Below, piece by piece: positions 1-64,000 of a stretch of 64,000 bases of DNA. The stretch is from Phytohabitans houttuyneae (GTDB taxonomy: Bacteria > Actinomycetota > Actinomycetes > Mycobacteriales > Micromonosporaceae), in NCBI RefSeq assembly GCF_011764425.1, contig NZ_BLPF01000001.1, forward strand, positions 3,463,001-3,527,000, in the 5' to 3' direction. A model generated the notes under the pieces. That model ran no database searches. It had not been told where the DNA came from and saw nothing but the letters and a program-made list of their open reading frames with translations. The position numbers and the translations under genes were made by a program. Within the stretch, counting starts at the first letter, position 1; every line of letters begins with the position of its first letter.

Positions 1-2020
1 GCGTGCGCGGGGAAAGGTTGACCGCGACGGCGAGCGGCCGGTCGGCGTCGGCCCACTCTCGGCAGCGGCGCAGGCCCTCCTTGAGCACCGCCTCGGTGAG
101 GCGGCTCAGCTGGCCGGTGTGCTCGGCGACCGCCACGAAGTCTTCGGGCGAGACCGCGCCGTGCGCCGGGTGCTCCCAGCGAGCCAGGCACTCCACCCCG
201 ACGAGCCGGCGGTCGGTCAGCGTCACCTTGGGCTGGAAGTAGACCTCCAGCTCGTCATTGTCGAGGGCGCGGCGCAGGTCGCCGGCGAGCTCCAGGCGGC
301 GCACCGACCGCGACTCAAGGCCCACGCTGAAGAGCTGGACGCCGCCGGGCACCGACTTTGCGGCGGTGGCGGCCACGTCGGCCCGCTGCAGCAGCGTCGC
401 GGGATCCGTCCCGTGATCCGGGTGTACGACAACGCCGACGGCCGTGTCGACGTCGAGCGTGAGGGTGCCGAACATGATCGGGTCGCGCACCTGCTCACGA
501 AGCTCGGTGGCCAGCTGGGCGGCCGCCTCGATGCTCTCCGAGCGGAGGGTCACCACGAACTCGTCGCCGCCGACCCGGCCCACCAGCGCCGCGGGCGGTG
601 CGAACGCTCGCAGCCGCCGCGCCACCTCGGCGAGCAGCTTGTCGCCGGCCGCGTGGCCGAGCGACTCGTTGACGTCGCGCAGCCGGTCGACGTCGAACAG
701 GAGCACAGCGACCACCTCGCCGGGCGCCCGGACGACGACCGACTCCTCAAGGGCCTCGGTGATCCGCCGCCGGTTGGCGAGGGCGGTCAGACCGTCGTGG
801 TACGCGTCGTAGCGGAGCCGGTCGACCAGCCGCGAGTTTTCCATCGCCACGCCGGCGTGCGCCGCGATCGTCTCCAGCACCTGCACGTCGCCGGCGGTGA
901 AATGGACGGTGTCGCCGAGCCGGTTGACCACCTCGAGCGTGCCGATGACCGCCTGGCCGGAGCGCAGCGGCGTGACGATCACGTCCTTGACCCCGCTCGC
1001 GCGCAGTGCCGTGCGCAGCTCGCCGCTGGTCTCCAACCGCGAACCGGCGGTCACCGTGCGCCCGTTGCCCTCCTGGGCGAGCGCGCGGGCCAGCGGCGGC
1101 GTCGGTGTGATGTCGAGCAGGCCGGAGTCGTCGACCCGGGCCGAGAGCAGGACCTCCGGGTAGCGGCCCTGGGCGGGCAGCCACAGCGTCGCGTACTCCG
1201 CCTGCATCAGCGCCCGCACCCGGAAGAGCAAGTCGTCGGCGAGGCCGCCCTCCTGGTCGCCGCGGCCGATCGCGCGGCTCAGGTCGTAGAGCTGGGAGAG
1301 CATGCGGTGCTGGCTGAGGAACACCGCGTACGACCGGTAGAAGATCGCCAGCACGATGGCCAGACCCAGCACGAGCAGGGCGGACCAGGGGGTCACCTGC
1401 AGCACGATCAGGATGATCAGGCCGACCGCGACGTTGACGCCGACGGTGATGACGAGCGTGCGGATGCCGGTGCGCAGCACCTCACGCGCGGCCGCAACGC
1501 CCTGCACGAGCAGGAACACACCGATCACGGCGAAGAACGTGACCAGCGTGTACGTCGCGACGGCCAGGAAGAGGATGCCCCACGTGCCCGGCCCGACGCC
1601 GCGCATCGGCGGAAGGGCGAGCATGACCGCGCAGGCGATCGCGGCGGCCACGGCGGCTCTTGCGACGTTGAACCAGAGCTTGACCGGCGGGAGGCGCCGG
1701 CGCATCTGAGTGATCAGGTTGCCGAGTGCGAAGGTCAGCACCACGATCGGCGGCGGTAGGAAGAAAAGCGCCAGGACAAGCGGGATCTCGTAGATCGCGA
1801 CGATCATGTTGTGCCGGCGGACAATGAACGGCAGGATCGCGACCTCGGCGCCAACGAGGATCGCCAGCAGCGCCGCAGCGATAGCAAGATCGCTTGGCGT
1901 GACCGTGTCGTCGACCAGCGCAAGGCTCGTGGTGATGACCACCGCCAAGATCCCCAGGGGACCGGTGATCAGCCAGGCGTTTTCAGCCTTGCGACGTCGC
2001 GCTGCCTGCCGGGAGGACAT
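1..2020 (-). CDS. GAF-GGDEF-EAL cyclic-di-GMP signalling protein, 3' part cut by window edge
   Basis: Membrane-linked enzyme predicted to make and/or break down cyclic di-GMP. Translation from the ATG at 2020 gives several N-terminal membrane segments (about residues 15-200), then a GAF-type sensor region, then a GGDEF domain with an intact motif (RVGGDEFVV), then an EAL domain that opens with FQPKV and carries the signature as ECLARW instead of the usual EALLRW. The sequence leaves the window just after VNLSP, so the rest of the EAL domain, with most metal ligands, is not visible. An intact GGDEF motif suggests cyclase activity, or a GTP-sensing regulatory domain for the phosphodiesterase; the sequence cannot separate these. 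The start overlaps the end of a small upstream ORF, so the two are probably co-translated. The opposite strand also has a long open frame here, but it has no recognisable domain. Confidence 0.93.
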   Translation of the reverse strand, partial: MSSRQAARRRKAENAWLITGPLGILAVVITTSLALVDDTVTPSDLAIAAALLAILVGAEVAILPFIVRRHNMIVAIYEIPLVLALFFLPPPIVVLTFALGNLITQMRRRLPPVKLWFNVARAAVAAAIACAVMLALPPMRGVGPGTWGILFLAVATYTLVTFFAVIGVFLLVQGVAAAREVLRTGIRTLVITVGVNVAVGLIILIVLQVTPWSALLVLGLAIVLAIFYRSYAVFLSQHRMLSQLYDLSRAIGRGDQEGGLADDLLFRVRALMQAEYATLWLPAQGRYPEVLLSARVDDSGLLDITPTPPLARALAQEGNGRTVTAGSRLETSGELRTALRASGVKDVIVTPLRSGQAVIGTLEVVNRLGDTVHFTAGDVQVLETIAAHAGVAMENSRLVDRLRYDAYHDGLTALANRRRITEALEESVVVRAPGEVVAVLLFDVDRLRDVNESLGHAAGDKLLAEVARRLRAFAPPAALVGRVGGDEFVVTLRSESIEAAAQLATELREQVRDPIMFGTLTLDVDTAVGVVVHPDHGTDPATLLQRADVAATAAKSVPGGVQLFSVGLESRSVRRLELAGDLRRALDNDELEVYFQPKVTLTDRRLVGVECLARWEHPAHGAVSPEDFVAVAEHTGQLSRLTEAVLKEGLRRCREWADADRPLAVAVNLSPRT

Positions 2021-2189
2021 GCCTGTCAGGGGATGAGGGGAAGGTGCCCCACTCGTAATCAAGCACCGCGCCGCCCCACTCGTAATCCATGGCTGAGAAG
2101 CCGCCGCCTGACCATCCGGCAACCACGCCGAGGGTCACGGCCAGCGCCAGCACCAAGCCTGCGAGGCGGCTCAGTCTGCGTGCACGCAT
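1983..2189 (-). CDS. Small secreted-type peptide with a duplicated DYEWG motif
   Basis: Unrecognised 68-residue product starting MRARRLSRLAG, with a basic N-terminus followed by a hydrophobic stretch (residues about 9-25), like a signal peptide or single membrane anchor. After it the motif DYEWG occurs twice, nine residues apart, encoded by a 15-bp direct repeat at 2046-2060 and 2073-2087. A GGGAGCG ribosome-binding-like sequence lies about 6 nt before the ATG. The ORF overlaps the start of the GGDEF-EAL gene by 38 nt, which suggests translational coupling. A longer in-frame start upstream is possible, but the Shine-Dalgarno spacing favours this one. Function unknown; a signal for, or partner of, the downstream sensor is only a guess. 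Confidence 0.5.
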   Translation of the reverse strand: MRARRLSRLAGLVLALAVTLGVVAGWSGGGFSAMDYEWGGAVLDYEWGTFPSSPDRHVLPAGSATSQG

Positions 2190-3128
2190 CGAACGCTCCC
2201 GTCGGGGTAACCGCATGTAACTCGCGAACTTTTGGGGTGACCTGATCGTGCCACACCACAGCCCTCGGAGACATCCTGATCGGCGGCTTAGAACCACACT
2301 GCGCGAAAAACATGGCTGAACGGCTGACCGGAAACTTAGCTGGACTTTAGGAACCCATCCCCATGCAAGATTTCACGGCCATGCCGAACCCCCTGACGGC
2401 ACCCTCATCAAGTTGGGAAAGGACCGATTTTCCCGGCTTGCTGTTTAGAGGGCCGCTCACTTTGTGCAGGATTTGTGGGCTATGACGCTCCGTCACGTTT
2501 GTCCAAACTTGCCAGACCTTCCCCGTTCGCGCCACCTCGTCCTACCTTGCGCTGGCCTCCCCGCACGTCGCGCGCCTTCGGATAGTGGATCTTGACGCTC
2601 ACCGGGACGCCCACCCCTGGAACTTCCCGATCCGACGGTTGCATTTGCGTATTCGCTCGCGTTTATCAAACCTTATTTGGTGACTCGCGAGTAAGCAACG
2701 ACAAACTTCGACCTATTGCGTAGTGGCGCAGTTCTGACACGACGAGTTACACCCGTGGAACGCGAAACCACTTCCTGATCCAGCGGTCAGGAGGTCAGCA
2801 CACGACGCAATCCAAACCCATGACACGCACTTATTCCACGGGCCTTTGTCCCAATCGAACCAAATGGTCGATGACCTAATCAACCTAACGCACGATCCCG
2901 GGCCACCGAAGTACCGACACCCGATCGGTGCAGGTCCCAGCCCTACCGGCCCACGGGCGAGGAAGCGCTGCCGCCACAGCGGCAAGCGATCGAGGACGCG
3001 AGCGCTACCGATCTCCGCTAATCCGGATCGCTTCCAGATTTCGGCGAGATGACGGGCACCGAGATAGCGATGATCGGGCGACTCGAGGGGCACAGCGGTG
3101 ACCGCCGAAGGATCGGCCGCACCAACAA
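2190..3128. other. Gene-free, lower-GC stretch
   Basis: About 940 bp with visibly lower G+C than the coding regions around it. Short open frames exist on both strands but lack high-GC codon bias (no strong third-position G/C), ribosome binding sites or recognisable motifs. The left part must hold the promoter of the small peptide and GGDEF-EAL pair. The right part lies just beyond the 3' end of tRNA-Tyr, where integrative elements often insert. I see no integrase and no second copy of the tRNA 3' end. Confidence 0.55.
2483..2495. promoter_or_regulatory. BldD-like palindrome
   Basis: TGACGCTCCGTCA is a perfect 5-3-5 inverted repeat about 290 bp upstream of the small peptide/GGDEF-EAL pair. 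It differs by one base from the BldD consensus known from Streptomyces (TNACNCWGNGTNA). BldD is the cyclic-di-GMP-responsive regulator that controls many GGDEF genes, so the position is suggestive. One-mismatch hits are expected several times in 64 kb by chance. Confidence 0.25.
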
Positions 3129-3168
3129 GATCGGCCCCGGCCAGCGGCATGGCTGGTCGGGGCCGATT
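3129..3168 (-). terminator. Hairpin terminator after tRNA-Tyr
   Basis: Arms 3130-3145 and 3152-3167 form a 16-bp stem (one G-U pair) around a short loop, immediately 3' of the tRNA-Tyr gene on its strand. The bases after it on that strand (CTTGTTGG) are moderately T-rich, fitting an intrinsic terminator. Confidence 0.8.
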
Positions 3169-3178
3169 TCCCTAGGTG

Positions 3179-3259
3179 TGGCGGGTAGAGGATTCGAACC
3201 TCTGTAGCTTTCGCGACGGATTTACAGTCCGCTCCCATTGGCCGCTCGGGCAACCCGCC
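3179..3259 (-). tRNA. tRNA-Tyr (anticodon GTA)
   Basis: The 7-bp acceptor stem GGCGGGT/ACCCGCC closes at 3259 and 3180, with discriminator A at 3179. The T arm reads GAGGTTCGAATCCTC and the anticodon loop ACTGTAAATC, giving anticodon GTA at 3223-3225. A long variable arm makes it class II, which in bacteria fits Tyr, Leu or Ser, and GTA decides for Tyr. The CCA end is not encoded. Confidence 0.97.
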
Positions 3260-3395
3260 TAGGGCGTGCCGCCACGGTGACCGCGGCAGCGGAAGCAAGG
3301 ATAGCGGTTGCGGTGGCGGGTCACGCAACCGGGTACGGTCGGGGGTCACTGGCCCCGGAACATCTTCATATCGCCACAAAGCAGGAGCATGACCT

Positions 3396-3890
3396 ATGGC
3401 AGCCAACCCGTCGTTCGACATCGTCAGCAAGGTCGACCGGCAGGAGGTCGACAACGCCCTCCGGCAGGCGGAGAAGGAGCTCACCACGCGCTTCGACTTC
3501 CGCGGCACGGGCGCGCAGATCTCCTGGTCTGGCGAGGAGGCGGTGAGCCTCCAGGCGGAGACCGAGGATCGGGTCCGCGCCGCGCTCGAGGTGTTCAAGG
3601 ACAAGCTGGTCAAGCGCAACATCTCGCTGAAGGCGCTGGACGCGGGCGAGCCGCGTACGTCGGGTAAGACGTCGAGGATCGACTGCAAGATCATCCAGGG
3701 CATCGACCAGGAGAAGGCCAAGGCGATCAGCAAGGCGATCCGCGACGAGGGTCCCAAGGGCGTCCAGGCCCAGATCCAGGGCGACCAGCTCCGCGTCACC
3801 GGCAAGAAGAAGGACGACCTTCAGGCAGTGATCACCCTGCTCAAGGCCGGCGACTTCGGCGTCGCCCTCCAGTTCACGAACTACCGGTAG
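3396..3890 (+). CDS. yajQ: YajQ-family cyclic-di-GMP/nucleotide-binding protein
   Basis: Small cytoplasmic protein of 164 residues, the normal length for the YajQ/UPF0234 family. It starts [14 protein letters not shown], has the conserved [16 protein letters not shown] stretch near residues 20-40, and ends with the typical LQFTNYR. Members in Xanthomonas and Pseudomonas bind cyclic di-GMP and act as transcriptional co-regulators; the role in actinobacteria is not settled. An AGGAG ribosome binding site lies about 8 nt before the ATG. It stands alone, convergent with the MFS gene, whose last codons overlap its 3' end by 17 bp. A cyclic-di-GMP enzyme 1.4 kb away makes the pairing worth noting, though conserved co-regulation is not shown. 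Confidence 0.95.
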
Positions 3891-5142
3891 CGGTCGCTGC
3901 CAGCGCCTGGTCGATCCGGGCCGTCGCGCGCGCGTCGGCCCGGGCGATCGAGCCGGACGGGAGCCCCGCCACCACGGCGGCGACGCCCACCGCCGCGCCA
4001 CCGAAGAGGAACGCCCACGGCACGCCACCGGGCTGGTCGACGATCAGCCCGGACACCGAGCCGCCGAGGGCGGAGGAGCCGATGGCGACGGTGATGACCC
4101 AGGTGTATGCCTCGTTCAGCATCGTGACCGGCGCGATGCGCCCCACCATGTTGTTTTCGAGCGTGAGGGCGGGCGCGATCGTGGCACCGCCGGCGGCGAG
4201 GGCCACGCCGAGCGCGATCGGGTGCGGCATGAGGGCGTAGAGGGCGAACGTCGCCGCCAACGCACCCAGCAGCAGCGAAAACTGCCGCGCCTGGTTGCGC
4301 ACGGCCGGCCGCGCGCCAAACCAGAAGCCGCCGGCCGCGCTGCCCAGCGCCCATACCGCGAGCAGCACGCCGCCCAGGCTGTCGCCTTCGCTGTGCTGGC
4401 TGGCGTACGCGGGAACGATCACGCCGGCCGCGCCGAACGCCGTGCCGAGGCCGGCCACGCACACGAGCAGCGCCGGAAAGCCACTGATCCGCAGCGGGCC
4501 CAGGCCGCGGGTGTGGTCCTCGGCCGGGTGGGGACGCCAGCCGCGCATCGCCCGCCCTCGGGCGACCACGGTCGTGCCGAACAGCGTGAGGACGGCGGCG
4601 CCCACGATCGCGGCGGCCGGGCTGGCGAAGAGCACGAAGCCGGCGACAAGCAGCGGGCCGATCACGAAGACGAGCTCGAAGAGCGTGGTCTCGGCGGCGA
4701 GCGCCGCGCCGCGTACGTGATGGCGGCCGCTGCCGGGCTCGGTGAGGTCGTTCCAGGCGCCGCGGATGGCGGCACTCAACGGCGGGTACGTGGCGCCCGC
4801 CACCGCAGACGCCGCGAAGATCATCGGCAGCGCGTCCATCCGGCTGGCGAACAGCAGCGCGCCGAGCGCGACGGGGTGGGTGATGCCGGTCAGCAGGAGC
4901 ACCGGTGACGGCCCGATCCGGTCCGCGATCCGGCCGGCCACGGGGCTGAGCGCGGCGCCGGCCACCGCGTAGATGCCACCCGCTATCGCGGCGGGCGTGT
5001 ACCTGTCGGTGGCCTGCTGCACGAGCAGCAGCAGCGCCAGCGGGGTCATGCCGATGCCGAGCCGGGCGATGATCCCTACGACCAGGAGAACCGGAGCGCC
5101 GGGGATGCGCCAGACCGCCGAATACTGGCGCAGCGCAGCCAC
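3874..5142 (-). CDS. MFS transporter
   Basis: Integral membrane protein of 422 residues with about 12 hydrophobic segments, typical of the major facilitator superfamily. The loop between helices 2 and 3 carries GRIADRIGP, a version of the MFS motif A (GxxxDRxGR). Substrate unknown; the general pattern suits a drug or metabolite exporter, without specific evidence. The GTG start at 5142 is preceded at good spacing by GGGGAGGTG, a strong ribosome binding site. It overlaps the 3' end of yajQ (convergent). Confidence 0.85.
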
Positions 5143-5213
5143 AGCACACCTCCCCTGTAATGACCGAAAGACCCACCGACCCTAACCAAGATCCTTGGCC
5201 GGGAACCACATGA

Positions 5214-5248
5214 TTATGGGCTCGGGGTCTGTGACCCCGAGCCCATAA
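5214..5248 (-). terminator. Hairpin terminator after htpX
   Basis: Perfect 16-bp stem (5214-5229 with 5233-5248) and a 3-nt loop, 10 bp past the htpX stop codon. There is no real T-tract, as is common for actinobacterial terminators. Confidence 0.8.
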
Positions 5249-5258
5249 GAGGTACGGA

Positions 5259-6143
5259 CTACCGCTGGAACTGGACCGGACCGGAGTTGGCGGCCATCTG
5301 CTCCAGGCGGCGCACCCGCTCGGCCATCGGCGGGTGGGTGGAGAACAGCGACGCGATGCCGCCGCCCTTGAACGGGTTGTCGATCATCAGGTGCGCGGTG
5401 CTCGTGAGCTGGCCCTCCGGCGGTAGAGGAAGCTTCTGCGCACCGTAGTGGATCTTGCGAAGCGCGGAGGCGAGCGCCAGCGGGTCCTTGGTCAGCTGCG
5501 CGCCCGAGGCGTCCGCCTGGTACTCGCGGCTGCGGCTGATCGCCAGCTGGATCACCGAGGCCGCGATCGGGCCGAGGATCACCATCAGCAGCAGCACGGC
5601 CGGGTTGACGCCGTCGTCGTCGCTGCCGCCCATGGGCAGGAACAGCGCGATGTTGGCGACGAACGTGATGATGGTCGCGAGCGCGCCGGCCACGCTGGAG
5701 ATCAGGATGTCGCGGTTGTACACGTGCGACAGCTCGTGGCCGATGACTCCGCGCAGCTCGCGGTAGTCGAGGATCTGGGTGATGCCCTGCGTCACCGCGA
5801 CCGCCGCGTGACGCGGGTTACGGCCGGTGGCGAAGGCGTTGGGCTGCATCGTGGGGCTCACGTAAAGCCGTGGCATCGGCTGGCCCGCCTGCGTGGAAAG
5901 CTCCCGAACCATCTGGTACAGGGCGGGGAACTCCGCCTCGCTGACCGGCTTGGCCCGCATCGACCGCAGCGCGATCTTGTCGGACCAGAAGTAGCTGACG
6001 GCGTTGATGCCGAGCGCGATGAACACCGCGATGACGAGACCGCCGCTGCCGCCGAGCCAGTAGCCGAGGGCCAGGACGATACCGGAGAGCAGGCCGAGCA
6101 GAGCGGCCGTCTTGAGACCGTTCCAGTGCCTGTGCACGATCAC
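5259..6143 (-). CDS. htpX: HtpX membrane zinc metalloprotease
   Basis: M48-family membrane protease involved in membrane-protein quality control. The 294-residue product has two N-terminal membrane segments (about residues 12-50), the zinc motif HELSH at 136-140 inside [14 protein letters not shown], two further hydrophobic segments, and the third metal ligand region [11 protein letters not shown]. The length matches HtpX. The GTG start at 6143 is preceded by AAGGAG. It has its own strong terminator and stands as a single-gene unit downstream of nuoN. Confidence 0.96.
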
Positions 6144-6251
6144 TCACTCCTTCAGGACCCGGGACCGGGAGGGCCCGGCATCAGGCGTAACAACCTGATG
6201 CCCCTCCCATCATCCGCGCATACCTGTGACCTTGCTGAAAGTCAGCGCAGG

Positions 6252-7683
6252 TCAGGAGAGGTCGAGCACGAGCTGCGGCGCGAACCCGACCACCACGATC
6301 GCGAGCGTGGCCACGCCGAGCGTCGTCGCCACCGCCCACGGGATCCGCACCCGCGTGCCGGGCGCCGGGGCGGGTCCGTAGAGCACCGCCGCGACGCGTA
6401 CGTAGTAGGCGAGGCCGATCACCGCGTTGAGCGCGACGACCACGGCCAGCCAGCCGGCGCCGCCGTCGAGCAGCGAGCGCACGACCACGACCTTGGCGAA
6501 GAGCCCGGCCAACCCCGGGGCAGCCCGGCGAGTCCGATCAGCGCCAGCACCAGGGCGGCGCCGACCCATGGGTGGGTACGCGCGGCGCCTCGGTAGTCGG
6601 CGATCAGCCCGCCGTCCTCCCCGGCCGCAGCGCCACGACCGATCCGAAGGCGGCGAGTTCGAGGAGCACATAGAAGACGGTGTACGCCACGGTCGCCGCG
6701 ACGGCCACGGACAGCGCCTCGTCGGTGCGCCCCTCGGCGAGCATGAACGCGCCGAGCGGCGCCAGGATGTACCCCGCCTGGGCCACGGACGACCACGCGA
6801 GCAGCCGCACCATCCGGGTCTGCCGGAGCGCGACGAGGTTGCCGACGGTCATCGTGAGGACGGCCAGTACGGCGAGGGCGGGACCGGCGAGGTCGAGCGC
6901 GGGGCGGAGGGCGTCGACGACCGCGTACAGGATCGCGACCACCCCGCCGAGCTTGGAGGCGGTGGAGAGGTACGCGGCGATCGGGACGGGCGCGCCGTCG
7001 TACGCCGCCGGGGCCCAGGCGTGGAACGGCACCGCGGCCACCTTGAACGCCAGCCCCGCCAGGACCAGCACCACCGCGGCGCCGGTGAGCGGGAGGTCGG
7101 GCAGGCCGGTGGCGAGTGTGGCGAAGTGGAGGCGGCCGCTGACCGCGTACAGCAGGGCCGCGCCGAGCAGCGTCACGGCGGTCGCCACGACGCTGACCAC
7201 GAAGAACGTGACCGCACCCTCGGCGCTCTCCACGGTGCGGCGGCGCAGGCCGACCAGCACGTACAGCGGGAGGGTGAGCGTCTCCAGCGCCACGATCAGC
7301 GTGATCAGGTCGCCGGCCGAGCCGAGCGCCACGCCACCTGTCATCGAGCAGGCCAGGAGGAAGGCGTACTCCCCCGGAGGAACGTCTCTCGTCGTGGCGG
7401 ACAGGCCGATCACACCGAGCGTGAGCAGCGCGAAGAGGGTGGCGACCAGGGCGGAGCGGTCGTTTGCCACGAAACTGCAGGCGTCCGGCACGCAGAAGGT
7501 CCGGCGGTCGTCGCCCAGCCCCACCCCGATCGCGCCCGCCGCGGTGGCGAGCGCGCCGAGCGCGGCCACCGCGAGGACCGCGGCCCGGCGGGCGAGGATG
7601 AGGTCGGTGAGCAGCACGAGTACGGCGGTGCCGGCGGCCAGGTAGACCGGCAGCAGCGCGACATGGTCCACGGACTGGGTCAC
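6252..7683 (-). CDS. nuoN: NADH-quinone oxidoreductase subunit N, two single-base frameshifts
   Basis: Proton-pumping membrane subunit of complex I, related to Na+/H+ antiporter subunits. It begins with GTG at 7683, overlapping the nuoM stop by GTGA. The reading frame breaks twice: near 6618-6621, inside a run of four C on the plus strand, the frame after ALRPG runs into a stop, and adding one base gives GEDGGLIADYRG; near 6512-6517 (CCCCGGGG on the plus strand) a second added base restores GLAGLFAKVVVVRS. With both restored the protein is 477 residues with continuous transmembrane character, ending APQLVLDLS, which is normal NuoN length. The coding signal stays strong through all three frames, so sequencing error is more likely than decay. 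Confidence 0.88.
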
Positions 7684-9158
7684 GACCGCACCGCCTCGAC
7701 GAGAGCCCCGACCGGGTCACCGGCCATGCCGAGCACCAGCGCGGGCAGCAGGCCGACGATGAGCGCGAGCAGTACCAGCGGTGCCCAGGCGGCCACCTCG
7801 GCGCGGGCCAGGCCGGGCGGATTCAGTGTGCCGACGGCGGGGCCGTGTGTGACCTTGCGGAGCAGGCGCAGGAAGTACGCGGCGGTGAGCGCGCCACCCA
7901 CGGCGGCTATCGCGGCCAGGGTCGTCCAGAGTGGACCGCCCTTGTCCAGGGAGGCCACGACCGCGAACGCCTCGCCCCAGAAGCCGGCCAGGCCCGGCAG
8001 CCCGAGCGAGGCGATGGCGGCGAAGGCGAGGATGCCGGCGAGCCACGGCGACTGCTCGCGCAGCCCGCCGAGCTGGGCGAGCTCGCCGGTGTGCGCCCGC
8101 TCCTTGATCGCTCCCGCGAGGAAGAACAGCAGGCCGGTGATCACGCCGTGTGCCACGTTGCCGATCAGCGCGGCCTGGATGCCGGTGGCGGTCAGCGTGG
8201 CGATGCCGAGCAGCACGAAGCCCATGTGGCCCACGCTGGAGTACGCGATGAGCCGCTTGAGCTCCGTCTGCGCCAGGCACACCAGCGAGCCCACCACGAT
8301 CGCGGCCACGGCCAGGATGCCCAGCGCGGGCGCGGCCCACCGCGCACCCTCGGGCGCCACGCCGACCGCGACCCGGATCAGGCCGTACGTCCCCATCTTC
8401 AGCAGGACGCCGGCCAGGATCACGCTGCCGACCGTGGGCGCCTGCGTGTGCGCGTCCGGCAGCCAGGTGTGCAGCGGCCACAGTGGACTCTTCACGGCGA
8501 ACGCGATCGCCAGCAGGATGAACGCCGCGATCTGCGTGCCCCGCGACAGCTCCCCGCCGCCGGTGAGCGCCACGATGTCCGCGGTGCCGGCCGAGACCAC
8601 GACGGTGAAGACGCCGACGAGCAGCAGGACCGAGCCGAAGAGCGTGTAAAGCACGAACTTGCGCGCGGCGTGCGCCCTGTCTTCGCCGCCCCAGACCGCG
8701 ATCACCGCGTACATGGGCAGGAGCACGACCTCGAAGAAGACGAAGAAGAGCACAAGGTCGAGCGCGAGGAACGTGCCGAGGATGCCCACCTCGATCACCA
8801 GCAGCAGGGCGACGAGCGTGTGCCCTCGGCCGGGCGCGGGTGCCCGCCACAGGGTGTACGCGCAGCAAAGCAGCGTGAGGAGGGCGGTGAGCACGACGAG
8901 GGGGTAGGAGACGCCGTCGATGCCGAGGTGGAAACGCAGGTCGAGGCCGGGCACCCAGGTCAGGTCGACATCGTGCCAGGGGCGGACGGCGGCCGGGCCG
9001 TACGAGAACCAGGAGTCGCGGTAGAGCGGGACGCTCAGCACCAGCGCGGCGGCGGCCGCCACGGTGCCGGCGACCTGTCCCGCCCTCGTGGGCAGCAGGG
9101 CCGCGAGCAGCGCACCGGCGGCCGGCACCGCCAGCACCGCGACGAGCAGCCACCTCAC
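7680..9158 (-). CDS. nuoM: NADH-quinone oxidoreductase subunit M
   Basis: Antiporter-like membrane subunit of complex I, 492 residues and full length. About 14 hydrophobic segments are visible. The conserved cores LFFVFFEVVLLPMY and SPLWPLHTWLPDAHTQAPT (the latter with the key channel Lys and His) are intact, as is the helix-12 region with GLPGLAGFWGE. The GTG start at 9158 follows nuoL by 52 bp, and the stop overlaps the nuoN start (GTGA), so the genes are translationally coupled. Confidence 0.95.
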   Translation of the reverse strand: MRWLLVAVLAVPAAGALLAALLPTRAGQVAGTVAAAAALVLSVPLYRDSWFSYGPAAVRPWHDVDLTWVPGLDLRFHLGIDGVSYPLVVLTALLTLLCCAYTLWRAPAPGRGHTLVALLLVIEVGILGTFLALDLVLFFVFFEVVLLPMYAVIAVWGGEDRAHAARKFVLYTLFGSVLLLVGVFTVVVSAGTADIVALTGGGELSRGTQIAAFILLAIAFAVKSPLWPLHTWLPDAHTQAPTVGSVILAGVLLKMGTYGLIRVAVGVAPEGARWAAPALGILAVAAIVVGSLVCLAQTELKRLIAYSSVGHMGFVLLGIATLTATGIQAALIGNVAHGVITGLLFFLAGAIKERAHTGELAQLGGLREQSPWLAGILAFAAIASLGLPGLAGFWGEAFAVVASLDKGGPLWTTLAAIAAVGGALTAAYFLRLLRKVTHGPAVGTLNPPGLARAEVAAWAPLVLLALIVGLLPALVLGMAGDPVGALVEAVRS

Positions 9159-9210
9159 AGCGCCGCCTCCGATCGCTCGCTCAGTGACGTCGTGGGCAAG
9201 CCCCGCTCAC

Positions 9211-10956
9211 TCACAGGATCACCCCCAGGGCGGCGAGCAGGACGGCGGCGGCGAGCACCGCGGTGGCGGCGCGCGGCAGGCCGGTGCGGTGTGCGGTGGC
9301 CAGGCGCCGGCCGAGGCGCACGGTCAGACGTCCGGTGCCTTCGACCGCTCCGTCGACCCCTGCCTCGTCGCCCAGTCGGGTACTGCGGGCGAGGGAGCGC
9401 ACGGGTCGTACCAAAAGGAAATGCTGGACCTCGTCGAGCCAGAAGGCGCGCGCGAAGGCCGGCACGGTCGGCACGCCGCGCCAACCAACGACGGCGCCGG
9501 CGGCCAGCAGCGCCACCGGGAGCAGCACCCAAGCGTCGATCTTGGCCTCTTCGAGGCCGAGGGCCTCGCGGAACGCGGGCCAGAAGACGGCCAGCCCGAG
9601 TAGCGCGCTCGGGATGGCGAGGAGGGCGACCGGCCAGCGCATCAGCGGCGGGGCTTCGTGGCCGTGGGTGGTGGCGGGCCCGAAGAAGACGCCGCGCAGG
9701 AGGCGGGCGGCGTAGAGCGCGGTGATCGCGACGCCGGCAAGCGCTGTCAGCCACACCAGCCAGCCCACCCACGCCGGCGCGGGGCCGTGCGGGTGGTGGG
9801 CGGCGTTGATGATGCCTTCCTTGCTCCAGAAGCCGGCGAGCGGTGGGAGGCCGGCGAGCGCGCCGAGGCCGATCGCGAACGACCAGAACGTGACCGGCAT
9901 GTCCCGCCGCAGCCCACCCATCCGCGACATCAGGTTGCTGCCGACCGCGTGGATCACGCAGCCGGCGGCGAGGAAGAGCAGCGCCTTGAACGCGGCGTGC
10001 GTCAGCAGGTGGAAAAGCGCGGCCGAGGTGGAGCCGACCGCGAGCGCGCCGGTCATGTAACCGATCTGGGAGACGGTGGACCAGGCGAGCACCCGCTTGA
10101 TGTCGTCCTGCGCGGTCGCGGTGAGCGCGCCGAGCAGCAGCGTGATCGCGGCCATCACGCCCAGGACCGCCAGGACGGCACCGGTGAAGATCGGGTACAG
10201 CCGAGTGACCACGTAGACGCCGGCCGCCACCATCGTCGCGGCGTGGATGAGCGCGGAGATCGGCGTGGGGCCGGCCATCGCGTCGGGCAGCCACGTGTGC
10301 AGCGGGAACTGCGCGCTCTTGCCCGCCACACCCGCGAGCAGCAACAGGCCGGCGACGGTGAGCGTGGTGGTGCTGTAGTCGTGTGCGAGCACGTCGGCGA
10401 TGCGGAACGTGCCGGCGCCGATGCCGAGCACCGCGATGCCTAGGAGGAAGCCGACATCGCCGACGCGGGTGACGATGAACGCCTTCACCGCGGCGGCGGG
10501 CGCCTCGGGCAGGCGGCGGTCGTGGCCGATGAGCAGGTACGAGCAGATGCCCATCACCTCCCACCCGACCAGCAGCATGATCAGGTCGCCGGCGACGACG
10601 ACCAGCAGCATGGCGGCGGTGAAGAGGCTGACCTGGGCCGCGTACGGCGGGTAGCGGTCGTCGTCGGCGAGGTAGGTGACCGAGTAGACCTGCACCGCGA
10701 GGGCGACCACGCCGACCGCGACGGCGACGAGCACGGCGGGTTTGTCGACCCGGGCGCCGAAGGTGACGGTGAGGTCGCCGATCTGGAGCCATTCTCGGCT
10801 CGTGTCCGACGTGTCGAGAAATATGGCTGCTAGCAGGGCGCCGGCCGCACCGACGACCGCGACGGTCGCCGCGGCCTTGCGCGCCCTCAGGGGCAGCAGG
10901 AGGCCGATGAGCGCGGCGGCGAAGGGCACGGCCGGGAGGAACACCCCCGGGATCAC
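9211..10956 (-). CDS. nuoL: NADH-quinone oxidoreductase subunit L
   Basis: Largest antiporter-like subunit of complex I, with the long lateral helix at the C-terminus. The product is 581 residues, somewhat shorter than the usual 600-650. Diagnostic stretches include LLVGWEVMGICSYLLIGH and SAQFPLHTWLPDAMAGPTP, then the CVIHAVGSNLMSRMGGL region and GLPPLAGFWSKEG. The GTG start at 10956 overlaps the nuoK stop by four bases (GTGA). The C-terminal anchor helix appears shortened, but the reading frame is clean. Confidence 0.95.
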   Translation of the reverse strand: MIPGVFLPAVPFAAALIGLLLPLRARKAAATVAVVGAAGALLAAIFLDTSDTSREWLQIGDLTVTFGARVDKPAVLVAVAVGVVALAVQVYSVTYLADDDRYPPYAAQVSLFTAAMLLVVVAGDLIMLLVGWEVMGICSYLLIGHDRRLPEAPAAAVKAFIVTRVGDVGFLLGIAVLGIGAGTFRIADVLAHDYSTTTLTVAGLLLLAGVAGKSAQFPLHTWLPDAMAGPTPISALIHAATMVAAGVYVVTRLYPIFTGAVLAVLGVMAAITLLLGALTATAQDDIKRVLAWSTVSQIGYMTGALAVGSTSAALFHLLTHAAFKALLFLAAGCVIHAVGSNLMSRMGGLRRDMPVTFWSFAIGLGALAGLPPLAGFWSKEGIINAAHHPHGPAPAWVGWLVWLTALAGVAITALYAARLLRGVFFGPATTHGHEAPPLMRWPVALLAIPSALLGLAVFWPAFREALGLEEAKIDAWVLLPVALLAAGAVVGWRGVPTVPAFARAFWLDEVQHFLLVRPVRSLARSTRLGDEAGVDGAVEGTGRLTVRLGRRLATAHRTGLPRAATAVLAAAVLLAALGVIL

Positions 10957-11267
10957 GCGTCGACCCTTTCCAGCGGCACCTCGTCGACGGCCACGCTCGC
11001 GCGCAGGCGGTAGAGCTGGAGCACGATCGCCAGCCCCACCCCCACCTCGGCGGCGGCGATCACGATCACGAAGAGCGCGAAGACCTGCCCGGTGTGCGGC
11101 AGCGCGGACCGCACCGTGGCGTCGGCGGTGATCAGGATCAGGTTGACCGCGTTGAGCATGAGCTCGACGGACATCAGCAGCAGGACCGCGTTGCGGCGGC
11201 GCAGGACGCCGTAGACGCCGATGCCGAAGAGCAGGGCGGCGATGACGTACGGGATGACCGGCCTCAT
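10953..11267 (-). CDS. nuoK: NADH-quinone oxidoreductase subunit K
   Basis: Small three-helix membrane subunit of complex I, 104 residues. Helices cover about residues 3-20, 28-50 and 62-86. The conserved glutamates lie in MSVELMLNAVNLILI and IVIAAAEVGVGLAIV. The ATG start at 11267 overlaps the nuoJ stop (ATGA) and the stop overlaps the nuoL start (GTGA). A longer frame reading in from nuoI is not the true start: family length and the ATGA overlap both fix this one. Confidence 0.95.
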   Translation of the reverse strand: MRPVIPYVIAALLFGIGVYGVLRRRNAVLLLMSVELMLNAVNLILITADATVRSALPHTGQVFALFVIVIAAAEVGVGLAIVLQLYRLRASVAVDEVPLERVDA

Positions 11268-11773
11268 CGGTCGACCCGCTCGCCGATGTCGGGGCGGGAC
11301 ACCACGATGGCGCCGACCAGCGCGGCGAGCAGGAGCACGGACAGCACCTCGAAGGGCAGCACCCAGGAGCGGAAGATCTCGCTGCCGAGCCGCTCGGCGG
11401 TGCCCGCCTCGGGCATGTCCACTGTGGTCCACCGGAACGCGTCGATCAGCAGCGCCGCGAGGCCCAGGCCCGCGCCGCCGCCGACCAGCAGGGCCGGCCA
11501 CCCGGGGCGGTCGAGGTCGTCCGAGGCGCCGATCGGGGCGCGGGTCAGCATCACCGCGAAGAGCAGCAGCACCACGACCGCGCCCACGTAGATCAACACC
11601 TGCACCCACGCCACCAGCTCCGCGGTGAGCACCAGGTAGAGGCCGGCCATGGCGCCGAGGCAGACCACGAGGTACAGCCCGGCGCGCACCAGGTGCTTGG
11701 TGGTGACGACGAGCAGGGCCGAGCCCACCGCCACGGCACCCAGCCCCAGCAGCAGCACGTCGGTGGCCGTCAC
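11264..11773 (-). CDS. nuoJ: NADH-quinone oxidoreductase subunit J
   Basis: Five-helix membrane subunit of complex I, 169 residues. The family core [20 protein letters not shown], which holds the pi-bulge helix thought to link quinone reduction to pumping, is clear around residues 53-72. The C-terminal helix ends in [19 protein letters not shown]. It overlaps nuoI upstream and nuoK downstream by four bases each, so I, J and K form a tightly coupled unit. Confidence 0.95.
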
Positions 11774-12378
11774 GTCTCGGCCTCATCGGCTGGCGAGGTC
11801 CGTTCCGAGGAGCGCGGCGAGGAGGCCGGACCGCGCCGGCCGACGGGGCCAGCGGGAGCGGGGCGATCGCCAGCGGGGAGAGCCTTCTTGGCCGCGGTGC
11901 TCTCTTCCTTGGACGGCTCGCCGTTGGGGTCGTGGACGGGCGGCGGCGGCACGGTGGCCATCCAGTCGCCCAGCCGCTCCTTGTCGTGCAGGAGGTCGCG
12001 GATGTCGTACTCGGCGTACTCGAACTCGGGCGTCCAGTAGAGCGCGTCGAAGGGGCACGCCTCGATGCAGATCCCGCAGTACATGCACAGGGAGAAGTCG
12101 ATGTCGAAGCGGTCGAGCACATTGCGCTGGCGTGCCCTGGCCGCGCCGGGCACGACCACCTCTTCCTTGTGCGAGTCGATGTAGATGCACCAGTCAGGGC
12201 ACTCGCGGGCGCACAGCATGCATACGGTGCAGTTTTCCTCCAGCAGCGCGATCACTCCGCGCGACCGCGGCGGGAGGTCGGGCTCCACATCCGGGTACTG
12301 CTGCGTGTGCGACCTGCGGGTCATCGTCTTGAGGGTGACTGCCAGCCCTTTAACCAGACCCTCGCCAGGCACGCTCAT
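11770..12378 (-). CDS. nuoI: NADH-quinone oxidoreductase subunit I (two 4Fe-4S clusters)
   Basis: Ferredoxin-like peripheral-arm subunit that carries clusters N6a and N6b. Two complete binding motifs are visible: [12 protein letters not shown] near residue 50 and [12 protein letters not shown] near residue 97. The product is 202 residues, with a low-complexity Pro/Ala/Ser tail after about residue 145 that is longer than in the E. coli protein. The start is an ATG at 12378. It opens the I-J-K-L-M-N run and follows a 730-bp repeat-bearing gap that separates it from nuoC, nuoH and the SnoaL-like gene. Confidence 0.96.
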
Positions 12379-12591
12379 GCCGCATATCCTGCACCGTCAG
12401 CCGCTGGGGCGCGAGCACCACGGCGAATGGACCTGCTCTTCGCCCACGCCAGAAGACAGAGAACTGGGCTACCGCGATGTCCGCCGTGGTCCAGACCGTC
12501 AATCCCGCAGCAGATCGTGGTACGCCACTGCTGTCATAGGGGCGGGTTCGTACCAAGACCTACTGAAGTAGCCGGGGACCGGAGCCTCGAC

Positions 12592-12660
12592 GCTAACTTG
12601 CCAAGATCTGCCGGAGCAGGCTCCTGGGTTGAGCCGGACGACCGCGGAGGGTGAGGCGGC
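12592..12660 (+). repeat. Dispersed intergenic repeat, copy A
   Basis: Reads GACGCTAACTTGCCAAGATC, then CTGCCGG, GGCTCCTGGGTTGAGC and GACCGCGGAGGGTGAGGC. The same blocks, in the opposite orientation, lie at 48289-48443 beside the insertion sequence; partial copies are at 13004-13074 and 50100-50235. Confidence 0.75.
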
Positions 12661-12919
12661 AACCGAGGGCACAGCGGCGGCTCACAGCTAAATCGAGTCG
12701 GACTCCAAGAAGGCTCACCCCGACCGCGGGAGGACTCCAGACGACGAAACTCCGGAAGTCGAGGAGCCCAGGCGGGTCATGATCCAGGGCCGCCCTGACG
12801 CACGGGTATCCCTTGGAATGAGTCGTCTAGGGGCTGAGTGCGGGCGGGGCTCGCGCTAATGCGCTTCGTCCCTCTGGGTCGGCGGGGCGGCCCGATCGGG
12901 GTTGGTTGCGGCCTCGGGT

Positions 12920-12997
12920 TGGCGTGGTGATCGTTGACCCGAAAACTGCGCGACACGCCGTCGAGAGCGCGGATTTGGGTCAACGATCACGCCGCCA
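12920..12997. repeat. Large imperfect inverted repeat
   Basis: Arms 12920-12940 (TGGCGTGGTGATCGTTGACC plus C) and 12977-12997 are complementary apart from two bases, with a 36-nt spacer. It lies in the gap between the SnoaL-like gene and nuoI. It could be a small non-autonomous element or a processed structure; nothing in the sequence decides. Confidence 0.65.
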
Positions 12998-13003
12998 CGG
13001 TGA

Positions 13004-13074
13004 CTCAAGCGGGCCGCGGAGGGTGAGGCTGCGGGAGCAGCGGTCCGGACCACGACGAGCGTCGCGGTAGCTCA
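13004..13074 (+). repeat. Dispersed intergenic repeat, copy D (core only)
   Basis: Carries GCCGCGGAGGGTGAGG, GCGGGAGCAGCGGTCCGGAC and CACGACGAGCGTCGCGGTAG, closely matching 50150-50225 in the same orientation and 48289-48390 inverted. It ends about 35 bp from the SnoaL-like gene. Confidence 0.75.
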
Positions 13075-13109
13075 AATCCTCGTTGTGGAGATCGACTTGG
13101 CGTGGCTGG

Positions 13110-13550
13110 TCAGGCGCCCGGTGGGGTGGCTGGCTCGCCGGCGCCGCCGGGCGGGACGAACTCGACGCCTAGCTGCTGGAGCACCTGAAAGAGCTCGTTG
13201 ACGCTCCACACGTCGCTGATTTTTCCGTCACCGTCGAAGCGCAGGAACGTGGCACCCGAGTAGCTGACCACCTCGCCGGTCGGCGGCACCGGCCCGAACT
13301 GACCGGTCTGCGTGCCGGCCGCGCGCCAGTGGATTGCCGCGCGCTCGCCGTCCACGAGCAGGTCAATGATTTTGTAGCGCAGGTCCGGGAAGGCGGCGCG
13401 GCGCTCACCGTGCCAGGCCAGCACGCCCCGAGGGCCGCTTTCGCCCAGCCCCGGACAGTCGGAGGCGACCAGGTCGTACGCCGTTTGCTCCTGGTTGCCA
13501 TTCCACACGTCAGAAACGAACTGTCGTACCGCTGTGTCCACATCGACCAC
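13110..13550 (-). CDS. SnoaL-like / ester-cyclase-family protein
   Basis: Small protein with the NTF2-like fold of the SnoaL family, here about 146 residues. Typical features are the helical start TAVRQFVSDVWN, the GVLAWHGERRAAFPDLRYKI segment, and the strands IHWRAAGTQTGQFGPVPPTG, SGATFLRFDGDGKISDVWSV and NELFQVLQQLG. SnoaL-like proteins range from polyketide cyclases to proteins of unknown role, and nothing here points to a substrate. The start is uncertain: GTG codons at 13550 and 13541 fit, while longer frames reach into nuoH. It lies 12 bp after the corrected nuoH stop, inside the complex I cluster, an unusual place. Confidence 0.78.
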   Translation of the reverse strand: MVDVDTAVRQFVSDVWNGNQEQTAYDLVASDCPGLGESGPRGVLAWHGERRAAFPDLRYKIIDLLVDGERAAIHWRAAGTQTGQFGPVPPTGEVVSYSGATFLRFDGDGKISDVWSVNELFQVLQQLGVEFVPPGGAGEPATPPGA

Positions 13551-13561
13551 GGTGGCGCAGC

Positions 13562-14523
13562 TTACATCACAACCTTGACCGCCGCGGTGAGCACCAGCTG
13601 TGCCAGCGCGAGTGGCACGAGGATCAGCCAGCACAGGCGTTGCAGCTGGTCTTCGCGCAGGCGGGGTACGAGACGCGGAGCCAGATGATCACAAAGGACA
13701 CCGCGAAGACTTTGACGAGCGTCCACAGCCACCCGAGGTAGTCGTCGCCGAACGGGCCCTGCCACCCGCCCAGGAAGAGCACGGTGGTGAGGGCGGCGAT
13801 GACCACGATGCCCACGTACTCGGCGAGGAGGAAGAACGCGAAGCGCAGGCCGGTGTACTCGGTCATGTACCCGAAGACGAGCTCGGAGTCGGCGATCGGC
13901 ATGTCGAAGGGCGGGCGCCGGATCTCCGCCACGCCGGCCACGAAGAAGACCACCATCGCGGGCGCCTGCCACAGCAGCCACCACGGCTCCCACGCCTCGA
14001 CGATGCCGGGCAGCGAGAGCGTGCCGGCCGCCATGGCCACGCTGGCGGCGGCGAGCACCAGCGGCAGCTCGTACCCGAGCAGCTGCGCTGCCGCGCGGAG
14101 GCCGCCCAGCAGGCTGTACTTGCTGGCCGACGCCCAGCCGGACATCAGCACCGCCACCACGCCCACTCCCACCACGGCGAGCACGAAGAAGAGGCCGATG
14201 TCGAGCGGCTCGCCGACCAGGTCGCCGGGGCCGAGCGGGATGACGAGGAGCGCGAGGAGGTACGGCACGAGGGCCACCACCGGCGCCAGCCGGAACACCT
14301 GCCGGTCGGCGGCGCCCGGGGTGACGTCCTCCTTCTGCACGAACTTGACGCCGTCGGCGATCAGCTGGGCCCAGCCGTGGAAACCGCCCGCGTACATCGG
14401 GCCGAGCCGCCCCTGCATGTGCGCCATGACCTTGTGCTCGGCCTGCCCGACGAGCAGCGGCAGGGTGAGGAAGGCGACCACCACACCGGCGACCCGGATG
14501 ATCAGCTCCAGCCAGAGCGGCAT
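13562..14523 (-). CDS. nuoH: NADH-quinone oxidoreductase subunit H, one frameshift near the 3' end
   Basis: Membrane subunit of complex I that forms the quinone chamber with NuoB and NuoD. It starts MPLWLELIIRVAGVVVAF at 14523, its ATG overlapping the nuoC stop (TGATG). Conserved segments include GPMYAGGFHGWAQLIADGVK, the ASASKYSLLGGLRAAAQLL loop, and EIRRPPFDMPIADSELVFGY near the quinone site. Near 13665-13668 (a run of four G on the plus strand) the frame is lost after WLRVSYP; one added base gives PRLREDQLQRLCWL and the normal C-terminus ending TAAVKVVM, 320 residues in all. That is typical for the family, so the break is probably a base-calling error. Confidence 0.9.
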
Positions 14524-15161
14524 CAGCGACCCTCCTCCGGCGCGTCCGGCGCGGTCGTGGGCGCCGGCCGGGTCTGCTGGGCGTTGGGCCCCCACTCCCC
14601 CGGCGCGGGCACGCCCGGCGGGCGCATCGGGGCGCGCTTGCCGCCGCCGTGCCCGGACTCGCCCGGCTCCTTGGCGCCCGGCCACGGCTTGGCCACACGG
14701 GACGCCAGCACGAACTCCTTGCGCAGCGGGTGCCCCTCGAACTCCGGCGCCAGCAGCAGCGGCCGCAGCTCGCCGTGCCCGGGAAAGTCGATGCCGAACA
14801 TCTCGTGCGTCTCCCGCTCGTGCCACGCCGCGCCGGGATAGACCGCCACTACCGACTCGACGGCCGGCGTGTCGCGGGGCAGGCGGGTGCGGACGAGCAA
14901 GCCGTGCCGCAGCGTCGTGGACCAGAGGTGCGCCACGACCAGGAAGCCCTCGTCGAGCTCGTCGACAGCGGAGAGCCAGTCGAAGAAGTCGAAGGCCAGC
15001 GCGGCGTCGTCGCGGGCGGCGAGCAGCGCCGCGGACCAGGAAAGCGCGGGCACGTCGACGGTCGCGCGGGCGTGCGTCTGGCCGCCGGAGACGGACGCGA
15101 CGGCGTCCTGGGCGGGCCCGAGCACTTCAACCAGCCGCGCACCGACCTCGTCCGGCGTCAT
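14523..15161 (-). CDS. nuoC: NADH-quinone oxidoreductase subunit C
   Basis: 30-kDa peripheral subunit of complex I, 212 residues. The family signature WHERETHEMFGIDFPGHGEL is present around residues 113-132, followed by RPLLLAPEFEGHPLRKEF. The C-terminal 45 residues are a Pro/Gly-rich tail. The start at 15161 is preceded by TAAACT (15168-15173) six bases upstream and no ribosome binding site, consistent with a leaderless transcript starting at the ATG. Normally nuoC is followed by nuoD; here nuoH follows directly. Confidence 0.93.
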   Translation of the reverse strand: MTPDEVGARLVEVLGPAQDAVASVSGGQTHARATVDVPALSWSAALLAARDDAALAFDFFDWLSAVDELDEGFLVVAHLWSTTLRHGLLVRTRLPRDTPAVESVVAVYPGAAWHERETHEMFGIDFPGHGELRPLLLAPEFEGHPLRKEFVLASRVAKPWPGAKEPGESGHGGGKRAPMRPPGVPAPGEWGPNAQQTRPAPTTAPDAPEEGR

Positions 15162-15205
15162 GCGGGCAGTTTAGGGCCTGTACGTCCGATCCCGGTGCAG
15201 TGATG

Positions 15206-16114
15206 TCAGGCGGTGGTCGTGGCGATCACGGCGCCGGGGAGCAGGGAGTCGACCTCGGCGCGGGGCGGCGGGAGCGCGCCGGGGCGGGAGCAGACGGCGG
15301 CGGCGGTCGCGCTCGCGTACCGCAGGGCGCGGGTGACCGACTCGACCGCGAGGTCGCCGCCGAGGCTCGACAGCAGGCCGGTGGTGAAGGCGTCTCCCGC
15401 GCCGACCGTGTCCGCGACCGTGACGGGCGGCGCGGCGCAGACGGTCACGAGCCCGTCGTGTACCGCCACCGCGCCCTCGCCGCCCCGCGTCACCACGACC
15501 AGCCGCGGCCCCATCGCCAGCCACCGCCGGGCCACGGCGACGTCGACCTCGTCCGGGCACAGCCAGCGCAGGTCCTCGTCGCTCACCTTGACCACGTCGG
15601 CGGAGCGGACGATCTCCTCCACCCGGGCCAGCGCGCCCGCCCGGTCACCGACGAGAGCGGGGCGGATGTTCGGGTCGTACGACACGAGTGCGCCGGCGCG
15701 CCTGGCCGCCTCGACGACCGCCAGGGCCGCCGCGTCGCCGGGCGCGACCGCGGTGGCGAGGGAGCCGGTGTGCACGCAGTCGACGCCGGTGAGGTCGGGC
15801 TTGCCCGCGTACGCCCAGGTGAAGCGGAAGTCGTAGGTGGCCGCGCCCGCCGCGTCGACCCGCGCGAACGCGACGCTCGTGGCCGGCGTGTCGACGAGCT
15901 CGCCGGCCGACACACCAAACGTCTCCAGGTGTGAGCGGAGCAGCCCGCCGAACAGGTCGGTGCCCACCTCGCTGGCCAGCCGCACCTCGTGCCCGTCGGC
16001 GGCCAGGCCGACCGCCACGTTGAGCGGGCTGCCGCCAGGCGTCGCCGCGAAAGACCACGAGCCGTCACGGCTGATCAGGTCGACCAGACTCTCGCCCACC
16101 ACCAGAAACGCCAC
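15206..16114 (-). CDS. PfkB-family carbohydrate kinase
   Basis: Ribokinase/fructokinase-type sugar kinase of 302 residues. The N-terminal PfkB signature is seen in [20 protein letters not shown], and the C-terminal signature with the catalytic Asp in [19 protein letters not shown]. Sequence style ([10 protein letters not shown] at the start) is closest to fructokinases, but the sugar cannot be assigned from sequence. The GTG start at 16114 is chosen because TATCCT (16122-16127, minus strand) lies seven bases before it, the leaderless pattern. It is divergent from the 2OG oxygenase and 44 bp upstream of nuoC. Confidence 0.9.
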
Positions 16115-16119
16115 GAGCG

Positions 16120-16127
16120 TAAGGATA
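16120..16127. promoter_or_regulatory. Shared -10 region of two divergent leaderless genes
   Basis: TAAGGATA read on the plus strand and TATCCTTA on the minus strand overlap completely. The minus-strand TATCCT is 7 nt from the kinase GTG (16114); the plus-strand AAGGAT is 6 nt from the oxygenase ATG (16133). Only 18 bp separate the two start codons. Confidence 0.55.
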
Positions 16128-16132
16128 GGCAC

Positions 16133-17104
16133 ATGAGCGCCACACCCTCGCTGCCCGTCATCGACATCTCGCTGCCCGGTGACGGCCCGGCCCGCGCGAT
16201 CGAGGCGGCCTGCCGCGACACCGGCTTCTTCTACGTCACCGGGCACGGCGTCCCGCCTAAGCTCCTCGCCGACCTGGACACGGCGGGGCGGGCGTTCTTC
16301 GCGCTGCCGGAGGCGGAGAAGATGCGGATCTCGATGGACCGCGGCGGCCGGGCGTGGCGCGGGTACTTTCCGGTGGGCGGGGAGCTGACCTCGGGGCGGC
16401 CGGACCTCAAGGAGGGCATCTACTTCGGCACCGAGCTGCCTGACGGCCACCCGCGGGTCCGCGCCGGTCTCCCGCTGCACGGCCGCAACCTCTTCCCAGA
16501 GGGGGTACCGGCGCTGCGCCCGGCCGTGCTCTCCTACCTGGACGCCCTGACCGGCGTGGCGCAGGACGTGTTGCGGCTGGTGGCCCGGAGCCTCGACCTG
16601 CCCGCCGACTACTTCGCGGCCGGCTACACGGCCGAGCCGACGGTCCTCTTCCGGATCTTCCACTACCCGCCGTCGCCTCCGGACAGCGACGACTGGGGCG
16701 TGGGGCAGCACACCGACTACGGCCTGCTCACGCTCCTCGCCCAGGACGCCAACGGCGGGCTGCAGGTGCGCACGCCGGGCGGCTGGATCGACGCGCCGCC
16801 GGTGCCGGGCACGTTCGTGTGCAACATCGGCGACATGCTCGAACGGCTCACCGGCGGCTGGTACCGCTCGACGCTGCACCGCGTGCGCAACGTGAGCGGG
16901 CGCGACCGCCTCTCGTACCCCTTCTTCTTCGACCCGGACTTCACGGCCGAGGTGCCGGCGCTCCCGCCGCGGGCCCGGACCACCGCGGCGGGCGCCCCTC
17001 GGTGGGACGGCGCGGATCCTCGGGCCTTCTCGGGTACGTACGGCGACTACCTGCTGGGGAAGGTGTCCAAGGTGTTTCCCCAGCTCTCCGGCGACGTGCT
17101 CTGA
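16133..17104 (+). CDS. 2-oxoglutarate/Fe(II)-dependent oxygenase, isopenicillin-N-synthase type
   Basis: Non-haem iron oxygenase of 323 residues. The N-terminal DIOX_N region is visible as [15 protein letters not shown]. The iron ligands are the His and Asp of [12 protein letters not shown] (about residue 193) and the His of STLHRVRN (about residue 248), and the 2-oxoglutarate-binding RxS is RLSY. The family includes hydroxylases and desaturases of many small molecules, so the substrate is open. The ATG at 16133 fits a leaderless transcript that shares its -10 region with the divergent kinase gene. Confidence 0.92.
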
Positions 17105-17216
17105 AGCCGTCACGCGTGGGCACCCAGTCGACGCCGTCCCGGCTGTCGACCGTCCAGCCCAGCGCCGACGCCGCCGACAGCACGACGAGGAACGCGACAA
17201 GCACGACGAGGTCCAT
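16941..17216 (-). CDS. Possible small membrane protein coupled to the MarR-GNAT gene
   Basis: The ATG at 17216 shares its A with the stop of the MarR-GNAT gene (TGATG), the tight coupling seen between real operon genes. The first 40 residues are a hydrophobic helix ([20 protein letters not shown]) followed by [18 protein letters not shown], which looks like a small one-helix membrane protein. Beyond that the frame continues as an Arg/Pro-rich tail on the opposite strand of the oxygenase gene for 160 bp, which is unlikely to be genuine, so the true stop may be missing through a frameshift. Function unknown. Confidence 0.4.
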
Positions 17217-18148
17217 CACAGGTACCTGGACCAGACCTCTTCGACCATGTCGTGGCCGAAGGCACGCGCCTTCTTCTCCTCGTCGAGGGTGAAGCCCAGG
17301 CGCTGGTAGATGCGGTGCGCGTCGACGGTCTTGTCGTACGTCCACAACATGATCCGCCGGTAGCCCGCGCGGCGGGCGAAGCGCAGGCACTCCTCGACAA
17401 GCCGCCCGCCCACGCCCAGCCCGCGCGCGGCCGGCTCGACCAGCAGCAGGCGCAGCTGCGCGGTGGTGTCGTCGCGGCCGACGCAGAACACGCAGCCGAC
17501 CGGCGCGCCGTCGACCTCGGCGATCCAGGCGGCCTCGCGCCGCGGGTCGTGGCCGGCCGCGTAGTCGGCGACCACGCGGGCCACCAACGCCTCGAAGGTC
17601 TCGTCCCAGCCGAACTCGCGCGCGTAGATCGCGCCGTGCCGCTGCACCACCCAGCCCAGGTCGCCCGGCGCCGGCGGCCGCAGCACCACGAGGTCGGCCG
17701 GCGCGCGCTCGCCGAGCAGCTCGCGGATCGTGCTCATCGCGCCCAGCAGCCGCCGCTGGTCGACCTCGCCGAGGCGGCCGATCAGCTCGGCGATCTGCGC
17801 GTTGCTGCGGTGCTCCAGGTCGGTGTCGACGACGCGGCCGGCCTCGGTCAGCTCGATCACCTGCCGGCGCGCGTCGGTCGCGGACCGGGACCGCCGCACA
17901 AGCCCGTCGGCCTCGAAGCGGGCCAGGATGCGGCTCAGGTAGCCGGCGTCGAGGCCCAGCCGGCGGCGCAGGTCGACCACCTCGACGGCGTCGCCCTGAC
18001 CGAGCTCGAAGAGCAGGCGGGCCTCGGTCAGCGTGTACGGCGTGCTCAGCAGCCCCTCCTGGAGCACGCCGATGAGGCCCGTATAGAAGCGGTTGAACGC
18101 CCGAACCTCACTCACAGAATCGCCCATTGCCCACCCCGCTGCGCTCAC
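17216..18148 (-). CDS. MarR-type regulator fused to GNAT acetyltransferase
   Basis: Two-domain protein of 310 residues. Residues about 10-150 are a MarR winged-helix domain (TLTEARLLFELGQ, LGLDAGYLSRILARFEADGL, SATDARRQVIELTEAG). Residues about 155-310 are a GNAT N-acetyltransferase with the acetyl-CoA loop LVEPAARGLGVGGRLVEECL and the final RIYQRLGFTLDEEK. Such fusions are a known actinobacterial architecture, and the small molecule acetylated is usually unknown. The GTG/ATG choice near the N-terminus is uncertain: SEVRAFNRFYTG is the natural domain start. Two palindromes lie 13-37 bp upstream and may be its own operators. Confidence 0.9.
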   Translation of the reverse strand: MSAAGWAMGDSVSEVRAFNRFYTGLIGVLQEGLLSTPYTLTEARLLFELGQGDAVEVVDLRRRLGLDAGYLSRILARFEADGLVRRSRSATDARRQVIELTEAGRVVDTDLEHRSNAQIAELIGRLGEVDQRRLLGAMSTIRELLGERAPADLVVLRPPAPGDLGWVVQRHGAIYAREFGWDETFEALVARVVADYAAGHDPRREAAWIAEVDGAPVGCVFCVGRDDTTAQLRLLLVEPAARGLGVGGRLVEECLRFARRAGYRRIMLWTYDKTVDAHRIYQRLGFTLDEEKKARAFGHDMVEEVWSRYL

Positions 18149-18160
18149 TCATTGCCGACC

Positions 18161-18185
18161 TCAAAGAATCCTTTGACTTCGTCAA
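18161..18185. promoter_or_regulatory. Candidate MarR operators
   Basis: TCAAAGAATCCTTTGA (18161-18176, perfect 6-4-6 palindrome) overlaps TTGACTTCGTCAA (18173-18185, perfect 5-3-5). They sit between the MarR-GNAT gene and the divergent dehydrogenase, where a MarR-family protein would be expected to bind. Confidence 0.45.
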
Positions 18186-18226
18186 CTATCTCGTGAACCT
18201 GCGCGACAGGCAAGAGCGGGCTGAGA

Positions 18227-19275
18227 ATGAGTCACATGCGGGCAATCGCCGTCACCCCAGGCACGAAGGACTCATTGCGCCTCATCGAGGACGCGCCGGA
18301 GCCACCCGAGTCGGAGGGACAGGTGCTCGTCGAGGCCCTCGCGGTGGGGGTGTGCGGCACCGACCGGGAGATCATCGCCGCGGACTACGGTGACGCGCCG
18401 CCCGGCGAGGACCTGCTGATCCTCGGCCACGAGTCGCTGGGCCGGGTGATGGAGGATCCGACCGGCACGTTCCAGCGGGGAGACCTGGTCGCCGGCATCG
18501 TGCGCCACCCCGACCCGGTGCCCTGCCTCAACTGCGCGGTCGGCGAGTGGGACATGTGCCGCAACGGGGAGTACACCGAGTGCGGGATCAAGGAGCGGCA
18601 CGGCTTTGCCCGCGAGCGGTGGCGGGTGGAGCCGGACTTCGCGGTGCGGCTCGACCCGGCGCTCGCCGAGGTGGGCATGCTCCTCGAGCCGACGAGCGTC
18701 GTGACCAAGGCGTGGGAGCACATCGAGGCGGTGGGCCGCCGCGCGCACTGGGATCCGCAGACCGTGCTCGTCACCGGCGCCGGGCCGATCGGCCTGCTCG
18801 CCGCCCTGCTGGCTACGCAGCGCGGGCTGACCACGCACATCCTCGACCGGACCGACGCAGGGCCGAAGCCGGAACTCGCCTCGCGGCTCGGTGCGACGTA
18901 CCACACCGGGCAGGTCAAGGACCTCGACTTCGAGCCGGACATCGTCGTGGAGTGCACCGGGGCGCCGCCGGTGGTGGTCCAGGTGATCGACAAGGTCGGC
19001 CGGGACGGCGTGGTGTGCCTGACCGGCGTGTCGTCGGCCGGCGAGCGGGTGGGCGTCGACGCCGGCGCGCTCAACCGCGCGGTCGTGCTGGAAAACAACG
19101 TGGTCTTCGGCTCGGTCAACGCCAACCGCCGGCACTGGAGCGCGGCCGCCGGCGCGCTGGACAAGGCCGACCGCGCGTGGCTGGGCGACCTGATCACGCG
19201 CCGCGTCCCGGTGGACGGCTACGCCGAGGCGTACGCCCCCGGGACGGGGACATCAAGGTCGTCCTAGGGTTTTAG
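18227..19275 (+). CDS. Glucose-1-dehydrogenase-like zinc dehydrogenase, frameshift at the 3' end
   Basis: Medium-chain dehydrogenase of 349 residues after correction, resembling NAD(P)-dependent glucose 1-dehydrogenases. The catalytic zinc ligands lie in GVCGTDREI (Cys) and LGHESLG (His, Glu). The structural zinc loop is shortened (PCLNCAVGEWDMC). The nucleotide-binding fold carries VTGAGPIGLLAALLA. Close to the stop, at 19246-19250 in GGGACGGGGAC, the frame ends in TSRSS; one added G gives DIKVVLGF and a stop at 19275, which is how this family ends. ATG codons at 18227 and 18236 are both possible starts. The gene is divergent from the MarR-GNAT regulator and convergent with the next dehydrogenase. 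Confidence 0.88.
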
Positions 19276-20250
19276 AACGATCTTGCCGACCACCGCGCGG
19301 TCGTCGAGCATCCGCAGCGCCTCGGGCGCCTCGGCCAGCGGCAGGCGGGCCGCCACCTGCGGCTGAAGCTCGCCCTTGCGCAGCAGGTCGATGACGGTGG
19401 CGAGGTCCTCGTCGAAGTGGTTCTTGTGGTTGATCGAGTAGAACCGGCCCCGCCGGCCGTTGGGCAGCAGTGACCACCAGATCAGCCGGCCCATCGCGCT
19501 CACGAACGGCATCATCCGCCAGCCCTTGTCATCGAGGGTGGCCGCGCTGCCATACACGATCAGGATGCCGCCACGGCCGAGCGCGGCCCACGACCGCTTG
19601 AGGCCAGGGCCGGCGGCGTGGTCGAAGACCGCTGCCACCCCGCCCGGCGCGTGCTGGCGCACCCGCTCGACAAGCAGCGGGTCGCGGTAGTCCAGCGGGA
19701 TCGCGCCCATCTCGCGCACCTTGTCGTGCTTGCCCGGCGAGGCCGTGCCGATCACCCGCGCGCCCGCCCGCAGAGCCAGCCGCACCAGCAGCGTGCCGAC
19801 GCCGCCGGCCGCGCCGTGCACCAGCACCGTCTGGCCCTCGGCCACCTTCGCCACGCGATGGATCATCTGGTACGCCGTGACGCCATTGGTGATCAGCGCG
19901 ACCACCTCGGCGGCGTCCAGGTCCTCGGGAACCGGCACCAGGTGCGCGGCGGGCAGCACCACTCGCTCGGACCACGCGCCGGTGCGGGTCATGGCGGCGA
20001 CCCGGCCGTCGAGCGTGACGCCCGGCCCGGCCGCCTCCACCTCGCCGACCAGGTCGTAGCCGGGGACGAACGGAAACTTCGGCTGCGCGTAGTAGCGCCC
20101 GCGCAGCATCTGCACCTCGGCGAACGCGACACCGGTCGCCTCGACCTTGAGCCGCACCTGGCCCGGGCCGGGCTCGGGCAGGTCGCGCTCTGCGATCTCC
20201 AGCACCTCGGGACCGCCGGCGTGCGGCATGACCACCTGCGTCGTCTTCAT
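19264..20250 (-). CDS. Quinone-oxidoreductase-like MDR protein
   Basis: Zinc-free medium-chain dehydrogenase/reductase of 328 residues. It has the GroES-like N-domain (PGPGQVRLKVEATGVAFAEV, FVPGYDLVGEVEAAG) and a Rossmann domain with VLVHGAAGGVGTLLVRLA. The zinc cysteines are absent, so it belongs with the NADPH:quinone reductase group. The gene is divergent from a TetR regulator across 73 bp containing a clear palindrome, which suggests it is that regulator's target. An AGGATC ribosome-binding-like site precedes the ATG. Confidence 0.92.
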   Translation of the reverse strand: MKTTQVVMPHAGGPEVLEIAERDLPEPGPGQVRLKVEATGVAFAEVQMLRGRYYAQPKFPFVPGYDLVGEVEAAGPGVTLDGRVAAMTRTGAWSERVVLPAAHLVPVPEDLDAAEVVALITNGVTAYQMIHRVAKVAEGQTVLVHGAAGGVGTLLVRLALRAGARVIGTASPGKHDKVREMGAIPLDYRDPLLVERVRQHAPGGVAAVFDHAAGPGLKRSWAALGRGGILIVYGSAATLDDKGWRMMPFVSAMGRLIWWSLLPNGRRGRFYSINHKNHFDEDLATVIDLLRKGELQPQVAARLPLAEAPEALRMLDDRAVVGKIVLKP

Positions 20251-20271
20251 GGTTAGATCCTGTCTCTTTGA

Positions 20272-20316
20272 TTAGAAGCTCTTGGTTTAGTTAGAAGCTC
20301 TAACTCAGGTTAGACT
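20272..20316. promoter_or_regulatory. TetR operator repeats and -10 box
   Basis: TTAGAAGCTCT occurs at 20272-20282 and again at 20291-20301. The second copy is part of the palindrome GTTAGAAGCTCTAAC (20290-20304, 6-3-6). TAGACT at 20311-20316 is 7 nt before the TetR ATG, so the palindrome would cover the -35 region, fitting autorepression plus control of the divergent MDR gene. Confidence 0.6.
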
Positions 20317-20323
20317 CTCCCAC

Positions 20324-21004
20324 ATGGAAACCGCAAGCCGCCGGGAGAGACTTCGGGCACAGACCCGCGAGGAGGCCAAGGCGGCGGCACTACGGCAGAT
20401 CGCCGCGGCCGGGCCGCAGTCGCTGTCGCTCAACGCGATCGGCAAGGAGCTCGGGATGAGCGGGCCGGCCCTCTACCGGTACTTCGCCGGGCGGGACGAG
20501 CTGCTCACCGAGCTGATCAGCGACGGGTACCACGACCTGGCGGACGCGGTGGAGGCGGCGGGCGAGGCGGCGGCGGACGCGGAGCCGGCTGACCGGATCC
20601 GGGTGCTCACCCGGGCGTACCGGGAGTGGGCGCTGGCCCAGCCACACCGCTACCTGCTGCTGTTCGGCACGCCGGTGCCCGGCTACGCGGCTCCGGCGCA
20701 CACGATCCAGGCGGCGAGCCGCACGCTGAGCGCGTTTCTCGAACCGATCACGGCGCTCCGCCCGGCCTCGCGCGCGCCGGAGCTGGAGGAGCAGTTCGCG
20801 GCGGGCCTCGCCGACCGCGACCCGGACCACCGCTGGTCGGGCGCGGCGCTGCGGCTCGGCGTGACCGGCTGGACCCGCATGCACGGCGTGGTCAGCCTGG
20901 AGGTGGAGGGGCACTTCGCGCCGATGGGGTTCGACCCCGGCCTCCTGTTCGAGGCCGAGGTCGAGTCGTTGATCGCGGAAGCTAGCGGGTCAGAGGCCGG
21001 GTAG
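20324..21004 (+). CDS. TetR/AcrR-family transcriptional regulator
   Basis: DNA-binding repressor of 226 residues. The helix-turn-helix is LSLNAIGKELGMSGPALYRYFAGRDEL, about residues 35-62. The C-terminal part resembles the TetR_C (WHG-type) ligand domain, with REWALAQPHRYLLLFGTPVPGY near residues 103-124. The ligand is unknown, but the divergent quinone-oxidoreductase-like gene is the likely target. The start is leaderless by pattern (TAGACT 7 nt upstream). It is convergent with, and slightly overlaps, the DUF2252 gene. Confidence 0.92.
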   Translation: METASRRERLRAQTREEAKAAALRQIAAAGPQSLSLNAIGKELGMSGPALYRYFAGRDELLTELISDGYHDLADAVEAAGEAAADAEPADRIRVLTRAYREWALAQPHRYLLLFGTPVPGYAAPAHTIQAASRTLSAFLEPITALRPASRAPELEEQFAAGLADRDPDHRWSGAALRLGVTGWTRMHGVVSLEVEGHFAPMGFDPGLLFEAEVESLIAEASGSEAG

Positions 21005-22299
21005 CTTTCCGTTGCGGAAGAGGTCCACGAAGATCTGGTGGTCCTCGCGGGCGCGGATGCCGTACTCGTGGGCGAAGTCCACCAGGTGCGCGGCGAAGCC
21101 CTCCGGGTCCCGGTCGACCGCCGCCACGATCGCCTCCTCGGTGGAGAAGTCGACGAGGTCGTGGCTGGACTCGTCGTCGGCGACCGAGTGCATGCGGGCC
21201 ACCGCGCGCCCGAGGTCGGTGACCACGCCGGCGAGCTCGTCCGGCTCGTTCACGTCGGCCCAGTCGAGGTCCGCCGCGTAGGGCGACACCTCCGCGACAA
21301 GCTGGCCCACTCCCTGCAGCTCGGTGAAGCCCAGCCACGGGTCGGCGTGCGCCTGGAGTGCCCGCTGCGACTCGGCCGTGCGGTGCCCCTGGTGCGTGAA
21401 GTAGCCCCGCACCCGTCCGTCGGTGATGTGGCGGGCGACGGCGGGCACCTGGGCCTGCTTCATGTAGATGACGACGTCGTTTTCCAGCGCCTGGGTGTGC
21501 CCCTCCAGCAGCAGGTTGTACGACGGCAGCCCGGCCGAGCCGATGCCCACGCCTTTGCGCAGCACCACGTCCTTGATGTGCGTGGCGACCGGCCGCAGCG
21601 CGGCGGTGGCCTCGGGCAGCGTGGTGAGGTACTGCTCGAACGCGGCCACCACGGTCGCCCGCATCTGCGCGTCGATCTCGTACACGCCGTCGCCCAGCGA
21701 GAAGCGCCGCTCGTAGTTGTCGATCGTCGTCTGCTCCTTGAGCAGGTCGACCCGCGTGTTGAGCCGCGCCTGCTGGAGCACGGTGCGCAGGACGCCGTCC
21801 GCGTTCTCCAGCGTGATCGAGCCGATCGCGTCGTCACCGCCGGCGGCGATGGCCCGCAGCTCGGTCAGGTACGCGCCGGCGAACCGCGTCACCAGGTCGC
21901 TGATCACGCCGTCGGAGAGCGCCTTGGCGTACCCGATGAGCGCCACGCTGGCCGAGAAGCGCTTGAGGTCCCACGAGAACGGCCCGACGTACGCCTCGTC
22001 GAAGTCGTTGACGTTGAAGACGAGCTGCCCGGACGAGTTCATGTACGTGCCGAAGTTTTCCGCGTGCAGGTCACCGTGTATCCACACCCGGCTCGTCCAC
22101 TCGTCCAGGAACCTCTGATCGGCGAAGTCGCCGGTCATGTCCGCGTAGAAGAGGGCGGCGCTCCCCGGTAGAACGCGAACGGCGAGGCGGCCATCTTCCG
22201 GAACTTGCGCCGGAACGCCGCCGGGTCCAAGGCCATGAGCTCGCCGAACTCTGCCAGCAGCACGTCGACAATCTTGGCCGGACGCTGATCATTGCTCAT
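20990..22299 (-). CDS. DUF2252 family protein, one frameshift near the 5' end
   Basis: Kinase-like-fold protein of the DUF2252 family with no established reaction. Visible hallmarks are WIHGDLHAENFGTY and VFNVNDFDEAYVGPFSWDLK, which resemble the catalytic loop and DFD metal site of aminoglycoside-phosphotransferase-like folds. From the ATG at 22299 (MSNDQRPAKIVDVLLAEFGE) the frame reads to FAFYRG and breaks at 22163-22166, a run of four C on the plus strand. One added base continues SAALFYADMTGDFADQ and gives 436 residues. Without it the ORF would begin at 22138 and lose about 50 conserved residues. TAGCCT lies 8 nt before the ATG, the leaderless pattern. Confidence 0.87.
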
Positions 22300-22383
22300 A
22301 AGTCCGCAGGCTAGACCCGCTCCGCCAGGGTTTTGTCAGCCACGCGACTTCATCGCGTCACCGATCGGTGCAGGGTGCTCACC

Positions 22384-22969
22384 ATGCCGGTCCATGTCTT
22401 CGTCGGCTACGCCGGCCCCGACCGCCCGTGGGCCGAGTGGGTGGCGTCGGGCGTGGTTCGAACGGTCCCGCTACACGACGGACGAGTGGGCGTCCGCCGT
22501 GGCGACGCGGCAGCCGCTCGTACCGCTGCGGATCGAGGAGGTCGAGCCGCCACCGATCCTCGCGCCGCTCGCGTACGTGGACCTGTTCGGCGTGGACGAA
22601 ACCCAAGCCCGCGAACGGCTGCGCCGGGCGCTGGAAGGTCCGCGCCGGTCCCTTCCCGGCGGGCGCCGTCCCCCGCCTTCCGGGCTCCCGCCCGGGCGTC
22701 TGGAACGTGCCGCCCAGGCTGCGCGCGTTCACCGGCCGCACCGCGCACCTGGCCGGGCTGCGGGAGAGGGCTGTCGGCGGGTGAGCGGGCGGTGGTGCAG
22801 GCCCTGCACGGGCTGGGCGGCCTGGGCAAGACCCAGCTGGTACCCGGACGCCTTGGCCCTGGACGAGGAGTCGCTGCGCGGCTGCCGGCGCACGTTCGGC
22901 GCGGACCGCCCCTACACGCTGGCGTGCGCGGCGAACCTCGCGCTCACCCGGCGCGTACTGGGCGGGTAA
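22384..22969 (+). pseudogene. Relic of a TIR / NB-ARC / TPR protein
   Basis: Scattered pieces of one large gene remain in three frames. MPVHVFVGYAGPDRPWAEWV is the start of a TIR domain, and FERSRYTTDEWASAVATRQP a TIR C-terminal part with the middle missing. Next comes a linker WNVPPRLRAFTGRTAHLAGL, then ALHGLGGLGKTQL, the P-loop that opens an NB-ARC ATPase, and finally the last TPR-like segment, ESLRGCRRTFGADRPYTLAC, with a natural stop. Intact relatives run to several kilobases; this one is under 600 bp, so most of the ATPase and TPR array is deleted. Such proteins act in NLR-like defence or signalling. No partner genes are adjacent. Confidence 0.8.
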
Positions 22970-22973
22970 CCCC

Positions 22974-24218
22974 CTACATCCGCAGGTGGGCGTCGCCCGT
23001 CACGACGTACTTGGTGGAGGTCAGCTCGGGAAGGCCCATCGGGCCGCGGGCGTGCAGCTTCTGGGTCGAGATGCCGATCTCGGCGCCGAAGCCGAACTCG
23101 CCGCCGTCCGTGAAGCGGGTCGAGGCGTTGACCATCACCGCGGCCGCGTCGACGTGGGCCACGAACTCGCGGGAGGCGGCCACCGACTCGGTGACGATGG
23201 CTTCGGTGTGCTGGGTGCCGTACCGGCGGATGTGCCGCACCGCGTCCTGGAGTGAGTCGACGACGGCGGCCGAGATGTCCGCGGAGAGGTATTCGGCGGC
23301 GAAGTCCTCGTCGGTGGCGGGCACGACGGCGGACGAGTAGGCCGCCACGCGGGGGTCGCCGTGCACGGTGACGCCCGCCTCGGCGAACGCGTCGAGCATG
23401 CGCGGCAGGAACGCGTCCGCCACGCCGGCGTGCACCAGGAGCGACTCGGCGGTGTTGCATGTGGACAGTCGTTGGGTCTTGCTGTTCATCACGACGGCGA
23501 GTGCCTTGTCGAGGTCGGCGGCCGCGTCCACGTACACGTGGCAGTTGCCCACGCCGGTCTCGATGACCGGCACCGTCGACTCCTCGACCACCGCCTTGAT
23601 CAAGGAGGCGCCGCCGCGGGGGATGAGGACGTCGACAAGGCCCCGCGCGCGCATCAGCTCCTTGACCGAGTCGCGGGTGGTGGCGTCGAGCAGCTGCACG
23701 GCGTCGGCGGGCAGGCCCGCGGCCTCGACCGCGTCGCGCAGGACGGCGGTCAGCGCGGTGTTGGAGTGGACCGCGGAGGACGAGCCGCGCAGGAGGGCGG
23801 CGTTGCCGGACTTGAGGCAGATGCCGGCCGCGTCGACGGTGACGTTGGGGCGGCCCTCGTAGACGATGCCGACCACGCCGAACGGCACGCGGATCTGCCG
23901 CAGCTCCAGGCCGTTGGGCAGGGTCGAGCCGCGCACGACCTCGCCGACCGGGTCGGGCAGGGCGGCCATCTGCCGCAGCGCGTCCGCCATCGCGGCCACC
24001 CGGCCCTCGGTGAGGGAAAGACGATCTATCATGGCCGCGGTCAGGCCACCTTCGCGGGCCGCATCCACGTCCGCGGCATTTCCGGTCAGAATCTCCGGGG
24101 TACGGGCCATCAGCGCCTCAGCCATTGACAGCAGCGCCGCGTCCTTGGTGGCCCGTGTGGCGGTGCCCAGCGCGGTGGCGGCCTCGCGGGCCCGCCGGGC
24201 CTGCTCGTTGACGCTCAT
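22974..24218 (-). CDS. proA: Gamma-glutamyl phosphate reductase
   Basis: Second enzyme of proline biosynthesis, reducing gamma-glutamyl phosphate to glutamate semialdehyde with NADPH. The 414-residue product is normal length. The ALDH-fold features include [20 protein letters not shown], the [16 protein letters not shown] segment and the catalytic Cys in [18 protein letters not shown]. It ends in [16 protein letters not shown]. The ATG at 24218 has AAGGAG about 8 nt upstream; a longer in-frame extension reaches into proB and is rejected for that reason. It follows proB by 13 bp, so the two are one operon. Confidence 0.97.
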
Positions 24219-24231
24219 CAGACTTCTCCTT

Positions 24232-25356
24232 CTAGAGCAGGACCAGGTCGTCGCGGTGGACAACTTCACGTTCGTACCCCGGGCCGAGCGCCGCAGCGAG
24301 CTCCACAGTGGAGCGACCGAGCAGCGACGGCAGCTCGACCGCGTCGTAGTTGACAAGGCCGCGAGCCACCGGGGCGCCGGAGGAGTCGACGAGGTCGACC
24401 GGGTCGCCCGCGGTGAAGGCGCCGTCCACAGCGGTGATGCCGGCCGGCAGCAGTGACTTGCGCCGCGCCACGACCGCCTGCACCGCTCCCGGGTCCAGGT
24501 GCAGCCGCCCGCGCGGGGAGGTGGCGTGTGCCAGCCAGAAGAGGCGGGCGGTGGGCCGCTGGCGTACCGGATGGAAGAGAGTGCCCACCTCCTCGCCGGC
24601 CAGCGCCGCGGGGGCGAGTGGCGCGGCGGTCAGCACCACCGGGATGCCGAACCCGGTGGCGATGCGCGCGGCCTCGACCTTGGTGACCATGCCGCCGGTG
24701 CCGACGCCCGCCTTGCCGGCCCGGCCGAGCGTGATGCCCGCCAGGTCGGCCTCGCCGCGCACATCAGTGATCTTGCGGGTGTCCGGCCGCGCCGGGTCGC
24801 CCGTGTAGAGCGCGTCGACGTCGGACAGGAGCACAAGCAGGTCGGCGTGTACCAGCGCGGCGACGAGCGCGGCCAGCCGGTCGTTGTCGCCGAAGCGGAT
24901 CTCCTCGGTGGCGACGGTGTCGTTTTCGTTGACGATCGGGACGGCCCGCATGTCGAGGAGCTTGCGCAGCGTGCGGTACGCGTTGCGGTAGTGCGCGCGC
25001 CGGGTCACGTCGTCGACGGTCAGCAGGACCTGGCCGACGATGAGGCCGTGGCGGTCGAAGCTGGCGGCGTACCGCCCGATGAGCAGCCCCTGCCCCACGC
25101 TGGCCGCCGCCTGCTGGGTGGCCAGGTCGCGCGGTCGGCGCGGGATGGCGAGCGGGGAGAGGCCGGCGGCGATCGCGCCCGAGGAGACGAGCACGACCTC
25201 GCGGCCGTCGGCGCAGAGCCCGGCGAGCACGTCGGCGAGGGCGTCGACGCGCGCGGTGTCCAGGCCTCCGGTGGCCGTGGTCAGCGACGACGAGCCGATC
25301 TTGACGACGACCCGCCGCGCTGAGGTGACTGCTTCGCGCACCCAACCATTCTGCAT
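24232..25356 (-). CDS. proB: Glutamate 5-kinase with PUA domain
   Basis: First, normally feedback-inhibited enzyme of proline biosynthesis, phosphorylating glutamate. The product is 374 residues: an amino-acid-kinase domain ([11 protein letters not shown] near residue 16, [11 protein letters not shown] near 54, [20 protein letters not shown] around 140, [17 protein letters not shown] around 210) and a C-terminal PUA domain from about residue 280. The ATG at 25356 is 13 bp from the divergent alkyltransferase-like gene. It leads the proB-proA operon. Confidence 0.97.
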
Positions 25357-25369
25357 AGGCTGTGTTTCC

Positions 25370-25684
25370 GTGAGCCCGGAGGAGTACGTCGAGCAGGTTC
25401 TCGCGCTCGTCGAGCGGATACCACCGGGGCGTGTGATGTCGTACGGGGCGATCGCCGACTACCTGGCCGACCGCTCCGGCCGCTCCTCCGCCCGGCTGGT
25501 GGGGTCGATCATGGCGCGGTACGGCGGCCCGGTCCCCTGGCACCGCGTCGTCAACAACGCCGGCCGCGTGGTGCCTGGGCACGAGCTGGAGGCGATGGCC
25601 CGCCTGATCGGCGAGGCCACCCCGATGCGCAACGGCCGTGTCGACATGAAGAAGGCTGCCTGGTCGCCCGACCCCACCGGTTGA
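25370..25684 (+). CDS. Alkyltransferase-like (ATL) DNA-repair protein
   Basis: 104-residue protein built only of the DNA-binding domain of O6-alkylguanine transferases. The active-site motif PCHRV reads PWHRVV, so the methyl-accepting Cys is replaced by Trp, the mark of ATL proteins. These bind O6-alkylguanine and hand the lesion to nucleotide-excision repair instead of removing the alkyl group. Other family features are GRVMSYGAIADYL and the damaged-base-flipping arginine region near SSARLVGS. The GTG at 25370 is supported by TAGGCT (25356-25361) 8 nt upstream and by family length. The stop codon lies inside a palindromic repeat. Confidence 0.9.
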   Translation: MSPEEYVEQVLALVERIPPGRVMSYGAIADYLADRSGRSSARLVGSIMARYGGPVPWHRVVNNAGRVVPGHELEAMARLIGEATPMRNGRVDMKKAAWSPDPTG

Positions 25685-25740
25685 TCAGGGACTTGGTGGG
25701 ACGACACGCCGCGCGCCACGCCCACCAACTCCCTGATCAA
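25681..25740. repeat. 60-bp palindromic repeat, copy 1 (likely two-way terminator)
   Basis: Arms TTGATCAGGGACTTGGTGGG (25681-25700) and CCCACCAACTCCCTGATCAA (25721-25740) pair at 19 of 20 positions. It lies exactly between two convergent genes, ending 14 bp before the gamma-glutamyltransferase stop. A second copy of identical length lies at 32778-32837, also between convergent genes. Confidence 0.85.
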
Positions 25741-25754
25741 CTGCATCAAGGGGG

Positions 25755-27209
25755 CTAGGTGACTGCGCCTACGCCGCCGCGTCTGGGGTCGCCGGCTGCT
25801 CCCGCTACGCCTACCGCGCTGACGCCGCCGAAGTAGTGGTCCATGTTGGGCCAGCGGGTTACCTCGTAGCCGGCTGTCTCCAGCGCTTGCAGCTCGTCTT
25901 CGGGGTAGCCGAGCTCGGCGTGCACGGTGTTGTCCACGACGTGAAAGCGTGGGCGGGCGATTGCGGACGGCATGTCGAGGCCGTCGACCAGCACGCCGAG
26001 GAGGGTGTCGACGAGCGCGGTACGGATGCGCGAGGCACCGGCCGAACCTGCGGCGACCACCAGCTCGCCGCTGTCGTCGACCACCACGAGCGGGCACATC
26101 ATCGACTGGACGCGGCCGCCGGGTGAGAGGCCGGGCGTCATCAGCTCGCCCTCGCCGAGCATCGAGTTGAGGTTGATGCCGAAGCCGGGCAGCCACACGC
26201 CGGCCCCGATGCCGAGCGTGGTGGTGATCACGCAGGCGTCGCCCTCGTGGTCGACCACCGAGATGTTCGTGGTGTCGCCGAGCCGCTGGCGGCCACGGGT
26301 GCGCAGCGCGTCCGCCACGGCGACGGCCCGCGACGGGCGTGACATGGTGGCCAGGTCGGCGGGGAGCGCGGCGAGCGTGTCGATGGTGCCGTTGAGGTCG
26401 TGCCGGGCGTACACGTGGGCGCCGCCGACCAGCGCGTGACCCACCTCGAGCTCCAGCACCCGGTACGCCGCGAGGTCGGCCGGGCCGAGCGCGCCGCCCT
26501 CCGCTCGCACGGTGTCGACCATCAGGCGCCCGAGGCGGCCGGTGTAGAAGGTCGCCGGGCCCTCCTCGGCGAGGATGGTGAGCGCGCGGTCGAGGCCGGG
26601 GTGGTGCAGCAGCTCGCCGCCCTGCAGCAGCTCGCCGGCGGGCGCGTAGATCGCGGCGCCTTCGCCGGGCAGCAGCGCGGGCGCGACCGAGATCAGGGTG
26701 CGGGCCTGCGCGGCGGGCAGTACCACCCCGCTGCTGGCCAGCGTGATCGCCGGCTCGACGACGCGGTGCCAGGGCAGCCGGCCCCAGCGCCGGTGCACCT
26801 CGCCGCAGCCGGCCGGCACGCCGGGCACGCCGACGCTGGCGCCGCCGATGGAGTACGTCTGTGGCACGCGGCCGAAGTACACCTCGATCGGCACCATCGG
26901 CCCCGCGACGATGTCCCCGTCGAGTCCCGGATTGGAGCAGAAGAAGTCCAGACACGTCACGGTCTGTGTCGACGCGTCGTAGTACGTGGCGAAGCCACCC
27001 CCGCCGATCCCGGTCAGGACGCTCTCGCTGGTCGTAGTGGCGAGCACGGCCGCCACCGCGGCGTCGGCCGCCGAGCCGCCCGCGGCGAGAATGCGCAGCC
27101 CCACCTCGGCAGTGGCCGGATGACCTGCGGCTACGCCAGCGGGCACGCGCTTCGCCTCCGTCCGGAGCGGCGCGGCGACCTTCGTCGCCGTCGGGACACC
27201 AATAGTCAC
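25755..27209 (-). CDS. Gamma-glutamyltransferase family protein
   Basis: Ntn-hydrolase that is normally made as a precursor and cut autocatalytically before a threonine. The product is 484 residues with the large-subunit start GHPATAEVGLRILAAGGSAADAAVA and, at about residue 340, the processing/catalytic site GDTTNISVVDHEGDACVIT, where one of the paired threonines would become the nucleophile. Downstream come GFGINLNSMLGEGEL and AGSAGASRIRTALVD. No clear signal peptide is visible, so a cytoplasmic gamma-glutamyl hydrolase is possible. The GTG at 27209 is chosen because TACGCT (27217-27222, minus strand) is 7 nt upstream; a longer N-terminal extension adds only Arg-rich residues. Confidence 0.9.
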   Translation of the reverse strand: MTIGVPTATKVAAPLRTEAKRVPAGVAAGHPATAEVGLRILAAGGSAADAAVAAVLATTTSESVLTGIGGGGFATYYDASTQTVTCLDFFCSNPGLDGDIVAGPMVPIEVYFGRVPQTYSIGGASVGVPGVPAGCGEVHRRWGRLPWHRVVEPAITLASSGVVLPAAQARTLISVAPALLPGEGAAIYAPAGELLQGGELLHHPGLDRALTILAEEGPATFYTGRLGRLMVDTVRAEGGALGPADLAAYRVLELEVGHALVGGAHVYARHDLNGTIDTLAALPADLATMSRPSRAVAVADALRTRGRQRLGDTTNISVVDHEGDACVITTTLGIGAGVWLPGFGINLNSMLGEGELMTPGLSPGGRVQSMMCPLVVVDDSGELVVAAGSAGASRIRTALVDTLLGVLVDGLDMPSAIARPRFHVVDNTVHAELGYPEDELQALETAGYEVTRWPNMDHYFGGVSAVGVAGAAGDPRRGGVGAVT

Positions 27210-27254
27210 GCGCCGCAGCGTAGAACCAACTTCCGCTGCGCGCCGGCAGATGAC

Positions 27255-27260
27255 TAACAT
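27255..27260 (+). promoter_or_regulatory. -10 box of a leaderless symporter gene
   Basis: TAACAT lies 8 nt before the ATG at 27269, and no ribosome binding site is visible. Confidence 0.45.
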
Positions 27261-27268
27261 CCGCGACC

Positions 27269-28612
27269 ATGAACGACGCGTTGCCACGCAGGGTGCACGC
27301 CGGGTACGCGTCGGGCTCGTTGGCGACCGGCACCTTCGGCACGGTGCCGGGGCTGCTGTTACTTCCGTACCTCACGGACACGATGGGCGTCGCCGCAGGG
27401 GTGGCCGGCCTTCTTGTGCTGGTACCCAAAGCGTGGGACGTGCTCGTCAACCCCGTCGCCGGACGGATATCCGACAGGTGGGGCGGGCGTCGGCCGTACC
27501 TCCTCGGTGGTGGTTTCGCCCTTGCCGTGCTCTTCGCGGCGATCTTCGCCGCGCCCGCCGGGACCGGCGCGGGCGCCGCGGCCTATGTGGCGGTGGCGTT
27601 CCTGGCGACCGCGACGGCGTTCGCGTTCTTCCAGGTGCCGTACGTGGCGATGCCCGCGGAGATCACCGACGGGTACACCGAGCGGACCCGCCTGATGACG
27701 TGGCGGGTGGCGTTCCTCGCGCTGGCGATCCTCATCTCCGGCGCGGTGGCGCCGCTGGTGGTGAGCGCGGGCGGCGACGGCATACCCGGACACCGGTGGA
27801 TGGGGCTCTTCTGCGGCGCCTTGATCGTGGTCGGCGCGGTGGGCGCGTACGTCGGCACCCGCGGCGTTTCCACCAGCGCGGCGCGGGAGAGCGAGCCGAG
27901 CCTGCGCGCCCAGTTGCGGGTGGCGGCGGGCAACCGGCCGTTCCGGCTGCTGCTGCTCTGTTTCGTGGTCCAGGCGGCGGGGATCGGCACGATGCTCGCC
28001 GGCGTGAAGTACTTCGCCGACCACGTGATCGAACGGCCGGACGACGGGCCGACCGTGCTCTTCGCCTGCTTCGTCGGGCCGGCGTTGCTGGTGATGCCGG
28101 TGTGGCGGCGGGTGGGGGCGCGGGTCGGCAAGCGGCGCGCGTTCGTGTGGGCGTCACTGATCTTCGCGGTGGGCGCGCTCGCGCTGGTGGCCGCGCCCGC
28201 GCTGCCGCCGGTCGCGGTCTACCTGCTGGTCGCCGCGGTCGGCTGCGGGTACGCCGGCGAGCAGGTCTTCGCGCTGTCGATGCTGCCGGACTGCATCGCG
28301 TACGACACCACGCGCACCGGCCGCCGCCAGGCCGGCGTCTTCACCGGGCTGTGGACGGCCGGCGAGACGCTCGGCCTCGCGCTGGGACCCGGGATCTACG
28401 CGGTGGTCCTCCAGATCTCCGGGTACGTCTCCTCGGACAGCGGCGACGCGGCGGTGCAGGACGGCACCGCACGGCTGGGCGTGCTGCTCGGCTTCACGGT
28501 GCTCCCCGCGGTCGTGGTCGGCGCGGCGGTCCTGCTGATGCGCGGATACGACCTGGACGAGCAGCGTCTGTATCGCGGGGCGATAGCGAGTGAGCATCGT
28601 AGGGAGCGCTAG
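27269..28612 (+). CDS. GPH-type sugar:cation symporter (MFS)
   Basis: Membrane transporter of 447 residues with about 12 helices. The N-terminal half has the pattern of the glycoside-pentoside-hexuronide family: LLLPYLTDTMGVAAGVAGLL, then LVPKAWDVLVNPVAGRISDR with the conserved Asp, then GRRRPY-like GGRRPYLLGG. The second half contains EQVFALSMLPDCIAYDT and RRQAGVFTGLWTAGETLGLA, also family-typical. The substrate is probably a sugar or glycoside but cannot be fixed. It may be transcribed with the PLP enzyme 54 bp downstream, though that gene has its own -10 box. Confidence 0.88.
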   Translation: MNDALPRRVHAGYASGSLATGTFGTVPGLLLLPYLTDTMGVAAGVAGLLVLVPKAWDVLVNPVAGRISDRWGGRRPYLLGGGFALAVLFAAIFAAPAGTGAGAAAYVAVAFLATATAFAFFQVPYVAMPAEITDGYTERTRLMTWRVAFLALAILISGAVAPLVVSAGGDGIPGHRWMGLFCGALIVVGAVGAYVGTRGVSTSAARESEPSLRAQLRVAAGNRPFRLLLLCFVVQAAGIGTMLAGVKYFADHVIERPDDGPTVLFACFVGPALLVMPVWRRVGARVGKRRAFVWASLIFAVGALALVAAPALPPVAVYLLVAAVGCGYAGEQVFALSMLPDCIAYDTTRTGRRQAGVFTGLWTAGETLGLALGPGIYAVVLQISGYVSSDSGDAAVQDGTARLGVLLGFTVLPAVVVGAAVLLMRGYDLDEQRLYRGAIASEHRRER

Positions 28613-28666
28613 CGACCGAGGAGCGGAGGGAGCGTAAGAGCCTCGCCAGGAACTACCGTGATCCGC

Positions 28667-30064
28667 ATGTCGTTGCCGAAGGACGGCCTGCCAGCTGAGC
28701 AGGTGCTCGACGAGATCCGCGCGCTGCGCGCCGCCGACCGCCCCACGCACGGCGGGCGCCTGTTCGCGTACGTGTACGACCCGGGGCTCGACGGCCTCGA
28801 CGAGCTGGCCATGGCCGCGTACGCCCTCTCCGCGCACGTCAACGGCCTCGACCCGACCGCGTTCCCGTCGCTGCTGGCGATGGAGAACACGCTGGTCGGC
28901 GCCGCCGCCGTGCTCCTTGACGGGCCCGAGGGCGTCGTCGGCAACGTGACCAGCGGCGGTACCGAGTCGCTGATGCTGGCGGTCAAGGCGGCGCGCGACG
29001 GCGCGCCCGGCGTGCAGCGGCCGCGCATGGTCGCGCCGGTGACCGCGCACGCCGCGTTCGCGAAGGCGGCGCACTACCTGGGTGTGACGCTCGACCTTGT
29101 ACCCGTGTCGCCGCAGACCCTGCGCCCGGCGGCGGCCGACGTGGCCGCGGCGGTCGGGCCGGAGACGGTGCTGGTGGCCTGCTCGGCCCCGTCGTACGCG
29201 CACGGCGTCGTCGACCCGGTGGACGAGATCGCGGCCGCGGCCGCGGCGGCCGGCGTGCGGTGCCACGTGGACGCCTGCTTCGGCGGGTGGACGCTGCCCT
29301 ACCTGCGGCGGCTGGGCGTGGAGGTGCCGCCGTTCGACTTCTCGGTGCCCGGGGTCACGTCGATCTCGGTGGACCTGCACAAGTACGCGTACACCCCGAA
29401 GGGCGTCTCGGTCCTGCTGCACCGCGACGCGCAGCTGCGGCGGCCGCAGTACTTCGCCTACGCCGGCTGGCCCGGCTACACGATGGTCAACCCGGTGATC
29501 TCGTCGACCCGCTCGGGTGGACCGATCGCCGCGGCGTACGCGGTGCTGCGCCACATCGGCGACAGCGGCTACCTCGCGCTCGCCTCCCGCACGCTGGAGG
29601 CGGTGCGTGGCCTGGCCGACGCGGTGTCCGCTGTGGACGGGCTGCGCCTCGTCGCGCCACCTTCGTCCACTGTGGTGTGCTTCACGGCCGACGCGTTCGA
29701 CGTCTTCGTACTCGCCGACGAGCTGGCCTCGCGGGGTTGGCACACGCAGCCACAGTTCGCGTTCGACGGGGTGCCGCCGAGCATCCACCTGAGCGTGACG
29801 GCGTCGGTGGCGCCACGGGTGGCCGAGTTCGGCCCCGACCTGGCCGCCTCCGCCGCGGCGGCCCGCGCGGCCGGTCCCGTGTCGCTGCCGGAGGTGTCAC
29901 TGGACCGCCCGCTGCCCGAGCTGCTCGCCGCACTCGGCTTCGGCGCCGGCCTGCCCGAGCGGATGGCACCGGTGAACGCGCTGCTCAACGCCGTACCGCC
30001 ACACATGCGCGAGGCCCTGCTCGTCGACTTCCTCGGCTATCTACAGCGCCCGAACGGGGAGTAG
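28667..30064 (+). CDS. PLP-dependent decarboxylase/aldolase (sphingosine-phosphate-lyase-like)
   Basis: Group II PLP-dependent decarboxylase family protein of 465 residues. The cofactor lysine lies in SVDLHKYAYTPKGVSVLLHR, and the PLP-phosphate contact in VGNVTSGGTESLMLAVKAAR. The details (HVDACFGGWTLPYLRRLG; YFAYAGWPGYT) are closer to sphingosine-1-phosphate lyase-like proteins than to glutamate decarboxylase; the bacterial substrate is unknown. The ATG at 28667 is preferred over the GTG at 28658 because TACCGT (28654-28659) is 7 nt upstream. A hairpin terminator follows immediately. Confidence 0.9.
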   Translation: MSLPKDGLPAEQVLDEIRALRAADRPTHGGRLFAYVYDPGLDGLDELAMAAYALSAHVNGLDPTAFPSLLAMENTLVGAAAVLLDGPEGVVGNVTSGGTESLMLAVKAARDGAPGVQRPRMVAPVTAHAAFAKAAHYLGVTLDLVPVSPQTLRPAAADVAAAVGPETVLVACSAPSYAHGVVDPVDEIAAAAAAAGVRCHVDACFGGWTLPYLRRLGVEVPPFDFSVPGVTSISVDLHKYAYTPKGVSVLLHRDAQLRRPQYFAYAGWPGYTMVNPVISSTRSGGPIAAAYAVLRHIGDSGYLALASRTLEAVRGLADAVSAVDGLRLVAPPSSTVVCFTADAFDVFVLADELASRGWHTQPQFAFDGVPPSIHLSVTASVAPRVAEFGPDLAASAAAARAAGPVSLPEVSLDRPLPELLAALGFGAGLPERMAPVNALLNAVPPHMREALLVDFLGYLQRPNGE

Positions 30065-30065
30065 C

Positions 30066-30105
30066 GCGGTGACCACCGACCCTGGTCAAGGTCAGTGGTC
30101 ACCGC
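30066..30105. terminator. Bidirectional hairpin terminator
   Basis: GCGGTGACCAC (30066-30076) pairs perfectly with GTGGTCACCGC (30095-30105). Inside, GACC and GGTC extend the stem after one mismatch. It lies between the convergent PLP enzyme and anti-sigma-like genes. Confidence 0.8.
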
Positions 30106-30117
30106 ACTCGTGCTGGA

Positions 30118-31323
30118 TCAGCTGATTTTGAACTGGGTGCTGTTGTCCTCGCCGGTCTGATCCGGGAGGTACTCGCCGTTCGGCCGGTCTGACACGGTGA
30201 CGGAGCCCGTCGCGGTGACCGGGCCGGTCGCCGCGGCCTGGATGCCGAACCTCAGCACGCGCTCCTCGCCGGGCGCGAGCGGCTCGTCCACGTCGCACTG
30301 GTACGAGGCGCTCGGGCCGTCGGACACGCCGGCGATGCTGGAGCAGGCGGCCCAGCCGGGGCCGATGCGGTACGCCTCGATGGTGCCGAGCTCGAGGTTG
30401 ACGGACACGTCGGCTTCCAGGTCGCCCTTGTTCCGCACGGTGACGCTGACCGTGCCGTACGGGTTGCCGTCGTTATTGATCATGAGTTTCAGGTCCGGCA
30501 CGCTGACCACGAGGTCGGTGAAGAGCGGGTTGGGCTCGAAGCGCACCGGACCGCCGGTCTGCCGGAAGCGGCCGTCCTGCCAGGTGTACGTCCGGGCCTG
30601 CTTCTGCGACCACTCCTCCTCCCAGCCGCAGCAGGGCCGGACGTCGCCCACGGTCACCCTCACCCCGCCGTCCGCCAGTGGCTCGAAGGACTTGATCCAG
30701 CCGACCTGGTCCAGTGTGGGATAACCGACGATCCGGTCGGTCGCCACCACCCGGCCGAGCGTCACGATCTTCCTGCCCGCGTCCCGGTCGAAGACCACGA
30801 CCTGCGCCTGCCCCGTCTGGGCGTACACGCAGTCGACCAGCGCGATAGTCTCCTCGGCGCCGTCCCGGTCGACATCCCCGTACTTGACGCTGGTCAGGAG
30901 GATGTCGCCGTTTTCGTCGCCGACGCTGGTGAGCCGCGCCCCCTCTTCCGCGCAGGGCGCGTCCGGCGCCCAATCAGGCAGCGTGACGCGGGCCCTCAGC
31001 AGGTCGGCCTTGCTGATCCGGCCGTCGGGAGGTGGCGGCGTGGTCGAGGCCGGCGGTGAAGGAGTGGGCGTCGAGGTGCTCTCCTCCGGTGTCGGCGTGT
31101 TGGAGCCGGCGGGTGCGGGCGCCGGGTCGGTGCCGCGGTTGAGGGCCGCGTACCCGGCGACGGGCGCGGCCACGAGCACCACGGCGGTGGCCACGAGCGC
31201 GGTCGCCGCGATCCGGCGGCGCCGCCGGACGGTGGCCCGCACGGCACCCGGCCCGGCGGGTGCGATCTCCGGCGTCAGGCCGGCGCGGTAGTCCGCGAAG
31301 AAGTCGTCAAGTTGGTCAGTCAC
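30118..31323 (-). CDS. Membrane-anchored anti-sigma-like protein
   Basis: 401-residue protein next to, and overlapping, a SigE-family sigma gene. The first 50 residues are cytoplasmic ([20 protein letters not shown]), then comes one membrane helix (about 36-60), a Pro/Thr-rich stretch (about 65-100), and an extracellular part with paired cysteines and a PCCGWEEEW motif, ending in a beta-rich domain with conserved Cys. The layout fits actinobacterial proteins that hold a sigma factor at the membrane, but no classical zinc anti-sigma motif (HxxxCxxC) is seen. Its start overlaps the sigma stop by 8 bp, so co-translation is likely. Confidence 0.75.
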   Translation of the reverse strand: MTDQLDDFFADYRAGLTPEIAPAGPGAVRATVRRRRRIAATALVATAVVLVAAPVAGYAALNRGTDPAPAPAGSNTPTPEESTSTPTPSPPASTTPPPPDGRISKADLLRARVTLPDWAPDAPCAEEGARLTSVGDENGDILLTSVKYGDVDRDGAEETIALVDCVYAQTGQAQVVVFDRDAGRKIVTLGRVVATDRIVGYPTLDQVGWIKSFEPLADGGVRVTVGDVRPCCGWEEEWSQKQARTYTWQDGRFRQTGGPVRFEPNPLFTDLVVSVPDLKLMINNDGNPYGTVSVTVRNKGDLEADVSVNLELGTIEAYRIGPGWAACSSIAGVSDGPSASYQCDVDEPLAPGEERVLRFGIQAAATGPVTATGSVTVSDRPNGEYLPDQTGEDNSTQFKIS

Positions 31324-31813
31324 GGCTTTCCTCCGGCTGCTCGTTGCGCTCCCGCAGCAGGGTCGCGAGCGTTGTACGGCCTCGGTGCAGCCAGGACTTC
31401 ACGGTCCCCTCGGCCACACCCTCCTGGCGGGCGATCTCAGCCACGGTCATGTCGGCCAGGTGGTGCATCACCACCGCGCGCCGCTGGTTTTCGGGGAGCT
31501 TCGCCAGCGCGGCCGTCAGCATCACGCGGTCGGGGCCGGGTCCCGGGACGTGCTCCTCGCGCTGCCGCCGCAGGTACGCCCGCGCGGTCCGTAGCCGCCG
31601 CCACCGGCTGGCCGCGAGGTTCCACGCGACGCGGCGGACCCATGCCACCGGATCGTCGTACTGGACCACTTTGCTCCACCGCGCGTACGCGCGGCAGAAC
31701 GCCTCCTGCGCGAGGTCCTGCGCCTGGGCGAGATCGCCGGTGTACGCACACAGCTGGACGGTGAGCACCCTGAAGTGCGCATGGTAGAAGTCGTCAAAAT
31801 CGATCTCGGTCAT
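31316..31813 (-). CDS. SigE-family RNA polymerase sigma factor
   Basis: Extracytoplasmic-function-type sigma-70 factor of 165 residues. Region 2 is seen in [20 protein letters not shown] and [20 protein letters not shown]; region 4 in [20 protein letters not shown] followed by [20 protein letters not shown]. The ATG at 31813 starts [14 protein letters not shown], the usual N-terminus for this family; longer in-frame readings upstream lack that support. It lies just upstream of the membrane anti-sigma-like gene and is divergent from nuoB. Confidence 0.92.
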
Positions 31814-31981
31814 GCCCCGTCCCACATCCGGCGGTGCCCCGTCGAGGCGTGGTGGCGTCGACACCTGCACAATCCCTCCCCGCGTCAATCCCCGTACTTC
31901 CGGGTTTCGGCCGGAAGCGCGCTTAACACGCCCCACCGTTCGGGCCGGTTGCGGCCGCGCGGGCTGTGGTTGACTTGTGTC

Positions 31982-32734
31982 GTGCAGTTGCCAGGAGTGC
32001 TCGGCGAGCCGATCCGGTTCGTGCTCAACTGGGGCCGGCGCTACTCGCTGTGGGTCTTCAACTTCGGCCTGGCCTGCTGTGCCATCGAGTTCATCGCCAC
32101 GAGCATGGGCCGGCACGACTTCATCCGGCTCGGCGTGATCCCGTTCGCGCACGGCCCCCGCCAGGCCGACCTCATGGTCGTCTCCGGCACGGTGACCGAC
32201 AAGATGGCGCCCGCGATCAAGCGCCTCTACGACCAGATGCCCGAGCCGAAGTACGTCATCTCGTTCGGCGCCTGCTCCAACTGCGGCGGGCCGTACTGGG
32301 ACTCGTACTCGGTCACCAAGGGCGTCGACCAGATCATCCCCGTGGACGTGTACGTGCCGGGTTGCCCACCGCGTCCCGAGGCGCTGCTGCACGGCATCCT
32401 CCGCCTGCAGGAAAAGATCGCCGCCGAGCAGTCCGGCATCGGCGGCGTGTCCCGCCCGGACCCGCTCGCCCTCCCCGACGCCGAGACGCTGACCGCGCCA
32501 CTTGTCACGGCGCCGGAGTCGCACCGCCGCGTGGTGCTCCCCGACAACATCGACTGGCATCGCTCCGTCCCGCCGCCGCAGGCTCCCCCGCTCGGCCCCG
32601 ACGGCCGCCTCCCGGTCCGCGAGATCACCGGCGACCGCGCGGGTGCCGGCGCCCCCTTCGGCGACGACCGCGAGCTGCCACTCCCCCCGGACAAACTCGA
32701 CTACCAACACCCCCACGAGGAAGACCGCGACTGA
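31982..32734 (+). CDS. nuoB: NADH-quinone oxidoreductase subunit B
   Basis: Peripheral subunit of complex I carrying cluster N2, the last electron donor to quinone. All four cluster ligands are present: the CC pair in [19 protein letters not shown], the Cys in [13 protein letters not shown] and the Cys in [15 protein letters not shown]. The product is 250 residues, with a long Pro-rich tail after about residue 155 that the core family lacks. The start is GTG at 31982. It stands alone, 17 kb from the remaining nuo genes, next to a sigma factor. Complex I normally needs NuoD beside NuoB, and none is in the window. Confidence 0.93.
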
Positions 32735-32777
32735 CCTCGCCGCCCCCTGTCGCCTCCCCTGCGGACCTCCCCTGCGG

Positions 32778-32837
32778 TTGATCAGGGAGTTGGTGGGCGT
32801 GTCGGCCGGCGTTTCCACCCACGAAGTCCCTGATCAA
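32778..32837. repeat. 60-bp palindromic repeat, copy 2 (likely two-way terminator)
   Basis: Arms TTGATCAGGGAGTTGGTGGG (32778-32797) and CCCACGAAGTCCCTGATCAA (32818-32837) mirror the copy at 25681-25740, with a different 20-nt loop. It lies between the convergent nuoB and terpene-cyclase-repeat genes. Confidence 0.85.
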
Positions 32838-32871
32838 CCGCGGAGGGCGGAGGTCCGCGCAGGGGCGGAGG

Positions 32872-33669
32872 TCAGCGGGTGGCGCGGATGGCGGCGAGTG
32901 TCGTGTGCACGTCGAAGGCTGAGCCGTCGTCGCTGGGCCAGCCGCCGTCGCTGCGTTGGGTCTCGGCCAGCCGGCGCCGGGCGGCGGTGAGCAGCCAGTC
33001 GTCCACGGCGACACCGACGCGGCGCAGCGCGGACGCCATCGCGGCCACGTCAGCCGGACTCATTTTGCTCAGGCGCTCGCCGAGCATGATCTGGATGCGC
33101 GCGGACTCGTAGAACATGTCCTGCCGGTTGAGCACCGCGGCGCTCAGCCACGCGCTGACCAGAAAGGACTTCCACGAGCCGTCCTCGCCGATGTGCGCCG
33201 CGATGGCCTGGGCGGCGGGGCGGAGCTGTGCGCCGTACCGACCGCCGCCCCAGCCGGCGTCCAGGTCGGACACCGACAGCCAGAAGGCGGCGTTGGCGGT
33301 CAGGTAGAGCCTGGCCTCCGGGTCGCCGGGCTTGGCCCAGGACGGTGCCTCGCCGGCCAGCGAGTCGTCTTCCTCCCACATGCTGTTGTGCTGGCGGCTC
33401 GCCAGCCAGTCCAGCCCGCGCCGCGCCGCCGGCCGGCCGAGTGCGCCGAGGTCGTCGAGCTCGGCCAAGCGGAAGCAGGTGGCGTCAATCGACGCGATCT
33501 CGGCGGCCCAGCGGGCCGGCCAGCCGCCGTCGGGCGCCTGGCCGATCTCCGCGGTGGTGAGGATGTCTTCGCTGGGCACCGCGCCGGTGCGCAGGTAGGA
33601 CAGTCGGGCACGATCCACGGCGTCCCCGTGGGCCACCACGAACCCGATCGCTCCGTCCATGTCGACCAC
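32872..33669 (-). CDS. Prenyltransferase/squalene-oxidase repeat protein
   Basis: Alpha-barrel protein of about 265 residues built from terpene-cyclase-type repeats; motifs such as DGGWPARWAAEI, DAGWGGGRYG and SDGGWPSDDGSAFDVHTTLA are QW-like. It is far shorter than real squalene-hopene cyclases and lacks a DxDD catalytic motif, so cyclase activity is unlikely; the family is annotated by fold only. TATGGT (33677-33682, minus strand) is 7 nt before the GTG at 33669, supporting that leaderless start over the ATG at 33681. The nearby palindromic repeat probably ends its transcript. Confidence 0.8.
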   Translation of the reverse strand: MVDMDGAIGFVVAHGDAVDRARLSYLRTGAVPSEDILTTAEIGQAPDGGWPARWAAEIASIDATCFRLAELDDLGALGRPAARRGLDWLASRQHNSMWEEDDSLAGEAPSWAKPGDPEARLYLTANAAFWLSVSDLDAGWGGGRYGAQLRPAAQAIAAHIGEDGSWKSFLVSAWLSAAVLNRQDMFYESARIQIMLGERLSKMSPADVAAMASALRRVGVAVDDWLLTAARRRLAETQRSDGGWPSDDGSAFDVHTTLAAIRATR

Positions 33670-33729
33670 GGGCGAAACCATACCGGCGCACCCGAAGTTA
33701 CGCCTCGGTAAGTCAGACCAAAGACCAGG

Positions 33730-34911
33730 TCAGTAGGCGGGTAGCGAGGGGTCCACCTGCTTGATCCAGGAGAGCACGCCGCCCTGCACGTGCACCGCGT
33801 CCTTGAAGCCCGCCGCCTTGAGCGCGGCCAGCGCCTCGGCCGAGCGGACGCCGGACTTGCAGTGCAGCACGATCTGGCGGTCCTGCGGGAAGCGGGACAG
33901 CGCCTCGCCGGACAGGATCTCGCCCTTGGGGATCAGCGTGGCACCGGGGATGCGCACGATCTCGTACTCCGCGGGCTCGCGCACATCGACCACGAAGACG
34001 TCCTTGCCGGAGTCCTGCCAGTCCTTCAGCTCGCGGGCCGTGATCGTGGAGTCGATCGCCGCCTCCTGGGCCTCAACCGACACCGCGCCGCAGAAGTCCT
34101 CGTAGTCTTCCAGCAGGTCGGTGACCGTCGGGTTTTCCCCGCAGAGCGCGCAGTTGGGGTCCTTGCGGACCCGGATCTTCCGGTACGACATCTCGAGCGC
34201 GTCGTAGACCATAAGGCCGCCCACCAGCGGGTCGCCCACGCCGGTCAGCACCTTGATCGCCTCGGTGACCTGGATGGAGCCGATCGACGCGCACAGCACG
34301 CCGAGCACGCCACCCTCGGCGCAGGACGGCACCATGCCGGGCGGCGGGGGCTCCGGGTAGAGGCAGCGGTAGCAGGGGCCGTGCTCGGCCCAGAAGACCG
34401 ACGCCTGACCGTCGAAGCGGTAGATCGAGCCCCACACGTACGGCTTGCCGAGCAGCACAGCCGCGTCGTTGACCATGTAGCGGGTGGCGAAGTTGTCGGT
34501 GCCGTCGACGATCAGGTCGTACTGCGAGAAGATCTCCCGCACGTTGTCCCGGTCGAGCGACGTGTTGTGGATGACCACGTTGACGTACGGGTTGATCTCC
34601 CGCACCGACTCCGCCGCGGACTCCGCCTTGGGACGGCCGATGTCCGACTGGCCGTGGATGATCTGGCGCTGCAGGTTGGACTCGTCGACGGTGTCGAAGT
34701 CGATGATGCCGAGCGTGCCCACACCGGCCGCGGCGAGGTACATCAACGCGGGCGAACCGAGGCCACCGGCGCCCACACACAGCACCTTCGCGTTCTTCAG
34801 CCGCTTTTGCCCGTCCATCGCGACGTCCGGGATGATCAGGTGGCGTGAGTAGCGGCGGATCTCGTCGACGGACAGCTCGGCGGCGGGCTCGACGAGCGGG
34901 GGCAGCGACAC
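33730..34911 (-). CDS. moeZ: Adenylyltransferase/sulfurtransferase MoeZ
   Basis: Two-domain enzyme that adenylates the C-terminus of small ubiquitin-like sulfur carriers and loads them with sulfur, serving molybdopterin, cysteine and other sulfur pathways. The 393-residue product has a ThiF/MoeB E1-like domain (VLCVGAGGLGSPALMYLAAAG near residue 45; two zinc CxxC pairs in GPCYRCLYPEPPP and CALCGENP) and a C-terminal rhodanese domain with active-site Cys in IVLHCKSGVRSAEALAAL. The GTG at 34911 has GGGGAG upstream. It is probably the last gene of the minus-strand group that runs from 40361. Confidence 0.95.
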   Translation of the reverse strand: MSLPPLVEPAAELSVDEIRRYSRHLIIPDVAMDGQKRLKNAKVLCVGAGGLGSPALMYLAAAGVGTLGIIDFDTVDESNLQRQIIHGQSDIGRPKAESAAESVREINPYVNVVIHNTSLDRDNVREIFSQYDLIVDGTDNFATRYMVNDAAVLLGKPYVWGSIYRFDGQASVFWAEHGPCYRCLYPEPPPPGMVPSCAEGGVLGVLCASIGSIQVTEAIKVLTGVGDPLVGGLMVYDALEMSYRKIRVRKDPNCALCGENPTVTDLLEDYEDFCGAVSVEAQEAAIDSTITARELKDWQDSGKDVFVVDVREPAEYEIVRIPGATLIPKGEILSGEALSRFPQDRQIVLHCKSGVRSAEALAALKAAGFKDAVHVQGGVLSWIKQVDPSLPAY

Positions 34912-35033
34912 GGTGGACTCCCCGAAAGGTTAAGAGAGAGCGCTAACCGCACCATTGTTGCTCGCTGGTGACAGGACAGGGCAATGACGTGGCCCACGGC
35001 CCAGAAGGCGGGATCGGGGAATAGCAGCGCCCT

Positions 35034-36026
35034 TCAGGGAACTGCTGGTCCGGTATACCTGCGCCCAGCCAGGTACGGCCACGCGTAGGCCAGGCAGCCC
35101 TTCAGCCCCAGCGTCTGCTGCTGCATCACCGGAGCGGGCGAGCCGGGCGCCGGGCATGCCTCGTGTCCCTGGCCGAGCTGGTGTCCCACCTCGTGGTTGA
35201 TCATGTAGGCCCGGTAGGTCGACACCGGCGCCCCGTAGTCGGGCACGGCGGTGAGCCAGCGGGCGAGGTTGATGATGACCTGGCCGGGCAGGCGGCAGGA
35301 GGTGTAACGCTCGGTGTCCAGGCCGCCCAGCGCGCACATCCGTTCCGAGGTGGCGGGCGTGGCCAGGTAGATCGTGAACTCGGCCGCCGCGCCCTTCGGC
35401 ACGCGCTGCAGGCGGAAGCGCTTGGCCGCCACCCAGCTGCGGGAGTCGCCGAGGATGGCGTCCACCTCGGCGGCGAACGCTGCGGGGTTCTGCCGGGTGC
35501 CGTTTTCGACCGCGACCCGGAAGCGGCGCAGCGTGCCGGCGGTGCCGAGCGCCCGACCGGCGGTGCCCACCTCGGTGAACGAGCCCTGCCCCAGCTCCGG
35601 GTACTGCACCGCCGCGACCTGGCGCGAGGCCAGCGGGGACGGCGACTGGGTGCGCGTCGGCGCGGGCCTGGCGGAGGTCGGCAGTACCGGCGACGGCGAG
35701 GCCAGCGGGGACGGCGAAAGCGAGGGCGACGGGGCCGCGGTGGTCGGCGCGGGCGCGGACGCCGACGTGGCCGGAGCCGAGGACGGTGCGGCGGGCGCCG
35801 CCGACGTGAGCATCTCGGGCCGGCCGCGAGCCGCGTCCACGACCACGAGGGTGGTGCCGGCGAGGAGGAGTACCAGGAAGGCGGTGCGCCTGCGCCGGTG
35901 CAGCATCCGCTCCTCGGCGGCCGGCCGCGCGGCTGCCCCGGCCTCCGTCCGCCCGCCGCGGGGCGCGGAGGCGCGCGGGGTGCGTGCCGCGGGCGGAGCG
36001 GGGGCACGGGGTGCGCGCGTCGTCAT
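35034..36026 (-). CDS. DUF3152 protein, predicted secreted metzincin-type protease (paralog 1)
   Basis: 330-residue protein with an N-terminal Pro/Ala/Arg-rich cytoplasmic stretch, one membrane segment (about 45-65), a Ser/Pro/Ala-rich linker to about residue 145, and a DUF3152 domain. That domain contains INHEVGHQLGQGHEACPAPG, a complete HExxHxxGxxH zinc motif, followed by VMQQQTLGLKGCLAYAWPYL. The motif predicts a zinc metalloprotease outside the membrane, although family activity has not been demonstrated as far as I know. It is 88 bp downstream of its shorter paralog and 121 bp upstream of moeZ. The M. tuberculosis counterpart at this position is Rv3207c. Confidence 0.85.
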   Translation of the reverse strand: MTTRAPRAPAPPAARTPRASAPRGGRTEAGAAARPAAEERMLHRRRRTAFLVLLLAGTTLVVVDAARGRPEMLTSAAPAAPSSAPATSASAPAPTTAAPSPSLSPSPLASPSPVLPTSARPAPTRTQSPSPLASRQVAAVQYPELGQGSFTEVGTAGRALGTAGTLRRFRVAVENGTRQNPAAFAAEVDAILGDSRSWVAAKRFRLQRVPKGAAAEFTIYLATPATSERMCALGGLDTERYTSCRLPGQVIINLARWLTAVPDYGAPVSTYRAYMINHEVGHQLGQGHEACPAPGSPAPVMQQQTLGLKGCLAYAWPYLAGRRYTGPAVP

Positions 36027-36115
36027 GGTTCACTCAGCGTGCCAGTGATCATGCGTTGGGTAAGTGACGGCACGCCGACTTGTCCAGATTTATGGCTCGA
36101 TTTCCGGCAGCGAGC

Positions 36116-36931
36116 CTACTTGAGCGGTCCGGCGTACCGGCGCCCGTTCAGAAACGGCCACGCGTTTGCCGTGCAGCCCTTCAGGTCGAGCGTCTGCTGC
36201 ATCATCACCGGCGCCGGCCGTCCGCGCGCCGGGCACAGCTCGTGCCGGTGCCCAAGCTGGTGGCCGACCTCGTGGTTGATCACGTAGTCGCGGTACACCG
36301 ACAGCGGCACCTTGGCCGCGACGAAGTGGTCGACCGACAGCCGCCAGCGGTCGAGGTTGATGACCACGCCACCGCCGATGCGGCACGAGGTGTACGGCCG
36401 GCCGCGCACCGTGATGTCGACCCCGCCCGCCCGGCACATCCGGCCGGCGGTCTCGCGGGTCGCCAGGTGCACGGTGAAGTCGAACGGCGCGCCGCGCGCC
36501 ACCCGCTGCATGCGCAGCCCGCCGGCCGTCCAGCTCTGCGCGTGTCCGAGCGCCGCGTCCACGACCGCGCCGAACTCCTCGGTGTCCTCACCCGAGCCCC
36601 GCTCCACCGCCACGCGGTAGCGCAGCAGGGTGCCTGAGCGTCCGCGGACCGGGCCGGCCGTCGTCGCGTACTCAAAATTGCCACTCCCCCTGGTCGGCAC
36701 CGGCTCGGCGAGCCGGAGCACCGGTGGGGCCGGCTTGGGTGAGGCCGGCGGCGACGGCGCTGCCGGCGGCGACGGAGACGGAGTGACCGGCAGCGTCACC
36801 GCCAGGGTTTCCGGGGCGGGTGACGGGACCGGCGCGGCCGGCGACAGGTTGACGGGAAGCACGCCGAACCCGACCAGCGTGAGACCGGCGAGCACGGCCG
36901 TCCCGGCGACCACGCCCAGGGCGCGACTCAC
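36116..36931 (-). CDS. DUF3152 protein, predicted secreted metzincin-type protease (paralog 2)
   Basis: 271-residue paralog of the downstream gene. It has a signal or anchor segment at residues 4-24, a Pro/Ala/Ser linker to about residue 70, and a DUF3152 domain with INHEVGHQLGHRHELCPARG (again HExxHxxGxxH) and VMMQQTLDLKGCTANAWPFL. Domain similarity to paralog 1 is high along the whole catalytic part, while the linkers differ, so this is an old tandem duplication. The GTG start at 36931 overlaps the stop of the alpha/beta hydrolase gene (GTGA), showing translational coupling. Confidence 0.85.
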   Translation of the reverse strand: MSRALGVVAGTAVLAGLTLVGFGVLPVNLSPAAPVPSPAPETLAVTLPVTPSPSPPAAPSPPASPKPAPPVLRLAEPVPTRGSGNFEYATTAGPVRGRSGTLLRYRVAVERGSGEDTEEFGAVVDAALGHAQSWTAGGLRMQRVARGAPFDFTVHLATRETAGRMCRAGGVDITVRGRPYTSCRIGGGVVINLDRWRLSVDHFVAAKVPLSVYRDYVINHEVGHQLGHRHELCPARGRPAPVMMQQTLDLKGCTANAWPFLNGRRYAGPLK

Positions 36932-38009
36932 GCCGGCGCCACCTGGGCGGGGCCCTGCGGGTTGCCCTTGCGCTCGGGGTGCTGGCGTGCGGAGTCCGCC
37001 TCCTCGGCGCTGGCCAGCGGCGCCGGGCGGATGGCTCGGCTGGCGCGCGGCGCGCGGGCGGTGGGGTGGCGCACCTCGTCCAGCAGTGCGACCACCGCGC
37101 GGGCGACCAGCCGCGGCACCTCCATCTGCGCCACGTGCCCGACCTTGTCGAGGATCAGCAGCCGGCTGTCCGGGATCGCGCGGGCCACTTGCGGCGCCAC
37201 CCGGATGTCGACGAGCTGGTCCTGCCGCCCGCCGATGACGAGGGTGGGCGCGGTGATGCGGGAGGCGATGCGCCAGAGCGAGCCGGCCCCCGGCAGGTAC
37301 GCCCGGAGGAAGCTGGAGACGAGCCCGCGCAGCGTGCTCAGGTATGCCGGGACGTAGTGGTCGAGCTCGTACCGGATGCGGATCTCCTCGACCGCCTCCA
37401 GCCGCCGCCGCTCACTGACCCGCGCGGGTCGGCGAAGCAGGTGGCGATGATCTGGTTGGCCATGTCTTCCGGCTTGATCCGGTTGAGGAAATGCGTGGCG
37501 AGGCGGTCGCCGCGCGGGATGGCGAGCAGCGGCAGCACCCGGCTCTGCGAGGAGCGGCGCGGGTCGAGAAACGGCATCGCCGGCGAGACGAGCGTCAGCG
37601 AGCGCACGAGGTCAGGCCGGGTGCCGGCGACACGGACGGAGATCGCCCCGCCCAGCGAGTTTCCGAACAGGTGCACCGGACCGCGGCCAGAATGCTCGAT
37701 CCACCTGATGACGCGGTCGGCGAAGGCGGCCAGCGTGTACCTGCGGGCCGGCTCGCTGCGCCCGAAGCCCGGCAGGTCGATCGCCTGCCCGTCGAGGCGG
37801 CCGGAGAGCAGGCCGGCGAGGTCGGTCCAGTTGGTCGAGGAGCCGCCGAGGCCGTGCACGTACAGAGCGGGCTCCGCGCCGGGCGCGGTAGCGGGCGTGT
37901 CGCGCACGAAAACGCGGGTGCCGTCGAGCGTCTCCAGGCGACCGGGCCAATGCGGCGACTCCCGGTCGGCCGGGAAGATGTCATCCGCTCCGAGCAGCGC
38001 GCGCTTCAT
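36928..38009 (-). CDS. Alpha/beta hydrolase, one frameshift
   Basis: Serine hydrolase of about 360 residues after correction. The oxyanion/HGxG region is LYVHGLGGSSTNWTDL, the nucleophile elbow HLFGNSLGGAISVRVAG, and the catalytic His lies in LDKVGHVAQMEVPRLVAR. The frame breaks at about 37424-37430 (CCGCGCGGG), where the reading runs out in Arg/Ser-rich residues. One added G continues ADPARVSERRRLEAVEEIRI and on through the His. The C-terminal 40 residues are low complexity. It is coupled to the downstream DUF3152 gene and 40 bp after the proline-rich gene. Esterase or lipase activity is plausible, substrate unknown. Confidence 0.85.
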
Positions 38010-38049
38010 CGATCAATGATGCCCTGAGCGGGCCAGATAATGCCCCGCC

Positions 38050-40361
38050 TTACGCGAGCAATGCCTCCAAACGGCGGTTAACGGCGTTGAGTGTCGCACG
38101 TACGACAGCCTGTCGTGGGTCACCGGCCACCAGCGCGGAGCCGGCGAGCTGCTCGACCCAGCCGCCGCAGACCAGCAGCACGACGACGACCGCGACCTCG
38201 CAGCTGCCGAACGGCACCACGGCCGCGTGCTCCACGAAGCACTTGCCGCGGTCGCCCACCTGCTCGGCGGTGCTCAGCAGGTCGTCCACCGCTGACGCGC
38301 TCGCCTCGGCGCACAGGCGCAGCACGTACGCATCGACGGCGGGGCCGTTGGACCGGCCGGTGGCACGCCGCTCGTCGGCGGCCAGCCTCACCTCGACGGT
38401 GGCGTCCAGCCCGAACGTGCTGACCTGCACCTCGTCGATCACGATGCGCGGGCCGGGCTTGCCGGCCGGCAGCGGTCGCGGGGGCGGGGGCGGGGGCTCG
38501 ACGGGGGCGCTCTGACCCAACGGGCTCTCCTCCCGCGCCCGGCGGGCCCGGCGGCGCGGAGTCTCGGGGGCCGGCCGTCGCTGCTCGGCGATCGGGCCGC
38601 CCGCCTGGGCAGGGAGGTACGAACCGGCGGGTGCCGGGAAGGAACCGGTGGCTGTGGGCTCGCTCCGGACGCGGGCGGGCGCCAGCGCGCCGGCGGGCTC
38701 GCCGGGACCGGACGACTCCTTGGGCGCGGCGGCGAGGCCCATCCGATCTTGCAGGAGGCGGGCGACGATGCGGCTGACCTCGGCCGGGTCGGCCCCGTCG
38801 GCGAGGTCGAGGCGGAGGCTGTGCGCGCCGGCCTGCGTGGTGCGCAGCGACGCGTCGCGGACGCCTTCCACGCTGCGGACGGCGCCCAGGATCGCCTGGA
38901 CGTCGAAGCCCTCGGGACGCTCTCGCGGCTGCACGTCGTCGCGCTGTAGATGGCTCCAGATGCGGGTCAGGTCAGGTCCGTCAGCGGGCGGCTCGACAGG
39001 CGGCTCCGGTGCGGTGGGCACGTCCGGCTCGGACGGCACCCGCTGCGGGAGCGCCTCCGGCTCCGGTGTTCGCACCGGGGGCGGCGGTGCGACCTGGCTT
39101 GTCGCGGCGGGAGCGGGTGCGGCGGCGGGCGGCGGCGGTGGGGCGACCGGCACGGGGTGGACGGCCGGCGCCGGGACGACCACCGGGTCGCTGGCCAGGT
39201 CGGTCGGGCGGCCCGGCACGCGCGGCCCCGGCTCGGGTGCCCGCTCCGGCTCCGGCCACTCGTTGGCCCAGGTCGCGGCCGGGCGGGCGGGTGCGGGTGC
39301 GGCGGCCCGGGCCTGCGGCAGCGGCGCGCGGGAGGGTGCGGGCGGCGACACGGGCCGCTCGTAGAGCGTGGTGTCGTATCCCGGTCGCTCGTGCGCCGGC
39401 TGGGGCCGGAACCCGGGCGGCACGTCGGCGGCGGACGCACCCTTGCCCGCGTCGCGCGCCTCCCGCCACTGCTGCGGGGTCATCGAGGCGCCGGCCTGTG
39501 GCCGGGAGGCGGTCGGGCCGAACGACGGTCGTGGCGGCGCGACCGGCGGCACGCTCTGTGCCTGGGAGGCCTGGCCGGCACCGCTCTGGTCGCCGGGCGC
39601 CCCGGGAAGCCGCCGCCACGCGGCCTCGTCGCCGCGCTCGTCGGCGCGGAGCCCTCCGGGCCCTGCGCTGTCCGCGCTTGCGCGCTCCGGCAGCGGCTGC
39701 CGGCTCGATCCGGACTTGTCGCTGCGCACCCAGTCTCGGGTCGCGCCGGTCCCGGGACGGCTGCTCTCCGGCTGCGTCGCGGGTCGGCGGCTGGGCAGCG
39801 TCTCCTCGGCGCCGTGGCGGGCGGCCTCGGCGCCGTGGCGGGGCGCCTCGGGCTGGGGCGAGAGGGCGGCCTGCACCGGCGGGGGCGTGCGGTCGACGGC
39901 GATCGGCGGCAGCGGGGAATCTCGGCCAGGCTGGAGGCGCGCACGGCGTCCTCGAGGTCTCCCTCGTACGGGTACGGCGGGGCACTCGCCGGCACGCGCG
40001 GCGCGGAGATCGAGGAGTCGGCACCGTTGAGCGGCGGCTGGGGCTGCTGCTGCCCGTGGGAGTGGGACGGGGCGGGGCTGAGGGGCGCGAGCAGGTCGGC
40101 GTAGCGCGGGGCGTCGGCCCAGCCGTGCCCCATCCCGCTGTCGGCGGGCCCGGTGCGCCACGACGGCTGCACCGGCTCGGGCGCGGGCTCCAGCGCGGCG
40201 CCGGCGTTGGACCACACCGCGTCGGCCGCCGCCCAGCCATTCAGCCGGGCCTGGCCAGCGCCGTCGGCCTTACCGCCGCGGTCGGCACGCTCGGCGTGCG
40301 GACCTGCGCCGTTGCCGTTACCTCCCGGCGTGACGCCACCGGGTTGCCCTGTTTCGTCCAC
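38050..40361 (-). CDS. Large proline-rich protein of unknown function, one frameshift
   Basis: 770-residue protein after correction. The first 470 residues are low complexity (Pro, Ala, Arg, Gln, Ser). A folded segment of about 75 residues follows (DLTRIWSHLQRDDVQPRERP, VQAILGAVRSVEGVRDASLR, DPAEVSRIVARLLQDRM), then another linker, and a C-terminal domain of about 120 residues starting PRIVIDEVQVSTFGLDATVE and ending TLNAVNRRLEALLA. Neither folded part is recognised. At 39915-39918 (four G on the plus strand) the frame breaks after SLAEIP; one added base continues PLPPIAVDRTPP. The GTG at 40361 has GAGGAG upstream. No signal peptide is visible, so it is probably cytoplasmic; a scaffold role is a guess. 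Confidence 0.72.
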
Positions 40362-40456
40362 CGTGTGCTCCTCGGTTGCCCCCGCTGAGGCTACCGTGTG
40401 CTGACAGCAGCGATAAGCCGCAACGTCAGGCTAGTTCGGTGGTAGGTCGATGTTTA

Positions 40457-40473
40457 CCAATCCGTCGGATTGG
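40457..40473. promoter_or_regulatory. Candidate TetR operator (17-bp palindrome)
   Basis: CCAATCCGTCGGATTGG is a perfect 8-1-8 palindrome midway between the divergent proline-rich and TetR genes. TAGGTT at 40484-40489 looks like the -10 box of the TetR gene, which places the palindrome over its -35 region. Confidence 0.6.
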
Positions 40474-40514
40474 CCGAAAGTCTTAGGTTCATATGTGAAA
40501 GTCGAGGTGACGGC

Positions 40515-41153
40515 ATGGCCGTAGGGTCGGGAAGCGCGCCGGCGACAGGCCGGCCCACGCGCCTGCCGCGTTCCGCGCGCCGGAAGCAGCTTCTGGAGGC
40601 GGCGCAGGAGGTCTTCGTGGCGCAGGGGTACCACGCGGCGGCGATGGACGACATCGCGGAGCGCGCGGGTGTCTCCAAGCCAGTCCTCTACCAGCACTTT
40701 CCCGGAAAGCTGGAGCTCTACCTGGCGCTGCTCGACACGCACTGCGACGCGATCGTGGCGAAGGTGCAGAGCGCGATGACCGCGACAAACGACAACAAGG
40801 AGCGGGTCCGCGGGTCGGTACAGGCGTACTTCGACTTCGTCGACCACGAGAGCGAGGCGTTCCGGCTGGTCTTCGAGTCGGACCTGCGCAACGAGCCGGC
40901 GGTTCGCGAGCGGGTCGAGCGGGTCGAGAGCGGCTGCATCGCCGCGATCACCGACACGATCATCTCGGACACCGGCGTGAGCCGCGCCCGGGCCGAGTTG
41001 CTCGCTTCCGGCCTGGTCGGCGCGGCGGAGACGGCGGCGCAGTTCTGGCTGGCCGCGGGGCGCCAGGTGCCGAAGGCGGAGGCGGAGGCCCTCGTGGCGG
41101 CGCTCAACTGGCGCGGCATCGGCAGCTTCCCCCTGCAGGGCGAGCCGAGCTGA
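40515..41153 (+). CDS. TetR/AcrR-family regulator (Rv3208-like position)
   Basis: 212-residue repressor. Its helix-turn-helix reads DDIAERAGVSKPVLYQHFPG (about residues 43-62), preceded by the usual RRKQLLEAAQEVFVAQGYHA. The C-terminal part (DFVDHESEAFRLVFESDLRN, then GLVGAAETAAQFWLAAGRQV) is typical of the actinobacterial group next to DUF3107. GAGGTGA precedes the ATG at 40515 at good spacing. Adjacent DUF3107, ferritin-like and rhlE genes match the M. tuberculosis Rv3208-Rv3211 order. Confidence 0.92.
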   Translation: MAVGSGSAPATGRPTRLPRSARRKQLLEAAQEVFVAQGYHAAAMDDIAERAGVSKPVLYQHFPGKLELYLALLDTHCDAIVAKVQSAMTATNDNKERVRGSVQAYFDFVDHESEAFRLVFESDLRNEPAVRERVERVESGCIAAITDTIISDTGVSRARAELLASGLVGAAETAAQFWLAAGRQVPKAEAEALVAALNWRGIGSFPLQGEPS

Positions 41154-41316
41154 CCCGGCCCGCTCCCCGCGGGCTGAGGTCGGCGCGGAGCGCGGGACGA
41201 GGGCCGGCGCGCTCCGCGCAGGGCGTAACGCGGCGCGCGAGCCAAGCGGAGATTCCCGCGCGGCGGTCGGATACCGTTGCACGGGCGGAGCATCCGCGGC
41301 GATAGAGGAGGGTCAC

Positions 41317-41544
41317 GTGGAGGTCAAGATCGGCGTGCAATACGCACCGCGCGAGCTCGTGATCGAGAGCGCGCAGACGCCGACCGAGGTGGAAAAGATC
41401 GTGACCGACGCGATCGCGTCCGACGTCGGCGTGCTCTCGCTGCAGGACGAGAAGGGCCGGCGGGTCATCGTGCCGGTCTCCAAAGTGGCGTACGTGGAGA
41501 TTGCCGAGGCATCGCCCCGTCCGGTCGGCTTCACGGCTCGATAG
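41317..41544 (+). CDS. DUF3107 protein
   Basis: 75-residue protein starting MEVKIGVQYAPRELVIESAQ and ending VPVSKVAYVEIAE plus a short tail, the normal length for DUF3107 (Rv3208A/TB9.4 in M. tuberculosis). Function unknown; small and cytoplasmic. The GTG start has a strong GAGGAGGG site. About 160 bp of GC-rich sequence separates it from the TetR gene, so it may have its own promoter. Confidence 0.92.
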   Translation: MEVKIGVQYAPRELVIESAQTPTEVEKIVTDAIASDVGVLSLQDEKGRRVIVPVSKVAYVEIAEASPRPVGFTAR

Positions 41545-41590
41545 CGGCTCTCGATCGGGGCGGCCCAGCCGCCCCGACGGGCCACGCCGG

Positions 41591-42267
41591 CTAGTTGTTG
41601 AGACCCACCGCTGCCATGCGCGCGGTGTGCGCGGCGGTCAGCCGCTTGAGCAGCGCCTGCACTCCCGCCTGATCCTTTGAGCCCTCCACGATCAGGATCG
41701 TGAGCGCGATCCGCTCCCCCGCCATCCGCTGCGCCTGGGAGAGCCCTTCCCCGACCAGGCGGCGGGCCCACATCGAGAGCCGGTTGGCCACCTTGGGGTC
41801 GGCGGCGATCGCGGCCCGGATCTCCCCGCAGCGAAGTCGTTGTACTGCGAGTCGTGCAGCACCTCCTGCACCAGGTCGCGGTCTTCCTTGCTCAGGAAGG
41901 CGGCCACCTCGCGGAAGAAGTCGTCGGCGATGCCGTCCCACACGTACGCCTTGGTGAGCGCCTCCAGCCAGTCCTTCGGCTCGGTCAGTTCGTGGTACTC
42001 CTGCAGCGCCGCCACATACGGCGTCATCGCCTCGCCCGGGTCGGCGCCGTGCTCGACGAGGCGGGTGGCCAGGCGGCGGTAGTTGACGATCTCCACGGCG
42101 GCCATCTCGCTGAGCACCGCCCGGCGCCGCAGGTCCGGGGCGAGCCGGGCGTCGGCCGCCATCCGGTCGAAGGCGAGCAGCTCCGCGTACCCCACCATGC
42201 CGAGCAGCTCGACGACGGCGGAGCCCGGCTGGGAGACCTCGGGCACGCCTTCGGAGACTTCTGTCAC
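41591..42267 (-). CDS. Ferritin-like fold protein (Rv3210c-like), one frameshift
   Basis: 225-residue protein after correction, with a four-helix ferritin-like fold. Acidic/His positions appear in LSEMAAVEIVNYRRLATRLV and LQEYHELTEPKDWLEALTKA, followed by DDFFREVAAFLSKEDRDLVQ. The frame breaks at 41826-41829 (four C on the plus strand); one added base continues GEIRAAIAADPKVANRLSMW and the protein ends MAAVGLNN. The GTG at 42267 has TAGCCT (42274-42279, minus strand) 6 nt upstream, so it is probably leaderless. Iron binding and any hydroxylase function (as in MiaE-like relatives) are unproven. The position matches Rv3210c. Confidence 0.85.
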
Positions 42268-42536
42268 GTCCGCAGGCTACTCGCCCTGACCGGGGCGCGC
42301 CGCACGACCGAGCACCCGGTGAGGGCTCGGCGGACACAATCTGAGCATGGTTCGCCCACGTCAGGTAGCATTGCGCAAGTTGCCGCTGGCCAGAGATCGT
42401 TCCTACCCCACCAGCGGCGCGCGCGTGCGGCCCGCGATCGCATCGACTACCGCGATTGCGCGTGGCCCGCGCCAGACCGAATGAGCGCCCTTAGGACGAG
42501 ACGGGGCGCACCACGAGAGGGCACCCCCAAAACTCC

Positions 42537-44126
<1,590 letters not shown>

Positions 44127-44138
44127 GCGCAAAGCTGA

Positions 44139-44174
44139 GAAAGGGCCCCTCCGCGTTGGCGGAGGGGCCCTTTC
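44139..44174. terminator. Bidirectional hairpin terminator
   Basis: A perfect 16-bp stem (GAAAGGGCCCCTCCGC with its complement) and a GTTG loop lie between the convergent rhlE and repeat-protein genes. The stem bases give a short T-run on the plus strand (CCCTTTC). Confidence 0.88.
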
Positions 44175-44213
44175 GACCCCGGTGCGCTGCGGGTCACACC
44201 AGGGAGCCGTGGG

Positions 44214-45017
44214 TCAGCTGACCGTGCAGGGCGCCAGCGCGTCGAGACCCACGGGACGCGCGTCGATACGCCCGATGGCGGTCGCGATCCGGTTGATCGC
44301 GGCGAACCGCTTGTCTTCCAGCGGCCCCAGGATGGCGTTCTGTACGAAGTTCGGACCGCCCTGGCCGACCGTGGCGACCAGGCGCGCGTTGGCCTCGGCG
44401 ATCTGGTTTTCGAGCTGGGCGAGGTTGCGGTCGACCTCGGCCTTGGCACCCGCCGGTACGGCCGGCAGGCGGCTCTCCACGTCGGGGCAGGTGATCGTGC
44501 CCACCGCGGCCGGGTCCTCGGCGGCCGGCGGCTGCTCGGCGGGCGGCTGCTCAGCCGGCGGCTCACCGGCCGGCGCCTCGGGGTCCTCCGCCGCACCGCC
44601 ACCGCCGCCGCCATTGGCGAGCGTGCACGTGGCCAGCGACTCCAGGCCCTGCGGCCGGGTGCCCTTGCGGCCGATCGAGATCGCGATCCGCTCGATCGTG
44701 GCGGCCCGCTTGTCCTTCAGCGGGCCGAGGATCGCGTTCTGCACGAAGTTGGGACCGCCCTCGCCCCGGCTGGTCACCAGCCGGCGGTTGGCCTCTTCGA
44801 TCTGCGTGTTCAGCTGCGCGAGGTTGCGCGACACTTCGGCCTGCGCGGACGCCGGCACGCCGCTCAGCTTGTCGCCCACAGTGGGGCAGTCGACGGTGGG
44901 TGCGGCCGACTCGCCGCCGGCCGCGGCGACCCCGATGCCCGTGCCGAAGAGGGCGAGCGCCACACCGACGGTGATGGCGACCTTCGTGCGGCGGCTGAAC
45001 TCTCTGCTCCTGGACAT
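44214..45017 (-). CDS. Secreted protein made of two near-identical 88-residue repeats
   Basis: 267-residue exported protein. A signal peptide spans about residues 11-33 (TKVAITVGVALALFGTGIGV). Residues 44-131 and 177-264 are two copies of one domain, each starting and ending with a cysteine (CPTV to TCT; CPDV to PCT), so one disulfide per copy is likely. Shared stretches include RNLAQL, EAN.RLV and GGPNFVQNAILGPL.DKR. A 45-residue Gly/Pro/Glu-rich linker separates them. I do not recognise the domain; the helical Cys-to-Cys form is similar in size to small mycobacterial haemophore-like proteins, but the tell-tale residues are not evident. The ATG at 45017 has a GGAG site upstream. Confidence 0.82.
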   Translation of the reverse strand: MSRSREFSRRTKVAITVGVALALFGTGIGVAAAGGESAAPTVDCPTVGDKLSGVPASAQAEVSRNLAQLNTQIEEANRRLVTSRGEGGPNFVQNAILGPLKDKRAATIERIAISIGRKGTRPQGLESLATCTLANGGGGGGAAEDPEAPAGEPPAEQPPAEQPPAAEDPAAVGTITCPDVESRLPAVPAGAKAEVDRNLAQLENQIAEANARLVATVGQGGPNFVQNAILGPLEDKRFAAINRIATAIGRIDARPVGLDALAPCTVS

Positions 45018-45130
45018 GCGCGTGAACTCTCCTGCTGTGATGGAGAAGCGCCGTCCGACGACTGAGTGTCATCCGCTTCGCACGTCTTTACGTGGGAAGG
45101 CTCCCAAAGGTTCAACCGCAGGTCAGTCGA

Positions 45131-45136
45131 TAGGCT
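45131..45136 (+). promoter_or_regulatory. -10 box of a leaderless methyltransferase gene
   Basis: TAGGCT lies 7 nt before the ATG at 45144, without a ribosome binding site. Confidence 0.45.
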
Positions 45137-45143
45137 TCATTAC

Positions 45144-46286
45144 ATGGTGCGTCCGCTCGACGACGCGCTCGCCGAGGTGCGGGCGCTACTGCTGGACCCG
45201 GGGCTGACCCGGGCTGTCGCCGCCGGCAAGCGGCGGGGACAGGCTCCCTCGGTCGTCCGGGCGGAGTTACGCCCGGTAACCCTCAAGGGCGGTACCCGGC
45301 TCCAGATCGTGACCAACGACGGCGCCCGGCCGCTCACGCGCAACGTGGCGCCGGGGCGGGAGGCGGGTGCGGCGGTCGACGCGCTGCTGGCCGAGCCGTT
45401 CGGCAACTGGCACGTGGAGACCGCCGACGCGACCGTGCAGCTGCGGGTGACCAAGAAGGGCGAGGCCCAGGTGCACCGCGCCGCCGCCGACCGCACCGCC
45501 GAGCCGGGCAGGCACGACCGGGCCAAGGAGTACCTGCTCGACCCGGGCGACCCGCTCTTCGACGCGATCGGCGGCAACGCGGCCAAGCGGCGCCAGGTGG
45601 ACGCGTTCCTGCGCGCGCTGACCGCCTCGGTATCGCCCCTGCCCGAGCGGCTGCGGGTCGTCGACCTCGGCTGCGGCAACGCGTACCTGACGTTCGCCGC
45701 GTACCGGTACCTGTCCGGGCAGGGCGTCGACGTGGAGGTTGTCGGCGTCGACGTGCGCGAGGACCAGCGCCTGCGCAACACCGAGCTGGCCGAGCGGCTG
45801 GGCTGCGCCGACCGGGTGCGCTTCGTGGCCGGCACCATCGCCGACGCGGAGGTGGACTTCCGTCCCGACCTCGTGCTGGCGCTGCACGCCTGCGACACGG
45901 CGACGGACGAGGCGCTGGCCCGCGCGGTGCGGTGGGAGGCGCAGTGGGTGCTCGCCGCGCCCTGCTGCCACCACGACGTGGCCGCGCAGTTGCGTGGCCA
46001 GGCGGCGGCAGAGCCGTACCCGCTGCTCACCCGGCAGGGAATCCTCCGCGAGCGCTTCGCGGACGTCCTCACCGACGCGCTGCGTGCCGGCCTGCTGCGC
46101 CTGCGGGGCTACAAGGTGGAGGTGGTCGAGTTCATCGACTCCCGCCACACGCCACGCAACCTGCTGCTGCGCGCGCGCCGCACGGACGCGCCGCCGACTG
46201 AGGCGCAGCGGGAGGAGTACACGCGGATGGTGGACGAGTGGGGCGTGACACCGGCGCTCCAGCGCCTGCTCACACCCGCATGGTGA
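45144..46286 (+). CDS. Class I SAM-dependent methyltransferase (Methyltransf_32-like)
   Basis: 380-residue protein. The SAM-binding motif is VVDLGCGNAYLTFAAYRYLS at about residue 171, followed by VVGVDVREDQRLRNTELAER. The motif LALHACDTATDEALARAV and the cysteine-containing LAAPCCHHDVAAQL are features of the GSTCD/METTL25-like family, some of which methylate rRNA or proteins. The N-terminal 140 residues are helical and family-specific. The start at 45144 is preferred over an earlier one at 45066 because of the -10 box. The 3' end overlaps the convergent downstream gene by 17 bp. Confidence 0.88.
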   Translation: MVRPLDDALAEVRALLLDPGLTRAVAAGKRRGQAPSVVRAELRPVTLKGGTRLQIVTNDGARPLTRNVAPGREAGAAVDALLAEPFGNWHVETADATVQLRVTKKGEAQVHRAAADRTAEPGRHDRAKEYLLDPGDPLFDAIGGNAAKRRQVDAFLRALTASVSPLPERLRVVDLGCGNAYLTFAAYRYLSGQGVDVEVVGVDVREDQRLRNTELAERLGCADRVRFVAGTIADAEVDFRPDLVLALHACDTATDEALARAVRWEAQWVLAAPCCHHDVAAQLRGQAAAEPYPLLTRQGILRERFADVLTDALRAGLLRLRGYKVEVVEFIDSRHTPRNLLLRARRTDAPPTEAQREEYTRMVDEWGVTPALQRLLTPAW

Positions 46287-47169
46287 ACTCGGCGGTGTGC
46301 ACCTTTCCGGCGACCTGGAAGTCGAAGTACATCCGGTAGCGCCCCGGGCTCGGCGCCGCCAGCCAGAACTTCACCGCGCCCCCGGACAGCTCCGGCTCGG
46401 GGTGCACGTGCACGTAGCCGAGGTCGCCCTCGCGCACCACCACGAGGTGCCCGTACGCGCCGAGGTAGCGCTCCAGCGTGGCGGCCGGCGCGACGGTGAA
46501 GAGCAGTGGCTGGACCGCCGCGGTCTTCGGCGTGCCCTGGTAGCTGACCGTGAAGCCGTCGACGGCGGCCTCGGTCGCGGGCTCCGGGAGGGCCCGTGGC
46601 GCGTAGTCGCCGCGCACGGTGAGGTCGGCGCCGAGCGTGACGGCGGCCTGCTCGGCGGGTGCGTTGGCGGTGAAGTCGGCGTACGCCCGCCAGATGCCCG
46701 GCTCGCGCAGCGTGAGCGGGACGCTCCAGCGCCCGTCCGCCGCCATGGTCGGGTGCAGGTGCTGGTAGCCGGTCAGGTCGCGGCGCACCACGATCAGGTG
46801 CAGCGGCTTGTCGTGTACGACCGCGAAGTCGGTGACCGCCCGCTGCCCGCCGTCCACGATCCGGAAGGCGAGCTCGCCGGGACGGCCCGCGGTGAACGCG
46901 GTGGTTTCGGGCACCAGCGTGTACCCGCTCGCGCTGATCTCCAGGCCGCCGGCAGCGGCCCCGCTCCCTCCGCCGGCCGAGTGGGTGTGCGGTCCGGCCC
47001 CGGGGGTGTGGGTGTGGTCGGCGGTGGCGGTCGGCGCGGCGACCGCCGCGGCGGGGCGGGTGCTGTCGCCGCCGGTCAGCCGTCCCAGCCCGAAGCCGCC
47101 GAGGAGCGCGACGACAAGCCCCGCGACGATGAACGCCACGCGGCCGCTGCTCTGGTTCTGTTCGGGCAC
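46270..47169 (-). CDS. Membrane-anchored His-rich envelope protein of unknown function
   Basis: 299-residue protein with an N-terminal membrane segment (about 11-32: VAFIVAGLVVALLGGFGLGR), then a His-containing low-complexity stretch (DHTHTPGAGPHTHS). Three beta-sandwich-like repeats follow, with the strands VVHDKPLHLIVVRRDLTGYQ, LVVVREGDLGYVHVHPEPEL and MYFDFQVAGKVHTAEF. The pattern of His near HLHP and HVHP suggests metal contact (copper is a guess). Such proteins are widespread in actinomycetes as hypothetical or heavy-metal-associated. The start is GTG at 47169. Confidence 0.75.
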   Translation of the reverse strand: MPEQNQSSGRVAFIVAGLVVALLGGFGLGRLTGGDSTRPAAAVAAPTATADHTHTPGAGPHTHSAGGGSGAAAGGLEISASGYTLVPETTAFTAGRPGELAFRIVDGGQRAVTDFAVVHDKPLHLIVVRRDLTGYQHLHPTMAADGRWSVPLTLREPGIWRAYADFTANAPAEQAAVTLGADLTVRGDYAPRALPEPATEAAVDGFTVSYQGTPKTAAVQPLLFTVAPAATLERYLGAYGHLVVVREGDLGYVHVHPEPELSGGAVKFWLAAPSPGRYRMYFDFQVAGKVHTAEFTMRV

Positions 47170-47252
47170 GCCACCAGTATTGCGGTTCGATGTGATCCAA
47201 TGCCTCTGACATATTCCGTCGCTTTTGTCAGATATAGCTCGTTGATGTTTCT

Positions 47253-48194
47253 GTGTTCCGGTCTCTTGTCCTCTTCGCGGTCCTCGTCCCGGCGCTCTTC
47301 GCATCCGAGCCAGCGGCCGCCGAGCCGCGGGGTGACCAGTTGGACGGCAAGCTCTACGCGGCTGCCGAACGCCTCGAGCAGGTGATCGAGGAGTACAACG
47401 AGGTCCGCGACGACCTGCGCGCCACCCGCGGCAAGCAGGCCGCGCTGGCCGCACGCACCCTCCCGCTGGAGCGGGCCGCCGCCGCCGAGGAGGCGCGCAT
47501 CGGCATGATCGCGGCGACCGAGTACCGCAACAGCGGCGCCGGCCCCGCACTCGCCGTGATCACCTCCACCTCGCCGGAGGACTTCGCCGACCGGCTGCTC
47601 GTGCTCGACCGGCTGGCCGCACAGCAGCGCGCCGCCGTCGACAAGCTCACTGCGGCGCGGGCCCGGTTCGACGGCAGCCGGCGCGCGCTGGAGGCGGTCG
47701 CCGAGCAGCAGCAGGCGCAGCAGGAGCGGCTGGCCAGCCGGCGCAAGCAGATCGAACACGACATCACGCAGCTGGAGAGCCTGCGCGAGCGCAGCGGCTA
47801 CCGCCCGGCGACCGGGATCCGCGGCTTCAAGCCGGTCTTCTCCGCGGGCAAGGCCGGGGCGGCAGTGCGCTTCGCGTACGCCCAGCTGGGCAAGAGCTAC
47901 CGGTTCGGCGCCGAGGGACCGGACGCGTACGACTGCTCCGGGCTCACCTCGGCCGCGTGGAGCCGGGCCGGGGTCGCGCTCCCCCACAACGCGCGGCGGC
48001 AGCAGCAGGCGGTACACGGCGTGAGCCGCTCCGACCTGCGCCCCGGCGACCTCGTCTTCTACTACCGCAACGTGCGGCACGTCGGCATGTACGTGGGCGG
48101 CGGCAAGATAATCCACGCCCCACAACACGGCGAGCCGGTGCGCGTTGACAACGTCGACTACCAGCCGGTGCACAGCTTCGGTCGCCCCGGCTAG
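47253..48194 (+). CDS. NlpC/P60 peptidoglycan hydrolase with coiled coil
   Basis: 313-residue secreted D,L-endopeptidase, RipA-like in layout. The signal peptide (FRSLVLFAVLVPALFASEPA) is followed by two long helical coiled-coil segments (about residues 30-165), then an NlpC/P60 domain from about residue 195. Catalytic residues are Cys in DAYDCSGLTSAAW, His in YYRNVRHVGMYVGGG and a third polar residue in IIHAPQHGEPV. It would cut peptide stems in the cell wall, and the coiled coil is the usual regulator or docking part. The start is GTG at 47253; the gene is divergent from the His-rich protein. Confidence 0.93.
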   Translation: MFRSLVLFAVLVPALFASEPAAAEPRGDQLDGKLYAAAERLEQVIEEYNEVRDDLRATRGKQAALAARTLPLERAAAAEEARIGMIAATEYRNSGAGPALAVITSTSPEDFADRLLVLDRLAAQQRAAVDKLTAARARFDGSRRALEAVAEQQQAQQERLASRRKQIEHDITQLESLRERSGYRPATGIRGFKPVFSAGKAGAAVRFAYAQLGKSYRFGAEGPDAYDCSGLTSAAWSRAGVALPHNARRQQQAVHGVSRSDLRPGDLVFYYRNVRHVGMYVGGGKIIHAPQHGEPVRVDNVDYQPVHSFGRPG

Positions 48195-48288
48195 CTCGCG
48201 CGGCGACCGGGACGGCCCGCGCGCTGGAGACCTTTCGCGGTCAGGGTGAGCTTCTGGGAAATGTCCAACTCAAAACGAGATGTGAGCT

Positions 48289-48443
48289 GCCGCGATGTCC
48301 GCCGTGGTCCGGACCGTTGCGCGGGGACCCCGGGAAACGTGGAGCGCAGCGTCTTCTTGGGGTGCGTTCCCGCGGCCTCACCATCCGCGGTCGCTCAGCT
48401 CAACCCAGGAGCCGAACCGGCAGATCTTGGCAAGTTAGCGTCG
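48289..48443 (-). repeat. Dispersed intergenic repeat, copy B, beside the insertion sequence
   Basis: GCCGCGATGTCCGCCGTGGT and CCGGACCGTTGCGC (48289-48322) are followed by a non-matching insert, then CCGCGGCCTCACCATCCGCG, CTCAACCCAGGAGCC and CGGCAGATCTTGGCAAGTTA. The last part equals the reverse complement of 12595-12620 in copy A. The match ends at GCGTCG, exactly where the insertion sequence begins. Confidence 0.75.
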
Positions 48444-49945
48444 CTCGACTTTTGGGGTTTTGTTGATCTATGCGGCTGCTTCGGCCCAGGCTTGGTGGAC
48501 GGCGAGGATTTCGTCGGGGGTGGGGTTGCGGGGCTTGTCGGTACGAAATCGGGCGGTGATGAGGGTGCGGCGGAGTTTGGTGATCATGTCGTGGTAGGCG
48601 GGTTGGGTTTTGCTGCGGTACCAGGGTGCGGTCGCTCGTCGTTGGTTGGCTAGGTCGGGGTGGTGGCCGTGTAGGGCGTACCAGCACACGACCAGGGATT
48701 GGGTGAATAGTCCGAAGGGGACGGTGCGTTCGACGGCGGTGCGGGTGCGGGTGTGGGTCTGGCCGACGCCGGTGATCTGTTTCGCGTCCTGGAAGGCGAC
48801 CTCGATGGTCCAGCGGGTGGCGTAGCGGGTCACGATCTGCTCGGGTGGGCTGGTCAGGTCGGTGGTGACCAGGGCTAGGTCGTAGCCGGTTTTGGTGGTG
48901 CTGCCGGGTTCGCGGACCAGGATCACCCGGATGGTGCGGGATCGGTAGACGCCGTACCACAGGCAGGTGATGTCGGCGAGGTCGACGGTGTCGGTGCGGC
49001 CGTAGCGGCGCACCGTCGCGGTGGTCCAGGTCGTGTTGCCGGCGATCTGTGTGGGGGTGCCGAGTCTGGCGCCGATCCGGCGGGGTCGGCCGCGGGCGCC
49101 GGGGATCGGTGCGGCGATGGCCTGCAGTGCGGCGTTGGCGCGGAGTCGGCTGGTCAGCGACACCCCTTCGGGCAGGCCCCTGGTTCGGGCGGCGCCGACG
49201 GTGGCGCCGCCGGCGCCGTCGGCGCCGGCGTACCAGGCGTCGCCGACTACATGCACTTGCCGGCCGGGGCACGCCTGCACGATCGCGGTGACCAGCTGGC
49301 CGGCCAGCACCTGCTTACTCGGCGAGTGTGTGGTGCATAACGCGGCCGCTACTGGCAGGCAGACCGGCCGGTCCAGGAACGGCAGATCCACGATCAGGCC
49401 GGCCACGACCCAGCTGTTGCCCCACCCGACCCGGCTGTTCTTCGGCCGCTTCGCCGCGCCGTCGTGGAACCAGGCCGCCGCGTGGACCTTACGACCCGAG
49501 CGGCGAAACAGGGTGTCGTCCACCGCGACCACCAACGGCACGCCGGCCGGTAGCAGCCGCGTCACGACCAACCGGAGCACGGCCATGCCCAGAATGTCGA
49601 CGCACCAGCGGGCCCTGCCGAAGAACCAGTAAGCCCGGTAGTGGTGCCACACCCCGCCCAGACCGGCAGCGGTCAGCATGCCGGTCACCGTGCACCGGCC
49701 CGGCTGGGCGATCATCCCCGCCAGCAACGCGGTGAACGTGCGAAACGACGGCGCGGTAAAACACGGCCGGAGGGTCGCCAAAAGCGCGGCGAACGACGCC
49801 GGTAAAGTCTCGAACTGGAGCATCGGCGGCACTCTTCACGAAGAGGTACAAAGGCAACCGCCGATGCTCCCCCACCAACCCCAACCAACCCACCCCGCCA
49901 CACCGACTTTCACCCACACGGGACCCCAAAACCCCGAAAGTCGAG
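48444..49945 (-). mobile_element. IS701-like insertion sequence
   Basis: About 1.5 kb. The left end CTCGACTTTTGGGGTTTTG (48444-48462) and right end CAAAACCCCGAAAGTCGAG (49927-49945) are 19-bp inverted repeats with one mismatch. GCGTCG occurs directly outside both ends (48438-48443 and 49946-49951) and may be a 6-bp target duplication. One full-length transposase fills the element, so it is probably functional. Confidence 0.8.
48468..49832 (-). CDS. IS701-family DDE transposase
   Basis: 454-residue transposase that cuts and joins element ends. The probable DDE residues are Asp in VVAVDDTLFRRSGRKVH, Asp in VHVVGDAWYAGAD and Glu in RWTIEVAFQDAKQITG. The N-terminal part (TFTALLAGMIAQPGRCTVTG) resembles IS701-type enzymes. 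The frame is complete, with no disruption. Third-position G/C preference is a little lower than in neighbouring genes, as expected for acquired DNA. Confidence 0.9.
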   Translation of the reverse strand: MPPMLQFETLPASFAALLATLRPCFTAPSFRTFTALLAGMIAQPGRCTVTGMLTAAGLGGVWHHYRAYWFFGRARWCVDILGMAVLRLVVTRLLPAGVPLVVAVDDTLFRRSGRKVHAAAWFHDGAAKRPKNSRVGWGNSWVVAGLIVDLPFLDRPVCLPVAAALCTTHSPSKQVLAGQLVTAIVQACPGRQVHVVGDAWYAGADGAGGATVGAARTRGLPEGVSLTSRLRANAALQAIAAPIPGARGRPRRIGARLGTPTQIAGNTTWTTATVRRYGRTDTVDLADITCLWYGVYRSRTIRVILVREPGSTTKTGYDLALVTTDLTSPPEQIVTRYATRWTIEVAFQDAKQITGVGQTHTRTRTAVERTVPFGLFTQSLVVCWYALHGHHPDLANQRRATAPWYRSKTQPAYHDMITKLRRTLITARFRTDKPRNPTPDEILAVHQAWAEAAA

Positions 49946-50281
49946 GCGTCGAAATAACGCGCCAACTCACCAAAATCTCGACTGCGGCGCCGCTTGCGTC
50001 CGACGGATGGTCGCTGACGGTAGTAAGCCCTCCACGACGGCGGCGCAACGTGGGCGGAATCGGCGCCACAGTCCGTGGCTGTAGCGGTGTGGTCACCGAT
50101 CAGGTGCGGGCGGCGCAGATCTCCCCGGATTCGCGGGAGCGGGCTCTTTGGGGTGAGCTGGGCGACCGCGGACGGTGAGGCCGCGGGAGCAACGGTCCGG
50201 ACCACGACGGGCATCGCGGTAGCCCGGATCTGGTTCGAATTGGATCTTTAGAGACGGCTACCGCGGTCGCCCCCCAAACTC
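49946..50281. other. Gene-free stretch after the insertion sequence
   Basis: No supported gene. It holds the possible target duplication, an unremarkable 150 bp, and dispersed repeat copy C. The stretch 50236-50281 leads to the recQ stop codon. Confidence 0.6.
50100..50235 (+). repeat. Dispersed intergenic repeat, copy C
   Basis: Contains GGCGCAGATCTCCCCGG, GACCGCGGACGGTGAGGCCG, CGGGAGCAACGGTCCGGACC and ACGACGGGCATCGCGGTAGC. Relative to copy B it is inverted, so B and C face each other across the insertion sequence. Confidence 0.75.
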
Positions 50282-52375
50282 TTAGCCGCTCACCGCCAGT
50301 GCCAGCGGGAGGACCAGTGGGGCGCCGGCCCGGCGGAGCTGGCGTGCCGCCATCGTCATCGTCCAGCCGGAGTCGACCAGGTCGTCGACGAGCAGGACCG
50401 GACCGTCCAGTGTGTCCAGTGCGGAGGCCAGGTCGTCGGGCGGGGCGAAGCCGCCGTGCAGCGCGCGCACCCGCTGCGCGCTGTTGCCCCGCGCCCCGCC
50501 GCCCTCGCCGGCCGGTGGCAGCACGCCGAGCAGCGGCAGGCGCCCCACTGTCGCGATGTGCTCGGCCAGGCTGCGCACCAGCTGCGGGTGGCGGCGCGAG
50601 CCGACCGCCACGATGCCGGCCGGCCGTGCGGGCCACGGGTCGTCGCCGCGGGCCCAGGTCTTGAGCACCTCCACCACCGCGCCGGCCACGTCGGCCGGTA
50701 GTGGGGCGTCGGGCGCGTCGGCGCCGGCGACCGCGCGCAGTCGGGAGCCCCAGCCGAGGTCGGAGAGGCGGCCGACCGCCCGGCCGCTGGCCGCCTGCTC
50801 GTCCGGCGAGATCTTGCCGCGCAGGGACACGCCGACCTGCTCCAGGCCGGTGGGCCACAGCTTCTTCGGCGGTATCTCGACGCCGGCCCGCCCCAGAAAC
50901 GCCTGCGCGGCCGCGAGCGCGGGCGACGACACCTGCGCGTCGAAGCGCGGGCCGGTGCAGTTGTCACACCGTCCACACGGGACAGCGCCCGGGTCGTCGA
51001 GGCAGCGGCGCAGAAACTCCATCCGGCAATCGCCGGTCGCGGTGTACTCCCGCATCGACTGCTGCTCGGCCGTGCGCGCCTCGGCGACCCGGCGCAGGCG
51101 GGCCGCGTCGTACGTCCACGGGTCGCCGGTCGCCAGCCACCCGCCGCGCACCCGGCGGACCGCGCCGTCGACGTCGAGCACCTTGAGCATCAGCTCCAGC
51201 CGGGTGCGGCGCAGGTCGACGATCGGCTCCAGCGCGGGCGTCGAGAGTGGACGGTCGCTGGAGAGCGCCGCCAGCACGGTGCGCACCTGGTCTTCCGGCG
51301 GAAACGCGAGCGAGGCGAAGTACCGCCAGATCGCCTGGTCCTCGGGGCCGGGCAGCAGCAGCACCTCGGCCTGCTCGACCGCGCGGCCGGCGCGGCCGAC
51401 CTGCTGGTAGTACGCGATCGGCGACGGCGGCGCCCCAAGGTGGACCACGAAGCCCAGGTCGGGCTTGTCGAAGCCCATGCCCAGCGCGGACGTGGCGATC
51501 AGCGCCTTGACCTTGTTGTCCAGCAGGTCCTGCTCGGCGGAGCGGCGGTCGGCGTCGTCGGACTGCCCGGTGTAGGACGCGACGGGGTACCCGCGGGAGC
51601 GCAGGAACTCGGCCGTCTCGCCCGCCGCCGCGACCGTCAGCGTGTAGACGATCCCGGAGCCGGGCAGCTTGTCGAGGTGGTCGGCCAGCCACGCGAGGCG
51701 GTGCGCCGGCGTGCCGAGGTCGAGCACGGCCAGGCGCAGCGAGTCGCGGTCGAGCGGGCCGCGCAGCACGAGCGCGTCGCCGAGCTGGTCGGCCACGTCG
51801 GCGGTGACCCGTGCGTTGGCGGTCGCGGTGGTGGCGAGCACCGGCGTGTGCTCGGGCAGGCCGGCCAGGAAGGTGCGCAGCCGCCGGTAGTCGGGGCGGA
51901 AGTCGTGCCCCCAGTCGGAGACGCAGTGCGCCTCGTCGACCACCAGCAGCCCGGTGGTGGCGGCCAGCCGGGGCAGCACGGTGTCGCGGAAGTCCGGGTT
52001 GTTGAGACGCTCCGGGCTGATCAGCAACACGTCGACGGCGCCGGCGCGGATCTCGTCGGTGATCTGCTCCCACTCGTCGAGGTTGGCCGAGTTGATCGTG
52101 CGGGCGTGGATGCCGGCGCGGGCGGCGGCCTCCACCTGGTTGCGCATGAGCGCGAGCAGCGGGGACACGATGACCGTCGGCCCGGCCGTGCGGTCTTCGC
52201 GCAGGAGCGCGGTCGCCACGAAGTAGACGGCGGACTTGCCCCACCCGGTGCGCTGCACGCAGAGCACCCGCCGCCGCTGGGCGACCAGCGCCTCGATCGC
52301 CGTCCACTGGTCTTCGCGCAGCTTGGCATGGTCGCCGGCCAGGCGCCGGAGGATGGCTTCCGCTTGTTCCCGCAT
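50282..52375 (-). CDS. RecQ-type DNA helicase with a C-terminal phosphoribosyltransferase-like domain
   Basis: 697-residue SF2 helicase. Core motifs are RTGWGKSAVYF (motif I), VVDEAHCVSDWGHDFRPDYR (DEAH and RecQ motif), LATTATANARV (III), ATSALGMGFDKPDLGFVVHL (V) and YYQQVGRAGRA (VI). The RecQ zinc site appears as CRMEFLRRCLDDP...CGRCDNC (about residue 415-435). The C-terminal 180 residues contain GPVLLVDDLVDSGWTMTMAA, the PRPP-loop signature of phosphoribosyltransferases, and LVRSLAEHIATVGRLP. This fusion is known in actinobacteria, but the role of the transferase-like part is not established. Likely in recombination or repair. Confidence 0.92.
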   Translation of the reverse strand: MREQAEAILRRLAGDHAKLREDQWTAIEALVAQRRRVLCVQRTGWGKSAVYFVATALLREDRTAGPTVIVSPLLALMRNQVEAAARAGIHARTINSANLDEWEQITDEIRAGAVDVLLISPERLNNPDFRDTVLPRLAATTGLLVVDEAHCVSDWGHDFRPDYRRLRTFLAGLPEHTPVLATTATANARVTADVADQLGDALVLRGPLDRDSLRLAVLDLGTPAHRLAWLADHLDKLPGSGIVYTLTVAAAGETAEFLRSRGYPVASYTGQSDDADRRSAEQDLLDNKVKALIATSALGMGFDKPDLGFVVHLGAPPSPIAYYQQVGRAGRAVEQAEVLLLPGPEDQAIWRYFASLAFPPEDQVRTVLAALSSDRPLSTPALEPIVDLRRTRLELMLKVLDVDGAVRRVRGGWLATGDPWTYDAARLRRVAEARTAEQQSMREYTATGDCRMEFLRRCLDDPGAVPCGRCDNCTGPRFDAQVSSPALAAAQAFLGRAGVEIPPKKLWPTGLEQVGVSLRGKISPDEQAASGRAVGRLSDLGWGSRLRAVAGADAPDAPLPADVAGAVVEVLKTWARGDDPWPARPAGIVAVGSRRHPQLVRSLAEHIATVGRLPLLGVLPPAGEGGGARGNSAQRVRALHGGFAPPDDLASALDTLDGPVLLVDDLVDSGWTMTMAARQLRRAGAPLVLPLALAVSG

Positions 52376-52533
52376 CGCCCCTTCTTACCAACCCGCCCCG
52401 ACATCGGCCGCCCGACGCACGCCGATCATGGCTGTTCATGCCGTTACCGGTTCATTACCGCCGGTAGGATTCGCTACTTTGATCGGCAGAACACGCTAAT
52501 AATGCGCCCTTTCCGGACACGTCCGGTGACGCC

Positions 52534-52539
52534 TAGCGT
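52534..52539 (+). promoter_or_regulatory. -10 box of a leaderless envelope-protein gene
   Basis: TAGCGT lies 7 nt before the GTG at 52547. Confidence 0.45.
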
Positions 52540-52546
52540 GGGCGTT

Positions 52547-53452
52547 GTGAAGGGCGGACGACGCTTTGTGATGCGGGCGGCCGTGGTGGGCCTCGGGCTC
52601 GCCGGGTTGGCGCTGACCGTACCCACCTTCGCGGCCAGCAAGGACAAGAAGGCCGCCCCGGCCAGGCACTGCTGCGCCGTCAAGCTGGACGGGCCCGCCC
52701 GCACCGTGACCGCGGGCGGCGAGCCGGCCAGCTTCGACCTCGTGGTGAGCCGCTCCGACAAGGGCTGCACACAGACCCGGCGCACGATCACGGTACGGCT
52801 GAAGGGCCTCGCCACCGAGCACGTCCGCCTCGAACGGGTGGTCTCCGGACAGGTGCTCGCGCTGCGCGAGACCTCTGCCGAGCCCGGCACCGTCGAGGCG
52901 GTCGACCCTCTGGTCGACTCGAAGCTGATCTGCGGCAAGGACACCGCGGTGGCGGCCAGCTACCGGATCGCGTTCCTTGAGGGTTCGCCGTTCGGGCGGG
53001 CCGAGCTCGTCGTCTCGGCACACGCGGTCAGCGGAAAGCTGCTGGACAGCGCCCGGGCGACGACCGCCGTGGTCGAGGCGGTCGGCTCGACGACGCCACC
53101 GCCCGAGACCGCCGCGCCAGAGACCACAGCGCCGCCGCCGGTCACCGAAGCGCCGGTGGAGGAGACGACCGCGCCGCCCCTGCAGCAGGCACCGGTACCG
53201 CCGGACTCGGTGGCCCGCCCGCCGCTCCGGCCGGCCGCGGAGGTCGACCCGCTCTCCACGACGCTGCTCACCGCCAGCATCGTCTTCGCGCTCGCGGCGA
53301 TGCTGCTCGTCGGCGTGCTCTGGCGGCTGCGCCGCACCCCCACCGCCGACGAGGCACCCACGACGACGCTCCCGCCCGGCGTGGGCGCCGAGCTGGCGAT
53401 GCTCCAGGAAGGCGACGGTGCCGCCGGCCACACGCGACCGGCGGCACCGTAG
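52547..53452 (+). CDS. Cell-envelope protein with signal peptide and C-terminal membrane anchor
   Basis: 301-residue exported protein. A signal peptide (VMRAAVVGLGLAGLALTVPT) leads into an all-beta domain of about 130 residues with four cysteines (HCCAVKL, KGCTQTRR, KLICGKD). A Pro/Thr/Glu-rich wall-spanning linker follows (about residues 178-232), then a final transmembrane helix (LLTASIVFALAAMLLVGVLW) and a short basic tail. There is no LPxTG sorting motif. Function unknown; similar one-anchor Cys-containing proteins are common in actinomycetes. The GTG at 52547 fits the leaderless pattern. Confidence 0.8.
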   Translation: MKGGRRFVMRAAVVGLGLAGLALTVPTFAASKDKKAAPARHCCAVKLDGPARTVTAGGEPASFDLVVSRSDKGCTQTRRTITVRLKGLATEHVRLERVVSGQVLALRETSAEPGTVEAVDPLVDSKLICGKDTAVAASYRIAFLEGSPFGRAELVVSAHAVSGKLLDSARATTAVVEAVGSTTPPPETAAPETTAPPPVTEAPVEETTAPPLQQAPVPPDSVARPPLRPAAEVDPLSTTLLTASIVFALAAMLLVGVLWRLRRTPTADEAPTTTLPPGVGAELAMLQEGDGAAGHTRPAAP

Positions 53453-53459
53453 AGATCGT

Positions 53460-54551
53460 TTACTTCGCGAAGCCCACGCGGGCGGCCACGGCCGTGTCCG
53501 GGTGGTCGCTGAACACGCCGTCGATGCCCAGCCCGTAGTAGAGCGCGAACTCGGCGAAGATGTCACCGCGCGCGTTCGGGTCGGTGCCGATGCGGAAGTC
53601 GGCCGGCAGAAACTGGTTTTCCGCCCGGAACGTCCACGCGTGCACGATCAGGTCGTTGCGGTGGGCGTCGCGGATCAGCGTGGTCGGCGCCAGCAGCTTG
53701 CCCGAGGCGTCGCGCGGCACGATGAGGCTCTTCTCCACGCCCACGCCGTCGGCGTACCCGCTGATCCACTTCAGGCCGGCCGGCTTGACCAGGTCGGCGT
53801 AGGTGCGGGTGTCGCCCGCCACCACGAAGTCGTAGGGCCGGCCGGACGCGTTGATCAGCTGGGCCAGCTTGACGTCGATCAGCGTGTCGAGCTTGCGCAG
53901 GTTGGCGGTCTCGAAGGACTGGATGATCACCGCGTCCTTCTTCTCGTTGAGCCGGTTGCGCTTGAGGACGCGGACCAGCGGCTCCTCCAGCGGCAGGCCG
54001 ATGCCCTGGAAGTAGGTCGGGTGCTTGGTCTCCGGGTACACGCCGATCGTGCGGCCGTGCCGGCGGCTCTCGGCCCGGGCCAGGTCGACGACCTCCTGGA
54101 AGGTCGGGATCTCGAGCTTGCCGTCGAAGGCCGTGTTGGTCGGGCGCACCTGAGGCAGCCGCTCCTTGGCCCGCAGCGTCTTCAGCTCAGCCAGCGTGAA
54201 GTCCTCGGTGAACCAACCGGTGACCGACACGCCGTCGATCGTCTTGGTCACCCGCCGGCCCGCGAACTCGGGCTTCGTGGAGACGTCCGTGGTACCGGAG
54301 ATCTCGTTTTCGTGCCGGGCCACGAGGACGCCGTCCTTGGTGGAGACAAGGTCCGGCTCGATGTAGTCGGCTCCCGCCGCGATCGCCAGCCGGTACGCCT
54401 CGAGCGTGTGCTCGGGGCGGTAGCCGCTGGCCCCGCGGTGTCCGATGACGGTCGGCTCCTCGTCGCGGTGCGCGACGGCGCCGGAAGGTACGGCGATGAT
54501 GGCCGCCAGCATAGCGCCGGTCAGGACCACAACTGGAAGTTTGGTTCGCAC
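53460..54551 (-). CDS. Secreted glycerophosphodiester phosphodiesterase
   Basis: 363-residue GDPD-family enzyme that releases glycerol-3-phosphate from glycerophosphodiesters. From the GTG at 54551 there is a clear signal peptide (RTKLPVVVLTGAMLAAIIAV) ahead of VIGHRGASGYRPEHTLEAYR, which holds the HR and HT catalytic pair. Further signatures are GADYIEPDLVSTKDGVLVARHEN and GVYPETKHPTYF. The domain is the large GlpQ type. A longer start at 54614 is possible, but it would leave only 5 bp to the divergent trkH gene and weaken the signal peptide. Confidence 0.92.
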   Translation of the reverse strand: MRTKLPVVVLTGAMLAAIIAVPSGAVAHRDEEPTVIGHRGASGYRPEHTLEAYRLAIAAGADYIEPDLVSTKDGVLVARHENEISGTTDVSTKPEFAGRRVTKTIDGVSVTGWFTEDFTLAELKTLRAKERLPQVRPTNTAFDGKLEIPTFQEVVDLARAESRRHGRTIGVYPETKHPTYFQGIGLPLEEPLVRVLKRNRLNEKKDAVIIQSFETANLRKLDTLIDVKLAQLINASGRPYDFVVAGDTRTYADLVKPAGLKWISGYADGVGVEKSLIVPRDASGKLLAPTTLIRDAHRNDLIVHAWTFRAENQFLPADFRIGTDPNARGDIFAEFALYYGLGIDGVFSDHPDTAVAARVGFAK

Positions 54552-54619
54552 GGCCAGAGTCAAGCCGCCCCGGACTAAGACAGACTGTCCAATGATCGGC
54601 CGTGATATGAACATGCCTG

Positions 54620-55956
54620 ATGCGCCGGACCCTGCAGCACCCCGCTCGGATCGTGCCGCTCGCGTTTCTGGCTGTGATCGCGATCGGCACCATCCTGCTC
54701 ATGCTCCCCGTCTCCCGCCGCGGGACGGGTAACGCGTCCTTCATGACGGCGTGGTTCACGGCCACGTCCGCGATCACCACGTCCGGGATGACGACGGTGG
54801 ACACCGCGACGTACTGGTCGAACTTCGGGCACGTGATGCTGGCGGTGCTCACCCAGATCGGCGGCTACGGCATCGCGACGATGGCGACGCTGCTCGGCCT
54901 GCTCGTCTCCCAGCGGCTGGGGCTGCGTGGCCGCCTGATGGCCCGCGCGGAGACCAGCAGCGGCCTGGCGCTCGGCGAGATCCGCACGGTGCTCACGCTG
55001 GCCGCGGTCGTGATGTTCGCCAGCGAGCTCGTGATCACCGTGATCGTGGCCGGCCGGCTCTGGCTGACCTACGACGAGCCGCTGGGTTCGGCCCTGTGGG
55101 AGGGCGCGTTCAACTCGATCCAGGCGTTCAACAACTCGGGCTTCTCGCTACGCAGTGACGGCCTGTTCAGTTTCGTCGACGACTGGTGGATCTGCGTGCC
55201 CCTGGTCCTCGGCGTGATCATCGGCGGCCTGGGTGTGCCCGTGCTCTACGAGCTTGTCCGCGAGCTGCGCAAGCCGGCCGCCTGGTCGACGCACACCCGG
55301 CTGACGGTGTGGGGCTCGGTGGTGCTGCTGGTCGTGGGCTTCGTGACCGTGCTGGCATTCGAATGGGCCAACCCGGACACCCTCGGGCCGCTCGGTGTCA
55401 CCGAGAAGATCCTGGCCTCCTTCGTTCAGGGCACAATTCCCCGATCCGGTGGCTTCAACACCGTCGACTACGGCGCGATGGACACCGACACGACGACGAT
55501 CGTCACCGGCCTGATGTTCATCGGCGGTGGCAGCGCGAGCACGGCCGGCGGCATCAAGGTCACCACGTTCTTCCTGCTCGCCTACGTCATCTGGACCGAG
55601 GTGCGGGGCGAGCGTGACGTCGTCGTCGGGCGCCGCCGCATCGCCGAGGCGACCCAGCGGCAGGCGACCACGGTCGCCCTCCTCGGGGTGGCGACGGTCG
55701 CCGGGGTACCTTGGCGCTGCTCGCCCTCACCAAGGGTGTGCCGCTGGACCGGGCGCTGGTCGAGGTCACGTCGGCGTTCAGCACGGCTGGCATCACGGTC
55801 GGGCTGACCCCGGAGCTGCCGGTGTCCGGGCAGATGGTGATGATCGCGTTGATGTTCATCGGCCGGGTGGGCCCGATCGCCGTCGCCTCGGCGCTGGCGC
55901 TCAACACCCGCCACCGGCAGTACCGATACCCGGAGGAGCGACCCATCGTTGGCTGA
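54620..55956 (+). CDS. trkH: Trk/Ktr potassium transporter membrane subunit, one frameshift
   Basis: Potassium-translocating subunit of 445 residues after correction. Selectivity-filter repeats are TSAITTSGMTTVDTA, IQAFNNSGFSLRSDG, IPRSGGFNTVDYGAM and TSAFSTAGITVGLTP, the last lying after the break. At 55707-55710 (four G) the frame is lost after GVATVAG; one added G gives GTLALLALTKGVPLDRALVE and a stop at 55956 overlapping trkA by 8 bp. All four pore loops are then present, so a sequencing error is more likely than inactivation. It works with the RCK subunit encoded next. Confidence 0.92.
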
Positions 55957-56626
55957 CAAATCGAAAGCGCCGACCGCTGACGAAAACGTGGCGGTGATCG
56001 GGCTGGGCCGCTTCGGCGGCCAGGTGGCCGAGTCGCTGACCCGGCTGGGGCATGAGGTGCTCGGCGTCGACGAAAACACCAAGCTGGTACAGCAGTGGTC
56101 CGACCGGCTCACCCACGTCGTGCAGGCCGACGCCACCGACGAGGAGGTGCTGCGGCAGATCGGGATGACCGAGTTCTCCCGCGCGGTCGTCGGCATCGGC
56201 AGCGACATCGAGGCGAGCGTGCTGACCGTGCTGGCGCTCACCGAGGTGGGCGTGCGGGAGATCTGGGCCAAGGCGATCTCCGTGAAGCACGGCAAGATCC
56301 TGCGCTCGGTCGGCGCCCACCACGTGATCTACCCCGAGGCGACGATGGGCGAACGGGTTGCCCACCTGATCACCAGCCGCATGCTCGACTTCATCGAGCT
56401 CGAAGACGGTTTCGCGATCGCCAAGACTCGCGCGCCCCGCGAGGCCACCGGCCGCACGCTGGCCGAGGTGGGGCTGCGCACGAAGTACGGGGTGACCGTG
56501 GTCGGGGTCAAGCTGCACGGGACGGACTTCGTGTACGCGACGCCGGAGACCGTCGTGCCCAACGGCGCGGTGCTGATCGTGGCCGGCAACACCGAGCAGG
56601 TGCAGCGCTTCGCCGCCACGACGTAG
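55949..56626 (+). CDS. trkA: Trk/Ktr potassium uptake regulatory subunit (RCK domain)
   Basis: 225-residue cytoplasmic gating subunit with an RCK_N Rossmann domain (VAVIGLGRFGGQVAESLTRL; GVDENTKLVQQW; ADATDEEVLRQIG) and an RCK_C domain from about residue 140 (EATGRTLAEVGLRTKYGVTV). It binds nucleotide and opens the TrkH channel. The start codon is TTG at 55949, overlapping the trkH stop, so expression is coupled. It is convergent with the kinase gene, which ends 3 bp away. Confidence 0.94.
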   Translation: MADKSKAPTADENVAVIGLGRFGGQVAESLTRLGHEVLGVDENTKLVQQWSDRLTHVVQADATDEEVLRQIGMTEFSRAVVGIGSDIEASVLTVLALTEVGVREIWAKAISVKHGKILRSVGAHHVIYPEATMGERVAHLITSRMLDFIELEDGFAIAKTRAPREATGRTLAEVGLRTKYGVTVVGVKLHGTDFVYATPETVVPNGAVLIVAGNTEQVQRFAATT

Positions 56627-56629
56627 CGG

Positions 56630-58108
56630 TCAGTCGTCGTCCTCGTCGCCGCCACCACCCTTGCCCGACTTGTCCTCGCCGCCGCCCTTGCCCTTTCCGG
56701 AGCTGTCCTTGGCGGGGGCCTTGTCATCGGTCGGCTTGGGAGGCTTGGCGGGCTTGGCCGCGGTCCGTGGCGAGGTGACCGGCTGCGACGCGCCCGAGAC
56801 CAGCGCCTCGCACTCGGTGCCGTCCACGGCAAACGTGGTCGGTAGCGGGTTGCCCTTCTCGTACCGGCCGGTCACGCCCACCGCGACCGAGTCGCCGGCC
56901 GCGATCGGCTGCTCGCGCGGCGGCTGGATCACCACGTTGCGCCCGCTCTGCGCAAACTTCGCCGCCCGCGCGCCGACGAGCCGCTGGTCACCGGGGAACG
57001 CGAAGGTGAGCCGCCACCCCTCGACCGGATGACCACCGGCGTTGGTGACGGTCAGGTCCGCGTGAAACTCGCGGCCCGAGTCGCGCTTCAGCGCGTAAGT
57101 GACCGAGCAGGCCGTGGAGGTCTGCGCCGTGGTCGCGGGCAGCGCCGCCGCGGCGGCCGCGCCCGTGCCCGCCGTGCCGGCCGGGTTGCGGTTGCCGGTG
57201 ACCCAGAGTCCTCCGGTGACGGCGAGCAGCGCGGACGCCGCCAGCACCGCGGCGGCCAGCTGGCGGCCCCGCGACTGGACGGCCGGCGCGGCGACCGGCA
57301 GCCACGACGGTGACGAGAAGGCCGCCAGCACGCTCGCCGCCTCCGCGGCGCTCGGGCGCATCCTCGGCTGCTTGGACAGGCAGCGCCGGCACAGCAGCGC
57401 AACCGCCTCGGGCAGGCCGTCGACGGGCGGCAGCGGGCCGGGATCCTTGTACCGGTGGGCACGCAGCATCTGCGTGGTGGTCGCGACCTCCCACGGCAGG
57501 TGCCCGGTCAGCGCGCGGTACAGCAGCAGGCCCAGCGCGTACACGTCGGTGGCCGGCGAGACCTGGCCGCCCTCCATCCGCTCCGGGGCCAGGTATGCCG
57601 GGGTGCCCAGCAGGCTGCCTTCCGGCGTCACGTCGTTCGCGCCGATGAGCGCGGAGATGCCGAAGTCGACGACCTTGGCGCCGCTCGGCGTGAGCATGAC
57701 GTTGGAGGGCTTCACGTCGCGGTGCACGACGCCGTGCGCGTGGGCCACGGCCAGCGCGGAGGCCACATCGGAGCATGCCTTGACCGCCTCCGGCCATGGC
57801 ATCGGCCCGTCGTGGTCGAGCGCCGCCGCCATCGGCTGCCCGTCGATGAGCTCCATGACGATGTACGGCGCGCCGTCCTGCTCGCCGTAGTCGTAGACGT
57901 TCGTGATGTGCGGGTGGCACAGCTTGCCGGCCGCCTGCGCCTCCGCGCGAAGTTGCCAGCGGAAGCTGGGATCGGTGGCGTGCCGCGGCGCGAGCACCTT
58001 GACGGCGACCGGCCGGTCGAGCACCTCGTCGTACGCCCGCCAGACCACCGCCATCCCGCCTGCGCCGAGTCGTTCGTCGAGGCGGTACCGCCCACCCAGC
58101 ACCGTCAT
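56630..58108 (-). CDS. Ser/Thr protein kinase with a CBM2-like extracellular domain
   Basis: 492-residue eukaryote-like kinase. The catalytic domain (residues 1-265) is complete: GAGGMAVV glycine loop, VAVKVLAPR lysine, HRDVKPSNVML catalytic loop, VVDFGISAL and PAYLAPERM. One membrane helix is at about 285-305. The outside part (about 335-440) resembles a family 2 carbohydrate-binding module (TACSVTYALKRDSGREFHAD; NAGGHPVEGWRLTFAFPGDQ). It ends in a Lys/Gly/Asp-rich tail. The layout predicts a sensor of cell-wall or external polysaccharide that signals inside. It is the opposite-strand neighbour of the potassium system, without evidence of a link. Confidence 0.94.
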   Translation of the reverse strand: MTVLGGRYRLDERLGAGGMAVVWRAYDEVLDRPVAVKVLAPRHATDPSFRWQLRAEAQAAGKLCHPHITNVYDYGEQDGAPYIVMELIDGQPMAAALDHDGPMPWPEAVKACSDVASALAVAHAHGVVHRDVKPSNVMLTPSGAKVVDFGISALIGANDVTPEGSLLGTPAYLAPERMEGGQVSPATDVYALGLLLYRALTGHLPWEVATTTQMLRAHRYKDPGPLPPVDGLPEAVALLCRRCLSKQPRMRPSAAEAASVLAAFSSPSWLPVAAPAVQSRGRQLAAAVLAASALLAVTGGLWVTGNRNPAGTAGTGAAAAAALPATTAQTSTACSVTYALKRDSGREFHADLTVTNAGGHPVEGWRLTFAFPGDQRLVGARAAKFAQSGRNVVIQPPREQPIAAGDSVAVGVTGRYEKGNPLPTTFAVDGTECEALVSGASQPVTSPRTAAKPAKPPKPTDDKAPAKDSSGKGKGGGEDKSGKGGGGDEDDD

Positions 58109-58153
58109 GCCTGGTCAATTGCCCAGGCAGCCAGCGACGAAACCGCAAGGGCC

Positions 58154-59668
58154 CTACGGCCCGGCGAGGAGTTGGTCGACGGGCGCGAAGTCGTCGGTCA
58201 GCACCCGGGCATCCCGCACGAATGCGTCCAGATCGGCGCCGGCGAGCAGCGTGACCGGCTCCTGCGCGGTGCTGGTCAGGTGGGCGCGGATGGCGTCCAG
58301 CGGCAGCGGGGCGGCGGAGGCGACGATCACGAAGTTGGCGCCCTGGTCGCCGGCCAGCGCCTCGGGCGGCCCGATGAGCGCGACGTGGGGAAACACGTCG
58401 GCGACGGTCGCCACCTCGGCCCGGATGAAGCGCAGCGGCGGGTAGTCGATGACGTTCTGCGCGTACACGCCGGCGGGCCGCAGTGTGCGCCGGATCTGCT
58501 CGGCCATCTCGCGGGTGGCCAGGTGCCAGGGCACCACGAGGTGGCCGAACGCGTCGCCCACCACGAAGTCGACGCTCGCCGCCGGGCGCGCGGTGACCAG
58601 CACGCGGGCGTCGCCGACCACGGGCGTCAGGTCGGGGCCGGTGCGCAGCTCCAGCTGGTCACGGGCCAGGTCGACGAGGCCGCCGTCGATCTCGTACACC
58701 TCGTTGGTGCCGCCGGGCCGGGTGGCGTTGAGGTAGCGCGGCATGGTGAACCCGCCGCCGCCCAGGTGCAGCGCGTCGAGGCTCAGCCCGTCCGGGGCGA
58801 TGGCGTCGGCGACCGCGCCGAGCCACTGGGTGTACGCGAACTCGAGGTGCTCAGGGTTGCCGAGGTCGACGTAGGAGTGGCGGGCCGAGTTGAGCATGAG
58901 CACGCGGCCGAACGGGTTGGCCGGGTCGTCGACGACGGTGGCGCAGTGGTACGCCGTCTCGATGTCGCACGGGTTGGGCGCCACAGTGGACAGTCCGGCG
59001 CCGGCCAGCCCGACGGCGGCCAGCAGCGCGCGGGCGCGTGGTGGGGCGGGCACCGGGTCGCGGCGGTGCAGGTACACGCCCAAGCCGATGCCGACCGCGG
59101 CGAGCAGCCCGGCCACACCGAGGATGATCACGGTGGTGGGCAGCGCGGCGACCAGCACGAAGCCGGTCACCAGCGTGGCGGTGATGCCGCCCAGCGTGCC
59201 GATGCTGGACAGCTTGCCGACCACCTGGCCGGTGCGTTTGAGGTCGCCGAGCTGGAGCTTGACCACCAGCGGCGAGACGCCGGACAGCAGCGCGGCGGGC
59301 AGGAAGATCGCCAAGGCGGTGAGCAGGATGATGCCGGTGTCGGCGTTGCCGCGCAGCCCTTCGCCGGCCCACCGCACGACCGGCAGCGTCACGGCGGTGG
59401 CGATGGCGGCGAGCACCAGCGCCGGGGCGAGCAGGCGGCGCGGGTCCTGCCGGTCGGCGAGAAAGCCGCCCAGCCAGGCTCCGTACGCGATCGCGCCCAG
59501 CGCCACGCCGATCACCGCGCTGGTCACCTGTAGGGTCACGCCGACATAGGGCCCCACGAGGCGCAGCGCGACCGTCTCCAGCACGAGGACAGCGCCGCTG
59601 GCCAGGAAGACGAGGGCGGCCGCGAGCTTGGGGGGCAGCGGGGCGGCCTGCGGGTTGGGCTCCATCAA
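58154..59668 (-). CDS. Membrane protein with spermidine-synthase-like domain
   Basis: 504-residue protein. Residues 15-210 form about seven hydrophobic segments (ALVFLASGAVLVLETVALRL at the start). Residues about 225-500 are a Rossmann methyltransferase/spermidine-synthase-like domain, with HSYVDLGNPEHLEFAYTQWL, LHLGGGGFTMPRYL (SAM-type glycine motif), VYEIDGGLVDLARDQL and DFVVGDAFGHLVVPWHL. True spermidine synthases have GGGDG and a conserved Asp-Tyr set; here GGGGF replaces GGGDG, so polyamine synthesis is doubtful. The fused form is common in actinobacteria with unknown substrate. Confidence 0.86.
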   Translation of the reverse strand: MMEPNPQAAPLPPKLAAALVFLASGAVLVLETVALRLVGPYVGVTLQVTSAVIGVALGAIAYGAWLGGFLADRQDPRRLLAPALVLAAIATAVTLPVVRWAGEGLRGNADTGIILLTALAIFLPAALLSGVSPLVVKLQLGDLKRTGQVVGKLSSIGTLGGITATLVTGFVLVAALPTTVIILGVAGLLAAVGIGLGVYLHRRDPVPAPPRARALLAAVGLAGAGLSTVAPNPCDIETAYHCATVVDDPANPFGRVLMLNSARHSYVDLGNPEHLEFAYTQWLGAVADAIAPDGLSLDALHLGGGGFTMPRYLNATRPGGTNEVYEIDGGLVDLARDQLELRTGPDLTPVVGDARVLVTARPAASVDFVVGDAFGHLVVPWHLATREMAEQIRRTLRPAGVYAQNVIDYPPLRFIRAEVATVADVFPHVALIGPPEALAGDQGANFVIVASAAPLPLDAIRAHLTSTAQEPVTLLAGADLDAFVRDARVLTDDFAPVDQLLAGP

Positions 59669-59680
59669 GGAGAAGGGTAG

Positions 59681-60688
59681 TCAGATCATCGAGAGGTGAA
59701 CGTGGTTGGTGTGGCGGGCCGCCGCGCTGCCGCTGCCGCTGTACGCCCGCCAACCCGAGCTCGGTGACCAGATCTGCCTGTACCAGATCACGTAGAGCAC
59801 GCCCAGCCGGTCGGCGTTTTTGACGAAGAACGACGCGAGCCGGTCACCGTACGCCTTTTCGGCACCCGTCGCGTCGCTGTTTCTGAACGTCGACTTCGCG
59901 GACGAGAAGTCGCACGCGCGGCCCAGCGGGTGCTCGCCGCCGCCGCCGGTGCGCTTGCACGAGGTGTGGTACGTGAAGCCGGCCGCCCTCGCCTGGTTGT
60001 ACGCGTGCAGCGTGCGGGCGGTGATGCAGCCGCTGGTGGTGGGGTCGTCGACGATGCACCGCTCGCTCGGCCAGGAGCCGTCGGAGTTGCGCGGCGCGGG
60101 CTTTGCCAGCGGCGAGTTGGCGTCGACGAAGCCGCCGGCCGTGCCGATGCCGAGCGCCTTCTCCAGGTCCTTCTTCTTGGCCGCCATGATGGCGACCTGC
60201 TTGGTCTGCTCACGGATCTCGTTGTCGATAGCGGCCTTGGTGCGCGCGACCTCCTCGCGCGCCTCCTCGAGCCGGCGCATCGCGGTGCCGTCGCGCTGGG
60301 CGAGCAACTCCAGGCCGGCCGCCCGTTGCAGGAACTCGTTGGGCGAGGCGCTGTTGAGCATCAGGTTGATCGGCGTCAGGCGGCCCACCCGGTAGGACTC
60401 CGCGGCGAGCACGGCCACCTCGTTGGTGATCAGCGCCAGGTCGTCTTCGACCTTTTTGAGCTGGACCTTGAGCTCGAGCTGGCGCTTTTTGGAATTGGCG
60501 AGCTTGGCCTTGGCCTCGATGTGGCCCTTGTTGGCCGCCGAGAGCTGAGCACGCAGTGTCTTGGAGGCGCCCTCGTCGTCGGTATTCGGCGCGGCGAGAG
60601 CTGGCCCCGCCGCGACACACGCCAGGACGAGACCGAGCAGCACCGCTACGGGACGACGAAGCACGGTGCGACAGCCTACCGGACTCAC
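59681..60688 (-). CDS. Secreted coiled-coil protein with M15-like C-terminal domain
   Basis: 335-residue exported protein. A signal peptide (VAVLLGLVLACVAAGPALAA) is followed by a long coiled coil (about residues 40-175), and a C-terminal domain with EHPLGRACDFSS and RHTNHVHLS. The His/Asp arrangement matches the zinc-site pattern of M15-type D-Ala-D-Ala carboxypeptidase-like folds (ARB_07466-like domain). The combination is typical of cell-wall remodelling proteins in actinomycetes. The start is uncertain by a few codons (GTG at 60688 or just inside). Confidence 0.85.
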   Translation of the reverse strand: MSPVGCRTVLRRPVAVLLGLVLACVAAGPALAAPNTDDEGASKTLRAQLSAANKGHIEAKAKLANSKKRQLELKVQLKKVEDDLALITNEVAVLAAESYRVGRLTPINLMLNSASPNEFLQRAAGLELLAQRDGTAMRRLEEAREEVARTKAAIDNEIREQTKQVAIMAAKKKDLEKALGIGTAGGFVDANSPLAKPAPRNSDGSWPSERCIVDDPTTSGCITARTLHAYNQARAAGFTYHTSCKRTGGGGEHPLGRACDFSSAKSTFRNSDATGAEKAYGDRLASFFVKNADRLGVLYVIWYRQIWSPSSGWRAYSGSGSAAARHTNHVHLSMI

Positions 60689-60749
60689 CAGCCCCTTAAG
60701 TCACAAGAGCCTCAGAATTAAGCCCCACCTGTGGTATAAGCCCACTTGA

Positions 60750-61523
60750 TCAAGCGACCGAGAAGCCGCCGTCTACGAAGAGCGTCTGTCCGGTCACGTA
60801 CATGCTCGATTCGCTCGCCAGAAACACCGCCGCGCCCGCGAAGTCGTCCAGCTCGCCGTTTCGCCCCACCATCGTGCGGGCGGCCGCCGTCGCCACCCGG
60901 GCCGGGTCGGCGAACAGCTCGGCGGTCAGCGGCGTGCGCACGATGCCCGGCGCGATCGCGTTCGAGGTGACGCCGTGCCGCGACCACGCCTCGGCCTGCG
61001 AGCGGGTCAGCCCGGTCAGGCCGGCCTTCGCGGCACCGTACGCGCCGCTGTTCCCGTACGCCCGCACCGCCTGCTGCGAGGCGATGTTGATGATCCGGCC
61101 CCAGCCGCGCGCGGCCATGGGCGGGCCGAAGCGCTGGCCGAGCAGGAAGGGCGCGTCGAGGTTCGCGGAGATCGTCGCGTCCCAGTCGTCCTCGGTCAGC
61201 TCGGAAAGGTGGGGGCGGCGGTTGATCGCGGCCGAGTTGACCAGGATGTCCGGCTCGCCGTACACCGTGGCAGCCGCCTCGGCCGCCTCCCGCAGCGCGC
61301 CGCGGTCGCTGAGGTCCGCGGGCACGGCCGCCGCCTGCACTCCCAGGTCGGTGAGCTCGGAGACGGCCGCGGCCAGCGGCGCCTCGCGCCGCGCGACCAC
61401 CACCACCTTGGCGCCCGCGCGGCCGAGGGCCTCCGCGATGGCACGGCCGATCCCCGAGCTGCCACCGGTCACGAGCGCCACGCGCCCGGCAAGCGAGAAG
61501 AGACTCTCCAGGTACGTGGACAC
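60750..61523 (-). CDS. SDR-family oxidoreductase (gluconate-5-dehydrogenase-like)
   Basis: 257-residue short-chain dehydrogenase. Cofactor motif TGGSSGIGRAIAEAL, NAG-equivalent NSAAINRR, active-site Ser in INIASQQAV and YxxxK in GAYGAAKAGL are all present. It ends with the typical TGQTLFVDGGFSVA. The overall style is close to gluconate 5-dehydrogenase or 3-oxoacyl-ACP reductase-like enzymes; the substrate is not assigned. Confidence 0.92.
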   Translation of the reverse strand: MSTYLESLFSLAGRVALVTGGSSGIGRAIAEALGRAGAKVVVVARREAPLAAAVSELTDLGVQAAAVPADLSDRGALREAAEAAATVYGEPDILVNSAAINRRPHLSELTEDDWDATISANLDAPFLLGQRFGPPMAARGWGRIINIASQQAVRAYGNSGAYGAAKAGLTGLTRSQAEAWSRHGVTSNAIAPGIVRTPLTAELFADPARVATAAARTMVGRNGELDDFAGAAVFLASESSMYVTGQTLFVDGGFSVA

Positions 61524-61546
61524 GCGTGGATCTTAGATCGCGCGCC

Positions 61547-62275
61547 TCACCACGGCACCGTGCCGGCGTCGTCGAAGAAGGCCGCGGTCGGGCCGTCCGC
61601 GGGGAGTGTGGCGAGGCGCACAGCCGCGATGGCGCCCTGCGCCGGCGTACGGGGTCCCGCGTGCCCGTTCAGGTCGGTGGCGCAGTAGCCCGGGTCGGCC
61701 GCGTTCACCTTGATCGGCGTGTCCCGCAGCTCGTTCGCGTACGTGACCGTGATCGAGTTCAGCGCACTCTTCGACGAGTTGTACGCCAGCAGCAGCGCCC
61801 CCGGGTACGGCCCGCCCGGGTCGGCGGTCAGCGTCATCGAGCCCAGGCCGCTGGAGAGGTTGACGATGCGGGCGGCCGGCGCCGCGCGCAGCAGGGGAAG
61901 CAGGGCATTGGTGACCGCGACGACGCCGTACACGTTCGTGGCGTAGGTGCGCTCCAGCAGCTCCACCGGCGTCCGGCTCGGCGGCTGCCCCCGCTCGGCG
62001 AGGATGGCGGCGTTGTTGACCAGGATGTCCAGCCGCCCGTACTCCCGCTCGATCCGCGCCGCCGCCGCCGTGATCGACAGCGGGTCGGTGACGTCGAGCT
62101 CGAGGGCAACCGCGTCCACCCCGTCGGCGGACAGCTTCTCCACGGCGACCGCTCCCCGCTCCGCGTCCCGCGCGCCCACCAGCACGGTGGCTCCCGTCTC
62201 GCCGAGGCCGCGCGCGATCTCGTACCCGATCCCCTTGTTGGCCCCCGTCACGAGGGCGACCAGTGTTTCGCTCAT
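61547..62275 (-). CDS. SDR-family oxidoreductase (carbonyl-reductase-like)
   Basis: 242-residue short-chain dehydrogenase with ALVTGANKGIGYEIARGL, VNNAAILAERG, the Ser in RIVNLSSGLGSM and YxxxK in AYNSSKSALN. The TGANKGIGYEIAR start is typical of plant-type and bacterial carbonyl reductases. The ATG at 62275 is taken because longer readings run into the divergent regulator. The XRE regulator 102 bp away on the other strand is a likely controller. Confidence 0.92.
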   Translation of the reverse strand: MSETLVALVTGANKGIGYEIARGLGETGATVLVGARDAERGAVAVEKLSADGVDAVALELDVTDPLSITAAAARIEREYGRLDILVNNAAILAERGQPPSRTPVELLERTYATNVYGVVAVTNALLPLLRAAPAARIVNLSSGLGSMTLTADPGGPYPGALLLAYNSSKSALNSITVTYANELRDTPIKVNAADPGYCATDLNGHAGPRTPAQGAIAAVRLATLPADGPTAAFFDDAGTVPW

Positions 62276-62377
62276 GCCTCGACCCTGCGGCGCGGGCGCG
62301 GCGGTGAGGAGAGCACGCTTCAACCACGGACTGCCGGTCCCTGGATACGACTCCTGGCCAGCGGAGATGATGGGCGC

Positions 62378-63229
62378 ATGGACCGCCGCCAGCTCGCCGA
62401 CTTCCTGCGCAGCCGCCGCGCGAGCGTGCGCCCCGCGGATGTCGGCCTGCCCGCCGGCCCGCGCCGCCGCACGCCTGGGCTGCGCCGCGAGGAGGTGGCG
62501 CGGCTGACCGGCATCTCGGTCGACTACTACGCCCGGCTGGAGCAGGCTCGCGGCCCGCGCCCGTCCCGGCAGGTGCTCTCCGCGCTGGCCCGCGCCCTGC
62601 GGCTGTACGACGCCGAGCGCGCCCACCTCTTCCACCTGGTCGGCGAGGTCCCGTCGCCACCGTCGGGCCCGAGTGCCGACGTGCCTGCCGGCGTGGTTCA
62701 CCTGCTCAACCGGCTGGACGACACGCCGGCGTACGTGATCGACATCAAGTACGAGATCCTCGCCTGGAACGCGATGGCCGCCGCCCTGCTCGGCGACCCC
62801 GACACCTGGCCGCCGGGGCGGCGCAACATGATCTGGAACCTGTTCGGCGGCGAGGTCTCGGAGGTCGCGCTGGCCGACCCGGACACGTCCGCCTTCGCCG
62901 ACGAGTGCGTGGCCGAGCTGCGCGCCGCGGCCGCACAGTTTCCGGACGACGCCGGCATCCACGGCCTGATCGCCCGGCTGCGCGCCGCGAGCCCCGAGTT
63001 CGTGCGCCGCTGGGAGCAGCTGCGGGTGTGCGTGCGCCGCGGCACCACCGTCAAGCGCGTGCGCCATCCGGTGGTGGGCGAGCTGGAGCTGGAGTGCGAG
63101 ACGCTCGACATCGCCGGACACGGCCAGCGCCTCATCCTCTACAGCGCCGCGCCCGGCAGCCCCACGGCCGAGGCGCTGAAGCTGCTCTCGGTCGTCGGCA
63201 CGCAGTGGCCCGCCGACTCGGTCAGCTGA
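62378..63229 (+). CDS. XRE-family regulator with MmyB-like ligand domain
   Basis: 283-residue transcription factor. The helix-turn-helix lies in LRREEVARLTGISVDYYARL (about residues 35-54), followed by the usual QARGPRPSRQVLSALARALR. The C-terminal PAS-like MmyB domain contains AYVIDIKYEILAWNAMAAAL and GRRNMIWNLF. Such proteins commonly repress or activate a divergent short-chain dehydrogenase, as found here. The start is ATG at 62378. The 3' end overlaps the convergent phosphatase gene by 8 bp. Confidence 0.93.
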   Translation: MDRRQLADFLRSRRASVRPADVGLPAGPRRRTPGLRREEVARLTGISVDYYARLEQARGPRPSRQVLSALARALRLYDAERAHLFHLVGEVPSPPSGPSADVPAGVVHLLNRLDDTPAYVIDIKYEILAWNAMAAALLGDPDTWPPGRRNMIWNLFGGEVSEVALADPDTSAFADECVAELRAAAAQFPDDAGIHGLIARLRAASPEFVRRWEQLRVCVRRGTTVKRVRHPVVGELELECETLDIAGHGQRLILYSAAPGSPTAEALKLLSVVGTQWPADSVS

Positions 63230-64000
63230 GCAGCGTGGCGTGCACCCGGCGCCAGGTGGCGTCGTTGGCGGCCGCCAGCAGGCCGTAGCCGTCCCCGGTC
63301 AGGTCGTACGGCGTGCCGTCCAGGCGGCGGACCACGCCACCGGCCTCCTGGACCAGCAGGGCGCCCGGCACGTGGTCCCACGGCAGCGTGCGCCAGAAGA
63401 GCACGAAGTCCTGGGCGCCGCTGACGATGTCCACGTACTCGCGGCCCGCGCAGTGCAGCCCGGGCAGCACCTCGTCGATGGCCGACAGGCCGCGCTGGAC
63501 GCGGGCCCGCAGGTCGGCGGGGAGGAAGCGGTTCATGGCGGCGCCGCGCAGCGGGCGGGAGCCGTCGTCGGGCAGGGTGGCGCGCACGCCGTCGACGTAG
63601 GTGCCCGAGCCGGACTCGGCCACGGCCAGCGTGCCGGCCAGCGGGTCGAGGATCCAGGACGCGACCGGCGCACCGCCGCGGACCAGGGCGGTCATGATGG
63701 CGAACGGGCCGTGCCCGGCCGCGAAGTTTCCGGTGCCGTCGATCGGGTCGACGATCCACACCGGGCCGGACTCGCGCAGCAGGTCCAGCACCGACGGGTC
63801 GGCCGCCACGCCTTCCTCGCCGACCACCACCGAGTCGGGCAGCAGCGAGCGCAGGCCGTCGGCGATCCTCACCTCGGCCCGCCGGTCGGCGACCGTGACC
63901 AGCTCTCCGGGTGCCTTCTCCTCCACGTCGCCCTCGGCCAGGTGCTGAAACGACGGCAGCACCACCGTGGCCGCCACGTCGCGCAGCAGCTGTCCGACCG
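63222..64000 (-). CDS. Inositol-monophosphatase-family protein, 5' end cut by window edge
   Basis: Magnesium-dependent sugar phosphatase family. Metal-site motifs are VVGEEG and WIVDPIDGTGNFAAGHGPF, and the third Asp lies in LPWDHVPGALLVQEAGG. At least 258 residues are present, and the reading frame continues past the window end, so the true start is not seen. Substrate could be inositol phosphate, histidinol phosphate or another small phosphate; the sequence does not decide. Confidence 0.92.
   Translation of the reverse strand, partial: VGQLLRDVAATVVLPSFQHLAEGDVEEKAPGELVTVADRRAEVRIADGLRSLLPDSVVVGEEGVAADPSVLDLLRESGPVWIVDPIDGTGNFAAGHGPFAIMTALVRGGAPVASWILDPLAGTLAVAESGSGTYVDGVRATLPDDGSRPLRGAAMNRFLPADLRARVQRGLSAIDEVLPGLHCAGREYVDIVSGAQDFVLFWRTLPWDHVPGALLVQEAGGVVRRLDGTPYDLTGDGYGLLAAANDATWRRVHATLLS

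Follow-up and report, generated by a model that had tools for sequence, protein, structure and literature searches.

A small W-core peptide gene 5' of a c-di-GMP enzyme with a predicted S-component-fold membrane domain: a proposed signal-receptor pair of Micromonosporaceae

Agr, Phr/Rap and ComCD are peptide pheromone systems that are species-typed or rely on multi-copy peptides. Actinobacteria include major antibiotic producers and, to our knowledge, the signals that set c-di-GMP in these bacteria are mostly unknown. S-components of ECF transporters bind small molecules. Receptors with the S-component fold ('transceptors') that are fused to GGDEF and EAL domains have already been reported (Partipilo and Slotboom 2024, PMC11109136). 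The available part of that paper places the S-fold kinases of Gram-positive bacteria almost only in Bacillota and names no gene-encoded peptide partner of the S-fold receptors (PMC11109136). In Actinoplanes sp. SE50/110 the GGDEF-EAL gene ACSP50_2473 is located downstream of a maltase gene, and the available text on it makes no reference to a small peptide encoded 5' of it (PMC6828939).

Here we analysed a stretch of 64,000 nucleotides from Phytohabitans houttuyneae (the window; contig NZ_BLPF01000001.1, positions 3,463,001 to 3,527,000), in which a short ORF preceded a gene of the GGDEF-EAL type. We found no prior description of this peptide-enzyme pair in the open-access literature. The features of the locus were as follows.

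1..2020, minus strand: membrane-GAF-GGDEF-EAL enzyme of 845 aa; it leaves the window at base 1, and its full length was obtained from the own genome beyond that point
1316..1987, minus strand: membrane domain of the enzyme (residues 12-235), with a predicted ECF S-component fold and flanking helices
1983..2189, minus strand: peptide (precursor) gene of 68 codons with ATG at 2189, putatively exported; homologues lie 5' of the same enzyme
2118..2180, minus strand: signal-like segment RRLSRLAGLVLALAVTLGVVA (residues 4-24), a positive start and a hydrophobic run
2073..2087, minus strand: core copy 1, DYEWG (residues 35-39), read from the sequence
2046..2060, minus strand: core copy 2, DYEWG (residues 44-48), read from the sequence
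2196..2200, minus strand: likely ribosome-binding site GGGAG of the peptide gene, read from the sequence, which fits the GAC(A/G)GGAG block of relatives
2244..2255, minus strand: conserved cis-element TGTGGCACGATC, a candidate promoter or operator, about 50-69 nt 5' of the peptide start in relatives

The small ORF was translated as MRARRLSRLAGLVLALAVTLGVVAGWSGGGFSAMDYEWGGAVLDYEWGTFPSSPDRHVLPAGSATSQG. A sequence-only reading had described it as a 68-residue ORF with a signal-like start, carrying DYEWG twice at nine-residue spacing and overlapping the enzyme gene by 38 nt. The coordinates, the frame, the positive and hydrophobic start and the places of both pentapeptides were all confirmed, and so was the overlap (the peptide gene ends at 1983 and the enzyme begins with ATG at 2020, the same place at which its orthologues begin). 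Moreover, the 15-nt DNA of the two copies, which start nine residues apart, was identical. As a general feature the overlap did not hold, since it was specific to this lineage: the peptide stopped about 3-8 nt 5' of the enzyme in the other five genomes of the genus and mostly 30-140 nt away elsewhere. The two genes share a strand, and their spacing is operon-like. The final 20 or so residues of the window peptide were not shared. In Pfam the peptide gave only LapA_dom at E 0.15, which did not reach the cut-off, and NCBIfam gave no match.

A direct sequence search with the 68-residue peptide gave hits in 9 of 101 genomes, a part of which were due to chance, and it reached little beyond the genus; therefore, more distant relatives were located through the enzyme. 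Within the genus the peptide search recovered homologues in all six genomes. The duplicated core was kept in four of them (the window, MEFDWAGPLLEFDWA, MEYDWSGPLLEYDWS and MGFEWSAPLAGFEWS) and the remaining two had a single core, LDYDWG or MDWDWS. The signal-like segment was the best-conserved stretch of these peptides, and a comparison of four same-genus copies gave dN of 0.18-0.36 vs dS of 0.39-1.05. Searching with the membrane part of the enzyme, we identified an orthologue in 139 of the 150 Micromonosporaceae genomes, and inspection of the upstream DNA revealed a small ORF 5' of the enzyme in every one of the 139. By inspection, 128 of these ORFs combined a signal-like start with a W core, seven (genus g12) had words without W, and four had W words without a signal sequence. 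The ORF was also present at 80 of 80 named loci, namely the best 80 of 113 relatives, among which Phytohabitans flavus and P. suffuscus were nearest to the window.

The ORF picker used for the named and family loci favours W motifs, and the figures of a strict test are less biased since control anchors were judged by identical criteria. This test detected the ORF at 77 of the 80 named loci (the best 80 of 113), against 1 hit at 800 control anchors on the same strand and 0 at 800 on the opposite strand; at the family loci it succeeded in 111 of 139 cases. The own genome contained 26 GGDEF genes, and among the 21 that could be examined only the window enzyme was preceded by such an ORF. Thus, the check for conservation in relatives that the sequence-only reading had suggested came out in its favour, since the frame, the position and the motif type were kept well past close relatives. 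DYEWG itself and the presence of both copies were not conserved, and single-copy forms were the commonest. The features that were conserved were the signal-like start and a core of the type [D/E/G]-[aromatic/aliphatic]-x-W, often closing as W-x-stop, whereas the linker varied. The core profile was D, G or E at -3, F, V, Y or I at -2, E, D, I or V at -1, the W, and G, T, N, S or Q at +1. The four family precursors that lacked a signal sequence were found in G019 (L142), G128 (L130), G113 (L133) and G054 (L134). One of them packed three ADWQ copies into 40 aa, and the three others were only about 20 aa long. For G054, G113 and G128 the ORF picker chose incorrect or questionable ORFs, and their short ORFs (with ends such as DLTWTVIGR or DYGWNIIGR) were identified by visual reading.

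As a rule a species kept to one core word and other species had other words, and the core occurred in one to eight copies per precursor. Among the 52 precursors with at least two family-type W cores, 26 were identical at positions -3 to -1 in all copies and 26 were not identical at all three positions. Random dealing of the cores, which ignores the shared descent of tandem copies, produced a mean of 0.49 identical precursors and a maximum of 4 in 2000 shuffles, vs the 26 observed. Between copies the codons differed synonymously in 55 and nonsynonymously in 8 of 288 codon pairs, including Ser AGT/TCC swaps; the nonsynonymous count is lowered because copies were grouped only if three of their four core residues agreed. 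The synonymous changes point to copies that have been kept identical, as opposed to copies that are simply young. Both analyses covered 194 precursors, with G054, G113, G128 and four second-copy loci left out. Examples of multi-copy precursors were six DYSWG (L208, Micromonospora sp. 15K316), three DHEWH (G125), three SVDWT (G168), three EFQWS (G164), three DFTWG (G175), four NSGDVA (G112) and eight SGEIA (G140). The genus g12 (L141, L144-L149), whose enzymes were among the most diverged of the family, used the W-less words NSGDVA, GSGEIA, SSGEVG and NSSDIG, with as many as eight copies.

Upstream of the peptide gene, a block TGTGGCAC[C/G]ATC stood at a near-fixed place in 203 of 219 loci (loose pattern). 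It was this constancy of place that supported the cis-element; rarity in the genome was not significant because a reversed control was equally rare. Namely, the exact 12-mer TGTGGCACSATC was found once in the own genome, and so was its reversed control. We rejected TGTGGCACSATC as a regulon marker: matches with one mismatch were not above chance in the window, a second match, in G052, lay over an apparently unrelated gene, and the version with an upstream CTTT was absent from the own genome. Further upstream of the peptide operon there was a tRNA gene (3179-3259, minus strand) and an ORF (3396-3890) that we take to be YajQ-like. Between 1900 and 3400 Rfam matched the tRNA only and no leader. 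At the stand-alone peptide loci no dedicated processing protease was seen.

The part of the enzyme inside the window matched PF00990 (1.6e-32) and PF00563 (1.2e-23), with an intact GGDEF motif and ECLAR as the EAL motif, so that by sequence both domains and their catalytic motifs place it in the GGDEF-EAL class. The RxxD inhibitory site before GGDEF was missing from the window enzyme. Among 168 aligned enzymes the GGDEF motif was exact in 124 and not exact in 44, whereas the EAL glutamate was present in all 168 (as ECLxR, for EALxR, in 166 and as EALVR in 2). Since the glutamate was universal while GGDEF was exact in only 124 of 168, control of phosphodiesterase activity appears to be the likelier output.

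An AF2 model of the membrane domain (pLDDT 89.5) resembled 4huq_S with Z 13.4 and 3.7 Å over 162 residues. The first 22 ranks were all S-components or NikM/CbiM (Z 13.4 to 10.2) and the next row fell to 6.9, which supports the predicted ECF S-component fold; Foldseek alone gave E 0.026. With the Pfam models of ECF S-components and 5TMR-LYT there was no match, either for the window protein (E cut-off of 1) or among 71 relatives (cut-off of 0.01). We rejected Pfam MASE9 as the family, since a match in 1 of 71 rows (E 0.0021) was insufficient. From the charge distribution, residues 37-41 and 136-143 would lie outside, whereas the N-terminus and residues 61-77 and 99-115 would lie inside. Compared with classical S-components the S-fold core is thus apparently inverted, so the classical pocket would face the cytoplasm.

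The membrane domain diverged twice as fast as the catalytic part (0.59 vs 0.30). A partial Mantel test, performed on 140 of 166 enzymes after removal of near-identical ones (L198 was dropped as short), related the motif to the membrane domain given the catalytic part (r=0.134, p=0.0005), and the reverse gave r=-0.012, p=0.70. At a catalytic divergence of 0.05-0.15, pairs with near-identical cores differed by 0.207 in the membrane domain and pairs with different cores by 0.404. The correlation with the motif was 0.134 for the membrane domain, 0.086 for GAF, -0.013 for GGDEF and -0.033 for EAL. Because it fades along the gene, as it would with block exchange of adjacent DNA, linkage without contact is possible, and such an exchange is a fair alternative to contact. 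Specificity cassettes of the pheromone type would give the same fading pattern. Several of the best co-varying columns lay on one face of helices 144-173 (150, 154, 157 and 161) and 175-209 (181, 188, 195 and 202). Membrane columns made up 27 of the top 60 vs about 22 expected, and the outer and inner halves of the domain correlated similarly with the core; therefore, we claim no binding site.

Outside the family, a class-wide search for the membrane domain returned 37 of 345 genomes, 34 of them from other families. A motif-tailed or repeat protein was encoded directly 5' at 14 of the 27 class loci read, with (SLSGS)n, (GASLT)n, GTRWG twice, TPGTGWH four times, (GLRWN)11 and a single C-terminal GLRWY as examples; the 13 loci without a repeat tail include L159 and L177, which were read out of frame and scored as misses. 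Phylum-wide, the domain was found in 67 of 396 genomes, and 18 of the 28 loci read had tails, among them (GASWT)n, (SSSWS)n, (GKSWT)n and (WDGQR)7, and ten had no repeat tail (G218 is counted in both the class and the phylum figures). All ten tail carriers tested were subtilases. At the 30 GGDEF loci read from three such genomes, with 14 more matches outside this set, a period-five W tail was found at two only, both of them S-fold genes; five of the 30 loci extend past the stretch examined, and another S-fold gene, L387, had no visible tail. The stand-alone peptide seems to be a reduced version of the subtilase-tail arrangement, and the two coexisted in G048 and G146. Across several lineages within the Actinomycetota, subtilases with long period-five Trp tails stood directly before S-fold GGDEF-EAL genes (L357, L363, L367, L374, L379, L382, L383 and others). 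A small repeat ORF in G237 had no signal sequence.

The best reading of this locus, to which we assign a probability of about 0.6, is that it encodes an exported peptide ligand and an S-fold c-di-GMP receptor enzyme. In its sequence the gene pair follows the pheromone pattern, with a small precursor that has a signal-like start, a core that varies between species and an adjacent gene for a predicted membrane receptor. The precursor would be exported by means of its signal-like start, and proteases would release a short peptide, often ending in W-x. The released peptide could act on the fast-evolving membrane domain of the next protein, whose state would be passed through GAF to the GGDEF-EAL output and change c-di-GMP. 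Such a signal may pass between cells, as in quorum-type systems, or return to the producer. For this pair we infer binding, export, processing and the direction of effect, and our confidence is no higher because some precursors have no signal sequence, the core is apparently inverted and linkage could explain the correlation. The earlier suggestion that the enzyme has the peptide as its ligand, its inhibitor or its processing target was the right kind of explanation; it was incomplete in that the variation of the core by species with matching copies inside a precursor, the repeat-tailed subtilases before the same domain in other orders and classes, and the S-component fold were missing from it.

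A different possibility, which we regard as unlikely, is that the signal segment remains as an uncleaved anchor and that the peptide is a membrane-tethered small subunit, which holds or inhibits the neighbouring enzyme in the same cell and is never released. The strong conservation of the hydrophobic start in Micromonospora (MSGRRLGRLLGSLLVLAA type) is in line with this, as is the correlation of the core with both halves of the membrane domain and not just the outer one. However, no tether is needed by multiple identical words with variable spacers, by the signal-less precursors or by words on subtilase tails, and an [AV]xA-like site (loose pattern) was present in the right stretch of 184 of 197 distinct peptides.

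It is rather improbable that the exported repeats function as surface or wall-binding elements, with the neighbouring enzyme sensing another ligand, for instance a vitamin-like one, as other S-fold proteins do. The S-component fold match agrees with such small-molecule sensing, and one tail barely passed the Pfam pentapeptide-repeat model (20.5 vs a cut-off of 20.2 bits). Many precursors, however, had a single W-x-stop core (in 108 of 197 distinct peptides W took the final or penultimate position), which is too little for a repeat fold, and both the species-specific words and their apparent co-diversification with the membrane domain argue against this role.

We consider it very improbable that the ORF is a regulatory leader whose translation sets the expression of the enzyme through Trp attenuation, stalling or coupling and whose product is idle afterwards. 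Its position just 5' of the enzyme, the overlap in the window and the W near the end of many of the ORFs would fit a leader. However, there was usually one W codon per core, and the precursors of g12 were W-less and carried other words in one to eight copies. Moreover, the amino acid identity of the copies was kept despite synonymous change, and the words were also found on full subtilases. A Trp leader or attenuator was rejected as a candidate on the basis of the lack of tandem Trp, the W-less relatives and the Rfam result for 1900-3400. Finally, despite the many overlapping long ORFs on both strands of this high-GC region, the probability of a chance ORF is negligible, as this explanation is refuted by the conservation, namely the strict test with its controls, the conserved motif type and dN below dS.

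If the ligand-receptor reading is true, it would represent a new class of peptide signalling that uses a nucleotide-messenger enzyme as the receptor, and it would hint at what one group of S-component-fold receptors senses. Since the predicted ligand and the predicted receptor are found in one two-gene unit, species by species, their specificity can be tested with short synthetic peptides. On a larger scale, and with somewhat less than even odds, the system may be a phylum-wide form of actinobacterial communication. Self-matching and fast-diversifying words from tiny precursors or subtilase tails would act through an inverted S-fold receptor on c-di-GMP, coupling cell-to-cell signalling to the development messenger, and the word and the receptor would be swapped as specificity cassettes.

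Among the known systems, ACSP50_2473 shares the organism family and the enzyme class with the window enzyme (PMC6828939). ECF S-components and 5TMR-LYT resemble it in the predicted fold of the membrane domain; in contrast to them, the window protein matches neither the S-component nor the 5TMR models of Pfam, and it has an apparently inverted core and an extra last helix. Subtilases (PF00082) with repeat tails present period-five W words directly 5' of the same receptor domain, whereas the carrier of the words in Micromonosporaceae is a stand-alone peptide without a protease domain. The likeness to Agr, Phr/Rap and ComCD is in the small, putatively exported precursor beside a presumed receptor, the species-variable core and the polytopic fast-evolving domain of the presumed receptor. 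Unlike in those systems, no maturation enzyme was seen at the locus, the W-core words are linear, and the presumed receptor is a GGDEF-EAL enzyme rather than a histidine kinase or a cytoplasmic regulator.
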